Shown here: piece after piece, positions 1 through 58,077 of the stretch | Numbering within the stretch: position 1 is the stretch's first letter | Layout: every line of letters starts with the position of its first letter | DNA from: a virus | Reading direction: 5' to 3' (one strand) | Length of the DNA: 58,077 nucleotides | Virus record (IMG/VR): IMGVR_UViG_3300036819_000091 | Span: 1 to 58,077 of that record | The notes under the pieces: model-generated | What the model was told of the DNA's origin: nothing | The model's database searches: none | The model's input: only the letters and a program-made list of their open reading frames with translations | Made by a program: the position numbers and the translations under genes

Positions 1-270
1 GTGTCGGACGAGTTCGCCCGGATGATGCAGGCCGAGGGCATGGCCGGCGCCAAGCCCGACTCGCGGGGCCGCATGTACGCGCTGCTGGCCGAGGTCCCCA
101 ACGTGGGGCTGTCGGTGCTGGAGATCGGCGCCCGGCTGGAGCGGGAGCGCATCGGCGTGGACCGGGGCACCATCCACCGGTGGCTGCGCGCAGACCTGGA
201 GGCGGTCCCGCCGCGGATCGTCAAGAGGGGCGACGGGCAGGGCGCCCGGTACCTGCTGGCCAAGCAGTGA
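1..270 (+). CDS. small winged helix-turn-helix-like protein (5' end possibly cut)
   Basis: An 89-codon frame opens with GTG at the first base, so the real start may lie outside the window. Residues about 22-75 look like a winged helix: a first helix (GRMYALLAEVP), a short LSVLEIGARL helix, a recognition-like helix around TIHRWLRADL, and a wing ending GQGARYLL. A role as a DNA-binding regulator is inferred from this pattern only. It overlaps the next gene by 4 bases (GTGA), so the two are probably translated together. Confidence 0.6.
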   Translation: MSDEFARMMQAEGMAGAKPDSRGRMYALLAEVPNVGLSVLEIGARLERERIGVDRGTIHRWLRADLEAVPPRIVKRGDGQGARYLLAKQ

Positions 271-488
271 GCCCGCGCCGCCCGGTGCCTGCGGGCAGGT
301 GCGCGGTGCTGTCGCATGAGTGGGACAACGGGTGGGGCGGGCTGGTCGTCCTGGAGTGCGACCAGCCGCCCGGGCACCGCGGCGTAGAGCTGGCCCACGG
401 GTTCCTGCTGACCGCGCCGGGCCTGCACCACGACCCGCACGGCATCGTCTGGATGGACTGCGGCCGGGACCACCCGCACTGCTCCTGA
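267..488 (+). CDS. hypothetical protein, 73 aa
   Basis: GTG at 267 overlaps the upstream stop (GTGA). The product is rich in Trp, His and Cys (CAVLSHEWDNGW near the start; CGRDHPHC at the C-terminus), with three spaced Cys and several His that could bind a metal. I recognise no family. It closes the small two-gene unit at the left edge. Confidence 0.55.
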   Translation: MSPRRPVPAGRCAVLSHEWDNGWGGLVVLECDQPPGHRGVELAHGFLLTAPGLHHDPHGIVWMDCGRDHPHCS

Positions 489-507
489 GCGGCGTATAAC
501 TGGGGGT

Positions 508-527
508 CCGGCCGCGCTGGCGGCCGG
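508..527 (+). terminator. GC hairpin between 488 and 558
   Basis: A perfect 8-bp stem CCGGCCGC / GCGGCCGG with a 4-base loop, lacking a U-tract. It lies between the stop at 488 and the secreted-protein gene at 558, just after a TATAAC that could be a -10 box (495-500). It could act as a terminator for the upstream pair or as a 5' UTR hairpin of the next gene. Confidence 0.4.
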
Positions 528-557
528 GGGGCGCTGCCCCCAACCGGAAGGACATCC

Positions 558-1181
558 ATGATCCGCACTCTCAGGCGGGCGCTCGCGCTGCTCGCCGTGC
601 CCGCCGCCGCCGTGGCGCTGGTGGCGCTCCCGCAGGCCGCGCAGGCCGCGCCGGCGCACCCGGCCCGCCATGCCGTGGTCAAGCCCGACGCCACGTTCGG
701 GGCGTTCTACATCTGCGCCAACGGGGGCGCCGGGCTGTGCCTCCAGAACAGCGGGGTGACCAACTCGTTCGTCGCCAACGACGTGATGGCGGCGGGCGGC
801 CCCACCAAGCAGGAATGGAAGCTGGTAGAGGTCGGGTTCGCTGACCACTCCACGTACCCGTTCGCCACCAAGGCGCTCAACCAGCAGGTGGCGGCGGGCC
901 GGACGGTCTACACCATCCACAACACGTACAGCAACGTCGAGTGCCTGAATGCCTCGACCAGCTTCGAGACGATCATGGAGCCGTGCACCGGGCCTAACCC
1001 GGTGACCGGGCAGCTATTCGTGGCCACCGGGTCGGGGCGGCTGGTCAACGTCGCGTTCTCCAACGCGCAGGGCGCCCTGATGTTCTACTTCTCCAGCGGC
1101 ACTGACGGGGGCCGGCCCGGGTTCACGTCGGTGGGCACGCACCCGTGCCCGGCGTTCTGCTGGGGCAACGTCGATCACTAG
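558..1181 (+). CDS. secreted protein, 207 aa, ricin/lectin-like pattern
   Basis: ATG at 558 follows a GGAAGG ribosome site by 7 bases. Residues 1-31 form a typical Sec signal: basic start (RTLRR), Ala/Leu/Val core, and a probable signal peptidase I cut after AQA. The mature part has spaced cysteines (FYICANGGAGLCLQN, SNVECLNAS, METCTG-like EPCTG, HPCPAFCWG) that could form disulfides outside the cell. The GLCLQNSG and NVECLNAS blocks recall the small beta-trefoil-like exported proteins common in actinobacteria and their phages; this is resemblance, not proof. No catalytic motif is visible. It sits alone between two hairpins, as an independently transcribed accessory gene would. Confidence 0.7.
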   Translation: MIRTLRRALALLAVPAAAVALVALPQAAQAAPAHPARHAVVKPDATFGAFYICANGGAGLCLQNSGVTNSFVANDVMAAGGPTKQEWKLVEVGFADHSTYPFATKALNQQVAAGRTVYTIHNTYSNVECLNASTSFETIMEPCTGPNPVTGQLFVATGSGRLVNVAFSNAQGALMFYFSSGTDGGRPGFTSVGTHPCPAFCWGNVDH

Positions 1182-1212
1182 CCTGACCTGCGCCGCTGGC
1201 GCATAGCAGGGC

Positions 1213-1254
1213 GTACTGGCCCGTCACCCGGCACACCGGGCGGCGGGCCAGTAC
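1213..1254 (+). terminator. hairpin terminator after the first secreted-protein gene
   Basis: A perfect 11-bp stem GTACTGGCCCG / CGGGCCAGTAC encloses a second 5-bp stem (CCCGG/CCGGG). It lies 32 bases after the stop at 1181 and 55 bases before the next start. There is no U-tract, as is common for terminators in high-GC genomes. Confidence 0.6.
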
Positions 1255-1308
1255 CATTCCGGGTGTCCGGGCCGCCGTGGCCCGGCCTGGCGAGGGGAAC
1301 ACCGCAAC

Positions 1309-2151
1309 ATGAGAGCAACACGGTTCACTGCGCCGCTGCTGGCGCTGGCCGCTGCTGGCGCGCTGGCGCTGGCTGCCGGCGCGCCCGCCGGCGCGTCCGG
1401 GGTGCAGAGCTGCGCCACCACTGGCGCGTCTGCCTGCTACACCGACCTGGCCACGCAGGCCCTGGCGGGCCGCATCGTCGCGGGGAACAACGGCGAGGCG
1501 TTCAACAACGTGCGCGGCACGTTCCACCCCGCCGTGGGGTCCACGTCGAACGCGGCGGTCACGCTCCAGACCAGCCTCACCACGGGCGGGTTCACCGCGG
1601 AGGAGGCCATGGTGCTGGGCGGCGGCACGTGCCCCGCCGACGAGTGGGCCGTGGAGGGCGGGCTGGGCACCACCACCGCGCCGGGGCCGCTGGCGCTGGT
1701 GTCGCTGCACCAGCTCCCCGGCAGTTTCTGCGTGGCGGCGGGCGGGTCGTTCTACCTCGACCTGTACTACTCGACGCTGCGCCGGCAGATCGACTTCCGG
1801 GGCGGCCTGGCCGAGTTCACCAACACCAACGTCCTGGAGTCCGACTTCGTGGGGCTGCGCGTGTTCCGCGATCCCAGCGTGGGGGTGCACTACACCGCGG
1901 CGCTGCCCACCGTGGATCAGTCGCAGTTCTGCTTTACCCGCGACGGGCTGACCAAGCTGAACCACCCGCTGCTGCGGGCGGGCAGCACCAACTCGCGGCT
2001 GAACCTGGCCAGCGTCAACGCCAACGACGTGCAGGCCCTGGTGACCGCTGACGGCCCCCCGGACCACCCCACCGCGGGTGACCCGGTGTTCCTGCGGGCC
2101 TCTGCGGGGTACGGCACGGGCGGCTCATTCTGCGTGGCCGCGACCGGCTGA
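1309..2151 (+). CDS. secreted protein of unknown function, 280 aa
   Basis: ATG at 1309 is preceded by GAGGGGAA. Residues 1-29 are a Sec signal (MRATR, then Ala/Leu/Gly core, cut near AGAS). The mature protein has Cys residues at SCATTGASAC, GGGTCPADEW, GSFCVAAGG, SQFCFTRDG and GSFCVAATG; the last repeats the sequence around GSFCVAAGG in mid-protein. Predicted to be beta-rich and exported. I recognise no enzyme family. It is followed by a strong terminator and faces the minus-strand left arm. Confidence 0.7.
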   Translation: MRATRFTAPLLALAAAGALALAAGAPAGASGVQSCATTGASACYTDLATQALAGRIVAGNNGEAFNNVRGTFHPAVGSTSNAAVTLQTSLTTGGFTAEEAMVLGGGTCPADEWAVEGGLGTTTAPGPLALVSLHQLPGSFCVAAGGSFYLDLYYSTLRRQIDFRGGLAEFTNTNVLESDFVGLRVFRDPSVGVHYTAALPTVDQSQFCFTRDGLTKLNHPLLRAGSTNSRLNLASVNANDVQALVTADGPPDHPTAGDPVFLRASAGYGTGGSFCVAATG

Positions 2152-2170
2152 CCGGGCCAGCACCAGAGCT

Positions 2171-2210
2171 GCAACAGCCCCGCCACACAGTGCTGTGGCG
2201 GGGCTGTTGC
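2171..2210 (+). terminator. 16-bp perfect-stem terminator for the plus-strand unit
   Basis: GCAACAGCCCCGCCAC is followed, after an 8-base loop, by its exact complement. It starts 20 bases after the stop at 2151 in a convergent gap and would stop rightward transcripts from running into the left arm. Confidence 0.8.
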
Positions 2211-2230
2211 ATGCGCGTGGCATGCGGTGT

Positions 2231-2246
2231 GGCGCCACGTGGCGCC
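2231..2246. promoter_or_regulatory. 16-bp perfect palindrome between two terminators
   Basis: GGCGCCACGTGGCGCC is fully self-complementary with no loop, the form expected of a site for a dimeric DNA-binding protein rather than an RNA hairpin. It lies between the two convergent terminators, where no promoter is needed, so its role is open. Confidence 0.4.
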
Positions 2247-2263
2247 CGTGTTGTATCCGCAGG

Positions 2264-2316
2264 TCAGCGGCCCCGTGCCCGCCCTGGAGAGGGGCCGGCG
2301 GGCACGGGGCCGCTGA
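2264..2316 (-). terminator. 20-bp perfect-stem terminator of the minus-strand left arm
   Basis: A 20-bp stem without mismatch (5' arm 2264-2283, 3' arm 2297-2316) with a 13-base loop containing CTGGAGAGG. It starts 19 bases beyond the end of the last left-arm gene (2336). It is the longest perfect stem I noticed in the window and fits as the terminator of the whole left-arm transcript. Confidence 0.8.
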
Positions 2317-2335
2317 GCCTGTGGCGGTGTGGCAG

Positions 2336-2524
2336 CTAGCGGGCGTATACGTGGGCCTCGGTCAGCTCGGAGCCGTCCACGTCCAGCGCCCATGCCACCT
2401 CATAGACACGGGCTGCGGCCACGTCTCTGGTGCGGATCAGGTCCCCGATGCGGGGCACGGCGGGGAGCGTGTAGTGGGCGGGGCGGATGCCGGGCCGGTC
2501 GATCCACACCTGGACGGGGATCAC
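2336..2524 (-). CDS. hypothetical protein, 62 aa
   Basis: Last gene of the left arm. ATG at 2524 overlaps the stop of the preceding gene (ATGA). The sequence begins MIPVQVWIDRPG and alternates hydrophobic and polar residues like a small single-domain beta protein. No known family or motif. Confidence 0.65.
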   Translation of the reverse strand: MIPVQVWIDRPGIRPAHYTLPAVPRIGDLIRTRDVAAARVYEVAWALDVDGSELTEAHVYAR

Positions 2525-2730
2525 GGTGTCTCCTTCGGTGCGGCGGTGTCGGCCAGGTAGCGGGCACCGTCAGCGGCGTGGCGCAGTTCGCTGGTGACGG
2601 TGCCCAGCCGGGCGGTCTCCTTCTTGGTGATGCCGGGCTGGTGGTGCCTGGACCACACCAGCGCGGCGGCTGCGTCGGCCTGCACTGCGGCTATGCGCAG
2701 GGTGTTGGCGGTGGCCTGGTCAATGGCCAC
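2521..2730 (-). CDS. hypothetical helical protein, 69 aa
   Basis: Starts at ATG 2730 and overlaps its downstream neighbour by 4 bases. The product is Ala-rich and probably all-helical (ANTLRIAAVQADAAAALVW; TSELRHAADGARYLAD). No family recognised. Its 5' end overlaps the preceding gene (stop at 2720), in line with a coupled chain. Confidence 0.65.
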   Translation of the reverse strand: MAIDQATANTLRIAAVQADAAAALVWSRHHQPGITKKETARLGTVTSELRHAADGARYLADTAAPKETP

Positions 2731-2935
2731 GGGGGGTGTCCTGCGGGGCGTCGGGCGCGTGGGCGGCCAGGGCGAGCGCGGCCTGGCAGAGGCGGACCAG
2801 CTCGGCTACCTGGCCGGGGTCCATGCGGACGGTGCCCACGGTGGTGGTGCCGTCGCTCCAGGCCGTCACCGGGAACCTGTAGCCGCGGTGGCCGCAGGCG
2901 GTGCCCAGCTCTACGCGGGCCAGGTCAGGTGCCAT
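2720..2935 (-). CDS. hypothetical protein, 71 aa
   Basis: I chose ATG at 2935 over an in-frame ATG at 3013 because the longer form would run deep into the preceding gene and its extra 26 residues look like a shadow (SSRPPSSRRAW). The product (MAPDLARVELGTACGHRGYRF) has a CGH motif, a beta-rich middle and an amphipathic C-terminal helix (PGQVAELVRLCQAALALAA). Function unknown. Confidence 0.6.
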   Translation of the reverse strand: MAPDLARVELGTACGHRGYRFPVTAWSDGTTTVGTVRMDPGQVAELVRLCQAALALAAHAPDAPQDTPRGH

Positions 2936-3170
2936 CGGCGCACCGCTGCCCGGCCAGGCACGCCGCGACGATGGCGGCCTGCTGGATGCGGATGGTGTCG
3001 CGCCAGTCCTCAAACCGGCGCTGCTGGCGGGCGGCTATCTCCCTGACCGAGTTGCCGGGGGTGATGATCGCCATGGGCGCCGGGGGCGGCCGGTAGTCCA
3101 GCCATGCCTGCCACTGGCGGTAGTGCTCGGCGCAGAGTGGCCGCTGGGCGGCGGTGTCAGTGGCTGGCAT
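2925..3170 (-). CDS. hypothetical protein, 81 aa
   Basis: ATG at 3170 overlaps the preceding gene by 14 bases; its own stop overlaps the next start by 11. The protein has CAEHYRQWQAWLDY near the N-terminus and a helical segment REIAARQQRRFEDWRDTIRIQQ, suggesting a small helical binding protein. No family recognised. Confidence 0.65.
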   Translation of the reverse strand: MPATDTAAQRPLCAEHYRQWQAWLDYRPPPAPMAIITPGNSVREIAARQQRRFEDWRDTIRIQQAAIVAACLAGQRCADGT

Positions 3171-3978
3171 GGTCGGGCTCCCTGCTGGTCGCGGCGGCGA
3201 TGACGCGGGCGGCTGCCCGGCGGTTGCCGCCTAGGTGCATGTCGGCTAGCTGCCGCGCGGACAGCGCCCGGCCGCTGCGGGCGCTGATGGTGTAGGCGTC
3301 TGCTGCGGCGGCCAGCGCGGCGGCCTCTGCGGCCGGGCCGGCGGCGCGCCTGCGCCGCGGTGCGGGCCGGCGCGGCGGCCCGGGGTCCGGGTCCGGGCCG
3401 GGGCGCGCCGGCGGCGCGGCGTAGGCGTACGGGTCGGGGTCGTCGGGGAACGACGGCACGCCCGGGTGCGCCGCCGGCGCGGGCTGGCGGGCCTGCTGGC
3501 GCAGGTACCGGCGCAGGGCGGCGCGGGCGCGCCACCCGGGCCGGGCCGCCGGCTGGCGCGCACGGGCGGCGCGGATCAGGCGCTTGAGCATGCCCAGCCC
3601 GACCGCCAGCAGCAGCGCCGCGGCGAGCGGCGGCACCGCGGCGGTGGCGCGCCAGGTCCAGGCGTCTGCCCATGCGTGGCCCACGTTGCCGGCCACGCTG
3701 GCGGCCAGCCCCGCGGCGGTGATGATCCACGCGGGCCACCTGGCCCGCCACCCGTAGCCGTCCAGCACCATGACGAACAGCACCATCTCGCCCACCACGG
3801 TGAAGCTGTCCACCATCAGGGGCCAGATGTACGCCCAGCCGCCGGGCAGCCCGTGGGCAGCCGCCCAGCCGAGCAGCGACCGGAACGACTCGGACAGGGC
3901 CACCGCGGTGGCCGCGATGATCCCCGCGGCGGCGACGGCCAGGGCGGCGGTGCGGACGGCGCGCTGCACGGCGCTCAT
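3157..3978 (-). CDS. DUF2637 (SpdB-like) membrane protein, 273 aa
   Basis: Residues 1-135 hold about four membrane segments: AALAVAAAGIIAATAVAL, the WAYIWPLMVDSFTVVGEMV block, WIITAAGLAASVAG, and ALLLAVGLGML. The WPLMVDSF signature is typical of DUF2637, a family seen in Streptomyces conjugative plasmids and integrative elements (spread proteins) and in some actinophages. Residues about 140-230 are an Arg/Pro/Ala-rich cytoplasmic linker. The end (SARQLADMHLGGNRRAAARVIAA) resembles the helix-turn-helix tail many members carry. Starts at ATG 3978, overlapping its upstream neighbour by 4 bases. Its role in a phage is unknown; a DNA-membrane anchoring function is speculative. Confidence 0.8.
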   Translation of the reverse strand: MSAVQRAVRTAALAVAAAGIIAATAVALSESFRSLLGWAAAHGLPGGWAYIWPLMVDSFTVVGEMVLFVMVLDGYGWRARWPAWIITAAGLAASVAGNVGHAWADAWTWRATAAVPPLAAALLLAVGLGMLKRLIRAARARQPAARPGWRARAALRRYLRQQARQPAPAAHPGVPSFPDDPDPYAYAAPPARPGPDPDPGPPRRPAPRRRRAAGPAAEAAALAAAADAYTISARSGRALSARQLADMHLGGNRRAAARVIAAATSREPDHASH

Positions 3979-4277
3979 GCGGCTGCCTCTGCCGCGGCGG
4001 CGGCGGCCACGGCGAGCCGGTCAGCGTCGAATCCGGCCCCTGTGCGGTGGGCGCGGACCAGCGCCCGCGCCGGCGGGTGCACGGCGGCTAGCTGCTCAAG
4101 CAGCCTGAGCGGCCGCTCGCCGCAGCCACGGCATACAGAGCCGGGCCACGGGACTGGCAGGCAGGTGGTTAGTGCCAGGTGGCCTCTGCGGGCCGCACAG
4201 TCGATCTGAGGGCCGCCGCGGGGGCAGGCCAGGGTGCCGTCCGGTGCGCGCCCGTACCCGCCGGTCACGGCGTCCAC
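3975..4277 (-). CDS. hypothetical Cys-rich protein, 100 aa
   Basis: Contains a possible zinc site: CPRGGPQIDC early, then CLPVPWPGSVCRGCGERPL, followed by an Ala-rich helix at the C-terminus. Its start overlaps the preceding gene by 13 bases; its stop overlaps the DUF2637 gene start (ATGA). No family recognised. Confidence 0.6.
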   Translation of the reverse strand: MDAVTGGYGRAPDGTLACPRGGPQIDCAARRGHLALTTCLPVPWPGSVCRGCGERPLRLLEQLAAVHPPARALVRAHRTGAGFDADRLAVAAAAAAEAAA

Positions 4278-4696
4278 CGGAACACGCTGCCCTGCGCCCG
4301 CATCATGGCCGCAGACTCGTCCCAGACGTGCCAGTCGGGGGAGTCGTCCAGGTCAGTCATGGTGACCCGCACGCCCATGACCTGGTCGGGCATGCCGGGG
4401 TACGGCTGGCCGCCGCCGGGCAGCAGGGCCGCGGCGATGAGGTCAGCGGCGTCGCGGGCCAGCACCAGCACCAGGGCGCTGCCGGTCCGGCCGGGGGCGG
4501 GGCCGCGCAGGTACTCGTCGGCGGCCTGGAGCGCCACCGCGCGGACCATGGCCTCCGCGCTGGCCCGGGTCATGTTCTCCATGACGGCACGGGCGGCGTG
4601 GTCGGTGGCCAGGGCGTCCATGGCGTCCAGCTCGGGGGTGCCGTGCATGGCGCGGCGCACGTCTGCCAGGCGCACCCGGCTGGCGGGGGCGGTCAC
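4265..4696 (-). CDS. hypothetical protein, 143 aa
   Basis: GTG at 4696 overlaps the preceding stop (GTGA); longer forms in this frame would be shadows of that gene. The sequence is helical (RLADVRRAMHGTPELDAMDAL; AEAMVRAVALQAADEYL) and ends with an acidic, Trp-containing stretch (DLDDSPDWHVWDESAAMM). No known motif. Confidence 0.6.
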   Translation of the reverse strand: MTAPASRVRLADVRRAMHGTPELDAMDALATDHAARAVMENMTRASAEAMVRAVALQAADEYLRGPAPGRTGSALVLVLARDAADLIAAALLPGGGQPYPGMPDQVMGVRVTMTDLDDSPDWHVWDESAAMMRAQGSVFRWTP

Positions 4697-5208
4697 AGCG
4701 CCGCCACCCCGCACGCGGCGGCGGCGCGGACCACCGCGTCGGCCAGGCCGCCCGCGTCGTCGGCGCGGCCGGCCATGGGCATGGCGGCGGCCAGCAGGTC
4801 GCGCCACGCCGCGGTGGCGGCCACGGTCGCGGCGGGGTCGTGGCGCTGGATGTGGCGGGCCACCTGCGGGGTGAGGTCCTGCACGTCGGTCAGGGCCAGG
4901 TTGCAGAGGCCCCGGCCGCCCATCGCGGGGTACTGCTGGTCTGAGTACAGGCCGGCGCTGTAGCTGCCGCACCCGCTGCGGGTGCCGTCGCCGGGGTGGT
5001 ACAGGATCTCCTGATTGCCGGCGATGGCCAGGCCGGGGTCTAGCAGGGTGTCGTCGTGGGCGCAGTGCCACCGCCACGTCTCGGGCTCTGCCGCGGGCTG
5101 CCCGGGCCGGCCGCAGGCGGCCATGGCGGCCCGGTCCTCGTCGTTCAGGGCGGCCAGTATCAGGGCGGCGGCCCGGTGCATCTGCGCGGCGGTCAGTCGG
5201 TCGGTCAT
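4693..5208 (-). CDS. hypothetical protein, 171 aa
   Basis: ATG at 5208 is chosen because CTGGAGAGG lies at 5216-5224, 7 bases upstream, exactly as at other left-arm starts. The N-terminal third is helical (TAAQMHRAAALILAALNDEDR); the middle has WRWHCAHDD, Gly and Tyr residues; the rest is Ala-rich helix. A second helical block (DPAATVAATAAWRDLLAAAM) follows. Function unknown. Confidence 0.65.
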   Translation of the reverse strand: MTDRLTAAQMHRAAALILAALNDEDRAAMAACGRPGQPAAEPETWRWHCAHDDTLLDPGLAIAGNQEILYHPGDGTRSGCGSYSAGLYSDQQYPAMGGRGLCNLALTDVQDLTPQVARHIQRHDPAATVAATAAWRDLLAAAMPMAGRADDAGGLADAVVRAAAACGVAAL

Positions 5209-5260
5209 GGTGTTGCCTCTCCAGGGTTGGCCTCGGTCAGCGGATCGTGAATGCAGGGGG

Positions 5261-5293
5261 CTAGCGGAGCGCCCACGCGGCGCGCAGCCACCC
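5261..5293 (-). pseudogene. remnant of an HNH nuclease 3' end
   Basis: These 33 bases read GWLRAAWALR-stop, nearly the last residues of the HNH gene ending at 6219 (RWLRAAWELR-stop). At DNA level 27 of 32 aligned bases agree. The stub sits just before the CTGGAGAGG of the gene at 4693-5208. The simplest reading is that gene 5304-6200 and a new HNH 3' end entered here, leaving the old 3' end behind. Confidence 0.6.
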
Positions 5294-5303
5294 CCACCTT
5301 TGG

Positions 5304-6200
5304 TCACAGGTAGTCGTCCGGCGGGCCGTCCGGTGACCCGTCCGGCCAGTCCTCGGCCAAGGAGACGGCAACTGCCCGCTCCAGTAGCGGGTAAAGCGGG
5401 GACTCGTCCGTGGCGTCCGGCGCGAGCCGGGCGAGCCGGTCCGCCAGCTCGATCAGATCTTCTAGGGCCTGCTGCACCTCGGCTGCCTGCCGCTGGCGGT
5501 GCGTGATCATCTCGCGGTACTGGCCTAGCGTGGCCTCACCGCATCGGATATGCAGCCAGCTACCCTCTGCATCACGGATGGTGACCATGGCCGGGCACAG
5601 GCCGATCTGGTCATCGCGGTCACCCCGGATTACCCCGGCGATGGTGGCGCGTAGCCCGGCCGGCACCGGACCACCCTTCAGCAGGTCTGCGTCGATGTCC
5701 AGCTCGCTGGCCAGCCCTGTGACCATGGCGGCCATAGTCACAGGGCCATCCGTCCCGTGGACGATCTTGGCCGCCGCTTTCCTGAACCGCGTGCCGCCAC
5801 TACTGAGCCGGGCCAGCGTCCGCTTACGGCGGGCGGCCTGGTAGTAGGCAGTGGGACTCGACACCGCTCGAAGCTCCCGGATGAAGTCGCTGAAATCCTG
5901 ATCGGTCATCTCCGCGTACCAGGTCGCGGCCCTGCGCTCGTGTCCCTCATACGGATGCCAGCCGAGCTGTGCCATGCGCCGCAGGGCCGTACATTCCAGG
6001 CGGGCTGCCTCCAGCGCAACGTCAGCAGCGGTCTTCTTGATCTTTGCCCATGTCCGCACCAGCTCTGCCTTCTCGCGGGCCGCACCGGCATCGGCAAGCG
6101 GCGCGGTGCCCATCGACTCCCGTACGGCTCGCATCTGCCCTATGAGCAGGCTGCCATCAAGATGGCCGCCGTCAGCGGGCACCGCTAGCTCAGCGCTCAT
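5304..6200 (-). CDS. hypothetical helical protein, 298 aa, probable recent insertion
   Basis: ATG at 6200 follows a GTGGAGGG ribosome site. The protein is mainly helical: residues 40-80 (AREKAELVRTWAKIKKTAAD), a Trp/Tyr-rich middle (GWHPYEGHERRAATWYAEM), and a long C-terminal helix (YREMITHRQRQAAEVQQALE). No family I can name. Base use differs: it is visibly richer in A/T and uses codons such as ATA, AGA and TTG that neighbours avoid. Together with the HNH stub just past its end (5261-5293), this suggests it arrived by recombination. Confidence 0.75.
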   Translation of the reverse strand: MSAELAVPADGGHLDGSLLIGQMRAVRESMGTAPLADAGAAREKAELVRTWAKIKKTAADVALEAARLECTALRRMAQLGWHPYEGHERRAATWYAEMTDQDFSDFIRELRAVSSPTAYYQAARRKRTLARLSSGGTRFRKAAAKIVHGTDGPVTMAAMVTGLASELDIDADLLKGGPVPAGLRATIAGVIRGDRDDQIGLCPAMVTIRDAEGSWLHIRCGEATLGQYREMITHRQRQAAEVQQALEDLIELADRLARLAPDATDESPLYPLLERAVAVSLAEDWPDGSPDGPPDDYL

Positions 6201-6218
6201 GTGTTTCCCTCCACGTCC

Positions 6219-6791
6219 CTATCGAAGTTCCCACGCGGCGCGGAGCCACCGGGCCGGGTTCAGCCGGGCGCGCCGCTCGGCCGCGAGGATCTGCGCGGCC
6301 ACCGCGGCGTCAGCGGACCCCGGCCACGACCGGTACACCACCAGGCCGCTGCGGTACCGCCAGTAGTTCGACTTGATGCGGTTGCACCGGCCGCAGAGCG
6401 TGACGAAATTCCACAGCACGTTCAGGCCGCCGCACGACCACGGGCGGACGTGATCGAGCTGGAGCTGCCACCCGTCGCCGCACCAGAGGCAGGCGTCCCG
6501 GTCGGCGGCGTACACCGCGCGGCGCAGCAGCACCGGGATGTGGGGACGCCCCTCGCGGCGGTCACGGTGCCACATGCGCCACCGGCACGGCACCAGGCCG
6601 CCGGCCAGGCCGGGCAGCCCGTACACCACGGCCACGGCCAGCAGCGGCCAGCACGGCAGCACCAGCACCGCGGCGGCAGCCAGCCCAGCCCAGCCCAGCG
6701 GCCGGGCCTCGTGCTGCCACCCTGCGGCCAGGCCGGCCAGCAGGCAGGCGTCTGCGCCCAGCAGGTGCAGGCGCGGCCTGCGGCGGGTCAC
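6219..6791 (-). CDS. HNH endonuclease with N-terminal membrane segments, 190 aa
   Basis: GTG at 6791 overlaps the preceding stop. Residues about 1-60 contain hydrophobic stretches (AGLAAAAVLVLPCWPLLAVAVVYGLPG) that should cross the membrane. The C-terminal half is a clear HNH fold: CLWCG, then LQLDHVRPWSCGGLN with the metal-binding His, NVLWNFVTLCGRCNRIK with the Asn and second zinc Cys pair. HNH enzymes of this type nick or cut DNA and in phages often act with terminase or in homing. The membrane anchor is unusual. Its last 11 codons are duplicated at 5261-5293. Confidence 0.8.
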   Translation of the reverse strand: MTRRRPRLHLLGADACLLAGLAAGWQHEARPLGWAGLAAAAVLVLPCWPLLAVAVVYGLPGLAGGLVPCRWRMWHRDRREGRPHIPVLLRRAVYAADRDACLWCGDGWQLQLDHVRPWSCGGLNVLWNFVTLCGRCNRIKSNYWRYRSGLVVYRSWPGSADAAVAAQILAAERRARLNPARWLRAAWELR

Positions 6792-7057
6792 TGCGGCCAC
6801 CCCCCGTCGTCTTCCAGGGTGTCGGCCTCGGGCAGCAGCGGCAGCCCGGCGGCGCGGCGGTGCGGGTTGGCGGCGCGGCAGCAGTCGGGGCAGACCGGCT
6901 CGAAGCTGCACGGCTGGCCCGGCGCGGGGACGGTCGGCTGGCCGTCCACGTAGATCACGCCGATGGTGGGCACCCGGTCGGGGTCGCACATGAACACCCG
7001 GCCACAGCCAAGGCACCTGGCCAGCAGCATGGCGTACCCCTCGCCTGGCAGCCTCAT
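6788..7057 (-). CDS. zinc-ribbon protein, 89 aa
   Basis: The pattern CLGCGRVFMCDPDRVPTIG ... CSFEPVCPDCCRAANPHRRAAG matches a small protein conserved in many actinophages: two Cys pairs around a PxRVP core and a C-terminal RANP-R-xxG block. Probably binds zinc; molecular role unknown. Coupled to neighbours on both sides by 4-base overlaps, and directly upstream of the HNH gene. Confidence 0.75.
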   Translation of the reverse strand: MRLPGEGYAMLLARCLGCGRVFMCDPDRVPTIGVIYVDGQPTVPAPGQPCSFEPVCPDCCRAANPHRRAAGLPLLPEADTLEDDGGWPQ

Positions 7058-7413
7058 GACCAGCCGTCCTCTCCGCGCTGCACCGGGTGGCGGTGCTCGC
7101 GCTTCCGGGCCTTGTCGTCAGCGGTCAGCAGGGTGGCGCGGTGCCCGGCGCCGAGACGCGGGTCAGGGAACGCTGCCTGCTGCTGCTGGAAGCACGCCGG
7201 GCACAGCGGCAGCCCGGCGGCGCGGTCGTACTCGTCCTGGTCCCCGGTGCCCAGCCAGGTGTCCGGGTCGGTCTCTGCGTCGGGGTCCCACTCGTGCAGG
7301 ATCCGCTGGGAGCCGTCCTCGTGGCGCAGGTGCGCGTGGCTGCCCCCGGCCTGGTACACCCGGGTGAACACGGGCGCCTGGCCGGGGGGCGAGTCGTAGG
7401 CGTCGGGGGTCAC
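7054..7413 (-). CDS. hypothetical protein, 119 aa
   Basis: GTG at 7413 overlaps the stop of the secreted GH43-like gene (GTGA). The product is hydrophilic, with many Asp/His/Arg, a CPAC pair (LPLCPACFQQQQ) and a basic C-terminus (DDKARKREHRHPV). No family recognised. Confidence 0.6.
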   Translation of the reverse strand: MTPDAYDSPPGQAPVFTRVYQAGGSHAHLRHEDGSQRILHEWDPDAETDPDTWLGTGDQDEYDRAAGLPLCPACFQQQQAAFPDPRLGAGHRATLLTADDKARKREHRHPVQRGEDGWS

Positions 7414-8432
7414 TTGCAGGTCCACGGGTCCAGGGCGGTCGGCACCAGCGCCAGCGCGGCGCCGGGCTCGGCCTTGCTGCCCGTCCACCGGTCCACCAGC
7501 ACGTAGCTGGTGCCGTTCAGCGCCAGGGCGGTGCGGGGCTGCCCGGTGCAGGTGCCGCCGGGCAGCACGCCCCGGTAGGTCCACGGGCCGGCCAGGGTCG
7601 CGGCGGTGGCGTACCCGGCGCTGACCGCGACCGCCCCGGCGGCGGCGGCCCGGGTGCCAGAGCAGTACCCGCAGTTCGGGGTCGAGAGCACCAGCGTGTA
7701 CCCGCCAGAGCTGTGGTACACCCCGTCTCCCTCGCCCACCGCGCCGGGCACCGGGATGTCCTTGTCGGCGCCGTTCGTCATGCCCGTGGCCAGGGGCTCC
7801 AGGTGAATGGCGCGGCTGGTGCCGGCGCACACCAGGTACCCGGTGCCGCCCTGGAGGGCCAGCGAGAAGTCCCCGCCGGCCTTGCACGCCGAGTAGATCG
7901 CCGGCTTATGGGGGCTGCCGCACGGCCCCGCAGGCCCGGAGCACGTCATGATCCAGTACGGGTTAGCGTGGCGGCCCTTGTCGCCGGGGGCGTTGAACCA
8001 GAGCAGCCACCGGCCGTTCGGGGTGTGCAGCATCCGCGGGTTGAAGCACCCCTGCCCGTCGCCGCCGCACATCTGCGCCCACGTCTTCCCGTTGTCGCCG
8101 GGCCAGTTCGCGGAGATCTTCGCGCCGGGGCTGAACAGCAGCTTCGGGGTGGCCCACGGGCCGCCCGCAGCCTTGGCGGTGCTGACGCCGAACCCGCACC
8201 ACGGGGTGCCACGGGTGCCCCACGTGAACCCGCACCCGTACCGGGTGCCGTACAGGTAGTCGGTGGTGCCGCTGGTCAGCGCGGTGCCGTCGTGCAGGTC
8301 CAGGCCGGCCAGGGTGATGGTGGCCGGCGCCGGGGCAGTGGCGGCGCGGGCCGGGCCGGGTGCAGCGGCAGACGCGCAGGCCACCAGGCCCGCGCAGGCC
8401 AGGGCAGAGGCCATGGCAGTGAGCAGTTTCAT
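7410..8432 (-). CDS. secreted GH43-like beta-propeller lipoprotein, 340 aa
   Basis: Residues 1-19 are a lipoprotein signal (MKLLTAMASA core, LVAC lipobox, lipidated Cys19 predicted), so the protein should be anchored outside the host membrane. The mature part has the repeated blades of glycoside hydrolase family 43: TDYLYGTRYGCGF, FNPRMLHTPNGRWLLWFN, a GTGYLVCAGTSRAIHLE blade, then GEGDGVYHSSGGYTLVLS where the Glu aligns with the family's general acid, and AATLAGPWTYRG. The first catalytic Asp (usual RDP) is not obvious, so activity is uncertain. Many Cys suggest disulfides. A polysaccharide-acting lipoprotein in a phage left arm is unusual: it could trim host surface glycan or bind it to exclude other phages. 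Family assignment is mine by pattern. Confidence 0.75.
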   Translation of the reverse strand: MKLLTAMASALACAGLVACASAAAPGPARAATAPAPATITLAGLDLHDGTALTSGTTDYLYGTRYGCGFTWGTRGTPWCGFGVSTAKAAGGPWATPKLLFSPGAKISANWPGDNGKTWAQMCGGDGQGCFNPRMLHTPNGRWLLWFNAPGDKGRHANPYWIMTCSGPAGPCGSPHKPAIYSACKAGGDFSLALQGGTGYLVCAGTSRAIHLEPLATGMTNGADKDIPVPGAVGEGDGVYHSSGGYTLVLSTPNCGYCSGTRAAAAGAVAVSAGYATAATLAGPWTYRGVLPGGTCTGQPRTALALNGTSYVLVDRWTGSKAEPGAALALVPTALDPWTCK

Positions 8433-8447
8433 GTCTTGTCCGTCCGG

Positions 8448-8726
8448 TTAGTGATCGTCTCGGATGAGCTGGCAGCGGATGCAGCCAGCGGGGCCGCCCG
8501 CGGTGTGGGCGGCGTGGAACGGGGGCAGCTCGGCTATCTCGCGGGCCACGGTGACCCGGAACCGCTCGCCGCCGGGCAGCACGGTGATGGTGAACCACGC
8601 GGTGCCGTTGGCGTGGTTGACCACCAGCACCCCGTCTGTGGTGACGGTGCCGCCTACTTCAGCGTCCACCGCCTCGATAGCCTCGGCGGCGGCCTGCGCG
8701 GCGGCGGCCGGGGTGGCGGCGGGCAT
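8448..8726 (-). CDS. hypothetical protein, 92 aa
   Basis: ATG at 8726 overlaps the preceding stop (ATGA). An Ala-rich helix (PAAAAQAAAEAIEAVDAEVG) is followed by beta strands (DGVLVVNHANGTAWFTITVL) and a C-terminal CIRCQLIRDDH. No family recognised. Confidence 0.6.
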   Translation of the reverse strand: MPAATPAAAAQAAAEAIEAVDAEVGGTVTTDGVLVVNHANGTAWFTITVLPGGERFRVTVAREIAELPPFHAAHTAGGPAGCIRCQLIRDDH

Positions 8727-9280
8727 CAGAGCACCGCCAGCCGGGTGCCGCACTGCCGGCAGGTGAACCCGCTGGGGCGCAGCAGCGCGGGCCACCCGCA
8801 GCACTCTGGCACGGCGGGCCCGGTGTAGAACGGGGCCCGCCCGGCGCCGGGGTGGTGCTGGTGGAACGTGCCGCCCAGGTCTAGCCGCACCTTGAGCGAC
8901 GAGTACTCGCCCATCAGCGCGGTGGCGGCGGCCTGATCGCGCTGCCGCTTCGGGCCGGTCATCAGGGCCATGGCCCGCTCGCCCAGCGCGGTCAGGTAGG
9001 CGTACGGGTTCGGCAGCAGGTGCGCCACGTCGGGGTCGTCGCCGCAGGCGTGGCCGTCGCGGTCTGCCCAGCCCCACTCGTCGGCGCCGGGCACGGGGGC
9101 GCGGTGCAGCAGGGCGGGGCACAGCGCGCAGGTGGTCTCGGCGGTGGTGTCGAGCCACGCGGCGGGCACCTGCCAGGCGGCCTCCAGGGCCTTGGCGTAC
9201 TGCGGGTCGCGGCTGGCCAGCAGGTCGCGGGTGTGCTCCCGGTTGGCGGCGGCCCTGCGGTCGCGCGTGGTGGCGGTCAT
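8726..9280 (-). CDS. hypothetical zinc-binding protein, 184 aa
   Basis: ATG at 9280 has CTGGAGAGG at 9290-9298 and heads a transcription unit with the 9338-9360 motif upstream. Two Cys clusters are present: CALCPALLHRAPV (residues about 51-63) and PECCGWPALLRPSGFTCRQCGTRL at the C-terminus, the latter like a zinc ribbon. The middle is helical (PNPYAYLTALGERAMALM). Function unknown. Confidence 0.7.
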   Translation of the reverse strand: MTATTRDRRAAANREHTRDLLASRDPQYAKALEAAWQVPAAWLDTTAETTCALCPALLHRAPVPGADEWGWADRDGHACGDDPDVAHLLPNPYAYLTALGERAMALMTGPKRQRDQAAATALMGEYSSLKVRLDLGGTFHQHHPGAGRAPFYTGPAVPECCGWPALLRPSGFTCRQCGTRLAVL

Positions 9281-9337
9281 GTTGTGCTCCCTCTCCAGTG
9301 GGTGCCCGGGCCGTGGTGCGCTGGCCCGGGGCCAGCA

Positions 9338-9360
9338 TACACCTACGGGTACCCGTTCTA
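9338..9360 (-). promoter_or_regulatory. recurrent ACGGGTAC-type promoter/operator motif
   Basis: Read on the minus strand this is TAGAACGGGTACCCGTAGG plus TGTA, 58 bases before the start at 9280 and followed by TATGCT, a plausible -10. It matches the motif at 15462-15484 at 21 of 23 positions. The core CGGGTACCCG is a palindrome. Confidence 0.55.
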
Positions 9361-9371
9361 GGCCGGGCTGG

Positions 9372-9941
9372 TCACCACAGAGTGTCCAGGGCCGGCGCCG
9401 CAGCCGCGTACGGGCACCCGGTCACCGGCTCGCCCCAGTGCTCCCCATCGCACTCCGTGGCCGGGTCCATGACCCGCCACGCCGCGGTCATCTTGCGGCG
9501 CAGCCCGCCCAGCGCCTGGTCTATCTCGTCGCCGCGGATGGCCTCGTAGTGCTCGCCGTCCGGCATCACTTCCTGGTCGGGGAACGCCAGGTGCCAGGCC
9601 CGCAGGTACAGGCCGTGGCCGGTCGGGTTGAGCGGCGCTAGCTGCGACGCCCCGGCGCATGCCAGCACAACCTCCGCGGCGGTCGCGGGGCGGGTGTCGG
9701 CCCCGGCGGCCAGCCGGTCGAGCAGCTCCCGGCAGTGCCCCGCGAACACGAACGGCGCCCCGCCCGTCATGCGCGGGTGGGTGGGCGCCAGGAGCTGGAA
9801 GCCGTGCCACAGCGCCAGCGCCTGCGCGGGGTGGCGGGCCTGCGCGGCGCGTACGGCGTCGTCGCCGGCCTGCCACGTGCTGGTGACCTGCACCGCCTCT
9901 GCGGTGGCCGCCGCGATGACGGCGGCCAGCTCGCCGCCCAT
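9372..9941 (-). CDS. hypothetical protein, 189 aa
   Basis: ATG at 9941 overlaps the preceding stop. Helical N-terminus (ELAAVIAAATAEAVQVTSTW), then WHGFQLLAPTHPRMTGGAPF and LYLRAWHLAFPDQEVMPDGEHYEA. It resembles uncharacterised proteins of other actinophages in length and texture, but I cannot name a family. Its stop is 11 bases before the 9338-9360 motif. Confidence 0.65.
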   Translation of the reverse strand: MGGELAAVIAAATAEAVQVTSTWQAGDDAVRAAQARHPAQALALWHGFQLLAPTHPRMTGGAPFVFAGHCRELLDRLAAGADTRPATAAEVVLACAGASQLAPLNPTGHGLYLRAWHLAFPDQEVMPDGEHYEAIRGDEIDQALGGLRRKMTAAWRVMDPATECDGEHWGEPVTGCPYAAAAPALDTLW

Positions 9942-10375
9942 CACAGCACCAGCTCGCGCAGGCCGAGCGCCGCGATCATCGCCGCCGTGGTGGCCTGCGC
10001 GGCCGGGTACATGGCCGCCCAGCAGCCAGGGCCGAATCTCTCCAGGATCTCGGCGCGGGCCGCCTCGGCGCCGGGCGCGTCGATGATGACGTACCGGCGC
10101 GCCAGCGGGATGCCCCACCCGGGCGGCGTCGGCCCCATGCCCTCGGCGGTGTTCACCACGCGGAGCCAGTGATCCTCGCCGAACGTGACCACCCACCGGC
10201 CGGGCCGGCCCGGGCGCGGCGCGCCGTAGTACGGGTCCGGGGTGATGGCCGCCGGGGGCAGGCCCGGCTCGATGCGGCCGGCGTGCAGCTCTGCGTGCTG
10301 CGCTGCGGCGCGGACCCCGCCCAGCAGCTCCAGCAGGCCGGCGGTCAGGTAGGCGTGGGCGGCGGCGTCAGCCAT
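9941..10375 (-). CDS. hypothetical protein, 144 aa
   Basis: ATG at 10375 has a GAGGAGG ribosome site that lies inside the end of the preceding gene. The centre carries RWVVTFGEDHWLRVVNTAEG, beta-like with conserved-looking Trp and His; the ends are helical. Function unknown. Confidence 0.65.
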   Translation of the reverse strand: MADAAAHAYLTAGLLELLGGVRAAAQHAELHAGRIEPGLPPAAITPDPYYGAPRPGRPGRWVVTFGEDHWLRVVNTAEGMGPTPPGWGIPLARRYVIIDAPGAEAARAEILERFGPGCWAAMYPAAQATTAAMIAALGLRELVL

Positions 10376-10652
10376 TGTTGTCCTCCTCGATTGCCTGCCG
10401 CAGGCGGCGCATGCAGCCCACGGCGCGGTCCTTGGTCCAGCCCAGCCGGGCGCCGACCTGCGCCCAGTTGTCCTCGGGGTGGGCCACCCGGGCGATGGCC
10501 ACCCGGTACCACGTGCCGGGCCACCCGTCCGGCCACTCGTCGGCGGCGGCCAGGGCCAGCGCCCACCGGGCGGCGGTCACGTCCCGGCCGGCGGCGGCGT
10601 CGCGGCGGCCCCGGTTGGCGGCGCGGAAGTTGGCGCGGCCGGCGTCGGTCAC
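10368..10652 (-). CDS. HTH DNA-binding protein, 94 aa
   Basis: GTG at 10652 overlaps the preceding stop. The second half reads YRVAIARVAHPEDNWAQV GARLGW TKDRAVGCMRRL, a helix-turn-helix of the type found in WhiA-like and sigma-like actinobacterial regulators (helix with HPE, turn at LGW, recognition helix TKDRAVGCMRRL). The N-terminal half is Arg/Ala-rich. Probably a small regulator; target unknown. Confidence 0.65.
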   Translation of the reverse strand: MTDAGRANFRAANRGRRDAAAGRDVTAARWALALAAADEWPDGWPGTWYRVAIARVAHPEDNWAQVGARLGWTKDRAVGCMRRLRQAIEEDNNG

Positions 10653-11683
10653 GGGGTGCCGGCCTGCATGCGGCGGGCGGCCTCCAGTGCGGTGGTCAGC
10701 GTGGCCCCGGTGGTGACCGCCCAGACGCGCCGCCGCGCGGTGGCGCTGCCGCCGCCCATGGACCGCACGAACCTGACCCGCCACGGCTCTGCCTCCGCGT
10801 GGTCGAACCAGACCTGGACCGCGGCGGGCAGGGCGGTCAGCGCGGCCGGCTGGTGCGGGCAGTGGTGCTGCACGGCGCGGGCCAGCGCGGTGAGGCCGGC
10901 CTCGTGGTCGCGCGGCGGCGTGAGCTGGTAGCCGCAGTCGGTGCCGTCCGGGGCGATGCCCGGGCACTCCCACCCGCCGTCGCGCAGGCGGTCAAGCTGG
11001 TGGCGGGCGCCAGAGCGGTGGCGCCGGGGGCAGGCGGGCTCGGCCGGGGTGAAGTCGTGCAGGCCGCCTGCGTGGGGGTGCACCGGGCAGTCGCCGCCGT
11101 GGGTGCAGGCGGCCGGGTCGCCGTGCAGGCAGTCAGCCGCCCAGTTGCACCGGCCCGCCGCCACGGGCGGGGCGTCCTCCCGGGGCGGCACGGCGGCGGC
11201 CATGGCGGCGGCCAGGCACATCCGCCACGACGTGTAGTTGATGCCGTGGGACTCGATGGTGGCCTCGGCGCCGGGCTCCTCGCCGCGCGCCCACCGCAGC
11301 AGTGCGTAGTCGATCACCACCAGGGCCTCCGCGCCGAACCCGATCTGCCGGGCCTGCTCGATGCCCGCCGCGATGTTGAGGCCGTCCGCGTTGGTGCCGG
11401 GGGTCAGCGCCCGGCCGTGCATGTCCCGGCGCGGGGACAGCGGCGGGGCCAGCGGCGCGCAGGTGCAGGCGTACTGCGGGGACGGGGCGTGCCCGAATGA
11501 CGGGCAGCCCGGGGCGTGGTACCGGGTGGCCACGGGCGGTGTCAGCAGCTCTGGCGGTCCCTCGCCTGCCGGGTAGTGCAGGTGGGGCGGGCGGTCATCT
11601 CCGGGGACGAACGGCGGGTGGCCCCGGTGGCCCCGGCCGGGGGTCTCGGGCAGCGGGTGCGGGTGGGGCATGGGGTCGGTCAT
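10649..11683 (-). CDS. hypothetical protein with Cys/His clusters, 344 aa
   Basis: ATG at 11683 overlaps the preceding stop; a GGAGAGG lies upstream. Residues 1-90 are Pro/His-rich and probably disordered. A helical part follows (NIAAGIEQARQIGFGAEALVVIDYALLRWARG). Residues about 175-215 hold CNWAADCLHGDPAACTHGGDCPVHPH, a dense Cys/His cluster likely to bind zinc, then CPRRHRSGARHQ and a CPGIAPDGTDCGY pair. No family recognised. Confidence 0.6.
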   Translation of the reverse strand: MTDPMPHPHPLPETPGRGHRGHPPFVPGDDRPPHLHYPAGEGPPELLTPPVATRYHAPGCPSFGHAPSPQYACTCAPLAPPLSPRRDMHGRALTPGTNADGLNIAAGIEQARQIGFGAEALVVIDYALLRWARGEEPGAEATIESHGINYTSWRMCLAAAMAAAVPPREDAPPVAAGRCNWAADCLHGDPAACTHGGDCPVHPHAGGLHDFTPAEPACPRRHRSGARHQLDRLRDGGWECPGIAPDGTDCGYQLTPPRDHEAGLTALARAVQHHCPHQPAALTALPAAVQVWFDHAEAEPWRVRFVRSMGGGSATARRRVWAVTTGATLTTALEAARRMQAGTP

Positions 11684-12006
11684 GGCGTGGTGTCCTCTCC
11701 TGGTGGCGGCACTTCGCGGAACGCGCCAAGGCGGCGCATGATCTGGATGAACGCGGTAGGCCGGGGCAGGTCGTAGAACCACCGGCACAGCGCCTCCCCG
11801 GCCTGCGGGTGCTGCCCGTCGCGCAGGGTGGCGTGGCACACCAGGTAGCTCTCCTGGCGGCGGTTGACGGCCACCAGCTCGGCCAGGCGGCCGGGCTCCA
11901 GGTGCATGGGGTTGCCGGGGCGGCCCACGCAGGTGGCGCACATCTCGGACAGGAGCCGGACGCCGCCCAGCTCCTGGTCCCACGTGTCGCCCTTGCGCAT
12001 GGTCAC
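11680..12006 (-). CDS. conserved actinophage protein, 108 aa
   Basis: The core LLSEMCATCVGRPGNPMHLEPGRLAELV followed by LVCHATL and CRWFYD matches a small family widespread in actinobacterial phages (CxTCxxRPGNxMHL, then a CH and a CRxF motif); the four Cys/His suggest metal binding. Function not known. I chose GTG 12006 because it overlaps the preceding stop; ATG 12000 is the alternative. Confidence 0.7.
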   Translation of the reverse strand: MTMRKGDTWDQELGGVRLLSEMCATCVGRPGNPMHLEPGRLAELVAVNRRQESYLVCHATLRDGQHPQAGEALCRWFYDLPRPTAFIQIMRRLGAFREVPPPGEDTTP

Positions 12007-12254
12007 AGCCCGCTGCCCGCCCCGCCGTGGCTGCGGCCCGGACGGGCCTCCGGGCCGGTGCCCTGCGGGCAGCCCGTCCGGTGGAACAGGACGGCCGCGC
12101 CGCGCCGGGTGAGCTGCCGGGTCCGCTCGCCGCAGTCGAGGCACCGGGCGTGGCCCGACACGGTCCACCCGTCATTCGGCACGGTGCTCAGGCCGGCCGC
12201 GTAGGGCGGCGGGGCGGTGCCGGGCCGGGCGGGCATGGTCTCGTCGTCAGGCAC
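12003..12254 (-). CDS. zinc-binding hypothetical protein, 83 aa
   Basis: HARCLDCGERTRQLTRRGAAVLFHRTGCP gives a CxxC ... H ... C set likely to bind one zinc. The ends are Pro/Gly-rich and probably flexible. ATG at 12254 overlaps the preceding gene by 8 bases. Confidence 0.6.
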   Translation of the reverse strand: MPDDETMPARPGTAPPPYAAGLSTVPNDGWTVSGHARCLDCGERTRQLTRRGAAVLFHRTGCPQGTGPEARPGRSHGGAGSGL

Positions 12255-12573
12255 TCTGGGCCTCCTGTTTCGCCGGGGTGCGGGGCTGCACCTGCGCTTC
12301 CACGCGGGTCAGCTTGACCTGCGTGCGCTCGCGGTTGTACGCCAGCACCCACCGGCTGGCCCCGGCGAACGCGCCGGCCGGGCAGTCGGGGGTGTGGATG
12401 CGGGTCTCGGCTACCAGCTCTACCTCGCGGGGGGTGCCGGCGCCGTCGCCTGCCGCGCGGGCCAGCAGGGCCTGCGCGGCGTCTGCGCTGACGCGGAGCT
12501 GCCCGCGCAGCATGGCCACTGCCTCCGGGCCTGCCTTGGACCCGAACACCGGGTGCGTGCTGCTGGCGCCCAT
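12247..12573 (-). CDS. hypothetical protein, 108 aa
   Basis: ATG at 12573 shares its last base with the preceding TGA. Helical N-terminal half (AVAMLRGQLRVSADAAQALLARA) and a beta half (EVELVAETRIHTPDC ... RWVLAYNRERTQVKLTRVEAQV). No family recognised. Confidence 0.6.
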   Translation of the reverse strand: MGASSTHPVFGSKAGPEAVAMLRGQLRVSADAAQALLARAAGDGAGTPREVELVAETRIHTPDCPAGAFAGASRWVLAYNRERTQVKLTRVEAQVQPRTPAKQEAQSA

Positions 12574-13154
12574 CAGGCGTCGCCGCCGTTGTACTCCACG
12601 CTGGTGTAGGGCAGCGGGTCGCCGGCGCAGGTGCCGCCGCCGTGCCACTCGACCCGCACGTCGGGCTGGCCCATGGGGTCCGGGCCGGCGTGCTTGGTGT
12701 GCGGGTAGTGGCCTAGGCCCTTGTCGCACATGGTGCCGTACGGGTCGCTGGCGGGGCCGGTGGCGAACTGGGCGCCGCAGAGCGTCATCTGGTGGGCCAG
12801 GTGGGCCTCGTACATCAGGTCCCAGCCGTCGTCTTCGGGTAGCTGCTCAGCGGCCCACTGGTCGTCGGGCAGGTCTTCGCTGGCGTACTCCAGGGCTTCC
12901 ACGTCGTCGCGGTACAGGCCGAGCAGGTGCCGGTGCGCGGCCACGTGCAGGCCGCGCAGCGCAGCGGCGCTGTGCTCCTCGTCGGCGGTGACGGGCCACG
13001 CGTGGCCGTCCTCGTCGTAGGTGGCCACGTGGCGGGCCAGCTCGGCCACGTCCCCGGCGGCCTGCTCCCGCCAGCTCTGCGCCTCTTCCAGCTCGTGCTC
13101 GGCGGCGCGGACCAGTGCCCGGGCCTGCTCGACGGGGTCTGTCTTGTCGTTCAT
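12573..13154 (-). CDS. hypothetical acidic protein, 193 aa
   Basis: ATG at 13154 with CTGGAGAGG at 13161-13169. A long amphipathic helix at the N-terminus (DPVEQARALVRAAEHELEEA) is followed by an acidic middle (YRDDVEALEYASEDLPDDQW) and a C-terminal part with CGAQFATG, MCDKGLGHYPHTKH and GGTCAGD, a possible metal site. Function unknown. It heads a transcription unit. Confidence 0.65.
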   Translation of the reverse strand: MNDKTDPVEQARALVRAAEHELEEAQSWREQAAGDVAELARHVATYDEDGHAWPVTADEEHSAAALRGLHVAAHRHLLGLYRDDVEALEYASEDLPDDQWAAEQLPEDDGWDLMYEAHLAHQMTLCGAQFATGPASDPYGTMCDKGLGHYPHTKHAGPDPMGQPDVRVEWHGGGTCAGDPLPYTSVEYNGGDA

Positions 13155-13201
13155 GGTCTCCCTCTCCAGTGGTGCCGGGTGCCGGGGCTGGGCGCCCTGC
13201 C

Positions 13202-13227
13202 GGCCGCGCGTCTGGGGCCGCGCGGCC
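13202..13227 (-). terminator. 9-bp GC hairpin between two left-arm units
   Basis: GGCCGCGCG and its exact complement, separated by 8 bases, 10 bases beyond the stop of gene 13238-13705 and upstream of the next start element. Fits a terminator or attenuator. Confidence 0.5.
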
Positions 13228-13237
13228 TACAGGGGGC

Positions 13238-13705
13238 TCAGCGGGTGTACCAGGCGCCGTTCATGCGGCGCAGCACCAGCATCATCAGGGCCTCCTGGTC
13301 GGCGTGGGTGCGCAGCTTGCCGGCGATGGCCAGCAGCGGGGCCAGGGCCTCGTCCAGCTCGTTGGCCTTGGCGGCGTCACGCTCCCGCCGCCTGGCGCTG
13401 GCGCGCGTCCTGGCGGCCCGGTCCTCTGCGCGCCACTGGTCGGCCAGGGCGTCGCCGCGGCCGGCCTGCCGTTCGAACTGCACGGCGCGCAGGCTAAGCC
13501 CCTCGCCGTCGTCGTGGCGCAGCACCGTGGCGGTGTAGTACCCGCCCACGGCGCCCCCGGCGGTGCTGGGCTTCGCCGCGAAGTACAGCGGCTGCCCGGC
13601 GGGGTCCTGCCAAGTGTTGTGCCGGTCACCCTTGGTGCCCGTGCGCTCGCCCATCCACCGCCACGTCTCGGTGGTGTACTCGGGCTCTGCGGTATCGGCG
13701 GTCAT
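13238..13705 (-). CDS. hypothetical protein, 155 aa
   Basis: ATG at 13705 overlaps the preceding stop. N-terminal beta-rich half with YTTETWRWMGERTGTKGDRH and VGGYYTATVLRHDDG; C-terminal half is strongly helical and basic (DRAARTRASARRRERDAAKA) then LLAIAGKLRTHADQEALMML. May bind nucleic acid through the basic helix; this is inference. Confidence 0.65.
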   Translation of the reverse strand: MTADTAEPEYTTETWRWMGERTGTKGDRHNTWQDPAGQPLYFAAKPSTAGGAVGGYYTATVLRHDDGEGLSLRAVQFERQAGRGDALADQWRAEDRAARTRASARRRERDAAKANELDEALAPLLAIAGKLRTHADQEALMMLVLRRMNGAWYTR

Positions 13706-13986
13706 GGTGCTGCGGGTCCTTCCGGGTAGCTGTCCAGCAGGGTCAGGCGGTAGGCGCTGCGGCCCATGTCGAGGCGGCGGGCGCGCCAGAGGCATTTCGA
13801 TACCTGCTCGCCGCGGGCGCCCCGGCTGGTGCCGGCGCGGGTCTCGGTGGTGAAGTCGAGCGGGGCCGGGGCCACCCTGGCAGCCTGCGCGGCCAGGGCG
13901 GCCCCGTCTGCGCCGCGCACCCCGCACTCGCGGGTGATCACGGCGGCCAGCTCGGTGGTGCCGTTCGCGGTCCACATGGCGGTCAC
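13702..13986 (-). CDS. hypothetical protein, 94 aa
   Basis: Start set at GTG 13986, which overlaps the stop of an 11-codon mini-frame; ATG 13977 is equally possible. Sequence: TANGTTELAAVITRECGVRG, then Ala-rich helix, then RARRLDMGRSAYRLTLLDS. No family recognised. Confidence 0.5.
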   Translation of the reverse strand: MTAMWTANGTTELAAVITRECGVRGADGAALAAQAARVAPAPLDFTTETRAGTSRGARGEQVSKCLWRARRLDMGRSAYRLTLLDSYPEGPAAP

Positions 13987-14014
13987 CGGGCACCTGCGGG
14001 CTGGCGGGTGGCGC

Positions 14015-14413
14015 TCACCGGGTGCCGTCCCACGGGCAGGTCCACGGGGTGGCCTCGGCCACTGCCTGGTCCGGGTAGATCGTCCCGGCGGTGGTGTGGT
14101 GGCCGGCGCAGTACCGCAGCCAGCCCATGTCGTACTTGCTGGTGAGCCGGTAGTCGCACGGGGTGGCGGCCAGGCCGGGGACGGCTGCCTTGTTGCGGCG
14201 GCGTACCTCGGCGGCGGCACCGCGGCGGGCGCAGTCCTCGGCGGCGTCCCAGTTCAGGTGCTGGTGGCCGCAGCGCCAGTCCTCGATGCTGGTCGCGCCG
14301 GGCTCGGCGGCGGCCGGGCTGTACAGGGCGGCGGTGCCCTCGTAGCGCGGCAGCTCGATCAGTTGGACGTCTACGCGGCCGGTGCTGTACGGGGGGTCGG
14401 GCTGGTGCTTCAT
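14015..14413 (-). CDS. hypothetical protein, 132 aa
   Basis: ATG at 14413 with CTGGAGAGG at 14420-14428. Spaced Cys/His (DWRCGHQHLNWDAAEDCARRG, TPCDYRLTS, RYCAGHHTTAG, TPWTCPWDGTR) suggest zinc binding. The C-GHQHLN-D-A-DCARRG part resembles small proteins seen in other actinophages. Function unknown. Confidence 0.65.
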   Translation of the reverse strand: MKHQPDPPYSTGRVDVQLIELPRYEGTAALYSPAAAEPGATSIEDWRCGHQHLNWDAAEDCARRGAAAEVRRRNKAAVPGLAATPCDYRLTSKYDMGWLRYCAGHHTTAGTIYPDQAVAEATPWTCPWDGTR

Positions 14414-14456
14414 GGTCTGCCTCTCCAGTGGCGTTTCGTGCAACGCCACCATACCG

Positions 14457-14479
14457 CAGAACGGGTATGTGTAGGTACC
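14457..14479 (+). promoter_or_regulatory. plus-strand copy of the ACGGGTA motif
   Basis: AGAACGGGTATGTGTAGGTA reads on the plus strand and agrees with the minus-strand motif at 9338-9360 at 16 of 23 positions. It lies 43 bases upstream of the minus-strand start at 14413, in inverted orientation relative to the other left-arm copies, so it may be an operator rather than the promoter itself. Confidence 0.4.
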
Positions 14480-14549
14480 CTGGCGGGCATGCAAATGCGC
14501 TGGTCACCACGCGTGTCGCGGCGCCCAGCGCATCTGCGCAGGTGACGGG

Positions 14550-14855
14550 TCAGGCCCGGTCTCCGGGGTAGCCGTCAGCGGCCATGAAATCCGCCGCGGC
14601 GCGGTCAGTGCCGGCCCAGTACGCGGCTGCCTCTTCGGCGGCCAGGCGCTCCGGGGTCATGGCGCGGGCGGCGCGCTGCTCGGCTGCCCCGGTGATGAAC
14701 GGGTCCAGGCCGGCGTCTGCCTGGCTGGCGGGCTCGGGCGCCCACACCAGGCAGGTGCCGTCGTAGCCGCTGCGGTCCTTGATGACGCGCATGCCGGGGG
14801 TCACCAGGTGGGCGGCCACGGTCTGCGCGGTCACGGCGGGGGTGGGGCTGGTCAT
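14550..14855 (-). CDS. hypothetical protein, 101 aa
   Basis: ATG at 14855 chosen for the CCGGAGAGGA site just upstream (an in-frame ATG at 14939 would overlap the next gene). Sequence MTSPTPAVTAQTVAAHL, GMRVIKDRSGYDGTCLVW, then Ala/Glu-rich helices (ERLAAEEAAAYWAGTD). No family recognised. Confidence 0.6.
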   Translation of the reverse strand: MTSPTPAVTAQTVAAHLVTPGMRVIKDRSGYDGTCLVWAPEPASQADAGLDPFITGAAEQRAARAMTPERLAAEEAAAYWAGTDRAAADFMAADGYPGDRA

Positions 14856-14883
14856 GGCGGTCGGGTCCTCTCCGGGGCGGGGT

Positions 14884-15228
14884 CTAGCGGTCGGTGCGCG
14901 GGTCGTACGGGCCGCGCGCCCGGGCCAGGTAGGCGTCAAGGGCGGCGGGCAGCGGCGGGTAGTGGCTGCACTGGCGGGCGTCGTGGGCGGGGTCCAGCCC
15001 GTCGCGCAGGGCCTCGCAGTCGGGCGCGGGGGCCGGGGCGGTGCGCTCGTCGGCGATCACCAGTATGGCGGTGCCGTCCGGGCCGTCCGTGATGTCGAGC
15101 ACCGTGAACCCGTCGCGCACGGCGGCGGCCTCTGCGGTGTCGTCGTCGGCCGCGCGGTAGGTGGGGCCGGTGCCGCCGCCCACGGTCATGGTGGCGTAGG
15201 CGGTGGTGGCGGTGGCTGGCTGCGTCAT
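14884..15228 (-). CDS. hypothetical protein, 114 aa
   Basis: ATG at 15228 with CTGGAGAGG at 15237-15245. N-terminal beta segment (TAYATMTVGGGTGPTYR), a small alpha/beta core (FTVLDITDGPDGTAILVIADE), and a C-terminal helix. No known motif. Confidence 0.65.
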   Translation of the reverse strand: MTQPATATTAYATMTVGGGTGPTYRAADDDTAEAAAVRDGFTVLDITDGPDGTAILVIADERTAPAPAPDCEALRDGLDPAHDARQCSHYPPLPAALDAYLARARGPYDPRTDR

Positions 15229-15266
15229 GTCGGTGTCCTCTCCAGGGGTCCGGTTGCGGGCGGGGG

Positions 15267-15425
15267 TCAGGCGGCGGCGCGGGCGGCGGCCAGCGCCTTG
15301 TTAGCGGCGGACACGGCGGCCAGGGCCTGCTGCTCGGCGGGGGTGCCGGGCTCGGCCTGGACCCATGCGCGGCGGGCGGCGCGGGCGGTGTCCTCTGCGG
15401 CCTGCACGGTGGCGGTGGTCTCCAT
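15267..15425 (-). CDS. small Ala-rich helical protein, 52 aa
   Basis: ATG at 15425 follows a CGAGAGGAA site and lies 37 bases beyond the 15462-15484 motif. The product is METTATVQAAEDTARAARR..., almost entirely helix-forming. Start signals are as good as for longer neighbours, so it is likely real though short. Confidence 0.55.
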   Translation of the reverse strand: METTATVQAAEDTARAARRAWVQAEPGTPAEQQALAAVSAANKALAAARAAA

Positions 15426-15461
15426 TGCGGTTCCTCTCGGTAGGTGGTGCAGGCACCACGC

Positions 15462-15484
15462 TACACCTACCCGTACCCGTTCTA
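15462..15484 (-). promoter_or_regulatory. recurrent ACGGGTACGGGTA promoter/operator motif
   Basis: On the minus strand: TAGA, then ACGGGTACGGGTA, then GGTGTA. The 13-base core occurs identically on the plus strand at 33457-33469. Lies 37 bases upstream of the start at 15425, with TAGCGT as a possible -10. Confidence 0.55.
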
Positions 15485-15683
15485 TTACGGGGGCGCGTGC
15501 GCAGGCCGCGGCGCGTGTCGCGGGCGCGCGTGCGGGGCTCGCTCAGGCCGACTCAGCCGGGCGCCGGCGGCTGCCCCGCCGCCTGGTGCCAGCGGGCCGC
15601 GGCGGGGCGCAGGCGCCGATCTGGCGGTGCCGCCCGGGCAACGGTGATCGCACGCTGCGGCGATGCGCGCGGCGGGCACGGCA

Positions 15684-15715
15684 AGGGCGCCCGGGCCGGG
15701 TGGCCGGGGCGCCCT
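15684..15715 (-). terminator. 9-bp hairpin terminator after the HNH gene
   Basis: AGGGCGCCC / GGGCGCCCT with a 14-base GC loop that can pair further. Begins 19 bases past the stop of the HNH gene at 15734. Confidence 0.6.
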
Positions 15716-15733
15716 GGTCGCGCTGGGGGACTG

Positions 15734-16120
15734 TTACCGAACCGCAACCTCGTAGCCGGGTGCCAGGCGCGCCAGCTCGGCCCACGTGCCCGCCATCTCG
15801 GTGAACCCGCCGTCCCGGCTGAGCAGCACCCACGAGCCCAGCGGCTCGTGCCACATGGGCACTTCCAGGGGGTCGGCCCACGACGCCACCAGGTAGCCAA
15901 GGTGGGTGGCCGCTCCGGGCTCGGCCACGTGGGCGCGCCAGTGGCAGCCCGGCCCCGCGCCGCCGCCGCAGAGGCCCGCCCGGTTGTGCGGGGCGTCGGG
16001 GCCGCCGCGGGACTTGAGCTGCCGGTGGTGGCACGAGTCCCGCTCGCCTAGCTGCACCTGCGCGCACCACACGCACTGCATGTCGCGGGCGAGCACCACC
16101 GCGCGGATCAGGTCAGGCAT
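15734..16120 (-). CDS. HNH endonuclease, 128 aa
   Basis: Near-complete HNH nuclease: CVWCAQVQLGERDSCHHRQLKSRGG with the zinc Cys pair and the catalytic His-His, APHNRAGLCGGGAGPGCHWRAH with the Asn, a second Cys set and the last metal-binding His, then ATHLGYLVASWADPLEVPM. This layout is common in actinophage HNH proteins, which nick DNA with a single metal ion; some assist terminase. ATG at 16120 overlaps the preceding gene by 8 bases. Confidence 0.8.
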   Translation of the reverse strand: MPDLIRAVVLARDMQCVWCAQVQLGERDSCHHRQLKSRGGPDAPHNRAGLCGGGAGPGCHWRAHVAEPGAATHLGYLVASWADPLEVPMWHEPLGSWVLLSRDGGFTEMAGTWAELARLAPGYEVAVR

Positions 16121-16442
16121 CGAGCACCCGCACGGTGAACGTGTCGCCGGCGCCCTGCTCGGTGTCCAGCCGGTACGCCATGGACCGCTGTACCTCGTCC
16201 GGTGCCAGCACCACCGACCCGCCCAGCCGGCGCACCAGCATGGTGATCAGCAGGGCAGCCTCGGCCCCGGTGGCGTAGCCGCCGCTGCCCAGCAGGTCCA
16301 GCACCGCCTGCGCCTGGACGTACTCCAGTGACAGGCCCGCGTACAGGCCCGGCCGGCAGCCCCGTGCCTCTGCCCCGTAGGCCAGCTTCGCGCGGGCCAG
16401 CACGCCGGCCACCGCCTCTGCGGTCTGCGGGTCATGTGCCAT
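16113..16442 (-). CDS. hypothetical protein, 109 aa
   Basis: Helical throughout its first two-thirds (AEAVAGVLARAKLAYGAEA; LEYVQAQAVLDLLGSGGYATGAEAALLITMLVRRLGG), then a short beta end (DTFTVRVLDA). No family recognised. Overlaps genes on both sides, consistent with the coupled chain. Confidence 0.65.
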   Translation of the reverse strand: MAHDPQTAEAVAGVLARAKLAYGAEARGCRPGLYAGLSLEYVQAQAVLDLLGSGGYATGAEAALLITMLVRRLGGSVVLAPDEVQRSMAYRLDTEQGAGDTFTVRVLDA

Positions 16443-16842
16443 CGCGGGCCGCCTCGTGCTCGTGGGGGGTCAGGTAGCACCAGGGCCGGTGCCAGGCGCC
16501 GAGGGTGCCGCAGCACCCGGCGCCGCCCTGCCCGGTGCCCTGGTCGTGCAGGGCGTGCATGGCGGCGCCCACGTGGGTGCGGTCAGCGTCGCTGGCGGCG
16601 GCCCACCACCGCAGCCACCCCTCGCGGGTGCCGGTCAGCGCGGCGGCCAGGCCGGCGGTCGCGGCGGCCAGGTCGGTGTACCGGGCCGGGAACTGGGCCG
16701 GGTAGTGCTCCGGGTGGCCGCACACCCGCAGCTCGCCGTCCACTGGCCTGGCCATGCCGGGCGGGCGGTGCTCGTCAAACTCGCAGCCGTCCGACAGCAC
16801 CACGCGGAACCTGTCACCCACTGGTCCCTCCCCACGGGTCAT
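16432..16842 (-). CDS. hypothetical protein, 136 aa
   Basis: Begins DRFRVVLSDGCEFDEHRPP (beta), has a CGHPEHY site, then helices (DLAAATAGLAAALTGTREGWLRWWAAA) and a C-terminal CCGTLGAWHRPWCYLTPHEH with several Cys/His. Possibly metal-binding. Function unknown. Confidence 0.65.
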   Translation of the reverse strand: MTRGEGPVGDRFRVVLSDGCEFDEHRPPGMARPVDGELRVCGHPEHYPAQFPARYTDLAAATAGLAAALTGTREGWLRWWAAASDADRTHVGAAMHALHDQGTGQGGAGCCGTLGAWHRPWCYLTPHEHEAARDGT

Positions 16843-17116
16843 CGAACAGCCCGGCGCGGATAGCCGGGTGGTCTGCCACGGGCGCGCCGGCGGGGCGCAG
16901 CTTCCCGCACCAGCACGACCCGGTGCGGGCCATGCCGGTGCGGCACACCCGGTCGATGCGGATGCGCCGGTCCCGGCCGGGGTGGTCCAGGATCAGGGCG
17001 GTGTGCGCGTTCGACGGGCACACCCACGGCACCCGGCGCAGCCAGTGCCACACCCGCCAGCCGGCCCGGTTGTCCATGGGCAGCGCGGTGACCGCCCGCC
17101 AGGGCAGGTTACGCAT
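16814..17116 (-). CDS. hypothetical protein, 100 aa
   Basis: Rich in Trp and Arg at the N-terminus (RNLPWRAVTALPMDNRAGWRVWHWLRRVPWVC), then RIRIDRVCRTGMARTGSCWCGKL, a possible Cys metal site. Overlaps the next gene by 29 bases, longer than usual here but both frames look coding. Confidence 0.6.
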   Translation of the reverse strand: MRNLPWRAVTALPMDNRAGWRVWHWLRRVPWVCPSNAHTALILDHPGRDRRIRIDRVCRTGMARTGSCWCGKLRPAGAPVADHPAIRAGLFDDPWGGTSG

Positions 17117-17534
17117 GCAGGGCCACCTCCAGCCATGCCTCGGACTGCCCCGGCCGGGTGCCCAGCGGCGCCAGCCACGCCCGGCCGCCGGTCAGCATCA
17201 GCTCGACCACGGCCGGGCCGTCGCCGCCGCCCGCGATGATCCGCGCGGCGGCGTCTGCGGGCAGCGGGCCGTCGCGCTGGCCGGGCGCCGCCGCGCGGAT
17301 CGCCGCCGCGGTGGCCATCAGCGCCCGCCCCGCCGACTCCAGGGCGGCGGCGGCCGGGGTGACCTCCTGCTCGCGGACCCGGGCCAGCGCGGTGCGGGCC
17401 AGCGCCTGCGGCAGGGTCACCCCGTCGTACGGGCCGTCCACGTCGAACGGGCCGCCGCGGGCCTCCCAGTCGCCGGCCACGGCAGCCAGCGCCATGGCCA
17501 GCGCGTCCTCTGCGTCACTCACTGCATCACTCAC
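17109..17534 (-). CDS. hypothetical helical protein, 141 aa
   Basis: GTG at 17534 overlaps the preceding stop; a second in-frame GTG follows four codons later. Helical (DAEDALAMALAAVAGDWEARG; LARTALARVREQEVTPAAAALESAGRALMATAAAIRAAA), with a short strand near the end (AWLAPLGTRPGQSEAWLEVALHA). No family recognised. Confidence 0.6.
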   Translation of the reverse strand: MSDAVSDAEDALAMALAAVAGDWEARGGPFDVDGPYDGVTLPQALARTALARVREQEVTPAAAALESAGRALMATAAAIRAAAPGQRDGPLPADAAARIIAGGGDGPAVVELMLTGGRAWLAPLGTRPGQSEAWLEVALHA

Positions 17535-17962
17535 TTGCCGTTCTCCCTGTCGATGATGATGACTGCCTCTGCCTGGTGGGTGATGGCGTCCCGGAACGTG
17601 ACCGTCTGCATGTCCTCGGGCCGGCCGGGGCTGACGGTGATCCACTCGGCGGCGGGGTGCTCTGCGCGCAGGGCGCGGACCCACGCGGCGAACGGCAGCA
17701 GGGCCGGGCACCGGGCGGTGATCAGGTGCTGCTCGCCGGCGGCGGCAGCCCGGGCCTCGTGCCTGGCCGCGCAGCACGGGCCGATGGCCTGTGACCACCC
17801 GAACAGGTACCCGCCGCTGCGCGGGTCGGCGGTCAGGTCGGCGCCGCAGAGGTCGCATGCCACGGCGCCGCCCAGCCAGATGACGCCGCCCTGCCCGGCG
17901 GCCACCACCGCCCGGTACTCGGCCCGCACTTCGGCCCACGTGCGGGCCGGCAGGCTAGTCAC
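17531..17962 (-). CDS. hypothetical protein, 143 aa
   Basis: Starts ATG 17962, overlapping the recT-like gene's stop by 8 bases. Contains VACDLCGADLTADPRSGGYLFG, a zinc-like CxxC, and CCAARHEARAAAAGEQH; the C-terminal half is alpha/beta (EWITVSPGRPEDMQTVTF). Position right after RecT suggests, weakly, a link to recombination. Confidence 0.6.
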   Translation of the reverse strand: MTSLPARTWAEVRAEYRAVVAAGQGGVIWLGGAVACDLCGADLTADPRSGGYLFGWSQAIGPCCAARHEARAAAAGEQHLITARCPALLPFAAWVRALRAEHPAAEWITVSPGRPEDMQTVTFRDAITHQAEAVIIIDRENGK

Positions 17963-19217
17963 CGGGGGTCCACCCGCCCGCCGCGGCGAGCCGCAGCATG
18001 CCGTCGTACAGGGCGGCCTCGGGCTCGCCGGCGGCGCGGATGTCGGTCAGCTTGGCCACCACCCGGGCCACCTGCTCGGGGGTCAGGTCCTTGCTCGACT
18101 TGATGGGCAGCGCCGGGTCGCCGTCGCCGGCGCGGGCCAGGAACGCGACCACGCCCAGCCGCTGGTCCCGGTGGGCGGTGCCGGCCAGCCCGCACTCTGT
18201 GAGCAGGGCCTGCATGCGGCGCGCCTGGCCGGCCGGGTCGGGCTGCGGCTCGGCCGGGCCGGGGTCGGCGGGGTCCTGCCCCCACCGGGTGTCCTCGGTG
18301 GCCCCGGTGGCGTCCTGCCCGTCTTCGGCGCTGTCGTACAGGGCCTCCCCTTCCAGCACGTCGGCGCCGCCCAGGTCGGACGGCTTCGGCGGCGCGGCGG
18401 CGGGCGGGGCGTGCACGTCGTCGCGGGCGGCGGCCAGCAGCAGCTCGGCCATCATGGCCGACTTGCGGACCCGCCCGGCGCCCTGCCGGATGGCCGTCTT
18501 GAGCCACATGGGGTCAAACTCGGTGTGCCAGGTGCTGTTTTTCCTGCCGTTGTTCTCGGCCCGCCGGTAACTCTTGGAGTAGGTGTCGCGGACCCGCTCC
18601 GCTTCCTGCCGGGTGACCAGCGTCACCGCCGACCGGGACCCGTCCCGGTACACCACGTAGAAGTACGCCAGGATGCGCGGCCCCCGGTCCTCGTCGCTGA
18701 CCGGCTCCCCCTCCGGGGTGATCAGCAGCGGCACGTGGCGGAACCCGCCGCCGTCGCCGTAGGCCAGCGACCAGGTGTCGTTCTTGTGGATGTGGCGGGC
18801 CTCCACCGCGGCCACGTCCCCGGTGTTGTGCATCATCTTGACCAGGCCCTGCCACTGGGGGATCCAGGTGGCCTCACCGCCGAACGCCACCACGGCGCCC
18901 TCCTCGGTGAACGGCATCAGCCCGAACCTGGCCGCCTCCAGCAGGGCCGCGTAGATGCTGGCGCGGCCCCGGTCGGTGCGGGCCACGTTGGCCAGCTCAG
19001 GTGACTTCCGCAGCCCCGTCAGCACGGTGCGCGAGAAGTACTCCACCGGGATGTGCGGCGGTAGCTGCTTGGCCAGCTCCCCCTCGATCTTGGTCACGAA
19101 CGTGCGCACGTTCTGCTCCGCGGCGACTGCCGCGTCAACCTCCGCGCCGCCCTTCTCGCGGGTGGCCAGTGCCCCCGTGACGGTCTGCCCGGCGGGGCCG
19201 GTCTGCCTTGGTGCCAT
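17955..19217 (-). CDS. recT: RecT-family single-strand annealing protein, 420 aa
   Basis: Residues about 35-275 are a RecT domain: TFVTKIEGELAKQLPPHIP, the LLEAARFGLMPFTEEGAVVAFGGEATWIPQWQGLVKMMHNTGDV block typical of the family, IHKNDTWSLAYGDGG, the RILAYFYVVYRDGSRSAVTL strand and FDPMWLKTAIRQGAGRVRKSAMM. The last 145 residues are acidic/Pro-rich and end in a separate small helical domain. RecT anneals complementary strands and works with a 5'-3' exonuclease; the matching nuclease is the next gene upstream. ATG at 19217 has CTGGAGAGG at 19228-19236. Longer than classic RecT (about 270) because of the tail. Confidence 0.9.
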   Translation of the reverse strand: MAPRQTGPAGQTVTGALATREKGGAEVDAAVAAEQNVRTFVTKIEGELAKQLPPHIPVEYFSRTVLTGLRKSPELANVARTDRGRASIYAALLEAARFGLMPFTEEGAVVAFGGEATWIPQWQGLVKMMHNTGDVAAVEARHIHKNDTWSLAYGDGGGFRHVPLLITPEGEPVSDEDRGPRILAYFYVVYRDGSRSAVTLVTRQEAERVRDTYSKSYRRAENNGRKNSTWHTEFDPMWLKTAIRQGAGRVRKSAMMAELLLAAARDDVHAPPAAAPPKPSDLGGADVLEGEALYDSAEDGQDATGATEDTRWGQDPADPGPAEPQPDPAGQARRMQALLTECGLAGTAHRDQRLGVVAFLARAGDGDPALPIKSSKDLTPEQVARVVAKLTDIRAAGEPEAALYDGMLRLAAAGGWTPGD

Positions 19218-19259
19218 GGTGGTGCTTCCTCTCCAGTTGGGTTGCTACTGAGTAGCGGG

Positions 19260-20399
19260 CTACTTCTCGCCGTCCTGCTCGGCCCTGGTCAGCTTGCCGC
19301 TGCCCCACGGGCCGGGCCGCATCGATTCCACCCACTCGGCGGGCGTCACGCTGTACCCGGCGCGGGGGCCGCCGCTGCGGGTCACCAGCACCCGCTCGCG
19401 CTTCATGCCGGGGTCCCAGCAGGTGACCTGCCCCGCGTTGCCCGCGCGCAGCCGGATCTCGTTCTGCGCCTGCCTGACCCGCCGCTCGGCGGCGGCCTGC
19501 GACCGCCGCGCCCGGGTCAGCCGGTGCCCCAGCCGCCACGGCACCTGCACCCGCTCGCCCGGGTCGATGCGGGCGTACAGGTGCTTGAGCGTCTCCGCGG
19601 TGCTGGGCCGCCAGTCAACCTCGGGTACCTCCTCGCGCTCCAGGCACCGCACAAACTCTGCGCCCGCCTGGAGGATGGCGTCTATGTCGCGGTCGGCGGC
19701 CTCGTCCCGCTCGATCACGAACGTGACCACCTTGCCGCTGGGCAGGAAGATCACCGGCAGCCACCCGATGTCCGTGCCCAGCACGGCCATCTCCACCAGG
19801 AGCTGCACCCGCAGGTACACCGGCATGACGCCGCTGCCCGCCTCGCCGAAGTCGGCCCGCTGCGCCCAGCTCTTGATCTGCACCGGCCCGGCGGGCTGGT
19901 ACGTCTCGGCTATGTCCTGGCGGCACCCCGGCTGGTGCCCGGCGCCGGCGCACTGCCCGTCACAGTCGAACCGCACGTCGTAGGCGATCCGGTCGAACGT
20001 GGCCGCCAGCCACGGGTGCGCGTTGCTGACGTACAGGCCGCCCGGCCCCAGCTCCAGGTCAGGGTTGGCCGCCGCGAACCGCCGCGACACCAGCCCCTCC
20101 AGGTACAGGCCAAGCTCGGTGCGCTCGTTCCCCTCGAAGGTCGTGATGCCCTCGGTCTTGTCGTAGTACAGGCTGAACGGGGACCCGTGGCTGTCGGGGG
20201 CCAGCCCCAGCACCACCGCCAGCTCCGACGCGGTGACCCGCCACTGCCCGGTGTCCTGGTCGCGGCGCCGCTCGTCCAGCCACGCGTCTTTGTCGTCGTC
20301 TATCTCGGGCTGCGACAGCACCAGCCGGGCGGCGGGGATGTGCTCCCGGTCAAGCTGGGCGGCCGGGTCGGGGTGCGGCAGCCGGGCTACGTCAGTCAT
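19260..20399 (-). CDS. YqaJ-type (lambda exonuclease/RecE-like) nuclease, 379 aa
   Basis: Residues about 45-240 fit the PD-(D/E)XK recombinase nuclease fold: WRVTASELAVVLGLAPDSHGSPFSLYYDK (entry motif), NERTELGLYLEGLVSRRFAAAN, LYVSNAHPWLAATFDRIAYD with the catalytic Asp, then VQIKSWAQRADFG with the conserved Lys, and VYLRVQLLVEMAVLG with Gln near the DNA. It would resect double-strand ends 5'-3' to load RecT. The C-terminal third is basic helix (TRARRSQAAAERRVRQAQNE). A GGAGAGG lies just upstream, inside the end of the preceding gene. Confidence 0.88.
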   Translation of the reverse strand: MTDVARLPHPDPAAQLDREHIPAARLVLSQPEIDDDKDAWLDERRRDQDTGQWRVTASELAVVLGLAPDSHGSPFSLYYDKTEGITTFEGNERTELGLYLEGLVSRRFAAANPDLELGPGGLYVSNAHPWLAATFDRIAYDVRFDCDGQCAGAGHQPGCRQDIAETYQPAGPVQIKSWAQRADFGEAGSGVMPVYLRVQLLVEMAVLGTDIGWLPVIFLPSGKVVTFVIERDEAADRDIDAILQAGAEFVRCLEREEVPEVDWRPSTAETLKHLYARIDPGERVQVPWRLGHRLTRARRSQAAAERRVRQAQNEIRLRAGNAGQVTCWDPGMKRERVLVTRSGGPRAGYSVTPAEWVESMRPGPWGSGKLTRAEQDGEK

Positions 20400-20967
20400 C
20401 GTCGGTGTCCTCTCCGGGGGTCACTATGGTGCCGTCGAGCACCCGCTCTGCCTCTGGCCGCCGCGACTGCGCCAGCATGAAACACGGGGTGCAGGTGCCG
20501 CCGGTCAGGTGGTCGGGGCCGGCGTTCAGGTACGGGTCCTCGGGGCTGGCGTCCCACTCGCGGCGGCACTCCCCGCACTGCACCGGCAGCCCCATGGCCG
20601 GGAGGCTGGCCCGGCCGCCCCAGACGCGCTCGGCCTCGGCGGCGGCCGGGCCGGCCATCAGCACCACCGCGGCGCGGCGGGGCAGGTCGGCCAGGTGCAG
20701 ATTGTGCAGCAGGAACCCGGCCGCGTTCCGCACCGCCGTGAACCGCCACGCCGGCCGGCTCACCGGGTCGGGCAGGGCGGCCAGCTCGGTCGGGGCCAGG
20801 TCTGCGTAGCGCTGCCCGCCGCGGTCGTCGGGCAGGCCCGCTGTCACGTCGCGGCGCATCTCGGGGATGGGGTACAGGGCGTCGGCCAGCTCCTGGTCAT
20901 GCACCACCTGGCCGATGGTCCGGTCGTCGTCGGGCTCGGGCCAGGTGCTGCCGTCGTGGCGGGCCAT
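20392..20967 (-). CDS. hypothetical zinc-binding protein, 191 aa
   Basis: ATG at 20967 overlaps the Lsr2-like gene's stop. N-terminal half acidic and polar; a central helical part (WRFTAVRNAAGFLLHNLHLADLPRR); then LPVQCGECRREWDASPEDPY and GGTCTPCFMLAQSRRPEA, two Cys pairs that look like a zinc ribbon. Function unknown; lies between Lsr2-like and exonuclease genes. Confidence 0.65.
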   Translation of the reverse strand: MARHDGSTWPEPDDDRTIGQVVHDQELADALYPIPEMRRDVTAGLPDDRGGQRYADLAPTELAALPDPVSRPAWRFTAVRNAAGFLLHNLHLADLPRRAAVVLMAGPAAAEAERVWGGRASLPAMGLPVQCGECRREWDASPEDPYLNAGPDHLTGGTCTPCFMLAQSRRPEAERVLDGTIVTPGEDTDDD

Positions 20968-21317
20968 CAGTGCGCCGCCTCGTACTTGGCTACCACCGCG
21001 ACGGGCAGCCGGCCCCGGTCGGACACCTCGATGCCCTGCTGCGCGGCCCACCTGCGCACGCTGGCGGCGTGGTCCCGGCTGGCCTTGGACCGGCGCGGCC
21101 GGCCGGTGGCGGCCAGCCCGGCGCGCCTCTGCATGCGCCGCGCGCCGGCGGCCCTGGCCCGGGCGCCGTACACGTCGATCATCGGCCCCATCGCCGCGGC
21201 GTGCTCGCCGCAGAGGTCAATGTCGAACGCCCGGCCCCCGAAGTCGAACCGCACCGTCTCCGCGGCATCACCGTCGCCTAGGTCGCAGACGGTGGTCTCG
21301 GTTACTGTCCTGGTCAT
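20967..21317 (-). CDS. lsr2: Lsr2-like nucleoid-associated protein, 116 aa
   Basis: Length (116 aa) and plan match actinobacterial Lsr2 (about 110). Residues 1-57 form the N-terminal dimerisation part (beta hairpin with ETVRFDFGGRAFDIDL, then a helix). Residues 77-113 are the DNA-binding domain: ASRDHAASVRRWAAQQGIEV, the RGR minor-groove hook at 101-103, and LPVAVVAKYEAA. Lsr2 bridges DNA and silences AT-rich foreign genes; a phage copy could counteract the host's silencing or organise phage DNA. The GGAGAGG before ATG 21317 is a variant of the usual start element. Confidence 0.88.
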   Translation of the reverse strand: MTRTVTETTVCDLGDGDAAETVRFDFGGRAFDIDLCGEHAAAMGPMIDVYGARARAAGARRMQRRAGLAATGRPRRSKASRDHAASVRRWAAQQGIEVSDRGRLPVAVVAKYEAAH

Positions 21318-21444
21318 GCTGGCTGCTCCTCTCCGTGTGGCTGTACTGACTGTACGAACCCGCAGGCAGCGGCACGCGCGGCCCTGCTTGGTTGCATGCC
21401 CGGCGGGCGGGTAGCATCAGCGGCAGGTCCCCGGTGCTCTGCAC
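21268..21444 (-). CDS. candidate small frame, 58 aa, overlapping lsr2 start
   Basis: GTG at 21444 stands 7 bases after a perfect CTGGAGAGG (21452-21460), the start element used by real genes here. The product (MQSTGDLPLMLPARRACNQ...) has no recognised motif and its last 16 codons overlap the lsr2 5' end in another frame. It may be a small leader that couples to lsr2 or a decayed gene. Confidence 0.3.
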   Translation of the reverse strand: MQSTGDLPLMLPARRACNQAGPRVPLPAGSYSQYSHTERSSQHDQDSNRDHRLRPRRR

Positions 21445-21463
21445 TGCGGTTCCTCTCCAGTGG

Positions 21464-21494
21464 GCGCCCCGTCTGCCTCGTGCAGGCGGGGCGC
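21464..21494 (-). promoter_or_regulatory. 13-bp hairpin just upstream of a start element
   Basis: GCGCCCCG T CTGC pairs with GCAG G CGGGGCGC (one G-T pair) around a 5-base loop. It adjoins the CTGGAGAGG at 21452-21460 in the leader of the lsr2 unit, so it could modulate translation or end the transcript from 21564. Confidence 0.4.
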
Positions 21495-21515
21495 GCCGCT
21501 TTGCGCGGGCACGCA

Positions 21516-21548
21516 GCAGCCCCGGCAGCACGTGGCTGCCGGGGCTGC
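21516..21548 (-). terminator. 14-bp perfect-stem terminator
   Basis: GCAGCCCCGGCAGC and its exact complement around the loop ACGTG, 15 bases past the stop at 21564. It should end the single-gene transcript from 21974 and separate it from the lsr2-recT unit. Confidence 0.75.
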
Positions 21549-21563
21549 GCCGCGCCGGGCTGG

Positions 21564-21974
21564 CTAGCCACGGCCCCACCGCTTGAAAGCGGCAGTCTTG
21601 GTCACGGGGGCCTCGGGGCGGGTGGCGCCGTAGGCGATCTCGGCCCACGAGAAACCCTGCTCGTTCAGGCTGGCGGCGGTCTGCGCGATCACCTTGTCCA
21701 TCTCGTCGCGGATGGCCAGCAGGCCCGCCAGGTCGCTGGGGTCCTCGGCCTGCACCCGGCGCCCGTAGGCGCGCAGCATGCGGCGGGCGAACGCGAAGTA
21801 CTCGCGGTTGTCCTTGTCCTTGGTGGTGGCCTTGCGCGTTGCCTTGCGGGCAACGGCTGATTCGGCCTGCGCGCCGTTCTGGCTGTCCTGCGGGCCATCG
21901 GCCGGGGTGCCATTCTGGGCGCTTACGTTCGCGCTGAGCGAGGCGGCCGGGGCGGTGGCGGTGGTGGTCTGCAT
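21564..21974 (-). CDS. HTH-containing protein, 136 aa, first gene of the left arm
   Basis: ATG at 21974 is chosen for CTGGAGAGG at 21988-21996. The first 50 residues are Ala/Gln/Ser-rich and flexible; a basic stretch (VARKATRKATTKDKDNREYFAF) follows; the C-terminus LNEQGFSWAEIAYGATRPEAPVTKTAAFKRWGRG looks like a sigma-like helix-turn-helix (G-SWAEIA, then TKTAAFKRW). The AIRDEMDKVIAQTAASL helix before it may dimerise. A small regulator at the divergent promoter is plausible. Confidence 0.65.
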   Translation of the reverse strand: MQTTTATAPAASLSANVSAQNGTPADGPQDSQNGAQAESAVARKATRKATTKDKDNREYFAFARRMLRAYGRRVQAEDPSDLAGLLAIRDEMDKVIAQTAASLNEQGFSWAEIAYGATRPEAPVTKTAAFKRWGRG

Positions 21975-22233
21975 TTGCTTTGTGCTCCCTCTCCAGTGGG
22001 TGCCATAAGCATAGCAGCGGGTGCCGACAAACGGCGCCATTCTGGGGGCCATTATGTTGCGACTCGGCCTCGGTCTGCCGGCCTGGCCGCCGGGGGCGCC
22101 GCGCCGGCCGTGATCACATGCGGGTACCGCAGGGGCGCAAGCGCGCTAAAGTGCCCAGACATGCGAGAGGCCCCGGGCGCGAACCCGGGGCCGTCTCAAA
22201 GCTCTGCCCGTGCCAACGAGAGGAGCCCAACCG
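21975..22233. promoter_or_regulatory. divergent control region between the two arms
   Basis: All genes left of here (to 2336) run leftward and all genes right of here run rightward. On the minus side CTATGCTTATGG (about 22006-22017) may be a -10 region ahead of the 21974 start. On the plus side GCGGGTACCGC (22120-22130) is a copy of the GGTACC-type motif, followed by TAAAGT as a possible -10, a 9-bp hairpin (22169-22192) and GAGAGGAG (about 22218) before the GTG at 22234. Confidence 0.6.
22169..22192 (+). promoter_or_regulatory. 5' UTR hairpin before the replication genes
   Basis: GGCCCCGGG / CCCGGGGCC with the loop CGCGAA. It lies between the likely plus-strand promoter and the leader cistron, where an attenuator or mRNA-stabilising stem would sit. 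Confidence 0.45.
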
Positions 22234-22314
22234 GTGCACACACTACCGGAAGCCGCCGACAACAGCACCGCGACCCGCCGCAAGGGTGCCCGCCTCCGGG
22301 CGCGCACGGCATGA
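22234..22314 (+). CDS. 26-aa leader cistron coupled to the replication gene
   Basis: GTG at 22234 is 8 bases after GAGAGGAG. It encodes MHTLPEAADNSTATRRKGAR plus RARTA and its TGA (22312-22314) overlaps the ATG of the next gene (ATGA). The downstream gene has no ribosome site of its own, so ribosomes probably reach it by finishing this short frame. The basic C-terminus may be functional or incidental. Confidence 0.5.
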   Translation: MHTLPEAADNSTATRRKGARLRARTA

Positions 22315-23135
22315 GCTGGGCGCAGATGGACGACGGATTCCACGACCATCCCAAGGTGCTGGCGCTGTTCGACGCCGGCGACCCGCTCGCCGCCGCCGCC
22401 GCGGTGGGGCTGTGGTCGCTCATGCTGGCGTGGGCCAAGTCGCACGCTGACCCGCAGCGCCCCGACCAGGCCGGCCACGTGCCGGCCGGCCTGGTGTACC
22501 GCACCATGGGCGGCCGGGACGCCGGCGACCGCATCGCCGGCATGCTGGTGGGCGCCCGCGCCGGCCGGGAGCACGGCCTGTGGGAGCCGTGCGACCCCAG
22601 CGGCTGGCGGTTCCATGACTTCGCCTACTGGCAGGAGCTGGAGCAGTGGAAGGCCAGGTCAGAGGCGGGTAAGCGGGGCGCCCGGGCCAGGTGGCAGCCC
22701 CCCGGCCCCGACCTGTTCGGTGGCGACCCCAATGCGGGCGCTATGGCAGCCGCATCGCAGCCGCATGGCAACCGCAATGGGGTAGCCAATGGGGGAGCAA
22801 TGCCCACCACACCACACCACACCACACCACAAAAGAGCTTGGCCGCCGCGCTGCCGCGCTGGAGAGAGTTCTACGGGACCTACCCCCGCAAGGCCAAGCC
22901 CGGCGACGTGGAAAAAGCGTGGGGCCAGGTGCTCCGCGCTGGTGCCGATCCAGACCAGGTGATCGCAGGCGCCCGGCGGTTCGCCGCCGACCCCAACCTG
23001 CCCGAGAAGGGATTCATCCCGTACCCGGCCACGTGGCTGCGCGCCCGCTCGTGGCTCGATGAGGCCCTGCCGCCCCGCCTGGCCGCCAGCGGCCGGCCGG
23101 CGCAGGACGAGGGCGAAGCGCCGTGGGACGCATGA
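22311..23135 (+). CDS. replication initiator / helicase-loader-like protein, 274 aa
   Basis: Residues 1-115 have the winged-helix plan of phage replisome organisers: SWAQMDDGFHDHPKVLALF, AVGLWSLMLAWAKSHADPQ, a GHVPAGLVYRTMGG strand-helix, then GLWEPCDPSGWRFHDFAYWQ. After a KRGARARW basic stretch comes a low-complexity linker encoded by CCACA repeats. The C-terminal domain (WREFYGTYPRKAKPGDVEKAWGQVLRAGADPDQVIAGARRFAAD ... YPATWLRARSWLDE) is the one often found in actinophage and firmicute phage initiators. It should bind the origin and bring the helicase encoded next. ATG at 22311 overlaps the leader's stop; the end overlaps the helicase start. Confidence 0.75.
   Translation: MSWAQMDDGFHDHPKVLALFDAGDPLAAAAAVGLWSLMLAWAKSHADPQRPDQAGHVPAGLVYRTMGGRDAGDRIAGMLVGARAGREHGLWEPCDPSGWRFHDFAYWQELEQWKARSEAGKRGARARWQPPGPDLFGGDPNAGAMAAASQPHGNRNGVANGGAMPTTPHHTTPQKSLAAALPRWREFYGTYPRKAKPGDVEKAWGQVLRAGADPDQVIAGARRFAADPNLPEKGFIPYPATWLRARSWLDEALPPRLAASGRPAQDEGEAPWDA
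22806..22830 (+). repeat. tandem ACCAC/CCACA repeat inside the initiator gene
   Basis: Five tandem copies of a 5-base unit (ACCAC), preceded at 22745-22803 by several GCAATG/CCAATG words. Many phages place their origin as repeats inside the initiator gene, in the part coding the linker, exactly where this lies. Confidence 0.45.
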
Positions 23136-24496
23136 CCGACCGGAGAGGAAACCGCCCCGTGCCAGACGACGAGTACGACGACTACGAGGAAGGCGGCGGC
23201 GGCCCGCTGCCCGTGCACGACATCGAGGCCGAGCGGTGGTGCCTTGGCGGGTGCATGCGCAGCCGCGGCGCGCTGAACGAGGTAGCCGAGCTGCTGGTGC
23301 CCGATGACTTCCTGCGCCCGGCGCACGGCATGATCTACGAGGCGATGATCGTGCTGTTCGCGCAGGGCATCCCGGTTGACCCGGTGACGCTGAACGCGGA
23401 GCTGCACCGCCGCAATCAGGTCGGGGTGACCGGCGGCCCGATGTACCTGGCGGGCATGTACGGCGACGCGGTAGCCGTGACGGCCCCGGCTGCGGTGGCC
23501 CACGCGGAGGTAGTCCGGGAGTGCGCTGCCCGCCGGCACGTGGGCGAGATCGGGTCGCGGCTGGTGCAGGGCGCCAGGGAGCGGCACACCGACCTGGCCG
23601 AGCTCGTGACCGGGGCGCAGGCAGACGTGGGCCGGGCCGTGGCCACCGCGGCGGCGGCGCGCAGCCACCTGTCGCAGGTCATGACGGTGGACCGGTTCTT
23701 CGCGCTGGACACCACCCGGCTGGGCCCGGTGATACCGGGCCTGCTCGACCACCAGGACCGGGTACTGGTCTGCGGCTACGAGGGTGACGGCAAGACGACC
23801 CTGGCCTACCAGGTGGCGGTGGCTGCGGCGGCGGGGGTGCACCCGTTCGCGTGGTCGGCCATCCCCCCGGTGCGGGTCATGATCATGGACTTCGAGAACC
23901 CGACGCACCTGATGCAGCGCAAGCTCCAGCGCCTGGTAGACGTGGCCGCGCGGTCGCCGCGGTGGACCCCGGAGAATCTCTACCTGGCCAGCATGCCGGG
24001 CGGCACCGACGTGACCAAGCCCGCCGACGTGATGCGCCTGGCCGACATGATCCGGCTGGCGCAGCCCGACCTGATCATCGCCGGCCCGATCTACAAGATG
24101 TTCCTGGACCGGGGCCAGGGCGCCGAGGAGCTGCACAGCCAGGTGACCGGGTTCTGGGACATGATCCGCGAGCGGTACGGGCCGGCGATGTGGCTGGAGA
24201 CGCACCCCCCCGGCTCTGCCGCCGGGGGCGCGCGGCTGCTGCGCCCGGCCGGGTCAGCGATCTATATGCGGTGGCCCGAGTTCGGGTTCGGGCTGGCGCG
24301 CGGCAAGCGGGGCACCCTCAAGATCCAGCGGTTCCGCGGGGACCGCGAGGAGGGCCGCCCGTGGCCGGTGTCGATCACCCGGAACGGCACGCCCGGCGGG
24401 TGGCCGTGGGCCGCGACCTACGATAACGGGATGTTCCTGGATGAGCCGGCGGCCATCGAGCAGGGCGCAGGCGCGTACGCGGCGGCGGCCGGGTGA
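23132..24496 (+). CDS. DnaB-like replicative helicase, 454 aa
   Basis: Residues about 25-130 match the DnaB N-terminal domain (HDIEAERWCLGGCMRSRGALNEVAELLVPDDFLRPAHGMIYEAM). Residues about 185-440 are a RecA-type ATPase: Walker A GYEGDGKTT at 215-223, Walker B VMIMDFEN at 249-256, and LIIAGPIYKMF with a later THPPG that may be the sensor/loop. Unlike classic DnaB the C-terminal half resembles RepA/AAA_25 ATPases, so it may be a primase-helicase relative. It unwinds the fork. ATG 23132 overlaps the initiator stop by 4 bases; the next gene overlaps its end. Confidence 0.85.
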   Translation: MTDRRGNRPVPDDEYDDYEEGGGGPLPVHDIEAERWCLGGCMRSRGALNEVAELLVPDDFLRPAHGMIYEAMIVLFAQGIPVDPVTLNAELHRRNQVGVTGGPMYLAGMYGDAVAVTAPAAVAHAEVVRECAARRHVGEIGSRLVQGARERHTDLAELVTGAQADVGRAVATAAAARSHLSQVMTVDRFFALDTTRLGPVIPGLLDHQDRVLVCGYEGDGKTTLAYQVAVAAAAGVHPFAWSAIPPVRVMIMDFENPTHLMQRKLQRLVDVAARSPRWTPENLYLASMPGGTDVTKPADVMRLADMIRLAQPDLIIAGPIYKMFLDRGQGAEELHSQVTGFWDMIRERYGPAMWLETHPPGSAAGGARLLRPAGSAIYMRWPEFGFGLARGKRGTLKIQRFRGDREEGRPWPVSITRNGTPGGWPWAATYDNGMFLDEPAAIEQGAGAYAAAAG

Positions 24497-25467
24497 CCGG
24501 CTACCAGCGGGCCGGGCTGAGCGCGGAGCCGGGGTTCCGCGCGTGCCCCGACTGCGGGTCTGCCTCTGCCGCGCCGGGCACCGCGGACGGCGCCCCGTGC
24601 CCCAGCCCGTGGCACACCAGCCTGGTGGCCCGGGCGCAGGGCCGCACCCTGGCCCCGGCCGACCTGGAGCCGGCGCACGCGGCCAGCCCCGGCCCCGACG
24701 CGCTGGTCACCAACCGCCACGGCGAGCGGGTGCTCGGCCCCGGCACCACGGTGCACCCGCTGCACAGCCTGTGCGGCGAGTGCGCCTACCCGGTCACCCT
24801 GGCCGAGGCCGCCGCGCGGTGGACGCACGACGACACCGGCCGGTACGTGCTGGTGCCCGAGAGCCGCCAGCCGGTGGCCTGGGTCGGCCCGCCGGACGGG
24901 GCGCGCACCGTGGGCGGCATGGGCGTGGGCGTGACCCTGTTCGGCACTGAGCCGCCCGCCCCGGTGGTGGCCGTGACCGTGGCCGGGCGGGTGGCGCCGC
25001 AGGGCTCCAAGTCGGCGTTCAGCCCGTGCTACCAGGACGCCGCCCGGTGCACCCGGTGCCGCCGCGCGCACCTGGTGAAGATCAACCAGGTGGAGAAGTC
25101 GAAGTACCTCAAGGCGTGGCGGGAGGCGGTGGCCGCCGCCGCCCGGCAGCAGTACGACGGGCCGCTGCTCGACGGGCCGCTGTCCGGGTCGATGATCTTC
25201 TCGCTGGAGCGGCCCGGCAGCCACTACCTGCACCGCAAGGCAGGCGACGTGATCCGCCCCGACGCCCCGCTGTACCCGGCCGACACCCCCGACCTGTCGA
25301 AGCTGCTGCGCGCCACCGAGGACGCGCTGACCGGCACGGTGTGGGTGGACGATGCCAGGGTGGTCACCTACACGTGCCTGCGCATGGTGTACGCGCAGGA
25401 CAGCCCCCTGGTGCCCGGCGCCCCGCCGGGACCCGGGGCATCGATCGTGGTCACGCAGCAGGCGTGA
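24493..25467 (+). CDS. RusA-family Holliday junction resolvase with N-terminal zinc region, 324 aa
   Basis: Residues 155-320 are RusA-like: VTVAGRVAPQGSKSAFSPCY, KYLKAWREAVAAAARQQ, LSGSMIFSLERPGSHYL, then the family hallmark TPDLSKLLRATEDALTGTVWVDDARVV with paired Asp residues that bind the metal. RusA cuts four-way junctions. Residues 1-150 are extra: FRACPDCGSASAAPGTADGAPCPSPWHTS and LCGECAYPVTL give Cys pairs, and ARCTRCRRAHLVKI is a further pair inside the RusA part. Typical RusA is about 120 aa, so this is a fusion with a zinc-binding module. GTG 24493 overlaps the helicase stop. Confidence 0.82.
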   Translation: MTGYQRAGLSAEPGFRACPDCGSASAAPGTADGAPCPSPWHTSLVARAQGRTLAPADLEPAHAASPGPDALVTNRHGERVLGPGTTVHPLHSLCGECAYPVTLAEAAARWTHDDTGRYVLVPESRQPVAWVGPPDGARTVGGMGVGVTLFGTEPPAPVVAVTVAGRVAPQGSKSAFSPCYQDAARCTRCRRAHLVKINQVEKSKYLKAWREAVAAAARQQYDGPLLDGPLSGSMIFSLERPGSHYLHRKAGDVIRPDAPLYPADTPDLSKLLRATEDALTGTVWVDDARVVTYTCLRMVYAQDSPLVPGAPPGPGASIVVTQQA

Positions 25468-25486
25468 CCTGGAGAGGAGCAGGACC

Positions 25487-25783
25487 ATGGCACAGACGGC
25501 AGGGCTCGCGCTGGAGATCTCGTGCATGCGCCGGGTAGACAACGTGCTGGGCGACCCCAGCGTGCCGGTGGGCATCCGCCGCCGGGTGTACGCCCGGCTG
25601 ATCGAGGCGTACGGCCCGGACCTGGACCCGGACGGCCGGGTGGTGGCAGACGCCGCCGCGGCGCAGCAGTCCGCGGCGGCGGCCCGCGTCAACGCGGAGC
25701 TGTTCAGCGGCGGCAAGCACAACGGGGCCGCCCCCGACGACGACACCGACAAGGCCGCCGCGCCCGCTGCGGCCCGCAAGTAG
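25487..25783 (+). CDS. hypothetical protein, 98 aa
   Basis: ATG at 25487 with CTGGAGAGG at 25469-25477. N-terminal helical part (LALEISCMRRVDNVLGDPSVPVGIRRRVYARLIEAYG), then Ala-rich tail. No family recognised. Confidence 0.65.
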   Translation: MAQTAGLALEISCMRRVDNVLGDPSVPVGIRRRVYARLIEAYGPDLDPDGRVVADAAAAQQSAAAARVNAELFSGGKHNGAAPDDDTDKAAAPAAARK

Positions 25784-25800
25784 CCAGGAGGCCAGAGCAC

Positions 25801-26148
25801 ATGCCACGCACACCGAAGGACCCGCCCGACGCCGGCAACGCGGTGGCGTTCGCGGGGACCGTCCCGCCGGACCACGGGCTGGGCGCCATCCGCCAGCACC
25901 TGATCGACCATCCCCGCGACCGGCACTGGGCCATCGTGGAGCTGGTCAGCATGGAGACCAGCATCAAGCACCCGCTGGCCGACGAGGACAAGCACCGGCC
26001 GACGATCCAGTTCCTGTCTATCGAGGCCATCACCACCCCGGCCGAGCAGGACCAGCTCCGCGCCATGCGCGACACCGCGCGTGGCCGCCGGCCGGGGCAG
26101 GGCAGCCTGGAAGAGGCGGGGCTGGGCGAGGCCGGCGCTGCCGGGTAG
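25801..26148 (+). CDS. hypothetical protein, 115 aa
   Basis: ATG at 25801 with CAGGAGG upstream. The block RHWAIVELVSMETSIKHPLADEDKHRPTIQFLSIEAI looks like one beta-sheet domain (a small conserved phage type); C-terminal tail is Gly/Arg-rich. Function unknown. Confidence 0.65.
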   Translation: MPRTPKDPPDAGNAVAFAGTVPPDHGLGAIRQHLIDHPRDRHWAIVELVSMETSIKHPLADEDKHRPTIQFLSIEAITTPAEQDQLRAMRDTARGRRPGQGSLEEAGLGEAGAAG

Positions 26149-26157
26149 CCAAAGTGT

Positions 26158-26205
26158 CTGCGGCCCTGTGTATATTGGGTACCGGTAGGCGGCGCAGGGC
26201 CGCAG
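26158..26205 (+). promoter_or_regulatory. promoter enclosed by an 11-bp inverted repeat
   Basis: CTGCGGCCCTG (26158-26168) and its exact complement (26195-26205) flank 26 bases containing TGTGTATATTGGGTACCGGT: a TATATT -10-like box and a GGGTACCGG copy of the recurrent motif. It lies 23 bases before the start of the DUF932 gene. As DNA this could be an operator pair; as RNA a hairpin. Confidence 0.55.
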
Positions 26206-26227
26206 GCCACCTGGAGAGGACCACAGC

Positions 26228-27499
26228 ATGAGCGACACGCAGAACGGCATCACCCTCGCAGCCCGCGCCACCGACCTGGCCAACCTGCGGGCGGTCCTGG
26301 AGGACCAGCGCGCACGGGCCATCGACCTGGTGATGACCCCCGGCCACTACGCGGCCGATGGGGGCAGCATCGTCATCACGGGCGCCGAGCAGGTGCTGGA
26401 GGAGAACGGCATCACCGACCCCAACGGCCGGTATGCCCCCACCCGGGTGGCCATCGACGGCCTGGCCGAGAAGCTGGGCATCCACGCCAGCTACCTGCGG
26501 CGCATCGCCGCTGACCGGCCGGACCTGTTCGACCTGAACGTGAACGGGCTGCTGCACGGCACCCCCGGCCCGCAGGGCCCGGACGGTGCCCCGTACCCGC
26601 CGCTGGCCGCCAAGCTGATGCTGCGGCTGCTGCGCGGAGACCAGAGCGGCACCGGGGTACTGCGGGCCGTGCTCAGCAACAGCTACCAGCGGATCGACAA
26701 CCTGGACGTGCTGGTGGCCGCGCTGGGCGGCGTGCGGGACGCCGGCGTGGCGGGCCGGGTGACCCGGTGCGACCTGACCGAGACGCGCATGGTCGTCGTG
26801 ATCGAGGCCCCCGAGATCAGGGCGCAGGCCCCGGGCCTGCTGGCCGGGTACCGTGACCCGTTCGGCCGGGGCGGGGTGGAGCGCATCCGGCAGCTTGCGC
26901 AGCGCGAGGGCCTCGGCTACGAGCCCGGCACCGAGCCGGTGATGCACGCCGGCATCAAGATCTCCAACTCGGAGACGGGCGACGGCCGGTTCACGGTCAG
27001 CCCGCACCTGACGGTGCAGATCTGCCGCAACGGCTACACCGTCAAGATGGACGCGCTGGGCGCCACCCACCTTGGCGGCAAGCTGGAGGAGGGCCTGGTG
27101 CGGTGGTCTGCGGCCACGCAGCGCAAGGCCCTGGAGCTGGTGGCCAGCAAGTCGCAGGACGCGGTGGGCCAGTTCCTGTCGGGCGAGTACCTGGAGCGCA
27201 AGGTCGCGGAGTGGGCCGAGCAGGCCGGCACCCCGGTCAAGGCCCCGGCCGAGACCATCACCGCCATGGTGCGCGCCAGTGCCATCCCCAACGCCTACGC
27301 CGACGAGATCCTGAACTGCTTCATCGCCGGGGGCCAGCTCACGGCGGGCGGGGTCATGCACGCGGTGACCGCCGCCGCGCAGACCGTGCAGGACGGCGAC
27401 CTGGCCGACCTGATGGAGCAGGAGTCGGTGGGGGCGCTGGCCTACGCGGCGGGCAACGCCGAGCGCATCGCGGCCAGGGCCGCCGCGCACGCCAGCTAG
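26228..27499 (+). CDS. DUF932 family phage protein, 423 aa
   Basis: The order of motifs fits the DUF932/plasmid-like family seen in many actinophages: LAEKLGIHASYLRRIAADRPDLFDLNVNGLL, VLRAVLSNSYQRIDNLDVLVAAL, LTETRMVVVIEAPEI, then ISNSETGDGRFTVSPHLTVQICRNGYTVKMDALGATHLGGKL and VRWSAATQRKALELVASKSQDAV. The protein is probably a double-stranded-DNA-associated or early protein, but its function is not established. ATG at 26228 with CTGGAGAGG at 26211-26219; own promoter upstream, strong terminator after. Confidence 0.85.
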   Translation: MSDTQNGITLAARATDLANLRAVLEDQRARAIDLVMTPGHYAADGGSIVITGAEQVLEENGITDPNGRYAPTRVAIDGLAEKLGIHASYLRRIAADRPDLFDLNVNGLLHGTPGPQGPDGAPYPPLAAKLMLRLLRGDQSGTGVLRAVLSNSYQRIDNLDVLVAALGGVRDAGVAGRVTRCDLTETRMVVVIEAPEIRAQAPGLLAGYRDPFGRGGVERIRQLAQREGLGYEPGTEPVMHAGIKISNSETGDGRFTVSPHLTVQICRNGYTVKMDALGATHLGGKLEEGLVRWSAATQRKALELVASKSQDAVGQFLSGEYLERKVAEWAEQAGTPVKAPAETITAMVRASAIPNAYADEILNCFIAGGQLTAGGVMHAVTAAAQTVQDGDLADLMEQESVGALAYAAGNAERIAARAAAHAS

Positions 27500-27510
27500 C
27501 CGCACCCCGT

Positions 27511-27560
27511 GCCGCAGCCCCGGCCCTGGCCCCCAGCGGGCAGGGGGCCGGGGCTGCGGC
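27511..27560 (+). terminator. 16-bp perfect-stem terminator after DUF932 gene
   Basis: GCCGCAGCCCCGGCCC and its exact complement with an 18-base loop, 11 bases beyond the stop at 27499. Confidence 0.75.
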
Positions 27561-27584
27561 CGATAACCCGGAGAGGAGACCGCA

Positions 27585-27875
27585 ATGCCCGCCACCATGT
27601 GGCCAGAGGACGTGGCCGCCGCCATGGGCGTGTCCCTGCGCCAGGTCCACAAGAAACTGCTTGAGTCCCGCACCCGCGCCGGGCAGGACCTGCCGCTGCG
27701 TGCCGGTGACCTGCCGCTGCCAGAGTCTGTGCAGCGCCGGCAGGTCAGCAACGGGCACCACCAGGTGACCGTCACGTCGCCGCGGTGGGCTGCCCCGGTG
27801 ATCACCGCGTGGCTGGCGCAGCGGCCCGGCCGCGGCGCCCCCGGCCGTGCCCGCACCCGCGAGGCCGCATCATGA
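27585..27875 (+). CDS. HTH protein, 96 aa
   Basis: Begins MWPEDVAAAMGVSLRQVHKKLLESRTR, a compact helix-turn-helix of excisionase/MerR-like type (DVAAAMGVS turn RQVHKKLLES). Later VTVTSPRWAAPVITAWLAQ and a basic tail. May regulate the modification unit that starts here; inferred from position only. ATG 27585 follows CCGGAGAGGAG. Confidence 0.65.
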   Translation: MPATMWPEDVAAAMGVSLRQVHKKLLESRTRAGQDLPLRAGDLPLPESVQRRQVSNGHHQVTVTSPRWAAPVITAWLAQRPGRGAPGRARTREAAS

Positions 27876-28231
27876 CCGGCCCGTACCGGGAGGCCGACAT
27901 CCTGGCCGCCCATGCCGCGATACAGGCCGACCTGGACCGGGCCGTGCCCGAGCAGCGGTGCGAGAACTGCGGGTGCCTGTACGCCGCGCACTGCGGGCAC
28001 CACCTGCGCCCGTGCTGCCCTGGTCTCTGCCGCGGCGCCGGCCGGCCCGGCTCGCGGGTGACCCGCCGCAACTACCGGCTGGCGTGGGCGTTCGTGCTGT
28101 ACTCCTGCGGCGTGATGGAGTTCACCCGCACCGGGTTCACCTGGCCGCTGGGCCTGGCCCTGGCCCTGATGACGACGGCTCTGGCGGCCGGGCGCCGCTT
28201 CGGGCACGGCGGCTGGCGCGGGCCGTGGTGA
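27872..28231 (+). CDS. membrane protein with Cys cluster, 119 aa
   Basis: Residues about 29-55 carry CENCGCLYAAHCGHHLRPCCPGLC, a dense Cys/His cluster; residues about 70-110 contain two hydrophobic stretches (AWAFVLYSCGVMEF; WPLGLALALMTTALAAG) that could span the membrane. ATGA overlap with the HTH gene. Function unknown. Confidence 0.6.
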   Translation: MTGPYREADILAAHAAIQADLDRAVPEQRCENCGCLYAAHCGHHLRPCCPGLCRGAGRPGSRVTRRNYRLAWAFVLYSCGVMEFTRTGFTWPLGLALALMTTALAAGRRFGHGGWRGPW

Positions 28232-28413
28232 CCGGCCGCGAGGGCCGGCCCCGCCCGGCGGCGCCGCCCGTGCCGCGCCCGGCCGCCCGCGCCCAGTGGC
28301 AGGTCCCCGACGACGTGCCCGCCGAGCCCGAGCTGGAGCTGGAGCCGGTGTACATCCCCGACGTGGTGTTCCGCGGCGGGCTGGGCACCGGGTGGGACGG
28401 GCCGGTCAGGTGA
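28228..28413 (+). CDS. hypothetical protein, 61 aa
   Basis: GTG overlap (GTGA) at both ends. Pro/Arg-rich first half, then PAEPELELEPVYIPDVVFRGG. No motif; retained because of coupling on both sides. Confidence 0.5.
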   Translation: MTGREGRPRPAAPPVPRPAARAQWQVPDDVPAEPELELEPVYIPDVVFRGGLGTGWDGPVR

Positions 28414-28733
28414 GGCACCCCGGCCCCGACCCGGCGGCGATCATCGCCAGCCGGGGGCGCACCCCGGCGGCCCGGCCCATGGTGCAGGACGCCCTGTTCA
28501 CCGAGGACGAGGCCCGCCAGCCCGCCAAGTGCGGCCGCACTTCGCCGCCGCACATGCCGCTGCCAGACGGGGCGTGCACCTGCGGGGCGGCCGGGTGGCT
28601 GGCCCTGCTGACGTGCGGGTGCTGGTCGTGGTCGCACGGCCAGCCGCCCGTGGGCGGGTACGTCACGTGCGGCGCGTCTCTGGCCCACCAGACCAGCTAC
28701 CGGGTCCTGGAAGTCCGCGAGGGCCCGCCGTGA
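28410..28733 (+). CDS. hypothetical Cys-rich protein, 107 aa
   Basis: GTG 28410 overlaps the preceding stop. PAAIIASRGRTPAARPMVQDALF, then KCGRTSPPHMPLPDGACTCGAAGWLALLTCGCWSWSHG with six Cys, probably one or two zinc sites. Function unknown. Confidence 0.55.
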   Translation: MRHPGPDPAAIIASRGRTPAARPMVQDALFTEDEARQPAKCGRTSPPHMPLPDGACTCGAAGWLALLTCGCWSWSHGQPPVGGYVTCGASLAHQTSYRVLEVREGPP

Positions 28734-29017
28734 CCGGCGTGCAGGGCGAGCTGTTCGCCGGCCCGACGCCGGGCACCCGCGCCGTGCTGGACTGGGCGCA
28801 TGTCATCCACCCGGCAGGCCCCCGGTGGGACTGGGCGGTGGCCGCCGCCGCGGCGCTCGATGCGGGCGGCCCCGACGCCGAGCTGCCGCCGTTCCCCAGC
28901 CACCTGCCCGCCACCCGCCGCGCCCGCGAGGCCGCGCTGCGCCGCGTCCACCGGGACGCGCGGCAAGTACCGACGACGCACCACCAAGGAGGCAGCCATG
29001 GCCACCACCCGGCCTGA
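28730..29017 (+). CDS. hypothetical protein, 95 aa
   Basis: GTG 28730 overlaps the preceding stop. Sequence GVQGELFAGPTPGTRAVLDWAHVIHPAGPRWDWAVAAAAAL then a basic C-terminal half (RRAREAALRRVHRDARQ). The last 20 bases overlap the next gene, whose ribosome site GGAGG lies within it. Confidence 0.55.
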   Translation: MTGVQGELFAGPTPGTRAVLDWAHVIHPAGPRWDWAVAAAAALDAGGPDAELPPFPSHLPATRRAREAALRRVHRDARQVPTTHHQGGSHGHHPA

Positions 29018-29405
29018 CCGGTACCGGCACGCAGAGGCGTTCGCGCTGATGACCTACCAGGCTGACGACGGCAGCGAGCGCGCCACGGTGTTCAACAGCC
29101 GCGACGGGGTCACCCCGTTCGTGGTCACCCTGCCGTCTGGCAAGGTGGCCAGCCACGTCAACTGGCAGGCCGACCGCGCCGCCCCGGACCACCAGCCCCG
29201 GCCCGGTGACCTCGTGTTCATCGACCTGACCCCGGAGCGGGCCAGGGCCAGGGCCGCCGCCAACTACGACCGGTTCGCCGCGGACCCCGACATGGCCGTG
29301 CACCTGCGCCGGCTGGGCGCCACCCGCGAGCAGGCAGAGGCGCGCCTGGCCGCCACGTACCTGGTGCCCGGCGCCCCCGACATGATCACGTGGCCCGCGC
29401 CGTGA
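28998..29405 (+). CDS. hypothetical protein, 135 aa
   Basis: ATG at 28998 with AAGGAGG upstream. A beta-rich N-terminal half (AFALMTYQADDGSERATVFNSRDGVTPFVVTLPSGK) and a helical C-terminal half (TPERARARAAANYDRFAADPDMAVHLRRLGATREQAEARLAATYL). No family recognised. Confidence 0.65.
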   Translation: MATTRPDRYRHAEAFALMTYQADDGSERATVFNSRDGVTPFVVTLPSGKVASHVNWQADRAAPDHQPRPGDLVFIDLTPERARARAAANYDRFAADPDMAVHLRRLGATREQAEARLAATYLVPGAPDMITWPAP

Positions 29406-29869
29406 CCGGCCCGCAGGCGCTGGCTGCGCACCTGGCCGGGTGCCGCCCGGTGCAGGCCGCGCTGGTGGCTGACGGCAGCGCCGACGACACCGTGACCGCG
29501 ATGCTGGCCGCCGGGTGGACGCTGGAGCCCGGCACCGAGCTGGTGGCAGGCAAGCGCGTCCGGTACCTGCGGCCCCCGGCGGCGCCGTGGGATGCCGCCC
29601 CGGCGGTGCCCGCGCAGTTCGCCGTGGTGGAGGACTTCCTGCGGTTCCTGGTGGCCCGCCCCGAGCTGCTGGACGCGGCCCCGGACCCGTGGCCGGCCAT
29701 GGACACCGCCGGGCGGCTCGCGGCGGGGCACTCGTGCTTCCGGTGCGCCGGCGTGGCCCGCGCCGCCGTGGTGTGCACCGAGCCGCCGGACGCGACCTGG
29801 CCCACCCGGTACCGGTGGCTGGACCTGTGCTGGCCCTGCTACGACGACATCAGGGAGGCGCACCTATGA
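29402..29869 (+). CDS. hypothetical zinc-binding protein, 155 aa
   Basis: GTG 29402 overlaps the preceding stop (a GTG at 29390 is also possible). Helical N-terminus, then a central helix (VEDFLRFLVARPELLDAA), and C-terminal HSCFRCAGVARAAVVCTEP ... WLDLCWPCYDDIRE: two Cys pairs typical of a zinc ribbon. Immediately upstream of the ParB-like gene. Confidence 0.6.
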   Translation: MTGPQALAAHLAGCRPVQAALVADGSADDTVTAMLAAGWTLEPGTELVAGKRVRYLRPPAAPWDAAPAVPAQFAVVEDFLRFLVARPELLDAAPDPWPAMDTAGRLAAGHSCFRCAGVARAAVVCTEPPDATWPTRYRWLDLCWPCYDDIREAHL

Positions 29870-30567
29870 CCGACCCCGCGTTCCGCCTGGCCGCGCAGGA
29901 GTTTGACCCGGCCATCCCGGTGGCGTCTCTGGCCGAGCACCCCGACAACCCCAACAAGGGCGACACCGAAGTGATAGCCGAGTCGCTGGACGCGCACGGG
30001 TTCTACGGGGCGGTGCTGGCGCAGCGGTCTACCGGGCGGGTGCTGGCGGGCAACCACCGGCTCCGCACCGCGGTGGCGAAGGGCGCCACGACCCTGCCGG
30101 GGTTCTGGCTGGACGTGGACGACGGCGAGGCCGAGGCCATCATGGCCGCCGACAACGAGTCCACCCGCCGCGGCGGCTACGACGAGGGGAAGCTGCTGGC
30201 CCTGCTCCAGCGGCGCAGCGCCAGCAGCCAGGGCCTGTTCGGCACGGGGTTCACCGATGCCCGGCTGGAAGACCTGCTCCACAAGTGGCAGCCCGACCCG
30301 CTGAACGGGCAGGAGGGCGACTACCAGGGGCAGGGCGGCGCCGGGTGGAACGACCCCGACCAGCCCGGCGGCAACCGGGGGCCGGCGGGGCCGCCGCTGG
30401 GCGCAAGGGGCATCCGGGACATCATCCTGGCGCTGCCCAACGACCAGGCCGACCGGCTGGCCGCCGCGGTGCGGGCCCTGCGCCACGAGTGGGACGCTGA
30501 CATGACCCAGGGCGAGGTGCTGCTGCGCGCCGCCGAGCTGGCGGTGGAAGGGCTGGAGGGCAGATGA
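29866..30567 (+). CDS. ParB/Srx-like domain protein, 233 aa, start of modification block
   Basis: Residues about 15-110 are a ParB-like domain: IPVASLAEHPDNPNKGDTEVIAESLDAHGFYGAVLAQRSTGRVLAGNHRLRTAVAKG with the signature GNHR, then LDVDDGEAEAIMAADNESTRRGGYDEGKLLALLQ. Domains of this kind sit in front of DNA methyltransferases and other DNA-modifying genes in many phages; some cleave CTP or DNA. Here no methyltransferase domain follows: residues 140-233 are a Gly/Pro-rich linker and a helical tail. It is coupled by ATGA to the glycosyltransferase gene. Confidence 0.78.
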   Translation: MTDPAFRLAAQEFDPAIPVASLAEHPDNPNKGDTEVIAESLDAHGFYGAVLAQRSTGRVLAGNHRLRTAVAKGATTLPGFWLDVDDGEAEAIMAADNESTRRGGYDEGKLLALLQRRSASSQGLFGTGFTDARLEDLLHKWQPDPLNGQEGDYQGQGGAGWNDPDQPGGNRGPAGPPLGARGIRDIILALPNDQADRLAAAVRALRHEWDADMTQGEVLLRAAELAVEGLEGR

Positions 30568-31262
30568 CGGTGCGGGCGTTCTGCATCAGCGCGCGGCGGC
30601 CCAACGCGGTGCCCGCCATGGAAGCGCAGGGCCTGCCGCTGACGTGGCTGGTGCCCGCCGACGACGCCCCCGACTACCGGGCGATGGGCGCCAGCGTGGT
30701 GCCGGTGCATGATGAGCCGGGCGAGTACAACCTGCCGCGCGCCCGGAACCTGGCCCTGGACCTGGCCGCCGGCACCGGGCACGTGTGCGTGCAGACCAGC
30801 GACGACCTGCGCCGCCTCGACATGCGCCGCGACGACGGGTGGGCCACCGCCGACCTGGCCGGCGCGGCCCGGCACCTGTACGTGGTGCTGGCCGCGACCG
30901 GCGCGAAGCTGGCCGGGCTGCCGCCCACCGCTAACCGGTACTTCGCCCGGCCCGGCGTCATGACGCGCGGGTTCGTCGTGGGTGACCTGCTGGCGGTGGC
31001 GCCCAGCGCGCCCCGGTTCGACGTGACGCTGCCGCTCAAGGAGGACTACGACTTCACGTGCCTGCACCTGGCCGCGTACGGGCAGGTGGCCCGCACGGGC
31101 GACATGGTGGCCGACTACCGGCACTACCGCAACGCGGGCGGCGCGGTGGCGTACCGCACCGACGCCCTGGAAGACGACACCGCCGCCCGGCTGCTGGCCC
31201 GGTGGCCGCAGTACCTGCGGCCCAACCCGAAGCGCGCCCACGAGCTGCTGGTGCGACGGTGA
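30564..31262 (+). CDS. TAGT-like GT-A glycosyltransferase (DNA base glycosylation), 232 aa
   Basis: The protein resembles the TET-associated glycosyltransferases predicted to put sugars on hydroxymethylated bases in phage DNA. Visible landmarks: an N-terminal strand RAFCISARRPNAVPAMEA; LPRARNLALDLAAG (ARN at 60-62) as in the nucleotide-sugar site; SDD at 79-81 in place of the usual DxD; RFDVTLPLKEDYDFTCLHLA with the EDYDF motif at 160-164; and HYRNAGGAVAYRT (AGG at 191-193). About 230 aa, near the size of the family. Context (TET/JBP gene two genes on) supports the call more than the sequence alone. ATG 30564 overlaps the ParB-like stop; GTG of the next gene overlaps its end. Confidence 0.68.
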   Translation: MTVRAFCISARRPNAVPAMEAQGLPLTWLVPADDAPDYRAMGASVVPVHDEPGEYNLPRARNLALDLAAGTGHVCVQTSDDLRRLDMRRDDGWATADLAGAARHLYVVLAATGAKLAGLPPTANRYFARPGVMTRGFVVGDLLAVAPSAPRFDVTLPLKEDYDFTCLHLAAYGQVARTGDMVADYRHYRNAGGAVAYRTDALEDDTAARLLARWPQYLRPNPKRAHELLVRR

Positions 31263-32242
31263 GGCCGCAGGCGCCGTACAGCATGCAGGTGGAGGCCACC
31301 GAGGGCTGCAACCTGCGGTGCTCGTTCTGCGGCATCCGGGGCATCCGCGAGGCGGGCGGCCGGGGTGACCTGTCGGGGCCGTACCGGTTCATGACGCCGG
31401 CCACCGCCGCGCTGGCCGCGCAGCAGGCCCGGCAGGCCATGTGGAACCCGCGCGTCGAGTTCGCCATGCACGGCGAGCCCGCCGCCAACCCGGACCTGCC
31501 GCTCCTGGTGTCGGCGTTCCGGCAGGCGCTGCCCCGGGCGCCCATCATGATCACGACCAACGGGATACCGCTGCTGGGCCGGTGGCGCTCCGCGGTGTCC
31601 GACCTGTACGACGCCGGCGCCGACACCATCGCCGTGGACAACTACCGCCCCTACCGGTGCGAGCCGTCCGTGCTGGGCACGGTGCTGCCCGGGGTGGGCG
31701 TGTACCGGTACCCGCAGGGCGGCCCGCTGGGCAACCCGCACCGCCGCCCGGCCCGGCACGAGCGGCGCCTGGTGCTGGTGCAGGACATCAGCCAGGCCGA
31801 GGACGGCACCCACGCGCACCTGTCCAACCACGCAGGCGCGGCCGGCCCGCCCGACCCCAGCCGCGACCGGGAGCGGTGCGCGCTGCCGTTCCGCGAGATC
31901 TCCGTCCGGTGGGACGGGTCCGTGGCGCTGTGCTGCAACGACTGGCGCGGCGCTTACAAGGCGGGCACCGTGGCCGACCCGGGGCTGCCCGCCATCTGGG
32001 AAGGGCCGGCGTTCGCCGCGGCGCGCAGCCACCTGTACCGGGCCACCCGCGATTTCGCGCCGTGCCAGGGCTGCACGCACCGCACCTACCGCAACGGGCT
32101 GCTGCCCGACAAGCACGGCCGGGAAGACTGGCCCGCCCCCACCGCGGATGACGAGGCGGCCATCGCCGCGGCGCTGGAAGGCGACCCGTACACCGCCCCG
32201 GTGCGCCGCAAGTGGGAGCTGCCCGTGGTGGAGGTCACATGA
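31259..32242 (+). CDS. radical SAM/SPASM enzyme, 327 aa
   Basis: The 4Fe-4S site is CNLRCSFC at residues 17-24 (CxxxCxxC), preceded by VEATEG. HGEPAANPDLPLLV at 71-84 matches the GGEP region with His in place of the first Gly, and MITTNGIPL the later strand. The C-terminal part has the SPASM pattern: RCALPFREISVRWDGSVALCCNDW (Cys207, Cys225, Cys226) and CQGCTHRTY (Cys269, Cys272), which would hold one auxiliary cluster. Such enzymes carry out radical carbon chemistry on peptides, sugars or bases. Coupled by 4-base overlaps between the glycosyltransferase and the TET/JBP gene, so it probably edits the modified base or its sugar. Product unknown. Confidence 0.85.
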   Translation: MRPQAPYSMQVEATEGCNLRCSFCGIRGIREAGGRGDLSGPYRFMTPATAALAAQQARQAMWNPRVEFAMHGEPAANPDLPLLVSAFRQALPRAPIMITTNGIPLLGRWRSAVSDLYDAGADTIAVDNYRPYRCEPSVLGTVLPGVGVYRYPQGGPLGNPHRRPARHERRLVLVQDISQAEDGTHAHLSNHAGAAGPPDPSRDRERCALPFREISVRWDGSVALCCNDWRGAYKAGTVADPGLPAIWEGPAFAAARSHLYRATRDFAPCQGCTHRTYRNGLLPDKHGREDWPAPTADDEAAIAAALEGDPYTAPVRRKWELPVVEVT

Positions 32243-33156
32243 TCAGCGTCAGGCTGCGGACCCGCACCCCCCGCCGGGAGCTGGACCAGGTAGCCGGCAT
32301 GGTGCTGGGCGAAGACGCGCACAACCTGCTGCTCACCGGCCCCGCGCAGGTGCTGATGCCAGACGGGCGCCCGCTGTGCGTGTACCTGCCCGGCTGGATG
32401 GCCGGCCACGTCACCGAGGAGCACTACCAGATCCTGCACGGGCTGCGGTCGCAGACCACCGACAATCGCGGCCTGGCCGCCGGGGGCAGGCGGATGCCCC
32501 GCGGCGACCAGAAGCGCACCCGCACCCTGAACGTGGCCAGCGCCATCCTCGGCGCGGTGGACCCCACCGGGACCACCCGGTACTGCCGGCTCACGTCGTG
32601 GACCGGGCAGAATCTGCCCGGCTGGCAGGAGCTGCACGGCCCGCTGCTGCGCGTGGCAGAGGCCATGCGCGAGTACGTGCCCGACCGGACCGCGGTGCAG
32701 CAGGCCGAGATCGACGCCACCCACCCCGACTGGGTAGTGCCCGGCACCCCGTTCACCACGGTGACGGTGAACAACACCTACCCGACCGGCGTGCACACCG
32801 ACAAGGGCGACCTGGCCGCCGGGTTCAGCAGCATTTTCGCCATCCGCCGCGGCGACTGGACCGGCGGGCGGCTGGTGTTCCCGGAGTGGCGGGTGGCCGC
32901 CGACCTGGCAGACGGCGACCTGATCCTGATGGACGCCCACCAGTGGCACGGCAACACGGCCATCACGTGCCGGTGCGGCACCCGCCTGGCCCGCATGTGC
33001 CCGGCCTGCGGCGCCGAGCGGGTCAGCGTGGTGGCGTACATGCGCGCCAAGCTGACCGGGTGCGCCAGCGAGGCCGAGGAGACCGCCAGGGCGATCCGGG
33101 CGCGAGAGGCAGGCAAGGGCCTGGAGCGGGGCCAGCAGCCGCTCAGCACCGAATAG
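32239..33156 (+). CDS. TET/JBP-type 2-oxoglutarate/Fe(II) DNA base dioxygenase, 305 aa
   Basis: The double-stranded beta-helix core is plain: VNNTYPTGVHTDKGDL with the iron ligands His186 and Asp188, FSSIFAIRRGDWTGGRLVFPEW (GG-L-FPE strand typical of the family), LADGDLILMDAHQWHGNT with the second iron-binding His (234 or 237), and ERVSVVAYMR with the Arg that would hold 2-oxoglutarate (261 or 269). TET/JBP enzymes oxidise the methyl group of 5-methylcytosine or thymine in DNA to hydroxymethyl. Between the second His and the Arg a CRCGTRLARMCPAC insert looks like a zinc knuckle. ATG 32239 overlaps the radical SAM stop; last gene of the coupled block. Confidence 0.87.
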   Translation: MISVRLRTRTPRRELDQVAGMVLGEDAHNLLLTGPAQVLMPDGRPLCVYLPGWMAGHVTEEHYQILHGLRSQTTDNRGLAAGGRRMPRGDQKRTRTLNVASAILGAVDPTGTTRYCRLTSWTGQNLPGWQELHGPLLRVAEAMREYVPDRTAVQQAEIDATHPDWVVPGTPFTTVTVNNTYPTGVHTDKGDLAAGFSSIFAIRRGDWTGGRLVFPEWRVAADLADGDLILMDAHQWHGNTAITCRCGTRLARMCPACGAERVSVVAYMRAKLTGCASEAEETARAIRAREAGKGLERGQQPLSTE

Positions 33157-33157
33157 G

Positions 33158-33176
33158 CGTTGCCCGCCGGGCAACG
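33158..33176 (+). terminator. short hairpin after the modification block
   Basis: CGTTGCC, loop CGCCG, GGCAACG, directly after the stop at 33156. Short, so a weak terminator or RNA-processing stem. Confidence 0.45.
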
Positions 33177-33197
33177 GCAGACCGAGAGGAGCACGAC

Positions 33198-33434
33198 ATG
33201 GGCAACAGCCACGGCACCAGGGTCATCAGCGGGGGGCACCTGGCCAGGCCGCGCCACACCTGGACCGGGAAGGCCCGCACCGGGGGCATGCGCGGCGCCG
33301 CCCTGCGCCGCGGCGTGGCGCAGCAGCAGCAGGCCGCCCGCCAGCAGCAGGCCGCCATGAGCCTGCTCGGCCGGCTCGCGTCGGCGCTGGGCACCCACCG
33401 GACCGCGCCGCCCGCGCGCTCCGGGTCGAAGTAA
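33198..33434 (+). CDS. small basic Gln/Ala-rich protein, 78 aa
   Basis: ATG at 33198 with CCGAGAGGAG upstream. Very basic (RGVAQQQQAARQQQAAMSLLGRLA); the Gln-Ala-Arg repeats suggest a helix or coiled coil that may bind DNA. No family recognised. Confidence 0.6.
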   Translation: MGNSHGTRVISGGHLARPRHTWTGKARTGGMRGAALRRGVAQQQQAARQQQAAMSLLGRLASALGTHRTAPPARSGSK

Positions 33435-33456
33435 CCGGTACAGGAATACGGTTAGC

Positions 33457-33470
33457 ACGGGTACGGGTAA
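33457..33470 (+). promoter_or_regulatory. plus-strand copy of ACGGGTACGGGTA motif
   Basis: ACGGGTACGGGTAA, with the 13-base core identical to the minus-strand copy at 15468-15480. It lies 24 bases before ATG 33494, just ahead of CTGGAGAGG at 33477-33485. Upstream TACGGTTAGC could be part of the promoter. Confidence 0.5.
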
Positions 33471-33493
33471 CCCCCTCTGGAGAGGAGCACGGC

Positions 33494-33952
33494 ATGGGCA
33501 GGTGCAGGTCGCAGGGATGCGACACGTTCATCGACTGGGCAGAGACGCGCGAGGGCGCCAGGATGCCCGTGGACCACGACAGCGCCGGGAAGCCCGGCGG
33601 CAACCTGGCCGTGTGGCGCGACCGCGGCAGGCTGATGTGCCGCGACCTGCGCCCCGGCGAGCAGCCCGCCGCGGGCGAGAAGTGGGGCGTTAACCACTGG
33701 GGCACCTGCGCCAACGCCGACGAGCACCGCGCCACCGCGGGGTGGTCGCACTCGCCGCGGCACTTCCGGTGGGAGTGGCGCAAGACGCGCGGCGGCCCGC
33801 CGGACGCGTTCTACGCCGACCGGGCCATAGAGGACGACCTGCCGGGGGTGCTCGCCGCGATAGCCGACCGGGACCTGCCGCCGCTGCCGCCAGAGGCCCG
33901 CAGCGGGCAGGCCGGCCTGGTGTTCGGCCCGGACACCGGGGGCAGCGCGTGA
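33494..33952 (+). CDS. conserved actinophage zinc protein, 152 aa
   Basis: N-terminus CRSQGCDTFIDWAETREGARMPVDHDSAGKPGGNLAVW ... RLMCRDL with WGTCANADEH later matches small zinc-binding proteins widespread in actinophages (two Cys, a MPVD-turn and GNL-V strand). Metal binding likely; function unknown. Confidence 0.65.
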   Translation: MGRCRSQGCDTFIDWAETREGARMPVDHDSAGKPGGNLAVWRDRGRLMCRDLRPGEQPAAGEKWGVNHWGTCANADEHRATAGWSHSPRHFRWEWRKTRGGPPDAFYADRAIEDDLPGVLAAIADRDLPPLPPEARSGQAGLVFGPDTGGSA

Positions 33953-34149
33953 CCCCCGCCGAGCTGGCCGAGGTGCTGGCCGCCGGCGCAGACGCCATAC
34001 CGTCCAAGTCTGAGCAGGCCGCCAACGCGCTGGCGCTGGCACTGGACGCCATGGCCGGCAAGTGCGCGGAGATCGCCGCCCGCCAGTCCCCCACCCACAC
34101 TGCGGACTGCACCCCCGGGTGCTTCGCGGACCACCGCAAGGACGGCTGA
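33949..34149 (+). CDS. hypothetical protein, 66 aa
   Basis: GTG overlaps the preceding stop. Helical (AELAEVLAAGADAIPSKSEQAANALALALDAMAGK) then DCTPGCFADHRKDG. No family recognised. Confidence 0.55.
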   Translation: MTPAELAEVLAAGADAIPSKSEQAANALALALDAMAGKCAEIAARQSPTHTADCTPGCFADHRKDG

Positions 34150-34152
34150 CCA

Positions 34153-34341
34153 ATGACCAGGCACACCCGGCTGGCGGCCCGGATCCGCCGCTCCCCGGCG
34201 CGGATGCTGCGCCGCACCCGCAACCGGCAGGCCCGCGCGGAAACCTGGCTGATGGCCCGCCGCCTGATGGGCGAGGGCCACGCCTGGCCCGACGCCGCCG
34301 CGACGGCCCGCGCGTACGCACGCGGCAGGGCCGCCCGGTGA
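34153..34341 (+). CDS. small Arg-rich protein, 62 aa
   Basis: Strongly basic (AARIRRSPARMLRRTRNRQAR), then ETWLMARRLMGEGHAWPDAAATARAY, with a Trp-containing helix pair. Could bind nucleic acid. Start ATG 34153, 3 bases after the preceding stop. Confidence 0.55.
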   Translation: MTRHTRLAARIRRSPARMLRRTRNRQARAETWLMARRLMGEGHAWPDAAATARAYARGRAAR

Positions 34342-34805
34342 CCGGCGACTACGGCGGGTCGCTGGCGTGGCAGGCGCACCAGGCCCGCCACCGCGGCGGC
34401 CACCCGGCGCACGGGTGCCCGTGGTGCCCGCCCGCAGCCGCCGGGCACCGCGCCCCGCACCTAGACGACGTGCTGACCGAGGGCATCCGCCGGGTGGCGG
34501 CGGGCCTGCTCGCCGCGCCGCTGCTGCCCGCCGGGCTGGCCGACCTGATCCCCGACGACCCGCCGCCGGTGACCCTGACCGAGCTGACCGAGCTGGCCGC
34601 CCGCGCCGCCGCCGTGCCCGTGCTGGAGTTCCGGGTCAGCCAGGAAGTAGCCGACGCCCTGGACGGCGCCCACCCCGCCGGGCCGGTCCCCGCGATGCTG
34701 CCCGCCCTGTTCACCGCAGAGGTCCGCGTGGACCCCGACATGGTGCCCGGCCAGTGGCTGCTGCTGGCTGACGGCAACCTCACCGTGATGGGGTGGCTGC
34801 GGTGA
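34338..34805 (+). CDS. hypothetical protein, 155 aa
   Basis: GTG overlaps the preceding stop. HPAHGCPWCPPAAAGHRAPHLDDVL (Cys/His) at the N-terminus, a hydrophobic helix (AAGLLAAPLLPAGLADLI), then a small alpha/beta domain ending MVPGQWLLLADGNLTVMGWLR. Function unknown. Confidence 0.6.
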   Translation: MTGDYGGSLAWQAHQARHRGGHPAHGCPWCPPAAAGHRAPHLDDVLTEGIRRVAAGLLAAPLLPAGLADLIPDDPPPVTLTELTELAARAAAVPVLEFRVSQEVADALDGAHPAGPVPAMLPALFTAEVRVDPDMVPGQWLLLADGNLTVMGWLR

Positions 34806-35080
34806 ACCCGCCAGCCGTCCCCGCCGGCATGCGCCTCACGACATGGGGACTGCTGGTCCTGGCGTGCGGCGGGCAGCCCCCCGACGACCGGGGCCAGGGC
34901 GCCAGCTTCACCGGCCGTCTCCTCGACCTGATGGAGCACGCCGACCCCCGCAACCGGCGGCTCCTCGCCATGGCCTACCCCGGCGAGTCAGCCGCCTGGC
35001 AGCTCTGGCACGACCACGCCCCCGCCATCACCGCCGGGGAGCTGCGCGCCCGCGTCCTGGAGGCGACCGGCTGTGCCTAA
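34802..35080 (+). CDS. hypothetical protein, 92 aa
   Basis: GTG overlap. RLTTWGLLVLACGGQPPDDRG at the N-terminus looks hydrophobic but too short for a clear signal; then SFTGRLLDLMEHADPRNRRLLAMAYP and a C-terminal helix. From here to about 35885 codons are unusually C-ending. Confidence 0.6.
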   Translation: MNPPAVPAGMRLTTWGLLVLACGGQPPDDRGQGASFTGRLLDLMEHADPRNRRLLAMAYPGESAAWQLWHDHAPAITAGELRARVLEATGCA

Positions 35081-35420
35081 CCCGCAATACTGGGCGCCGC
35101 TGCCCCAGTGCCCCGTGCACGGGCGCATGCACTGGCAGCCCCCCAGATTCGGCACCGACACCGGGGCGTACGCCTGCCGCGGATGGGACGGCGAAGGCTG
35201 CCCCGCCCCGCCCGTGCCCATAGAGGCGCTCGACTGGCTGTACATCGGCGAGGCCGCCGGCCCCCCCGCCTACGAGCTGCCCACCGGCCCCGCCACCGTC
35301 GCCGGGATGTGCGTCGCCACCGGGGAAGTCCGGCAGATACGCGTCACCGTGGACACCGAAGAGGCCCGCGCCAACCTCGAAATGCTGGGCATCCGCCTCG
35401 ACCCGCCCGCCACCCCGTAA
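35073..35420 (+). CDS. hypothetical protein, 115 aa
   Basis: GTG 35073 overlaps the preceding gene by 8 bases. CPVHGRMHWQPPRFG and CRGWDGEGCPAPP carry Cys/His; the C-terminal half is beta (VAGMCVATGEVRQIRVTVDTEEARAN). No family recognised. No terminator seen before the terminase gene. Confidence 0.6.
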   Translation: MPNPQYWAPLPQCPVHGRMHWQPPRFGTDTGAYACRGWDGEGCPAPPVPIEALDWLYIGEAAGPPAYELPTGPATVAGMCVATGEVRQIRVTVDTEEARANLEMLGIRLDPPATP

Positions 35421-35469
35421 CCACCCCGCCCTGCCTACACTGCACACACCCAACCCCCGGAGGGCACCC

Positions 35470-36456
35470 ATGGCCGACCTAGACCCACCCGCCGGCCTGG
35501 ACGACGCCCGCCGCGCCATCTGGCGCGCCACCATCGCCCAGGTACTAGAAGCCGGCACCATCGCCCGCCTAGACCTCAACTCCCTCACCGCCTACGTCTC
35601 CGCCGTCCACACCCACCAACGCGCCACCGAACTGATAGCCGCCTCAGACGTCCTCATAGAACGCAACGGCAAACCCGTACCCAACCCCGCACTCGCCGTC
35701 CAGACACAATCCGCCCAGACCATCGCCCTGTTCGCCCGCCAGTTCCGCCTCACCGCCCACACCACCCCAGACGGGCAGCCAGACGACACCCCGCCCCCAG
35801 AGCACCAGCCCCGCCCAGCCGTCGCCAACGGTGCCCCCGCTCCCAGGGATGAGCACCCCGGCACCTGGTGCGAGGAGCACCACCGCTGGGAATGCCGGGC
35901 GCCTAAGTCACGGGGGCGCGGCCCGTGCCACGGCATCGCCACCCGCAGCGGCCGGTGCAGCTTCCACATCGGCGGGCCGGCGGCGCGGGCCAACCACCTG
36001 GCCGCAGAGCTGGTGCGCCGCGACGCGGTGTACGGCACCCCGGAGAAGATCACCGCGGAGGACGCCCTGGTGGGTGAGCTGTGGCGCACCGCCGGGCACG
36101 TGCGGTGGCTGGGCGACCGGGTAGCGGAGCTGGAGGCCACCGCGCTGACGTGGGGCACCACGCAGACGGTGACCCGGTACTGGGGCGAGTTCCCCGGGCA
36201 GGAGCGGGTGGCACGGGCCGGGCCGCACATCCTGCTGGAGCTCTACGACCGGGAGCGCAAGCACCTGGTTCACGTCGCCGCGGAGATCATCCGGGCGGGG
36301 CTGGCGGCCAAGCTGCTCGACACGGCGCAGCGGCAGGGCGAGGCGTACGCCAAGTGCACCGACGCGATCCTGCATGACCTGGAGCTGTCGCCTGCGCAGT
36401 GGGCGCAGGTGCCGGTGGTGGTGCCGCGCCGGTTCAGGGAGCTGATGGCGTCATGA
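35470..36456 (+). CDS. terS: P27-type terminase small subunit fused to a second domain, 328 aa
   Basis: Residues 1-100 match the P27 small-terminase family: ARRAIWRATIAQVLEAGTIARLDLNSLTAYVSAVHTHQRATELI, then NGKPVPNPALAVQTQSAQTIALFARQFRLT. After a Pro-rich linker (110-130), residues 135-328 form another domain with CEEHHRWECRAPKSRGRGPCHG ... CSFHIGGPAARANHLA, ITAEDALVGELWRTAGHVRWLGDRVAEL and long helices, as seen in terminase-adjacent proteins of other actinophages. P27 proteins are normally about 150 aa. Base use changes at about 35885, the fusion point. Small terminase recognises the packaging site. ATG 35470 follows CCGGAGGG. Confidence 0.75.
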   Translation: MADLDPPAGLDDARRAIWRATIAQVLEAGTIARLDLNSLTAYVSAVHTHQRATELIAASDVLIERNGKPVPNPALAVQTQSAQTIALFARQFRLTAHTTPDGQPDDTPPPEHQPRPAVANGAPAPRDEHPGTWCEEHHRWECRAPKSRGRGPCHGIATRSGRCSFHIGGPAARANHLAAELVRRDAVYGTPEKITAEDALVGELWRTAGHVRWLGDRVAELEATALTWGTTQTVTRYWGEFPGQERVARAGPHILLELYDRERKHLVHVAAEIIRAGLAAKLLDTAQRQGEAYAKCTDAILHDLELSPAQWAQVPVVVPRRFRELMAS

Positions 36457-36638
36457 GCCGGCACACGGGCGGGCAGCCGGGCAGCACCATGCTGCGGGGC
36501 CGGTGCCCGGCCTGCGGCAAGGACATGCCCGGCGGCCGGGCAGTGGACAAGCCCGGCTACTGGGTCACGCTGCGGTACCACGGGCCGCGCAAGGCCCGGT
36601 GCCCCGGCAGCCGCGCCGTGGTGGAGATGGCGCCGTGA
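36453..36638 (+). CDS. small zinc-binding protein, 61 aa
   Basis: GRCPACGKDMPGGRAVDKPGYW ... KARCPGS gives a CxxC plus later Cys, with a compact beta core. ATGA overlap with terS. Function unknown. Confidence 0.6.
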   Translation: MSRHTGGQPGSTMLRGRCPACGKDMPGGRAVDKPGYWVTLRYHGPRKARCPGSRAVVEMAP

Positions 36639-36853
36639 GCCGCACCGCCCGGTGCCCGGTGTGCCTGGTGCCGCCTCTGGTGCCGCTCACGGCCGAGACC
36701 GACGAGGAGCTGTTCGCCATGATCGCCAGCCACACCATGCAGGTGCACGGCGGCGGCCCGGCCGATGCGTTCAGCACGGCCGAGGACGCGCTGCCGCGGG
36801 TGGGCGCCGCGTACCGCCGCGACGCCGCAGAGCACCCGGAGAAGTACCGGTGA
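36635..36853 (+). CDS. small zinc-binding protein, 72 aa
   Basis: ARCPVCLVPPLVPLTAETDEELFAMIASHTMQVHGGG: a CPVC pair and SHTMQVH, resembling a C2H2 finger. Helical end. GTG overlap both sides. Confidence 0.6.
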   Translation: MSRTARCPVCLVPPLVPLTAETDEELFAMIASHTMQVHGGGPADAFSTAEDALPRVGAAYRRDAAEHPEKYR

Positions 36854-37272
36854 CCGGCGAGCTGGACCGGCCGCCCGCGTTCCGGCCGCCGCCGCACGGG
36901 GTGCTGCCCGCCGCGCCAGACGGCCAGGAGGCAGCCGTGCCCGGCATGCTGGCCGCACCCGAGTGGGTGATCGCGGGCGGCCGGCTCACCGGCAGCCCGT
37001 ACCGGTACCGGCTGATAGCCAGCCGGGACCTGCGCGCCGCCGGGCTGACGTACGACGGCATCGGCCACGACATTGACTGGGCGGCGTGGGCGCAGCCCGG
37101 CGGCGGTGCCACCGTGGTGATGAACACCAGCATCCGGCTGACGTGCTGGCTGCGGTCGGGGTTCATGCTGGTGGACGGCAACAGCTACGGCGAGTGCCTG
37201 GCGGCCCTGTTCCGCAACTGGGCGCCAGACGGCACCGGGCCGCTGGCCCTGACCGCTGGCGGCGCCCGGTGA
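36850..37272 (+). CDS. hypothetical protein, 140 aa
   Basis: GTG overlap. Pro-rich start, then WVIAGGRLTGSPYRYRLIASRDLRAAGLTYDGIGHDIDWAAW and ATVVMNTSIRLTCWLRSGFMLVDGNSYGECLAALFRNW, a mixed alpha/beta domain. No family recognised. Confidence 0.6.
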   Translation: MTGELDRPPAFRPPPHGVLPAAPDGQEAAVPGMLAAPEWVIAGGRLTGSPYRYRLIASRDLRAAGLTYDGIGHDIDWAAWAQPGGGATVVMNTSIRLTCWLRSGFMLVDGNSYGECLAALFRNWAPDGTGPLALTAGGAR

Positions 37273-37514
37273 CCGCCGGGCGGCACATGACCCCGGCCGA
37301 GTTCGCCGCGTGGCTGCTGCTGCCGTCCGAGGCGGGCACGCAGCCGGGGTGGGCGCATTCGGGCCGGCGCGGCCAGTGGGAGCTGTACGACGGGCGCGGC
37401 CAGCGGGTGCGGGGCACGTTCGTCACCGACGAGGCGCTGCACCGGCACGGCGCCGCGTACTTCCGCGCGCACGGGTTCTGGCTGCCGCCCGCCGCTGACG
37501 TGGCGTGGCGCTGA
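37269..37514 (+). CDS. hypothetical protein, 81 aa
   Basis: GTG overlap. TPAEFAAWLLLPSEAGTQPGWAHSG, QWELYDGRGQRVRGTFVTDEAL and HRHGAAYFRAHGFWLPP: rich in aromatic residues, likely a small folded domain. Function unknown. Confidence 0.6.
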   Translation: MTAGRHMTPAEFAAWLLLPSEAGTQPGWAHSGRRGQWELYDGRGQRVRGTFVTDEALHRHGAAYFRAHGFWLPPAADVAWR

Positions 37515-37708
37515 TGCCGCCGCTGCGGTGGTGGCTGGCCGGGTACGCGGCGGCGTGGGCGGTGGCCGCCGCGGTGCTCGCACTGGGCGGCTGGTGGGCT
37601 GCGGCCGGGGTAGGCGCGACCGCCGCCGGGTGCGGCGCCGCGATGGCACGGGCGACCGCCGCGACCGACCGGGCCATGCGCGCCGGCTGCCCGTGGTGCC
37701 CGCCGTGA
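37514..37708 (+). CDS. small membrane protein, 64 aa
   Basis: Two hydrophobic segments (WWLAGYAAAWAVAAAVLALGG; WWAAAGVGATAAGCGAAMA) and a CPWC end. ATG 37514 overlaps the preceding TGA by one base; GTG 37505 is possible. Role unknown. Confidence 0.55.
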   Translation: MPPLRWWLAGYAAAWAVAAAVLALGGWWAAAGVGATAAGCGAAMARATAATDRAMRAGCPWCPP

Positions 37709-37920
37709 CCGTGCACGACGCGCCCTGGCCCGGGCTGGTGGCCGTGGCCCGCGCAGAGGCCGCCCACGCCGAGAGGCTGATGACGGCCCACATCGCCGGC
37801 TGCCCCGCGCACGGCTGCCCGCAGTGCCTGTCGCTGACCCGCCACTGGGACCGCGCCCAGCGGCAGGTAGCCGTGCTGGCCAGCCCGGACCCGCCCGCGC
37901 AGGAGTCGCTGTTCACGTGA
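37705..37920 (+). CDS. hypothetical protein, 71 aa
   Basis: GTG overlap. ARAEAAHAERLMTAHIAGCPAHGCPQCLSLTRHW: helix followed by a CxxxxCxxC-type site, probably zinc-binding. Function unknown. Confidence 0.55.
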   Translation: MTVHDAPWPGLVAVARAEAAHAERLMTAHIAGCPAHGCPQCLSLTRHWDRAQRQVAVLASPDPPAQESLFT

Positions 37921-37929
37921 CCGGCAGGG

Positions 37930-37964
37930 CTAGTATGGCTACCGTTAGGCAACCACTGGAGAGG
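37930..37964 (+). promoter_or_regulatory. likely promoter and start element
   Basis: The gap 37921-37973 contains TAGTATGGCTACCGTTAGG (a TAGTAT -10-like box and a relative of the recurrent GTACC motif) followed by CTGGAGAGG at 37956-37964, 9 bases before ATG 37974. Confidence 0.5.
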
Positions 37965-37973
37965 TTGACGCCC

Positions 37974-38201
37974 ATGCAGTGCAATCACATCGGATACCCC
38001 GCCTGCCGCCGCGCAGGCCGCGAGGACAGGTGCTCCCGCTGCGGGCACCGCACCGGCACGCGGGACAGCGCAGGCGCGTGGCAGCCGCCCGTGCAGACAC
38101 GGATGCTGCCGCCGTGGCGGTGGCCCGCCGAGCTGGCCGGCCGCCGCCGTGCCCGCCGCTGGGGCGCAGAGGTAACCGCCCGCCAGGCCGTGCGGCCATG
38201 A
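37974..38201 (+). CDS. small zinc-binding protein, 75 aa
   Basis: CNHIGYPACRRAGREDRCSRCGHRTG: four Cys plus His, a likely zinc finger, followed by a basic Trp/Arg-rich half (MLPPWRWPAELAGRRRARRW). First gene of its unit. Confidence 0.6.
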   Translation: MQCNHIGYPACRRAGREDRCSRCGHRTGTRDSAGAWQPPVQTRMLPPWRWPAELAGRRRARRWGAEVTARQAVRP

Positions 38202-38410
38202 GCACCCCCGCCGAGCAGGAAGCGGTCGCCGCGGTGGCCGGGTCGGCGCTGCACTTCGTCACCGAGCCGCACATCTTCCCGCTGTTCGTGTCGTTCATGA
38301 CCCGGCACAACGATGGCGCGATCATCCCGCCCGGCCTGATCCGCGAGGCGGTGGCCAGGTGCCACGACCACATCGCCCCGGACTGCCCCGAGCCCATCGA
38401 GCGCCTGTGA
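38198..38410 (+). CDS. hypothetical protein, 70 aa
   Basis: ATGA overlap. AEQEAVAAVAGSALHFVTEPHIFPLFVSFMTRHNDGAIIPPGLIREAVARC: helical with a hydrophobic centre. Function unknown. Confidence 0.6.
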   Translation: MSTPAEQEAVAAVAGSALHFVTEPHIFPLFVSFMTRHNDGAIIPPGLIREAVARCHDHIAPDCPEPIERL

Positions 38411-38625
38411 TGCGCGCCAGCCACCTGCGGTTCGGCATCCTCGGCGGCGGCCCCGGCACCACGTACCGCGGCATGGCCGACCTGCACGAGCCGGACGGCC
38501 ACGGCGGCGAGTACACCACCGGGTGGGAATGCGACCACCACCACCTGACCCCCGAAGCCGCCACCGCGTGCGCCCGGGCAACCACCAAGGCCATGGCCGC
38601 CGGCCAGGCAGACCAGGAGGCGTGA
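38410..38625 (+). CDS. hypothetical protein, 71 aa
   Basis: ATG 38410 shares a base with the preceding TGA. HLRFGILGGGPGTTYRGMADL, then GWECDHHHLTPEAATACARAT with Cys/His cluster. The C-H-H-H-T-A-ACA pattern is common in small actinophage proteins. Confidence 0.6.
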   Translation: MRASHLRFGILGGGPGTTYRGMADLHEPDGHGGEYTTGWECDHHHLTPEAATACARATTKAMAAGQADQEA

Positions 38626-38630
38626 CCCCC

Positions 38631-38768
38631 ATGCTGTTCACTATCGGCCGGTGGGTGCTGGGCATCATGATCGTGGTGTGGATCGTGCATAACCCCACCG
38701 AGGCCGGGTCCACCCTCAAGGGGTGGTTCGACGGGGCCGCGACGTTCGTGTCTTCGCTGGCGTCGTGA
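38631..38768 (+). CDS. single-span membrane protein, 45 aa
   Basis: MLFTIGRWVLGIMIVVWIVHNPTEAG: one membrane helix ending VWIVHNP, then KGWFDGAATFVSSLAS. Very similar short proteins (hydrophobic helix plus HNPT) occur in many actinophages. Shorter than most but real by this pattern; GGAGG lies just upstream. Confidence 0.65.
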   Translation: MLFTIGRWVLGIMIVVWIVHNPTEAGSTLKGWFDGAATFVSSLAS

Positions 38769-38989
38769 TGCCCGCCCTGCACCGGGCCAGCGCGCGGACC
38801 ACCCCGCTGGCGTGGCTGCTGCGCCGCCAGGCCGTGGCCATGGGCCGGGTGTTCGCGCAGCGGGTAGCCGAGCTGGCCTGCGCCGCCGACGAGTCCCACC
38901 GGGGTGCCAGCGCCCCGCGCTGCCCGGGGTGCCGGCAGGCCCGCAAGGACATCCGGCTGCTGGCCGACATAGCCAGGACCCGGCCGTGA
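38768..38989 (+). CDS. hypothetical protein, 73 aa
   Basis: ATG shares a base with the preceding TGA. LAWLLRRQAVAMGRVFAQRVAELACAADESH helical, then APRCPGCRQARKDIRLLADIA with a CPGC pair. Function unknown. Confidence 0.6.
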   Translation: MPALHRASARTTPLAWLLRRQAVAMGRVFAQRVAELACAADESHRGASAPRCPGCRQARKDIRLLADIARTRP

Positions 38990-39429
38990 CCTGCCCGCCG
39001 TGGGACCCCGCCGCCCAGCCGCAGCACCCCGACCCCGCTACCCCGGACCCGCTGGTGCCGTGGGCGCGCCCCGACGCTGACCCGCTCGCTGACATCCGCG
39101 CGTGGAAGGCCGCCGCAGAGGCAGGCGCCGGCCACGCGGCGTACGGGCCTGCGTACGCCTACGTGGCGCCCATGCGCCCCCGGCCGTGGTGGCAGCGGCT
39201 GCGTGACCGGCTGACCCGCCGCCGCTGGCTGCGCGGGTGGGTGCAGCTAGGCGCCATGGACGCCGAGCCCGACCCCGGCGGCCCCGGCACGTGGACCGCG
39301 CCCGGCCCGGTGACGCAGGCGCAGATCCGCGCCGCCATGCAGACCGTGGCAGAGGGCGGCGCCCCGGAGGGCTGGACGTTCCGGCCGCTGGACGTGCCCC
39401 ACGGCGGCGACTGGCCCGGCCATGGGTGA
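38986..39429 (+). CDS. hypothetical protein, 147 aa
   Basis: GTG overlap. Pro/Asp-rich disordered start, helix (LADIRAWKAAAEAGAGHAAYG), basic WWQRLRDRLTRRRWLRGWVQLG stretch, then an acidic end. Function unknown. Confidence 0.55.
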   Translation: MTCPPWDPAAQPQHPDPATPDPLVPWARPDADPLADIRAWKAAAEAGAGHAAYGPAYAYVAPMRPRPWWQRLRDRLTRRRWLRGWVQLGAMDAEPDPGGPGTWTAPGPVTQAQIRAAMQTVAEGGAPEGWTFRPLDVPHGGDWPGHG

Positions 39430-39739
39430 CCGCGGCGTGCTGCTGGCACCAGGCCCTGGCCTGTCCCTGGCGGCGCTGTGCGACTGCGGGCAGGCCACCA
39501 CCCTGGCGCTGCTGCCCGTCCACGACGGCAGGCCGATACCGCGCGGCACCCCGCTGGGGCCGCCCGCCGCCCAGGAAGTGGCCTACACCTGCACCGGGTG
39601 CGGCACAGCCCACTGGCTGACCATCGCCCCGCAGCCAGACGGCAACATAGCCGTGACCGCGCAGCGGCCCGGCCGCCACCAGCAGCCGCCGCGCCGGGTG
39701 GTGTCCTGGACGGACGGCTGGTACACGCTGCCGCAGTAG
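39422..39739 (+). CDS. hypothetical zinc-ribbon-like protein, 105 aa
   Basis: ALCDCGQATTLALLPVHDG ... EVAYTCTGCGTAHWLTI: CDCG and CTGCG pairs on beta strands, typical of a zinc ribbon; then VTAQRPGRHQ. Overlaps the preceding gene by 8 bases. Confidence 0.6.
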   Translation: MGDRGVLLAPGPGLSLAALCDCGQATTLALLPVHDGRPIPRGTPLGPPAAQEVAYTCTGCGTAHWLTIAPQPDGNIAVTAQRPGRHQQPPRRVVSWTDGWYTLPQ

Positions 39740-39742
39740 GCT

Positions 39743-39813
39743 CCGCTGCCCCGGCCGGTGACAGCGCCGGACAGCGCGCCGCCCAGATGACGGCACCCGG
39801 GCCGGGGCAGCGG
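39743..39813 (+). terminator. 14-bp inverted repeat in the gap after 39739
   Basis: CCGCTGCCCCGGCC and its exact complement separated by 43 bases. The long loop makes a simple terminator less sure, but it begins 4 bases after the stop and ends before GGAGGG and the GTG at 39833. Confidence 0.45.
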
Positions 39814-39832
39814 ACACCACCAGGAGGGCGCC

Positions 39833-40015
39833 GTGGGCGAGTGCCGCATCTGCCGGCCTCCCGAGCCCGTGCCCGACCGGGCCCTGCTCGACCACCTGCG
39901 GGTGCTGCACCCCGACCAGTGGGCAGAGCTGGCCGCGTGGCCGGACGGCTCCCTGGTCCTGGAGGAGCCCGACGCCGACCCCGGAGACTGCCCGACGCCG
40001 CCCCCGCGACGCTAG
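39833..40015 (+). CDS. small C2H2-like zinc protein, 60 aa
   Basis: CRICRPPEPVPDRALLDHLRVLHPDQW: a CxxC and HLRVLH set like a zinc finger. GTG start with CAGGAGGG upstream. Probable DNA- or protein-binding finger. Confidence 0.6.
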   Translation: MGECRICRPPEPVPDRALLDHLRVLHPDQWAELAAWPDGSLVLEEPDADPGDCPTPPPRR

Positions 40016-40053
40016 GATGACCGCTGCCGGGACGGGGGACCTGCCCGGCGCCC

Positions 40054-40155
40054 GTGCACCCCGCATCGCCCGGCCGCCCGGTCAGCGCCATTCAGCGTTT
40101 CCGGGCGGGCAACGCCCAATCGGCCCTGTACGCCATTCACCCCGATGCCCTGTAG
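40054..40155 (+). CDS. candidate 33-aa protein
   Basis: GTG 40054 opens a frame ending TAG at 40155 (MHPASPGRPVSAIQRFRAGN...). The second half (SAIQRFRAGNAQSALYAIHP) reads like real protein, and the gap 40016-40164 is otherwise empty. The ribosome site (GGGGGA) is rather far. Uncertain. Confidence 0.25.
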   Translation: MHPASPGRPVSAIQRFRAGNAQSALYAIHPDAL

Positions 40156-40164
40156 GCGGCACCC

Positions 40165-40548
40165 ATGACGTACCCGACCCCGCTGGGGCTGCCCTGGACC
40201 CCCGAGGACGCCGCCGCGGTCCTCGGCCCCGCCGCCGACGCCGCCCTGCTGCGCCTGCTGGTGGCAGAGCTGGCCGTCCCGCAGGTGGCGCCGGGCCGGT
40301 GGGACGCAGCCGACCTGCTGGGCCTCCACTGTGCTCTCGCGCCGTGGCTGGCGCGGCGTAGACTCCGCGTGACCGACCTGACCGGAGGGGCCAATGGGAC
40401 GCCTGCCGCTGCTGCGAGCGGAGACCCGCTGGGAGTGCCCCAACTGCCCGGAGACCGCCCTGACCACAGAGGCGCACCCGCATACCCGGTTCCACCAGTG
40501 CCGGGGACTGCACGGGCTGACTGTGCCGCTGGTGCAGGCCGGGACTGA
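40165..40548 (+). CDS. hypothetical protein, up to 127 aa, long overlap with next gene
   Basis: The first 75 residues (LPWTPEDAAAVLGPAADAALLRLLVAELAVPQVAPGRWDAADLLGLH) look coding and helical. The last 50 overlap gene 40394-40735 for 155 bases and look like a shadow, so the protein may have lost its natural stop. GGCGG lies upstream of ATG 40165. Confidence 0.5.
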   Translation: MTYPTPLGLPWTPEDAAAVLGPAADAALLRLLVAELAVPQVAPGRWDAADLLGLHCALAPWLARRRLRVTDLTGGANGTPAAAASGDPLGVPQLPGDRPDHRGAPAYPVPPVPGTARADCAAGAGRD

Positions 40549-40735
40549 CTGCAAAGTCGAGGCCATCGACCGCGAGGACTACGTAGGCGCAGACCACGGC
40601 GCGGTGCAGCTCGCGCCGGGCAACGGGCGCCCGTACATGGCCGCCCGCACCACCCGCGCTGACGGGTCGAACGACACCACCGTGTATGCCCCCGTGGCGA
40701 GAGGAAGGCTGGCCCATGGCCGACGCCGAGTTTGA
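40394..40735 (+). CDS. conserved phage protein, 113 aa
   Basis: WECPNCPETALTTEAHPHTRFHQCRGLHGLTVPLVQAG, then REDYVGADHGAVQLAPGNGRPYMAARTTRADGSNDTTVYAPVA. The C-xx-C...H..C zinc site plus the REDYVG and VYAP-A strings recur in proteins encoded near structural genes of many actinophages. ATG 40394 has GGAGGGG just upstream. Function unknown. Confidence 0.72.
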   Translation: MGRLPLLRAETRWECPNCPETALTTEAHPHTRFHQCRGLHGLTVPLVQAGTDCKVEAIDREDYVGADHGAVQLAPGNGRPYMAARTTRADGSNDTTVYAPVARGRLAHGRRRV

Positions 40736-41135
40736 CCGCCTGGTGCAGGAGCACCTGGACCGCGCCGCCCCGGCCTTCCAGGACCGGGTGGCCACGTTCA
40801 TGGGCGCCGCCCGCGACCACACCGCCGCGCAGGCCGCCGCGGCGGCAGAGGCGGCAGACAGCGCCCGGGCCAACGTGGACCACCAGCGGGAGGTAGCGCA
40901 GCGGCTGGTGGACACCGCCGCCGAGCAGGCCGAGAACGCGGCGGCGCAGGCGCAGGCCGCGCAGGCCGAGGCCGACAACTGGGCCGGGTTCGGCGAGGAC
41001 GCCCTGGCGCTGGCCCGCGAGACCGTGACCGCCGCTGACCTGGCCGCCGCGCGGCTGGCCGCCGCCGGGGAGCTGGCCGCAGGCGACACCACCGTGCAGG
41101 CCGGCGTGGCCAAGGGCCAGGCGAGCGCGTCATGA
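40716..41135 (+). CDS. long-helix protein, 139 aa
   Basis: Almost all Ala/Gln/Glu/Asp-rich helix (HTAAQAAAAAEAADSARANV; AEQAENAAAQAQAAQAEADN), probably a coiled coil such as a fibre stalk or scaffold piece. ATG follows GAGAGGAAGG and lies inside the end of the previous gene; its end overlaps the next. Confidence 0.6.
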   Translation: MADAEFDRLVQEHLDRAAPAFQDRVATFMGAARDHTAAQAAAAAEAADSARANVDHQREVAQRLVDTAAEQAENAAAQAQAAQAEADNWAGFGEDALALARETVTAADLAAARLAAAGELAAGDTTVQAGVAKGQASAS

Positions 41136-41611
41136 GCTGGTCTGGCAGCCACATGTTCCGGCAGTGGATAGCGGACAACCTCACCCACACCGCGACGCCC
41201 AACTACTCGACCGACGCCCCGAAAGCCGCCCTGTACGGCAGCACCGGCACCCCGGACGAGAATGTCTCCGCGGCGCTGTCGGCGTACAACGCCGGCCAGT
41301 GGGTGACCGCCAACGAGGTTTTCCAGGCGGGCCAGTGGGCGCAGGGCGGCGTCGCGCTGGGCAGCCCCAGCGGGGTGACCCACTTCAACGACACCGCCGA
41401 CGCGGTGTGGTACGACGCCAACGACACCGCCTCTGGCACCGCGGCGACCCTGGCCGGCGTGTTCGGCACCGAGGTCTACGACGACACGCTCACCACCCCG
41501 GTGGCCGACCAGGGCATCTGCTTCAACTACTTCGGGGGCACGCAGTCGGTCACGGCGGGGCAGTTCACGGTGGTGTGGAACGCACTGGGCATCTGGCGCG
41601 TAACGCTGTAG
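41132..41611 (+). CDS. putative virion structural protein, 159 aa
   Basis: HMFRQWIADNLTHTATPNYSTDAPKAALYGSTGTPDENVSAALSAYNAGQWVTANEVFQAGQW: this layout (short helix, ALYG-TGTPD, AYNAGQW, W-GG) is found in a family of actinophage proteins encoded among structural genes. Beta-rich, ending VVWNALGIWRVTL. Likely a minor virion protein. Confidence 0.62.
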   Translation: MSWSGSHMFRQWIADNLTHTATPNYSTDAPKAALYGSTGTPDENVSAALSAYNAGQWVTANEVFQAGQWAQGGVALGSPSGVTHFNDTADAVWYDANDTASGTAATLAGVFGTEVYDDTLTTPVADQGICFNYFGGTQSVTAGQFTVVWNALGIWRVTL

Positions 41612-41635
41612 GCCCGGCCGGCTGAGGAGGCGCCC

Positions 41636-43825
41636 GTGGCCGGCCCCGGCCTGATCTTCACCGCGACCACCGGGGCTGCGCTCACGGCCACCACCGGGCT
41701 GCACCTGGTGGCGTCTGCCACCGCGGCGCCGGCCGGGGTGGCGCAGGCCGCCGCGACCGCTGAGGCCGCCACTGTCCTGGCGGCCCCGCACCCGCCGGCT
41801 GCCGCGGTCACTGCTGCGGCAGAGGCACCGGCCGGGCGCACAGCCCCGCAGCCGGCTGCGGCCACAGCCGCCGCGGTGGCGCAGGCCCCGTCTGTCACGT
41901 CGGTGTCGCTGACCGCCGCGCCGGCCGGGCTGGCCGCTGCCACTGCGGCAGCCCCCGCGCCTGGTGCCCTGGTCGCGCCGGCGGCGGCGGCGGCGACACC
42001 GGGTGCCTCTGCGCCGCAGCCCGCCGCCGCGGTGGCCGCCCGCCCGCCGCAGGCCGCAGCCACCGCAGTGGCCGAGCCGCCCGCAGTCACCGCGGTGGCC
42101 GCCACCAGCGCGCCCGCCGGGCTGGCGTCTGCCGCTGCCGCAGCGCCAGGCCCTGCCGTGCTGGTGGGGGCGGCCCCGCCCGCTGCTGCCGCCGCCGCAG
42201 CCGGCGAGCCGCCGCTGGCTGCCGTGGCATCCCGCGCTGCCGTGGCCGCCGCCGTGGCTGCCGCACCCGGGCCGCTGCCCGGCGCGGCCGGCCGCCCGGC
42301 CGCTGCCACCGCTGCCACCGCGGCAGAGGCACCCGCGGCGGCCATCGCCGTTGCGGCGCAGCCCGCGCAGCCCGCAGCCACGGCACCCGGCCCGCTGCCC
42401 GCCCCGGGTGCCAGGCCGCCAGCCGCCACCGCAACGGCGACCGCCGAGCCGCCAGCGGTCAGCACCGTGTCGGCTGCCAGCGCCCCGGCCGGGGTGGCGC
42501 AGGCCAGTGCCGCAGCACCCGGCCCGGCTGTCCTGGTCGCGGCGCAGCCGCCCGCTGCCGTGGCCACGGGCACCGCAGAGCCGGCCGGCCCGCTGGCGGC
42601 GCCGCGCCCGCCGGCCGCGCAGGCCACCGCGACCGCTGAGCCGCCCCGCGCCGCGGCAGCCGCCACCCCGGCGGCAGCGGCAGCCGCCGGCACCGCACCC
42701 CAGCCAGCCGCCAGCGTGGCCGCCCGGGCACCGGCCGCCGCCGCCACGGCCACGGCCGAGCCGGCCGCCGTGAGCACGGTCACGAGCACCAGCGCCCCGG
42801 CGGGGGCGGCGTCTGCCACGGCCAGCGCACCCGGCCCGGGCGCGCACGTGGCCGCCGCGCCCGGCCCGGCCGCCGCTGCGGCCACCGCGCAGCCGCCGCG
42901 CCCCGCGCCCGCCGCCATGGCACCCGCAGCCGCCCCCGCCGCCGCGGCGCCGCAGCCGCGTACTGGCGTGGCCGGCCTGGCACCGGCCGCTGGCGCTGTG
43001 GCCGCAGCGCCGCCGCCCGCCGCCGGCATCGGCGCCCGGCCGGGCACGGCCACAGCGGGCGCCACGGCCCCGCAGCCGTCTGCGGCCACCGCGGCGTCGG
43101 TCAGCGCCCAGGCCGGGTGCGCGCCTGCGTCTGCTGCCGCGCCTGCGCCCGCCGCGGCGGTAGCCGCACGGCCACCCGCAGCCACCGCCGCGGGCGCCGC
43201 GCCGCCGCCGGCCCCGGCAGTGGCCGCCCGCCCGGCGCCTGCTGCTGCCACCGCCACGGCAGAGGCGCCTGCGGTCACCACCGCGGTGACCACCAGCGCC
43301 CCCGCCGGGGCAGCCGCTGCCGCCGCCGCCGCGCCCAGCCCGGCAGCAGCGGTGGCCGCGCCAGCCCAGCCAGCGCAGCCCGCCGCAGCCGCGCCCCGCC
43401 CGGTGCCTGCCGTGGCACCAGCCGCCAGCACAGCCGCAGCCGCGGCGACCGCGCCGCCGCCTGCCGCGTCGGCGGTGCCGGTTACCATGGCTGCGGCCGG
43501 CCTGGCGCATGCCTCTGCCGCCGGGCTGGCCGCTACAGCCGCCGTGGCCGCCCGCGCCGGCCTGGCCGCCGCCCTGGCCCTGGCCGTGCCGCCGTTCGCG
43601 CTGGTGCCCCCGGCGGTGCAGCTCTCGCCCATGGACGCCGGCGCCCCCCACGGCCGGTGGGCCGCCGGGCAGCCGCAGCAGCCCCGCGTGTCCGCTGCGG
43701 CGCCGGGCGCCAGGTGGGCGGGCGGCAAGCCAGCCGGGCGGTGGGACGCGGAAAGCGCGGCCGGTCGTTACGCTGCTGGTACCCCGGTGTCAGTGTGGGA
43801 CGCCGGGCAGCCCCACGGCCCGTAG
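41636..43825 (+). CDS. 729-aa Ala/Pro-rich repeat protein, probable fibre or decoration
   Basis: Residues about 28-650 are low-complexity Ala/Pro/Val/Thr with imperfect repeats of the form (S/T)APAG(V/L)A..A.AAPGPA(V/A)LVAA.PPAAA.ATAEPPAV; copies centred near 31, 95, 159, 283, 387, 491 and 555, spaced about 64 or 104 residues. Residues 1-27 (GLIFTATTGAALTATTGLHL) are an ordered start. Residues 660-729 are different: HGRWAAGQP, GARWAGGKPAGRWDAE, GRYAAGTP and VWDAGQPHG, a G-R-W/G-P repeat typical of actinophage structural proteins. A rigid, extended rod on the virion is my best guess. GTG 41636 follows GAGGAGG. The reverse strand carries long open frames purely because of the composition. Confidence 0.7.
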   Translation: MAGPGLIFTATTGAALTATTGLHLVASATAAPAGVAQAAATAEAATVLAAPHPPAAAVTAAAEAPAGRTAPQPAAATAAAVAQAPSVTSVSLTAAPAGLAAATAAAPAPGALVAPAAAAATPGASAPQPAAAVAARPPQAAATAVAEPPAVTAVAATSAPAGLASAAAAAPGPAVLVGAAPPAAAAAAAGEPPLAAVASRAAVAAAVAAAPGPLPGAAGRPAAATAATAAEAPAAAIAVAAQPAQPAATAPGPLPAPGARPPAATATATAEPPAVSTVSAASAPAGVAQASAAAPGPAVLVAAQPPAAVATGTAEPAGPLAAPRPPAAQATATAEPPRAAAAATPAAAAAAGTAPQPAASVAARAPAAAATATAEPAAVSTVTSTSAPAGAASATASAPGPGAHVAAAPGPAAAAATAQPPRPAPAAMAPAAAPAAAAPQPRTGVAGLAPAAGAVAAAPPPAAGIGARPGTATAGATAPQPSAATAASVSAQAGCAPASAAAPAPAAAVAARPPAATAAGAAPPPAPAVAARPAPAAATATAEAPAVTTAVTTSAPAGAAAAAAAAPSPAAAVAAPAQPAQPAAAAPRPVPAVAPAASTAAAAATAPPPAASAVPVTMAAAGLAHASAAGLAATAAVAARAGLAAALALAVPPFALVPPAVQLSPMDAGAPHGRWAAGQPQQPRVSAAAPGARWAGGKPAGRWDAESAAGRYAAGTPVSVWDAGQPHGP

Positions 43826-43836
43826 GGAGGCACCCC

Positions 43837-44151
43837 ATGATCCCGGTCACGTCCACCGAGTACCTGTTCGTGCCGGTGTTCGGCCCGCAGGGCACCGACC
43901 CCACGCAGTACACCGCGCAGGTGGCCCTGGTAGCCGAGGGCCGCGAGCCCGGCGACGGCGACTGGCACGCGGCCACGTGGCTGGCCCCCGCGCCCGCGCA
44001 GGACCCGCAGGCCGCGCTGCTGGTTGGCCCGGGTACCGGCGCGGTGGCGTACCCGCAGGGCGAGTACGTGGCATGGGCCAAGCTGGCGGCCGGGTCAGAG
44101 GCCCCCGTGATGAAGTCCGGCCGGGTGCGCATTGGCGACGCTGGGCTCTGA
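43837..44151 (+). CDS. putative minor structural protein, 104 aa
   Basis: MIPVTSTEYLFVPVFGPQGTDPTQYTAQVALVAEGREPGDGDWHAATWLA ... AALLVGPGTGAVAYPQGEYVAWAKLA: an immunoglobulin-like beta sandwich of the type seen next to fibre-like proteins in other actinophages. ATG 43837 has GGGAGG upstream. Confidence 0.65.
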   Translation: MIPVTSTEYLFVPVFGPQGTDPTQYTAQVALVAEGREPGDGDWHAATWLAPAPAQDPQAALLVGPGTGAVAYPQGEYVAWAKLAAGSEAPVMKSGRVRIGDAGL

Positions 44152-45745
44152 CCTACAGCCCAGCCCCGGCGAGTGGGCCGCCCGGTACTTCGAGCCTAAG
44201 CAGCGCACGTGGCCCGGCCCGGGTGCCATGGCCCGCAAGCTCGACTCCAAGACGGTCAGCAGCGCCGCCCTGGACCTGATAGACGCGGAGCTGGTGGCGC
44301 TCACCGACGACCCCGACACCGACGCCCTGATGATCTTCCTGCCGCCGCAGGAGGGCAAGTCGCAGCGGGTGTCGCGCCGGTACCCGGAGTGGCGGCTGGA
44401 GCACGACCCCAGCCTGCGCATAGCGATTGTCAGCTACATGGAGGAGCTGGCCCTGCGGTGGGGCCGCGACATCAAGCAGGACATCCGCCTCGCGCAGGGC
44501 GAGCTGCCCATCAGCATCCGGCAGGACTCCGGGGCGGCGGGCCGGTGGGAAACCCCGCAGGGCGGCGGGGTGTACTGCGTGGGCGTGGGCGGCCCGCTGT
44601 CCGGCAAGCCCGTGGACCTGCTCATCATTGACGACCCGGTAAAGGACCGGGCCGCCGCCGAGAGCGCCACCGTGCGCGACAGCACCTGGGACTGGTGGGA
44701 GTCGGTGGCGCTGGAGCGCCTCGGCCCGGGCAGCAAGGTGGTGCTGGTGATGACCCGCTGGCACGAGGACGACCTGGCGGGCCGCATCCTGTCGCGCCCC
44801 AGCCCGCTGCGGTGGCGGGTGGTGAAGATCCCCGCGATAGCCACCGGCCCCGATGACCCGCTGGGCCGCCAGCCCGGCGAGGAGCTGGTGTCGGTGCGGG
44901 GCCGCGCGCCGGGGCACTTCACCAACATGCGGGCCGGGGTCAGCCCGTACGTGTTCTCCGGGGTGTACCAGCAGGACCCCACCGCCGCAGAGGGCAATTT
45001 CTTCCGCCGGGCCGCGTTCCGGTACTGGCGGGCCGCGCCCGGCGTGCCCGGCCGCGCCGGGGTGTGGATCGACATGGAAGGCCGGCAGTTCGACCTGGCC
45101 GACCCGGCCGTGTGGCGGTTCGCCACGGTAGACGTGGCCGCCTCGACCAGCACCCGCGCTGACTTCACCGTGTGCAGCGTGTGGGCCATCGACCGCGGCG
45201 GCGACCTGGTGCTCCTCGACCGGCGCCGCCAGCACGTCGAGATGGCCGACCACTTCGCCATGGTGGCGCCGCTGCGCGCCCGGTGGGGGTTTGACATCTG
45301 CTACGTCGAGCGCCAGTTCTACTCCAAGACGCTGGTCGCTGACGCGCAGAACGCGGGCATCCCGGTGGCCCTGGTAGACGCCGACACCGACAAGGTGACC
45401 CGCGCCATTCCCGCGGCCGGGCGGGTCCACGCGGGCCGGGTGTGGTTCCCCGCGCAGACCGCCGGGTGCGAATGCGGGCACTGCCCTGACGGGGCGTGGC
45501 TGGACGAGTGGTGCGACGAGCTGGCCGCGTTCCCCACCGGCACCCACGACGACCAGGTAGACACCCTGTCGTACGCCGCGCGGATCGCCGCGGCGCACTG
45601 GCTGCCGCCTGCGCCGCCGCCCCGGCCCCGCGCCATGCCCGCCGACCTGGCCGCCATAGACGAGGCGTACTCTGCCGCGATGGGCAACGGCCACGGCCCC
45701 GGCGGCGCGCCAGAGCTCGACCTGATGAACATGCCGCTAGGCTGA
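44132..45745 (+). CDS. terL: terminase large subunit, 537 aa
   Basis: ATPase: Walker A FLPPQEGKS (69-77), Walker B DLLIIDDPV (162-170) with the catalytic acid position, and VVLVMTRWHEDDLAG, the coupling motif region common in this family. Nuclease: RFATVDVAASTSTRADFTVCSVWAI with the first Asp, then CYVERQFYSKTLV and FPTGTHDDQVDTLSYA with the last Asp pair of the RNase H-like fold. Translocates DNA into the capsid and cuts it. The only in-frame start before these motifs is TTG 44132, overlapping the previous gene by 20 bases; ATG 44228 would be 32 codons shorter. Confidence 0.92.
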   Translation: MATLGSDLQPSPGEWAARYFEPKQRTWPGPGAMARKLDSKTVSSAALDLIDAELVALTDDPDTDALMIFLPPQEGKSQRVSRRYPEWRLEHDPSLRIAIVSYMEELALRWGRDIKQDIRLAQGELPISIRQDSGAAGRWETPQGGGVYCVGVGGPLSGKPVDLLIIDDPVKDRAAAESATVRDSTWDWWESVALERLGPGSKVVLVMTRWHEDDLAGRILSRPSPLRWRVVKIPAIATGPDDPLGRQPGEELVSVRGRAPGHFTNMRAGVSPYVFSGVYQQDPTAAEGNFFRRAAFRYWRAAPGVPGRAGVWIDMEGRQFDLADPAVWRFATVDVAASTSTRADFTVCSVWAIDRGGDLVLLDRRRQHVEMADHFAMVAPLRARWGFDICYVERQFYSKTLVADAQNAGIPVALVDADTDKVTRAIPAAGRVHAGRVWFPAQTAGCECGHCPDGAWLDEWCDELAAFPTGTHDDQVDTLSYAARIAAAHWLPPAPPPRPRAMPADLAAIDEAYSAAMGNGHGPGGAPELDLMNMPLG

Positions 45746-45758
45746 CGCCGCCCCCCAT

Positions 45759-45791
45759 GGCCCGGCCTGCCACCCCCCGGCAGGCCGGGCC
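45759..45791 (+). terminator. 13-bp perfect-stem terminator after terL
   Basis: GGCCCGGCCTGCC, a 7-base loop, and the exact complement, 13 bases past the stop at 45745. The 222-base gap that follows holds TGTGTAGCAT (45839-45848), a possible -10, and GGGGGAGG before the portal gene. Confidence 0.7.
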
Positions 45792-45967
45792 GCCTGCTGC
45801 CTGCCACGGTCCACACGGGTGCAGGTGATGCCAGGGGTGTGTAGCATCCCTGCTGAGGAACGCGGACGCTGGACTGCACCGCCTCACCCGCACCGGGCGC
45901 TGGACCGGGCACTGGCCAAGCCCTACGGGGGAGGTGTCCCGTTCCCAGCGTCCGCCCGCTCCAGTCG

Positions 45968-48157
45968 GTGCCCACCGGCCCCGTTGGCGCCCCCGAGGAA
46001 ATCTGGGGCATGCCCGGCACGGGCGGCCTGCTGTCGGAGTGGGCCGAGACCGTACCGGCGCTGATGTGGCCAGAGACCATCCGCACCTACGGGCGGATGC
46101 GCCACGACCCCCGGCTCAAGGCGGTGCTGGCCGCGTACTTCCTGCCGATCCTGCGGACCACGTGGGCGGTGGACCCGGAGGGCATCTCCCGCGGCGAGGC
46201 CGTGGACCTGGTAGCCAGCGACCTCGGCCTGCCCATCCTGGGCGAGAAGGACCGCCCCGCCGCCGCCGCGGTGGAGGGCTTCAAGTGGTTTGATCACCTG
46301 CGCCTGGCCCTGCTTTCCAAGGTGTACGGGTTCTACCCGTTTGAGCGGTGGTACGACACCACCGGGCCGCTGACCCGCCTGGCCGGCGTGCAGGAGCGGC
46401 TGCCGCACACCGTGGCCAACATCCAGCTTGACGACCGCACCGGGCAGATCCTGTCTATCGAGCAGACCACGCAGACGGCGCCCATCCCCGCGCGGCGGCT
46501 GCTCTGGTACGTCAACGAGCGGGAGGGCGCCAACTGGGCGGGCGCGTCTCTGCTGCGCGAGAGCTACACCCCGTGGGTGCTCAAGCACGAGGTCATGCGG
46601 GTGCACGCCACCAGCATCCGCCGGTTCGGCATGGGGGTGCCCAACGTCGAGGCGCCGCCCGGTGCCACCCCGGCGCAGGTCACGCAGGCGCAGCAGCTAG
46701 CCGCAGGGATGCGCGTAGGCGACCAGGCCGGCGCGGGCCTGCCGCCCGGTTTCAAGCTGAACCTCACCGGGCTGACCGGCACCGTGCCCGACGCGCTGGG
46801 GTTCCTTAGCTGGCTCAATCAGGAGATGTCCGGCAGCGCGCTGGCGCAGATCATCGAGCTGGGCACCACCAGCTACGGGCCGCGCGCGCTGGGCGAGACG
46901 TTCCTGGACCTGTTCCTGCTGGCGCTCCAGTCCAGCGCAGACGCCATAGGCGACAACGCCACCTACGGCGAGCCGGGCATGCCGGGCCTGGCCAAAGACC
47001 TGGTAGAGCTGAACTGGGGCGAAGGCGAGCCGGTGCCCCGCATCGTGGCCACCGACGTGGGCGACCGCCACGAGATCACCGCGATAGCGCTGGCCGAGAT
47101 GGTCAAGGCGGGGGTGCTCCAGCCGGACGAGTCGCTGGACCAGTTCATCCGCGAGGCGTGGGGCCTGCCGAAGCGCACCGGGCCGTTCACGCCCACGGTC
47201 ACGCTGCCCGCCCCGGCGCCCACCGCACCCGAGCGGGCACCCGCCGGCGGTGCCCCCGCTGAGCCGGGCACGCCGGCGCCGGCAGCTAAGCCAGCGGCGG
47301 CGTCCGTGCTCCCGGCGCGGCCCGCCCGGGCGGCCCGGCGGCAGCGGCTGTGGCCGTTCCGTGCGGCGCCCCCGGCGGGGCTGCGCCGCAACCTCACCCG
47401 GGTGGAAGCCGCCGCCCAGTACGACCCGCTGACCGTGCAGGCGCAGTGGACGCAGGCCCTGGACCGGCTGCTGACCGCGTGGGAGCCGGTACGCGCCGCG
47501 CAGGCCAAGGCCCTGGCCGACCAGGTAGAGGCCGCCGTGGCCGGCGGGAAGATCGACCGGCTGGCCGGCCTGGCCGCCGACCCCGCAGACGGCACCGCCC
47601 TGCTGGCCGAGGCCATGGGCGCCCTGGCCGACGCCGCCGCGCAGACCATGATCCGCGAGGCGTACCGGCAGGCCGTGGACATCCCCCCCGACCTGGTGAA
47701 GATCAGTGACGCGCGGCTGGGGAAGGTCGCGGCGGCGCGGTCGCGGCTGGTCGCGGCGGGCCTGGCGCAGCAGGCGGGCACCAAGGCCATGCAGGTAACC
47801 GCGTCTGCCGCCGACGACGCCCGGCAGGCCGGCGAGCAGGTGGGGGTGTTCCTGGCGCAGCTCAGCCAGGCGCAGCTCAAGGACCAGCTCGGCGCGGCGC
47901 TGTCCACGGCGCAGAACGCGGGCCGCATGGCGGTGCTGGCCGCCGCACCAGAGTCTGCGGGCACCGCGGTGTACGTCGCCAGCGAAGTGCTCGACATCAA
48001 CACCTGCCCGCCGTGCCAGGCCATAGACGAGCACCAGTTCGGTGACCTGGCCGAGGCGCAGGCCGCCTACGTGAACGGCGGCTACCTCGACTGCGAGGGG
48101 TTCCTGCGGTGCCGGGGCACCGTCGCCGCGGTGTGGGGCGGGGTGACCCTGACGTGA
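45968..48157 (+). CDS. portal protein fused to MuF-like head morphogenesis domain, 729 aa
   Basis: Residues 1-400 are a portal of the Mu gp29-like (DUF935) type: PALMWPETIRTYGRMRHDPRLKAVLAAYFLPILRTTWAV, FDHLRLALLSKVYGFYPFERWY, LLWYVNEREGANWAGASLLRESYTPW, and TSYGPRALGETFLDLFLLALQSSADAI. After a Pro/Ala linker (about 405-460) comes a helical stretch and, at residues 660-725, DINTCPPCQAIDEHQFGDLAEAQAAYVNGGYLDCEGFLRCRG, the zinc-like MuF C-terminal core. Portal and MuF are usually separate genes. GTG 45968 is the best start but the GGGGGAGG site is 30 bases away, so the N-terminus is uncertain. Confidence 0.85.
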   Translation: MPTGPVGAPEEIWGMPGTGGLLSEWAETVPALMWPETIRTYGRMRHDPRLKAVLAAYFLPILRTTWAVDPEGISRGEAVDLVASDLGLPILGEKDRPAAAAVEGFKWFDHLRLALLSKVYGFYPFERWYDTTGPLTRLAGVQERLPHTVANIQLDDRTGQILSIEQTTQTAPIPARRLLWYVNEREGANWAGASLLRESYTPWVLKHEVMRVHATSIRRFGMGVPNVEAPPGATPAQVTQAQQLAAGMRVGDQAGAGLPPGFKLNLTGLTGTVPDALGFLSWLNQEMSGSALAQIIELGTTSYGPRALGETFLDLFLLALQSSADAIGDNATYGEPGMPGLAKDLVELNWGEGEPVPRIVATDVGDRHEITAIALAEMVKAGVLQPDESLDQFIREAWGLPKRTGPFTPTVTLPAPAPTAPERAPAGGAPAEPGTPAPAAKPAAASVLPARPARAARRQRLWPFRAAPPAGLRRNLTRVEAAAQYDPLTVQAQWTQALDRLLTAWEPVRAAQAKALADQVEAAVAGGKIDRLAGLAADPADGTALLAEAMGALADAAAQTMIREAYRQAVDIPPDLVKISDARLGKVAAARSRLVAAGLAQQAGTKAMQVTASAADDARQAGEQVGVFLAQLSQAQLKDQLGAALSTAQNAGRMAVLAAAPESAGTAVYVASEVLDINTCPPCQAIDEHQFGDLAEAQAAYVNGGYLDCEGFLRCRGTVAAVWGGVTLT

Positions 48158-50274
48158 GCTATCACGTGGCCAAGCACGGCGACTGTCCCGCAGGCACCCC
48201 GCACGGCGTCATAGACGACACCACCGGCAAGCCGGTTAGCTGCCACGCCAGCCACCAGGCCGCCCACGACACCATGCAGTCGCTGCCCGAGCTGACCGAG
48301 GTCATACCGGGGGTGGGCACCATACCGGCCACCGCCCGTGCCGCCGCAGACGCGCCGGAAGAGGCCCCGGCAGGCCCGGTGCTGCCCGCGCTGGCCACCG
48401 TCCCGCAGGTCGATATCGTCGCCGCGGGGCAGTGGAACCTGTCCACCGGCCCGGCCACGTTCACCAAGGCAGACCTGGCCGCCGCGGTAGAGGCCAGCCG
48501 GTGCCCGGCCGTTGGCGCCCCGGTGATCAAGCTGGGGCACGTAGACACCCGGTTCGACGGCGAGCCCGCCGTGGGCCGGGTGCAGGGCATGGCCCTGTCA
48601 ACGCAGGGCAACAAGATCACCGCGGACCTGGCCGGGCTGCCCGGGTGGCTGCCCGCCGTGCTGCCCAGCGCGTACCCCAGCCGGTCGATAGAGGGCTCGT
48701 GGGACGTGAAGTGCTCGATCGGGCACGTGCACCCGTTCGTCATCTCGGCGCTGGCGCTGCTGGGCGTGGTCGCGCCGGGCGTGGGGGTGCTGGGGTCCAT
48801 CAACGACGTGGCCGAGCTGTACGGCATGGCACCCGCGCCGGCCGTGGCTGCTGCCGCCTGGAAACTCACACTGGGAGGAGCGCCGATGAACGGCGTTGCA
48901 ATGGCCGCAGGGGTCACCACCGAAGACGTGCGCCGCGCCTACTACGAGCAGCACACCACCCCGTACTCCTACTGGATCACCGAGATGCAGGTGGACCCGC
49001 CGCAGCTCATCGTCTGCGACGACGCGCAGGCCAAGGTGTACCGGGTGCCGGTCACCATCACGGACGGGGCGGTCACGTTCGGGGCGGCGCAGGAAGTCGT
49101 GGTCGAGTACATGGACGTGGCCAGCGAGGCCGCCGCCGCGGCCCGCGCGGCCCTGGCCCACGGCGGCGCCGGCCGGGTGGCGTTCGCGTCGGCGGCGGCC
49201 AGCAGGGCCGGGGTGGCGGCGGCGTGGTCCGGCCCTGCCGCGGTGAAGAACCTCGGCGATGACCCCAGCACGTCGGCGCTCAAGAAGCTGTTCGCGCTGC
49301 CCGGCGACACCAAGTCGGACAGCAAGCTGCCCCACCACGACGTGTCCGCTGACGGCACCGTGGGCGCCGCCAACGTAGACGGGTGCACCGCGGCGATAGG
49401 TGCCCTGAACGGCGGCCGGGGCGGCGTCGCGGGCCTGTCCGCTGACGACAAGTCCGCGGCGTACAGCCACCTGGCGGCGCACATCAAGGCCGCCGGCGGT
49501 GACCCGCCAGAGCTCAAGGCCGCCGGCCCGGAGCACCAGGACCCGGAGCCGCCCGCCGACCCTGACGCTGCCGCCGCGGCGCACGGCCCGTACAACGGCA
49601 CCCACAGCCACGCGCACCCGGCCAACGGCAGCCAGGGCGACGACATGACGCACACCCACGAGCACTCCCACTCCGGGGATGCCGTGCACACCCATGACCA
49701 CGCGCCGGCAGCAGCCGCCGCGAAGCCGCCAACCACGACGGAAGGGGCACCAACGGTGGACTTCACCGAGGACCAGCTCGCGGCCATGCGCACGCGGCTG
49801 GGCATCAAGGACGGGGAGGAGCTGACCGCAGAGCAGATCGCGGCCGCTTTCGTCCCGCCCGCCAGCGGCGAGGACCCGCTGGCCATCCCGGAAGGGGCCG
49901 GCGTCGTGATGGTAGACGCCAGCATCCTGACCGGCCTTCAGGAGCGCGCCGCCCGCGGCGAGGACGCCAGCAAGCAGCTCCGCAACCGGCAGCGCGATGA
50001 CGTGCTGGGCTCTGCCATCCGTGACGGCAAGTTCCCCCGTGCCCGGCTGGAGCACTACCAGCGGATGTGGTCCTCCGACCCGGAGGGCACCCGCCGCACG
50101 GTAGACGCCCTGGCCAAGGGCCTGGTCCCGGTGGACGGCCCGCTGGGCCACCACGGGGTGGACCCGGACATGCCGGGGACCTTCGAGGAGCAGCAGGCGT
50201 ACGGCAGCCTCTACCCGGAGGACATCGCCGCGGCCAAGGCTGCCCGTGACCGCGGGGCGGTGACCCGTGGCTGA
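48154..50274 (+). CDS. Mu gpI-like prohead protease/scaffold fusion, 706 aa
   Basis: Residues 90-210 are the protease: VDIVAAGQWNLSTGPATFTKADLAAAVEAS, PVIKLGHVDTRFDGEPAVGRVQGMAL, and LPSAYPSRSIEGSWDVKC, matching Mu-type head maturation proteases (GH, then P-S-E pattern). Residues 370-460 carry a KLPHHDVSADGTVGAANVDGCTAAIGALNGG domain often inserted in these proteins. Residues 480-540 are His/Glu-rich (HSHAHPANGS; THTHEHSHSG). Residues 550-706 (EDQLAAMRTRLGIKDGEELTAEQIAAAF; ASKQLRNRQRDDVLGSAIRDGKF) are helical, typical of scaffold. It should guide assembly then cleave it. GTGA overlap with the portal gene. Confidence 0.82.
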   Translation: MSYHVAKHGDCPAGTPHGVIDDTTGKPVSCHASHQAAHDTMQSLPELTEVIPGVGTIPATARAAADAPEEAPAGPVLPALATVPQVDIVAAGQWNLSTGPATFTKADLAAAVEASRCPAVGAPVIKLGHVDTRFDGEPAVGRVQGMALSTQGNKITADLAGLPGWLPAVLPSAYPSRSIEGSWDVKCSIGHVHPFVISALALLGVVAPGVGVLGSINDVAELYGMAPAPAVAAAAWKLTLGGAPMNGVAMAAGVTTEDVRRAYYEQHTTPYSYWITEMQVDPPQLIVCDDAQAKVYRVPVTITDGAVTFGAAQEVVVEYMDVASEAAAAARAALAHGGAGRVAFASAAASRAGVAAAWSGPAAVKNLGDDPSTSALKKLFALPGDTKSDSKLPHHDVSADGTVGAANVDGCTAAIGALNGGRGGVAGLSADDKSAAYSHLAAHIKAAGGDPPELKAAGPEHQDPEPPADPDAAAAAHGPYNGTHSHAHPANGSQGDDMTHTHEHSHSGDAVHTHDHAPAAAAAKPPTTTEGAPTVDFTEDQLAAMRTRLGIKDGEELTAEQIAAAFVPPASGEDPLAIPEGAGVVMVDASILTGLQERAARGEDASKQLRNRQRDDVLGSAIRDGKFPRARLEHYQRMWSSDPEGTRRTVDALAKGLVPVDGPLGHHGVDPDMPGTFEEQQAYGSLYPEDIAAAKAARDRGAVTRG

Positions 50275-50647
50275 CTACACCCCCGTTTACGGGAAGCCGC
50301 AGTCTCTCACCTACACGGCGGGGGCGGCCATCACTGGCGGCCAGCTCCTGTACTTCTCGGCCGCTGACACCGTGTCGCCTGGCACTGCGTCGGCGACGGG
50401 CGGGTTCGCCGGGGTGGCCGGGCACGACGCCGCCAGCGGCGCGCAGATCACGGTGCTGGCCGGCGCGGGCCTGGTCCACGAGACCCCCGCCGGGACTGCC
50501 GTCACTGCGGGGGCGCCGGTGTACATGGGCGCCGCCGGGGTGGTGTCGGTGACGCAGGGCACGGTGCAGGCCGCCAACCTGGTGGGCTACGCGGTGCGGG
50601 CGCTGGCCGGCGCGGGCACGCTCCGCTGGAAGTCGTCGGTCGGCTGA
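50267..50647 (+). CDS. head decoration protein (DUF2190-like), 126 aa
   Basis: GTG 50267 overlaps the protease stop. PQSLTYTAGAAITGGQLLYFSAADTVSPGTASATGGFAGVAGHDAASGAQITVLAGAGLVHETPAGTAVTAGAPVYMG: the G-G-LL, AGVA-HDA and TVTAG-PVY strings are typical of DUF2190 proteins that stud the capsid. A paralogue follows. Confidence 0.75.
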   Translation: MADYTPVYGKPQSLTYTAGAAITGGQLLYFSAADTVSPGTASATGGFAGVAGHDAASGAQITVLAGAGLVHETPAGTAVTAGAPVYMGAAGVVSVTQGTVQAANLVGYAVRALAGAGTLRWKSSVG

Positions 50648-50651
50648 AACC

Positions 50652-51092
50652 ATGACCGACTACGCCCCGGTATTCCTGCCCGGCACCGTCATCACGGTGG
50701 TGGCGGCGGGCACCATCACGGGCGGCGACCCGCTGGAGGTAGCCGCCTCCGGGACGGTGCAGAAATGCGCCGCCGCGGGGTCGGCCAAGTACGTGGGCAT
50801 CGCGCTGGAGGACGCGGTGGCAGGCAACCGGCTGACCATGGCCGCCAACAAGCCCGTGTTCGACGGGATCGCTGAGGGCACCGTCACCGCCGGGGACCAG
50901 GTATGCGCGTCGGCGGTGGCCGGCAAGCAGGTCAAGTCGGTGCCGGTGTCCGCGGTGAACCTCGGCGCCACCTACGACCAGACCGGTTCCGACGCCGCGC
51001 TGAACGCGGGCCTGGCGGCCATCCGGTCTGTGATCGGCGTGGCCATGTCCACCGCTTCCGACAACACCACCGTCCGGTGGATGCAGAGGTAA
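50652..51092 (+). CDS. head decoration protein, second copy (DUF2190-like), 146 aa
   Basis: APVFLPGTVITVVAAGTITGGDPLEVAASGTVQKCAAAGSAKYVGIALEDAVAGNRLTMAANKPVFDGIAEGTVTAGDQVCAS shares the strand order of the preceding gene (ITGG, VGIALEDA, VTAGDQV) with a longer C-terminal part. Probably a diverged duplicate. ATG 50652 is 4 bases after the previous stop. Confidence 0.75.
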   Translation: MTDYAPVFLPGTVITVVAAGTITGGDPLEVAASGTVQKCAAAGSAKYVGIALEDAVAGNRLTMAANKPVFDGIAEGTVTAGDQVCASAVAGKQVKSVPVSAVNLGATYDQTGSDAALNAGLAAIRSVIGVAMSTASDNTTVRWMQR

Positions 51093-51104
51093 GGAGAGGG
51101 ATAC

Positions 51105-51359
51105 ATGGCCAGCGGTGACACGGTTCTCAGCGCCGATGTGGCGGTGGAAATGGACCAGATCCAGACAGGGTGGGCTGCCGGTGTGGCCGCCGGTCCTGCC
51201 TACCGCGTGGTGCTCCTGGCCGTCACCGACCCGGTAGACGGCGACAGCAACCCGGTACCTCTGTCCACCATCCAGGCGAACGGATCTGCGGCTACCCCGG
51301 CTGCCACGTTCGCGCTGGACCCGACCAAGCAGTACACGCTGACGATCAAGGAAGCGTAG
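51105..51359 (+). CDS. small structural protein, 84 aa
   Basis: DTVLSADVAVEMDQIQTGWAAGVAAGPAYRVVLLAVTDPVDGDSNPVPLSTIQANG: beta-rich, in the capsid cluster; no named family. AGGAGAGGG just before ATG 51105. Confidence 0.6.
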   Translation: MASGDTVLSADVAVEMDQIQTGWAAGVAAGPAYRVVLLAVTDPVDGDSNPVPLSTIQANGSAATPAATFALDPTKQYTLTIKEA

Positions 51360-51363
51360 CCAA

Positions 51364-51386
51364 CAGCCAGGCAGCCGCCCTGGCTG
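51364..51386 (+). promoter_or_regulatory. 8-bp hairpin just upstream of the major capsid gene
   Basis: CAGCCAGG / CCTGGCTG, 5 bases after the previous stop and 44 bases before the capsid start. Could partly terminate or, more likely, stabilise the capsid message. Confidence 0.4.
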
Positions 51387-51429
51387 CACAGCCCGCAAGG
51401 GCCGGCAAACCGAAAGAGAGGATGCGGAC

Positions 51430-52374
51430 ATGCCGCACATTTACCCCCCGGCGCCGCCGACCCTGAGCGGCGACATCCTGACCATCAGCCGGTTCCTGAA
51501 CGCGCCCGCCCTGGTGCAGCGCCGCCTGCGGACCATCGCGGAGGCCCGGTTCCTGGCCGACTCGATCCTGACGGGCCGGTACGAGACCACGGGCGGCGCG
51601 CTGCTCTACGAGCAGACCGAATCGATCTACACCGCCAAGGCCCCGGAGGCCGTCAACGCGGGCGCAGAGTACCCGCGCTCCCCGGCTGCGCCCGGCCCGG
51701 CCGCGCTGGCGGGCATCACCAAGTGGGGCCAGGACGTGCCCGTGACCGACGAGCACATTCACCGGTACGGGCGGCGGGCGCTCGACATTGCCCTGCTCAA
51801 GATCACTAACTTCCTGGTCAAGCAGGTGGACACCACCGCCATGACCCTCATCGGCGCGGCGGTGCCCGCAGGCAACCAGATCACGCAGGTCGCTAGCTGG
51901 GCCACCCCGGCCAGCTCCAACATCCTGCTCGACCTGATGACCGCGGCAGCCAAGATCGCCAGCTACGACCAGGGGTACGAGGCCGACACCATCATCACCA
52001 CCGACCTTGGCTACGCCCGCATCGTGGCCGACCGGAACATCATCGCGGGCCTGTCCCGCGAGGACGGCACCGTGGTGCCCACGGCCAGCGGGTCGATCCA
52101 GTCCATCGCGGGCATGCGGGTGCTGCCCACGAACAACATCCCGGGGCTGTCGTCGTTCTTCGCGTTCGTGTGCGACAGCAGCATGCTGGGCGGCCTGGCG
52201 TACGAGCGGCTGGAGTCCCCCGAGTACAGCGGTGACCCGGCCAACGGCGTGGAGTCCTGGTCGCGGCGCGACCCCGCGGCGAACGACCAGTGGCTGATCC
52301 GCGGGCGCCGCCCGGTGGTCCCGGTGATCCAGGAGCCCAACGCCATCGCCGCCATCAGCGGCACCACCGGCTGA
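51430..52374 (+). CDS. major capsid protein (HK97 fold), 314 aa
   Basis: Position (after protease, scaffold and decoration) and sequence agree: ISRFLNAPALVQRRLRTIAEARFLADSILTG, TKWGQDVPVTDEHIHRYGRRALDIALLKITNFLVKQVD (spine helix), AKIASYDQGYEADTIITTDLGYARIVAD, and RVLPTNNIPGLSSFFAFVCDSSMLGGLAYERL (P-domain and A-domain strands), ending WLIRGRRPVVPVIQEPNAI. Forms the shell. ATG 51430 follows AGAGAGGAT. Confidence 0.9.
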   Translation: MPHIYPPAPPTLSGDILTISRFLNAPALVQRRLRTIAEARFLADSILTGRYETTGGALLYEQTESIYTAKAPEAVNAGAEYPRSPAAPGPAALAGITKWGQDVPVTDEHIHRYGRRALDIALLKITNFLVKQVDTTAMTLIGAAVPAGNQITQVASWATPASSNILLDLMTAAAKIASYDQGYEADTIITTDLGYARIVADRNIIAGLSREDGTVVPTASGSIQSIAGMRVLPTNNIPGLSSFFAFVCDSSMLGGLAYERLESPEYSGDPANGVESWSRRDPAANDQWLIRGRRPVVPVIQEPNAIAAISGTTG

Positions 52375-52432
52375 CCCCGCCCGGGGCAGGCCAGCACCAG
52401 CAGCGCGAGGACACGCGAGAGAGGGCAGAGAC

Positions 52433-52987
52433 ATGGCCACGATGGATCAGGTGGTGTGGAGCAACTGCAACGTGATGGTGGACGGCGAGCACACGTCGTT
52501 CACGCGCGGGCAGCTTCTCCCCGCCGCCGCCAGCCAGGACGAGCTTGACCAGCGCACCCTGCTGCGGCTGGGCGGGGCGCTGCGCACGGTGGAGGTGGTG
52601 TACACCGCGGAGGAGCTGGCCGAGCAGGCGCAGCAGCGCGGCGAGGCCACCGCCGCGCGTGACGCCGCCTACGACGTGGACCCCACCCTGCCCAGCGGGC
52701 AGCAGATGCCCGGCACCATGGAGCCGGGCCGGCCCACCCTGATGGAGCCCAGCGGCAGCCCGGTGGTGCTGGGCACCGAAGATGACCGGAAGGCCGCGCA
52801 GCGCAGCTCGCGGAGCCGGCCGGGCAGCAAGCCCGCCGACCCCCCCGACAAGGACCCCGGCGCTGCTGCCGCGCGGGCCGGGGGCGTGGGCACCAGCTCC
52901 GGTGCCACCGGGGCCGGCGACGGCAAGGGCACCGGCAGCCCCGACGCCGGCAACTCTGGCAGCGCCAAGCCAGCCGGCAGCAAGTAG
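52433..52987 (+). CDS. hypothetical head protein with disordered tail, 184 aa
   Basis: First 70 residues folded (VWSNCNVMVDGEHTSFTRGQLLPAAASQDELDQRTLLRLGGALRTVEVVY), then a long Pro/Gly/Ala/Ser tail (DPGAAAARAGGVGTSSGATG). ATG 52433 with GAGAGAGGG. Likely a connector-associated or head protein by position. Confidence 0.65.
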   Translation: MATMDQVVWSNCNVMVDGEHTSFTRGQLLPAAASQDELDQRTLLRLGGALRTVEVVYTAEELAEQAQQRGEATAARDAAYDVDPTLPSGQQMPGTMEPGRPTLMEPSGSPVVLGTEDDRKAAQRSSRSRPGSKPADPPDKDPGAAAARAGGVGTSSGATGAGDGKGTGSPDAGNSGSAKPAGSK

Positions 52988-52996
52988 GCGCCTGGC

Positions 52997-53506
52997 ATGA
53001 CAGAGGCGTGGGCGCCCGCCCTGGAAGACGTGGGGCAGCGCATACCGACCCGGACGCGCAACGCGCGCAGCCCCGGCGACGATGCGCTGCTCGGCACGTT
53101 CACGGCGGACACCACGCCCAACGCCGACCAGGCGCAGGCGGTGATCGATAACGCGGTCAACGGGGTGCTGGCACTCTGCGGGCCGATGCCCGCCGCCGCT
53201 GACCCGGCCGGCCCGGTGGTGCGGCAGCAGGCCAGAGACGCAGCCGCGTGGCAGGCCGCCGCCGACATCGAGATTGCCTACCCCAACCGGGACGCTGACG
53301 TGCACGTGGCGCAGCAGCTCCAGGCGCGGGCTAACGCGGCGGTGGCCACCCTGGTGAAGTCGCTGGGCACCAGCGGGGAGGGCGAGGTTGCGCAGTACCC
53401 GGTGTGGTCGGCGCCGGACCCGCCGCCGTGGGCCGACCGTGACCCGGGCGACTTCACGCCGCTGCGCGGCGTGGGGCCGCCGGGGTACTGGACAGGAGGG
53501 CCGTAA
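52997..53506 (+). CDS. head-tail connector (HK97 gp6-like), 169 aa
   Basis: Helical: TPNADQAQAVIDNAVNGVLALCGPM, VVRQQARDAAAWQAAADIEIAYPN, VAQQLQARANAAVATLVKSLG, with a Pro-rich end. Length, fold and position between capsid and neck genes match the adaptor ring protein. Confidence 0.7.
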   Translation: MTEAWAPALEDVGQRIPTRTRNARSPGDDALLGTFTADTTPNADQAQAVIDNAVNGVLALCGPMPAAADPAGPVVRQQARDAAAWQAAADIEIAYPNRDADVHVAQQLQARANAAVATLVKSLGTSGEGEVAQYPVWSAPDPPPWADRDPGDFTPLRGVGPPGYWTGGP

Positions 53507-53991
53507 TGGCAGGGCAGGACGTGCGGGTGGTCATTGACGACGCGCAGGTGCGGGCGCTGTGCAGTGCCGACAACCCGGCCATTGCCGCGATCATGGACCA
53601 CGCCGCGGCGGTGATCGAGAACGGGCAGAAGGTGCGGTGCCCGGTCAGCCCGGTGTACCCGGTGTACGCCAGCGGCGGCGCCACCGTGGCGGGCGGGCGC
53701 CGCCTGGCGGGCGACTTCCCGCTGCGCCCCAGCGGGTACCTGCGCAGCAGCATCCGGGCCATCCGGCAGCCGGACGGGTCTATCTGGATCGGCCCTACCG
53801 CGGACTACGGCGGCTACGTCAACGACGGCACCGTGCCGCATGTCATCGAGAGCAGCGGGCCGTGGCCGCTGCGCAACCGGGCCACGGGGCAGGTGTTCGG
53901 CCGGGTGGTGCATCACCCGGGCACGCGGGCGGTGCACTTCGTGGAGGACAGCCTGCACGACATAGACGGGGCGGTGTACCACGTTGAGTAG
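53506..53991 (+). CDS. neck / head-tail completion protein (HK97 gp10-like), 161 aa
   Basis: MDHAAAVIENGQKVRCPV, LRPSGYLRSSIRAIRQPDGSIWIGPTADYGGYVNDGTVPHVIES and a HHPGTRAVHFVEDSLHDI end: the RSSI, ADYGGYVNDGT-PH and HPGT-A motifs are typical of gp10-like stopper or completion proteins. TAATG overlap with the previous stop. Confidence 0.8.
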   Translation: MAGQDVRVVIDDAQVRALCSADNPAIAAIMDHAAAVIENGQKVRCPVSPVYPVYASGGATVAGGRRLAGDFPLRPSGYLRSSIRAIRQPDGSIWIGPTADYGGYVNDGTVPHVIESSGPWPLRNRATGQVFGRVVHHPGTRAVHFVEDSLHDIDGAVYHVE

Positions 53992-54109
53992 CCTCCCCGG
54001 CCCTGAGCTTGATTCTGCGGGCCGCCCGTGCCGGGGCCGCCCGGTTACCCCGGCAGGGCCGTCAGCGGCGACAGGCGTTGCCGCCGCGGCACCGGCAGGC
54101 CGACCGTGA
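53984..54109 (+). CDS. candidate 41-aa linking frame
   Basis: TTG 53984 overlaps the stop of the neck gene, and the frame's TGA overlaps GTG 54106 of the next gene. The product (MSSLPGPELDSAGRPCRGRP...) is Pro/Gly/Ala-rich with no motif. It may exist mainly to carry ribosomes across the gap. Confidence 0.25.
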   Translation: MSSLPGPELDSAGRPCRGRPVTPAGPSAATGVAAAAPAGRP

Positions 54110-54543
54110 GCGCCCGCGCCGACCAGGCCATGCGCGCATGGGTGAACGCCCGGCCGGGCCTTACGGGTCCGGGTAACCCGCTGGCTGCGGGCGCGTTCCT
54201 GCGCAGCCAGCGGTCCCCGGCGTCCGGGGCGTACGCGGTGCTGGCGGCGGGGCCGTCTTTGCGGGCCGGGCTGGCCGCCGAGGACGGCAGCGTGTCCACG
54301 CACCGGCTGACGTTCCTGGTGCACGCGGGCACGCAGGAGGCCTCCGAGGATGCGGTCACGGCGCTGGCCAACGCGGTGCGCACCCTGCGCGGCAACCCGG
54401 AGCCGTGCGGCGACACCGGGGTCATGGTGCTGGTCCACGACAACATGACCGAGCCCGCCGACGTGCCCATGCCCGCCTCCGGGGGCGAGCTGTACGCGTA
54501 CATGATCAGCGCAGATTTCGTGCTCTACCAGCCGCCCGACTAG
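54106..54543 (+). CDS. tail terminator protein, 145 aa
   Basis: RADQAMRAWVNARPGLTGPGNPLAAGAFL ... TFLVHAGTQEASEDAVTALANAVRTLRGN, then VMVLVHDNMTEPADVPMPASGGELYAYMISADFVL. The alternating helix-strand layout and position match tail terminators. GTG 54106 chosen because it overlaps the preceding short frame's stop. Confidence 0.68.
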   Translation: MSARADQAMRAWVNARPGLTGPGNPLAAGAFLRSQRSPASGAYAVLAAGPSLRAGLAAEDGSVSTHRLTFLVHAGTQEASEDAVTALANAVRTLRGNPEPCGDTGVMVLVHDNMTEPADVPMPASGGELYAYMISADFVLYQPPD

Positions 54544-54562
54544 CGAAAGGACCGCAGCCGCC

Positions 54563-54922
54563 ATGACTGCACTTACCCCCGTTACCGCGTCTCGCGCCGC
54601 GGGCCTCGACAACACCGCGGCGGGCACCGTGACGACCAGCGGCGATACGTTCCCCGCCGGGCCTAACACCTACCTGCGGGTGCGGAACACCACCGGGTCG
54701 GCGGTCACCGTGACGGTGAACCCGCCTGCTGCGGGCGGCCCGTCCGGGACGACCATCGCCCCGGTGGTGCTGGCCCCGGCGGTCGCGGCGACCACGGGCG
54801 ACCGCACCTACGGGCCGTTCCCCGCCTACCCGTACGGCGACGCCAACGGCAACATCAACTTCGCGTGCGCGGCCAACGGGGCTGGCATCACCGCGCAGGC
54901 GATTATCTACCCGGGGGCGTGA
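54563..54922 (+). CDS. putative beta-sandwich structural protein, 119 aa
   Basis: NTYLRVRNTTGSAVTVTVNPPAAGGPSGTTIAPVVLAPAVAATTGDRTYGPFPAYPYGDANGNINFACAANGAGITAQAI: Ig-like strands as in small virion-surface proteins encoded before the tail tube in other phages. AAAGGA precedes ATG 54563. Confidence 0.65.
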   Translation: MTALTPVTASRAAGLDNTAAGTVTTSGDTFPAGPNTYLRVRNTTGSAVTVTVNPPAAGGPSGTTIAPVVLAPAVAATTGDRTYGPFPAYPYGDANGNINFACAANGAGITAQAIIYPGA

Positions 54923-54925
54923 CCC

Positions 54926-55453
54926 ATGGCCGACGACACCACCGCCCCCGCGCCTGCCGTGTCCGCGGCGAGAGGCCAGTGGGTGGACTACGCGGTGGCG
55001 CAGGGTGCCGACCCGGCCGCCGCGGAGGGCATGACCAAGGCGCAGCTCCAGGAGCAGTTCGGGCCGCAGCCAGAGCAGCCGCCCGCGCCGCGGACCCCTG
55101 TCACCGAGGGTGCCGTTGACGACCCCGCCGCCATGCACCAGGACCCGGGGCAGCCGGCCACGCTGACCATGTCGGCGGCGCAGCACGCGGCCATGGTGGC
55201 CGCCGCCGAGAACGCGGGCCCGGCCGAGCCAGAGGCCGACGACCCCGACCCCGACCCGCTGCCGTACGCGTGGGTGGCCGCCGAGGACCTGTACATCGGT
55301 GACCCGCTGGCGTCCGGCGTGATGCGCGCCCGGGCGTTCCGCGCCGGGGACATGGTTCCCCACCAGGACGTGGGCCGGCACGGCTGGCGCCGCCAGGTCC
55401 GGCTGCCCGACGACTACCAGGCCGCACCGGCCGACGACACCAAGGAGCAGTGA
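54926..55453 (+). CDS. hypothetical structural protein, 175 aa
   Basis: QWVDYAVAQGADPAAAEGMTKAQLQEQFG (SAP-like helix pair), acidic Pro-rich linker, and a C-terminal folded part (AAEDLYIGDPLASGVMRARAFRAGDMVPHQDVGRHGW). Likely a head or tail accessory. Starts 4 bases after the previous gene. Confidence 0.6.
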   Translation: MADDTTAPAPAVSAARGQWVDYAVAQGADPAAAEGMTKAQLQEQFGPQPEQPPAPRTPVTEGAVDDPAAMHQDPGQPATLTMSAAQHAAMVAAAENAGPAEPEADDPDPDPLPYAWVAAEDLYIGDPLASGVMRARAFRAGDMVPHQDVGRHGWRRQVRLPDDYQAAPADDTKEQ

Positions 55454-55456
55454 CAC

Positions 55457-56014
55457 ATGGCACGCGGAAACCCGTCTGCCCTGGCGCTCGGCCCGGGCTA
55501 CCTGTACATCGGCGCGCTGGGCCGCGCCGAGCCCACCGACCTGACCACCGCGTGGGCCACGGTGGACGCCGGGTGGGTGCTGCTGGGCTACACCGACGCG
55601 GGGTCGGAGTTCGATTACAACCTGGCCACCGCCACGGTGGACGTGGCCGAGGAGCTGGACCCCATCAGCAATCAGACCACCGGCCGCACGTCCAGCCTCA
55701 AGTTCGCGGCCAGCCAGGTGACCATCACCAACCTGAAGCTGGCCCTTAACGGCGGGGTGGTCACGGTGGGCAGCGGCGTCACCACGTTTGAGCCGCCGGA
55801 CCTCGGCACCGAAGTGCGGACCATGATCGGCTGGGAGGCCGAAGACCACACCGAGCGGTGGGTGTACCGGCAGTGCTTCCAGACCGGCACGCTGGCCATC
55901 ACCAGGGCCAAGGGCGCCGCGAACGCCACCCTGCCGGTGGAGTTCACGCTGGAGAAGCCCGCCACCGGGTCGCGCCTGTTCAAGGCGATGCTGGCCACCC
56001 CGCTGCGGGCCTGA
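55457..56014 (+). CDS. major tail tube protein, 185 aa
   Basis: ALGPGYLYIGALGRAEPTDL, WVLLGYTDAGSEFDYNLATATVDVAEELDPIS, SSLKFAASQVTITNLKLALNGG and VEFTLEKPATGSRLFKAML: the usual strands of siphovirus tail tube proteins (YIG, G-T--G, I-V-E-L-P). Position before chaperones and tape measure agrees. Confidence 0.85.
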   Translation: MARGNPSALALGPGYLYIGALGRAEPTDLTTAWATVDAGWVLLGYTDAGSEFDYNLATATVDVAEELDPISNQTTGRTSSLKFAASQVTITNLKLALNGGVVTVGSGVTTFEPPDLGTEVRTMIGWEAEDHTERWVYRQCFQTGTLAITRAKGAANATLPVEFTLEKPATGSRLFKAMLATPLRA

Positions 56015-56065
56015 TCCGTCGTACCCTGGCGGCACAGCAGCCCCACCGGAGAGAGGACACCACGC

Positions 56066-56668
56066 ATGCGCGACTACAGCAGCAAGCCCGCCGCCGCGGC
56101 AGAGGGCGGCGGGCAGCCCCAGCCGCCCGCGGACGAGTACAACCCGCTGGAAGGGGTCACGTTCACGCTCGACGGGGTGACCTTCGAGTGCAAGGGCCGG
56201 GTCAGCATCCTGGACACCAGCGAGCTGGCCGCCGCCGCGGAGGCAGCCATGGACACCACCGACCCGGCGGGCATGGCCATCATCTCCGGTTTCCTCAAGA
56301 CGGCGTTCGGCCCGGTCGAGTACCGGCGGTTCCGGGCGCACCAGCGCGGCCACAGCACCCCGGACGAGACCGTGCTTGACATCATCAGCGGCATCGTTGA
56401 GGAGGTGGAGCTGTCGGTGCAGCGGCTGACCGGCCGCCCTACCCAATCGCCATCGGGCTCCTTGCCTGGGCAGCAGGGCCTGGGCGAGCGCGCGTCAGCC
56501 GTCATCGGCTTGCAGGGTGGGGACGTGTCGATCATCCCCGCTGGCAGGCCGGCGGACCCGGACCTGGCGAAGGAGCGCGACGACCAGCTAGCGGCCAAGA
56601 GGGAAGCGCAGGCCAGCAAGCGGCCGGCGCGGCGGGCGGCGAACGCGCGGATCACCAAGCTGGGCTGA
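56066..56668 (+). CDS. tail assembly chaperone (G part), 200 aa
   Basis: TFTLDGVTFECKGRVSILDTSELAAAAEAAMDTTDPAGMAIISGFLKTAFGPVEYRRFRAHQRGHSTPDETVLDIISGIVEEVELSV matches phage tail assembly chaperones (a tail-tube-like strand, then helices). The C-terminal 60 residues are basic and disordered. Binds tail proteins during assembly. A -1 frameshift near its end would extend it into the next frame. Confidence 0.8.
   Translation: MRDYSSKPAAAAEGGGQPQPPADEYNPLEGVTFTLDGVTFECKGRVSILDTSELAAAAEAAMDTTDPAGMAIISGFLKTAFGPVEYRRFRAHQRGHSTPDETVLDIISGIVEEVELSVQRLTGRPTQSPSGSLPGQQGLGERASAVIGLQGGDVSIIPAGRPADPDLAKERDDQLAAKREAQASKRPARRAANARITKLG
56662..56668 (+). other. probable -1 ribosomal frameshift site
   Basis: The G frame ends CTG GGC TGA. 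A Gly-tRNA on GGC could slip back one base to GGG, giving GGG CTG ACC, which is the frame of the following ORF, open with coding-like sequence (LTPADQCDIAEAELVASRTEN) from 56665 on. This matches the G-GT arrangement of siphovirus chaperones, though no classic XXXYYYZ heptamer is present. Confidence 0.5.
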
Positions 56669-56706
56669 CCCCCGCAGATCAGTGCGACATCGCCGAGGCC
56701 GAGCTG

Positions 56707-56937
56707 GTGGCGTCCCGCACCGAGAACGACCACCTGCGGCTGCTGGCGGTGATAGCGCAGGGGCTGGGCGCCAAGGGCCTGGCTGACTACCAGCCGCCAG
56801 AGGAGACGTGGGAGGAAGCCGTGGAGGACGCGATGGCAGAGGCGGGCCTGGCCGGCCCGGAGCTGCCCGCGTCCGCGGAGGAGCGAGCCGAGCAGGTTAT
56901 CGCGTTCGTGGCCGCCGCCGGGGGCGACCTTGGCTGA
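56707..56937 (+). CDS. tail assembly chaperone (T part), 76 aa plus frameshift extension
   Basis: The frame is open upstream of GTG 56707 back to the G stop, supporting expression as a -1 fusion (coding from about 56665). RTENDHLRLLAVIAQGLGAKGLADYQPPEETWEEAVEDAMAEAG is helical and acidic, the normal T composition. Ends overlapping the tape measure start (TTGGCTGA). Confidence 0.7.
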   Translation: MASRTENDHLRLLAVIAQGLGAKGLADYQPPEETWEEAVEDAMAEAGLAGPELPASAEERAEQVIAFVAAAGGDLG

Positions 56938-58077
56938 GATAGCGCAGGCGTTCATCCGGCTGCACCCCGACGACACCGGGTTCGGCCCGGAAGTTGAGGA
57001 GAAGGTCCGCAAGTCCACGCAGGGCACCAAGGCCAAGATCCCCCTGGCCGTAGACGACCAGCAGGCCACCGGGGCGCTCGACCGGCTCAAGGCCCGCCTG
57101 GTGGAGCTGTCCAAGCAGACGTACCGGGCGGGCCTCGACGTTGACGACAAGGCGGCGCAGGCCAGGCTGGCGGCGTTCGCGGTGAAGCTGGGCGACCTTA
57201 ACCGCAAGGTGGTCAACCCGAAGATAAGCGTTGACGGGGTGGTCAAGGCCGAGGCGCAGGTGCTGGCGCTACAGGTGCAGTTCGACAAGCTGAACCGCAG
57301 CCAGGACGGGGTCCGGGCCAGCAGCCTGCGGTTGCAGACGGCGCTCCAGCGGGTGACGCCCGCGTGGACGGGGATGCTTGCCGCGGGGCTGGCGCTGGGG
57401 CCGGCGCTGCTGCCCGTCCTCGCCGCGGTGACCGTGGCCACGCTGGGCATCGGCGCGGCGGCGGTGGCCGGCGGGGCGGCGCTGGGGCTGCTGGCCGCCG
57501 CGGCGACCACGCAGCTCTCTGCGGCCAGCACCGCCGCCAAGGCAGTGACCACCGCGCAGTCCCAGTACCAGGCCACGCTCAAGCAGGTCCACGGGCAGTA
57601 CCTGCTGAACATGGATGCCGCCAAGACAAGCGCCCAGCGCGAGGCGGCCCTGGCCACCGCGCAGAAAGCCACCGGGACCGCGCACCTGGCGCAGCTCAAG
57701 GCCGAGCAGATCGCCTACGCGGGGATGACCCCGCAGCAGATTGCCCTGTCTAAGGCGGTGGGGGCGCTCCAGGGCGCGTGGGACAAGTTCACGTCCTCCG
57801 GGGCGGTCACCACGGTGCTGGAGCGGGGCATCAGCCTGCTGCTGGTGGCCCTGCCGAAGCTGACCCCGCTGCTGAACCTGGGCGCTAACGCGGCGGGCCT
57901 GTTCGTGGGGATCCTCGACCGGTGGGTGCAGGGCGGCGGCCTCGACCGGCTGGTGCGCGGCCTGACGACCCTGGCCGGCGGCACGGCCATACCGGGCCTG
58001 GCGGCCATCGTGCACAACCTGGCTACCGCGTTCGGGGCGCTGGCGCCCAGCATCACCCGGTTCACGGGCGGGGCCGT
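56930..58077 (+). CDS. tape measure protein, 5' part (cut by window end)
   Basis: TTG 56930 overlaps the chaperone stop. The 382 codons seen start MAEIAQAFIRLHPDDTGFGPEVEEKV, then long helices (ALDRLKARLVELSKQTYRAG), a VNPKISVDGVVKAEAQVLALQVQF segment, and a hydrophobic block (ALGPALLPVLAAVTVATLGIGAAAVAGGAALGLLAAAA) typical of tape measures, followed by coiled-coil-like sequence and another hydrophobic region. It sets tail length and is expected to be the longest gene of the genome. Confidence 0.88.
   Translation, partial: MAEIAQAFIRLHPDDTGFGPEVEEKVRKSTQGTKAKIPLAVDDQQATGALDRLKARLVELSKQTYRAGLDVDDKAAQARLAAFAVKLGDLNRKVVNPKISVDGVVKAEAQVLALQVQFDKLNRSQDGVRASSLRLQTALQRVTPAWTGMLAAGLALGPALLPVLAAVTVATLGIGAAAVAGGAALGLLAAAATTQLSAASTAAKAVTTAQSQYQATLKQVHGQYLLNMDAAKTSAQREAALATAQKATGTAHLAQLKAEQIAYAGMTPQQIALSKAVGALQGAWDKFTSSGAVTTVLERGISLLLVALPKLTPLLNLGANAAGLFVGILDRWVQGGGLDRLVRGLTTLAGGTAIPGLAAIVHNLATAFGALAPSITRFTGGA

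Follow-up and report, generated by a model that had tools for sequence, protein, structure and literature searches.

A run of four genes at positions 29866–33156 codes for a ParB-like protein, a TAGT-like glycosyltransferase, a radical SAM enzyme and a TET/JBP oxygenase. The window, by which we mean the whole stretch of 58,077 nucleotides that was analysed, is an incomplete contig that stops within the tape-measure gene. The four genes, together with the one that precedes them, are as follows.

29390–29869, + strand: protein of 159 residues with CxxC pairs, called as coding; its gene shares 4 bases with that for ParB
29866–30567, + strand: ParB-like protein with a GNHR motif, 233 residues; PHROG 723 match
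30564–31262, + strand: TAGT-like GT-A glycosyltransferase (P0002), 232 residues; fold match and a sub-cut-off match to PF20691
31259–32242, + strand: twitch-type radical SAM enzyme, BtrN/SpeY-like (P0003), 327 residues, GTG start; matches PF04055, PF13186 and BtrN
32239–33156, + strand: TET/JBP 2OG-Fe(II) dioxygenase (P0004), 305 residues; matches PF12851

The coding signal is strong for all four genes of the block (GC3 0.95–0.97). That they are joined by four-base overlaps, as the original prediction had it, is borne out by the coordinates and by the letters at the junctions (ATGA at 30564, GTGA at 31259 and ATGA at 32239), and the motifs that it named, HxD...H...R, CxxxCxxC with auxiliary cysteines, EDYDF and GNHR, were all located. 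The overlapped run opens one gene earlier than had been proposed, however, with the gene at 29390–29869. The product of this gene has no PHROG match and no relative among the fetched loci at E ≤ 1e-8, and its membership of the cassette is doubtful. Overlaps of four bases are seen in 16 of the 88 same-strand neighbour pairs of the window, so they were discarded as a special sign of coupling.

P0004 matches the Tet_JBP family (PF12851) at 2e-15, with 56.8 bits against a curated cut-off of 34.9, and its iron/2OG site, formed by H186xD188, H237 and R261/R269, is invariant over 24 relatives. With the profile score above the cut-off and the active site conserved, the assignment of the oxygenase to TET/JBP stands. 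A CxC...CxxC insert lies between the distal histidine and the conserved arginine. No PDB relatives of the TET profile were found, and a match of the protein to phrog_6059, ‘queuine tRNA-ribosyltransferase’, is regarded as one to a misnamed family. From its sequence P0004 is predicted to oxidise a 5-methylpyrimidine in DNA.

On a tree of TET proteins the window falls in a clade of 70 rows without C5-methyltransferases, while the C5-methyltransferase-linked TETs form a separate clade with a support of 100/99. The smallest supported set that holds the window has 17 rows, 14 of them with genes for ADDT, PALP or the FAD enzyme, and the nearest relatives carry ADDT (the PF18724 amino acid:DNA transferase), PALP and P-loop kinase proteins. 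At all 16 of the columns that divide ADDT-linked from C5-methyltransferase-linked TETs the window has the ADDT-type residue. These columns may reflect descent rather than base specificity, since two prophage TETs that are accompanied by a methyltransferase (L209 and L215, described below) are almost identical to the window’s TET at these positions.

The ParB-like protein matches PHROG 723 at 1.2e-31 and has the AGNHR motif; Pfam gave no ParB match. ParB is present in 93 of the 184 TET loci, none of these 93 viral loci having a C5-methyltransferase, and the 63 TET loci that do have a C5-methyltransferase lack both ParB and ADDT. It is a frequent partner of the window’s TET clade, and it may bring the enzymes to the DNA.

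For P0002 the PF20691 TAGT profile gives an E-value of 0.03 and 14.7 bits, covering positions 33–205 of the 205 in the model. As this is below the cut-off of 27.5 bits we describe the protein as TAGT-like only. The fold is clearer: in the viral structure library BFVD the top match of the AlphaFold2 model (pLDDT 92.3) is a TAGT protein (E 1.6e-21, TM 0.87). The predicted identity of the glycosyltransferase therefore holds at the level of fold but not at that of family score. The protein combines the TAGT fold with an acidic metal motif; SDD and EDYDF motifs are present, and D80, D81 and D161 are invariant. No sequence relatives were found in the PDB or in the phage collection. P0002 shares one profile family with the protein at 5229–6032 of contig L081, which scores 65.8 bits to PF20691. 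The T6 beta-glucosyl-HMC-alpha-glucosyltransferase, a TAGT protein (PF20691), resembles P0002 in having the GT-A fold of this family, but adds a second glucose onto glucosylated hmC (PMC13216743), and no first glucosyltransferase was found in the window.

The radical SAM assignment of P0003 is secure, with 43.5 bits to PF04055 (5e-11; cut-off 29.5) and the cluster motif C17xxxC21xxC24. The full SPASM domain that had been proposed is not. Although PF13186 also scores above its cut-off (41.5 bits, 1.7e-10), a two-cluster SPASM domain needs seven auxiliary cysteines and P0003 has just four (C207, C225, C269 and C272), which indicates from the sequence a one-cluster ‘twitch’ domain. The four align one to one with those of the one-cluster twitch domain of BtrN. 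BtrN is also the match of the P0003 profile in the PDB (7e-18) and, with SpeY, the best Foldseek match of the P0003 model (2.3e-13 and 6.9e-7 respectively), BlsE and DesII being among the best structure matches as well. The model is of moderate confidence (pLDDT 77) and is poor in the region of the cluster loop. None of the named NCBIfam radical SAM families reached its cut-off (best 32.8 bits vs 170), and the P0003 family is absent from 50,697 phage records. An isomerase of the type found in Pseudomonas phage M6 was considered and rejected, the M6 radical SAM protein having no match to the P0003 profile. Since its closest matches, BtrN and SpeY, oxidise alcohols on sugar-like rings, P0003 probably remodels a sugar, as judged from model and sequence. 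The two dehydrogenases differ from P0003 in acting on small antibiotic precursors and are at most 20% identical to it; we know of no DNA substrate for either.

The combination of genes seen in the window was not found in any of the 50,697 phage records. It had been thought that both the combination and its order might be distinct, but all four gene types occur, in other orders, in contigs L074, L118, L119 and L093, and contig L021 (= L073) has the window’s order with a different glycosyltransferase. A radical SAM gene of the P0003 family is linked to a glycosyltransferase in nearly all of the radical SAM loci examined. The pair of radical SAM enzyme and TAGT has TET/JBP as its partner in one set of phages, and a uracil-type homologue of thymidylate synthase (TS; PF00303) together with a 5-hmdU-kinase-type protein (PF18723, HMUDK_hel) in another. 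PF00303 proteins accompany the pair in 13 records without TET, and no record examined has both TET and TS; the window, which has TET, contains no PF00303. At the position of the Asp in the CMP hydroxymethylase MilA, each of the 12 complete PF00303 copies in the loci shows Asn, the uracil-type residue. The partner profiles match phage M6, at 6.5e-123 for PF00303 and 2.7e-72 for PF18723. No P-loop motif was found in the PF18723 protein or in its M6 counterpart, so we claim the helical family alone and not a complete kinase.

Among known systems the closest cassettes are those for thymidine hypermodification with ParB, TET/JBP and ADDT/PALP/kinase genes. Such cassettes, found in the isolated Rhodococcus phage Tonitrus (ParB, a TET-like protein, aGPT-Pplase2 and a kinase; PMC11955845) and in contigs L003–L019, likewise have ParB first and no C5-methyltransferase beside TET. 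They differ in having ADDT, PALP, FAD-enzyme or kinase genes at the place of the window’s glycosyltransferase and radical SAM genes. The TETs of L003–L019 belong to the window’s clade, with 60–65% identity, whereas that of Tonitrus is only distantly related. Phage M6, the DNA of which contains 5hmdU-derived bases (PMC6449724), is similar in using a radical SAM enzyme within a 5hmdU-derived pathway. In M6, however, 5hmdU is made at the nucleotide level, the radical SAM protein lies outside the P0003 family, and neither TET nor TAGT was found within the stretch searched. Phage systems of TET with a C5-methyltransferase, reportedly described by Burke et al. in 2021, share the TET/JBP oxygenase and sometimes a TAGT-like transferase. 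In these Melnitz-type systems, in contrast to the window, the TET is of the separate clade and adjoins the methyltransferase, and ParB and radical SAM genes are lacking.

Taken generally, the reading of the cassette as one for DNA-base hypermodification is well supported by sequence: the kind of cassette that was originally predicted is upheld by the protein families and by the context of their relatives, and the reactions of the enzymes remain predictions. In the specific form towards which we lean, the block would act after replication. TET/JBP would act on a pyrimidine that is already part of the phage DNA, most likely thymine, and hydroxylate its 5-methyl group to give 5-hydroxymethyluracil (5hmU), replacing the nucleotide-level dUMP hydroxymethylase of related phages. 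The TAGT-like GT-A enzyme would then put a sugar on the hydroxymethyl group, forming a nucleotide like base J, and the twitch radical SAM enzyme would take a hydrogen from this sugar and oxidise or epimerise it, as BtrN and SpeY do with their substrates. The likely purpose would be to shield the DNA against host nucleases. The fullest version, in which in-place oxidation of thymine and TAGT-like glycosylation are followed by a new family of radical SAM enzyme acting on the DNA-bound sugar to give a keto- or epi-glycosyl 5hmU, is put forward tentatively.

As to the base, 5hmU is the likelier intermediate than one derived from 5-methylcytosine (5mC), because the window’s TET nests with thymidine-hypermodification-linked TETs, in the ADDT-linked clade and well apart from those that accompany cytosine methyltransferases, and because the radical SAM–TAGT pair elsewhere partners the uracil-type TS and the 5-hmdU-kinase-type protein, homologues of those in M6. 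The same cassette could instead act on 5mC, through 5hmC and glycosyl-5hmC to a step of radical chemistry, the cytosine having been methylated by a methyltransferase of the host or of the unsequenced part of the phage; we consider this improbable, though it has substance. No C5-methyltransferase (PF00145) was found in the window, in the records of L021 (= L073), L074, L118, L119 and L093, or in 34 records linked to radical SAM and TAGT; for the window the absence is not proof, because the contig ends inside the tape-measure gene. On the other hand, a C5-methyltransferase adjoins the Melnitz-type TETs, the substrate of the T6 TAGT is glucosylated hmC (PMC13216743), and radical SAM, C5-methyltransferase, ParB, GT4-like and TET genes occur together in two actinobacterial prophages. 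In both of these, L209 from Actinomadura rayongensis and L215 from another genome within that taxonomic order, an intact C5-methyltransferase adjoins the radical SAM gene, so that 5mC could be the substrate there. The version without a methyltransferase that was predicted is thus present in the window and has a counterpart with one. Neither a 5hmU kinase nor an amino acid:DNA transferase is encoded in the block, although the nearest TET relatives have both. A P-loop kinase was dismissed as a marker of 5hmU, as it is also found with C5-methyltransferase-linked TETs. The original prediction had left the base open and suggested co-expressing the genes with methylated DNA; the comparison now favours thymine (5hmU) over 5mC.

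The radical SAM enzyme might make an unusual sugar donor beforehand, or alter the base, rather than act on a DNA-bound sugar. DesII-type enzymes act on nucleotide-sugars, and the structural matches of P0003 include DesII; the linkage to a glycosyltransferase would suit donor synthesis equally, and the radical SAM enzymes of M6 and ViI reportedly act on amino-acid-derived side chains (work of Lee et al. from 2022). This alternative carries some weight but seems unlikely, given that BtrN and SpeY are closest by both profile and fold, that the scanned part of the window genes revealed no further sugar-nucleotide gene close to the block, and that the M6 protein does not match the P0003 profile. 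A target other than DNA for the glycosyltransferase and the radical SAM enzyme, such as a surface polymer, a RiPP-like peptide or tRNA, is very improbable. Phages commonly carry glycosyltransferases, and peptide maturation is a frequent task of SPASM/twitch radical SAM proteins (PMC9012708), but the fold match of P0002 is to TAGT proteins and the pair recurs across contigs with nucleobase enzymes, be it TET/ParB or TS/HMUDK_hel. Chance neighbourhood without a common pathway, which the frequency of four-base overlaps in this genome would allow, is scarcely credible when at least four other contigs hold rearranged groups of the same kinds of gene.

Roles in the modification of phage DNA are already known or predicted for each of the three enzyme types, TET/JBP, TAGT and radical SAM. 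What is singled out here is the recurring pair of glycosyltransferase and radical SAM enzyme, fed by two different sources of hydroxymethylpyrimidine. In kinetoplastids base J is synthesised by JBP1/2 and JGT. The route that we favour for the window would resemble this in its TET/JBP-family oxygenase, its glycosyltransferase and its predicted product, glycosylated 5hmU, and would differ in belonging to a bacterial virus, in the TAGT-type transferase, in the added radical SAM step and in the ParB partner. If correct, it would provide a bacterial counterpart of base J, a radical SAM enzyme active on a DNA glycoside, and a new class of DNA base with a radically remodelled sugar on 5hmU. The phage of the window is uncultivated and actinobacterial; a related version of the cassette is carried by two actinobacterial genomes, one of them A. 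rayongensis DSM 102126, which makes it testable.

The window, 58,077 bases long and a virus record of IMG/VR, has a GC content of ~75% and encodes DnaB, RusA, RecT, YqaJ and terminase proteins together with a portal, a head protease, a major head protein and, at its end, the start of a tape-measure gene. The terminase is closest to those of phages of Arthrobacter, Brevibacterium and Glutamicibacter and of one Microcystis phage (34-38% identity). Given this gene content, the terminase relatives and the tape-measure gene that is only begun, the source is, by its sequence, a tailed phage of actinobacterial type and the contig is incomplete. Immediately ahead of the large terminase region there is a low-complexity reading frame of 729 residues, nearly all Ala, Pro, Gly, Thr and Val (41636-43825; GC 84%).

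All four genes of the predicted block were found again in the sequence, with the positions, 4-base overlaps and motifs originally described, and a further gene precedes them:

29390-29869: 159-aa gene upstream of the ParB-like gene, overlapping it likewise
29866-30567: ParB-like gene
30564-31262: TAGT-like glycosyltransferase
31259-32242: radical SAM protein
32239-33156: TET/JBP oxygenase

Overlaps of 4 bases are ordinary in the window, occurring in 16 of 88 same-strand neighbour pairs. Upstream of the block, at 26228-27499, lies a 423-aa protein of PHROG 1362 (1.4e-71), a family whose function is not known.

Profile searches bore out the family assignments of the original prediction for the TET/JBP and radical SAM proteins, which exceed the Pfam cut-offs, whereas the TAGT profile (PF20691) scored only 14.7 bits against a cut-off of 27.5, with model positions 33-205 of 205 covered. 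Through its relatives the glycosyltransferase nevertheless groups with proteins that reach 51-66 bits against PF20691. Its AlphaFold2 model (pLDDT 92.3) also points to a TAGT-like fold, the best match in the viral structure library being a TAGT protein (TM 0.87, E 1.6e-21), with a Klebsiella phage beta-glucosyl-HMC-alpha-glucosyltransferase ranked lower. The best match in the PDB was AvpGT, a nucleoside-specific 3'-O-glycosyltransferase (PMC11959488).

The radical SAM protein matched no named NCBIfam family above cut-off, and tblastn against 50,697 phage records gave no match. Its profile matched BtrN in the PDB (7e-18), and its model (pLDDT 77.1) matched BtrN (2.3e-13), SpeY, BlsE and DesII. 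Counted from the profile alignment, the invariant C207, C225, C269 and C272 correspond to C169, C187, C232 and C235 of BtrN, giving auxiliary cysteine spacings of 18/44/3 versus 18/45/3. BtrN is a twitch enzyme with one auxiliary cluster that carries out the two-electron oxidation of an aminocyclitol alcohol (PMC9012708).

Used as the sole query, the radical SAM protein returned 22 viral loci. Every one of these from L074 to L093 has a TAGT-like gene, mostly overlapping or adjacent and at most 3.6 kb away; for comparison, such a gene is present in 30 of 184 TET loci. Two contigs (L020/L072 and L021/L073) have no TAGT-like gene at their radical SAM loci; in L021 a GT4-like transferase sits between ParB and the radical SAM gene, in the gene order of the window. 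Both transferase types, GT4-like and TAGT-like, occur in the phage of L083 (3097-4209 and 5145-5981), along with the radical SAM protein and a thymidylate-synthase homologue. Another phage with the pair (L075, 9772-12402) encodes a uracil-DNA-glycosylase-like domain fused with a family A DNA polymerase.

The radical SAM gene is found in two mutually exclusive contexts, with TET (the window, L021, L074, L118, L119 and L093) or with a thymidylate-synthase homologue (13 records). Almost all of these 13 also encode a member of PF18723, which Pfam names '5-hmdU DNA kinase, helical domain'. A Patescibacteria MAG (L208) has the radical SAM, thymidylate-synthase and PF18723 proteins, with no TAGT-like gene found within its 12 kb. 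In the thymidylate-synthase family, Asn at one site goes with uracil and Asp with cytosine. All 12 complete homologues share Asn here with T4 thymidylate synthase, in contrast to the Asp of the CMP hydroxymethylase MilA; the homologues of phages M6 and LuckyBarnes have Asn as well. The thymidylate-synthase and PF18723 profiles both find M6 proteins (6.5e-123 and 2.7e-72), and M6 DNA contains 5-(2-aminoethyl)deoxyuridine, thought to derive from 5hmdU (PMC6449724). Radical SAM proteins that accompany a TET group in a single clade (99/98), while their TETs are scattered over several places of the TET tree, and so the modules have been reshuffled.

The window TET retrieved 61 viral loci, a profile retrieved more, and the Melnitz-3 TET, from a Methylophilales phage, retrieved 71. 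Of 184 TET-containing loci, counted without dereplication, 93 have a ParB-like gene and 63 a C5-methyltransferase, with no overlap. The amino acid:DNA transferase (ADDT, PF18724, so named in Pfam), PALP and an FAD enzyme, in 58, 34 and 17 loci, likewise never accompany the methyltransferase; P-loop kinases occur both with and without it. The nearest relatives of the window TET have the order ParB-ADDT-PALP-kinase-TET. The isolated phage Tonitrus carries ParB, a TET-like protein, aGPT-Pplase2 and a kinase, for which its authors suggest a possible thymidine-hypermodification system (PMC11955845), though its TET is only a distant relative. ParB-TET cassettes of another branch, those of L030, L034, L037 and L040, combine ADDT with an LMWP-type phosphatase, an FAD oxidoreductase and a protein resembling amidoligases. 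The window TET has a zinc-ribbon-like CxC...CxxC insert (32968-33010, residues 244-257) between the distal His and the conserved Arg, shared by many relatives but not every one.

Two substrates, thymine and 5mC, have to be weighed. In a TET tree of 93 sequences the window falls within a 70-row clade without C5-methyltransferases, and the 13 methyltransferase-linked TETs plus one other row form a clade of their own (100/99). TETs linked to ADDT and those linked to a methyltransferase are fixed for different residues at 16 columns; the window is of the ADDT type at 16/16, and none of the 34 radical SAM/TAGT-linked records has a C5-methyltransferase. A genome scan, on the other hand, showed that Actinomadura rayongensis DSM 102126 (NZ_WUTW01000008.1; L209, L211) has a relative of the radical SAM protein (62%), in the gene order radical SAM, C5-methyltransferase (3 bases past it), ParB, GT4-like, TET and small terminase. 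Beyond these lie large terminase, portal, coat and tape-measure genes, and the locus is therefore a prophage. The one other hit among 347 genomes (L215), in a genome from the same taxonomic order, has the same gene set with a related methyltransferase. These loci represent a methyltransferase-bearing version of the cassette, and their TETs may act on 5mC. Since these TETs are nearly identical to the window's at the discriminating columns, those columns may mark descent alone. Against 5mC, the records with the TETs nearest to those of the prophages (L074, L118 and L119; 25-40 kb) have no methyltransferase. With the prophages as counter-evidence, we consider thymine the probable substrate, with some reserve, and 5mC rather unlikely.

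The block combines recognised families and folds with conserved active sites and recurs as linked genes. With thymine as substrate, the TET would convert it to 5hmU, a sugar would be transferred onto this, and radical chemistry would then oxidise or epimerise the sugar. The original prediction had the same succession of hydroxymethylation, glycosylation and radical chemistry. A step directed at the sugar is suggested because the nearest folds are alcohol dehydrogenases acting on sugar-like rings and because a glycosyltransferase is a near-constant companion, whatever the base source or transferase type. The analogy of other hypermodified phages suggests that the modification shields the DNA from host nucleases.

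For phages, Iyer et al. (2013) reportedly predicted TET/JBP enzymes alongside glycosyltransferases and further enzymes, and part of the gene combination may already be there; Burke et al. (2021) are said to have demonstrated TET activity on 5mC for metagenomic phages. To the extent that this could be checked, three things are new: the radical SAM family, the way in which it pairs with TAGT-like transferases in either of two 5-hydroxymethylpyrimidine contexts, and its likely action on a sugar. In the cultured Brevibacterium phage LuckyBarnes (L207, 6436-10451) two TAGT-like glycosyltransferases stand in a row with a PF18723 relative and a thymidylate-synthase homologue of the uracil type, which makes this laboratory phage a candidate carrier of glycosylated 5hmU DNA.
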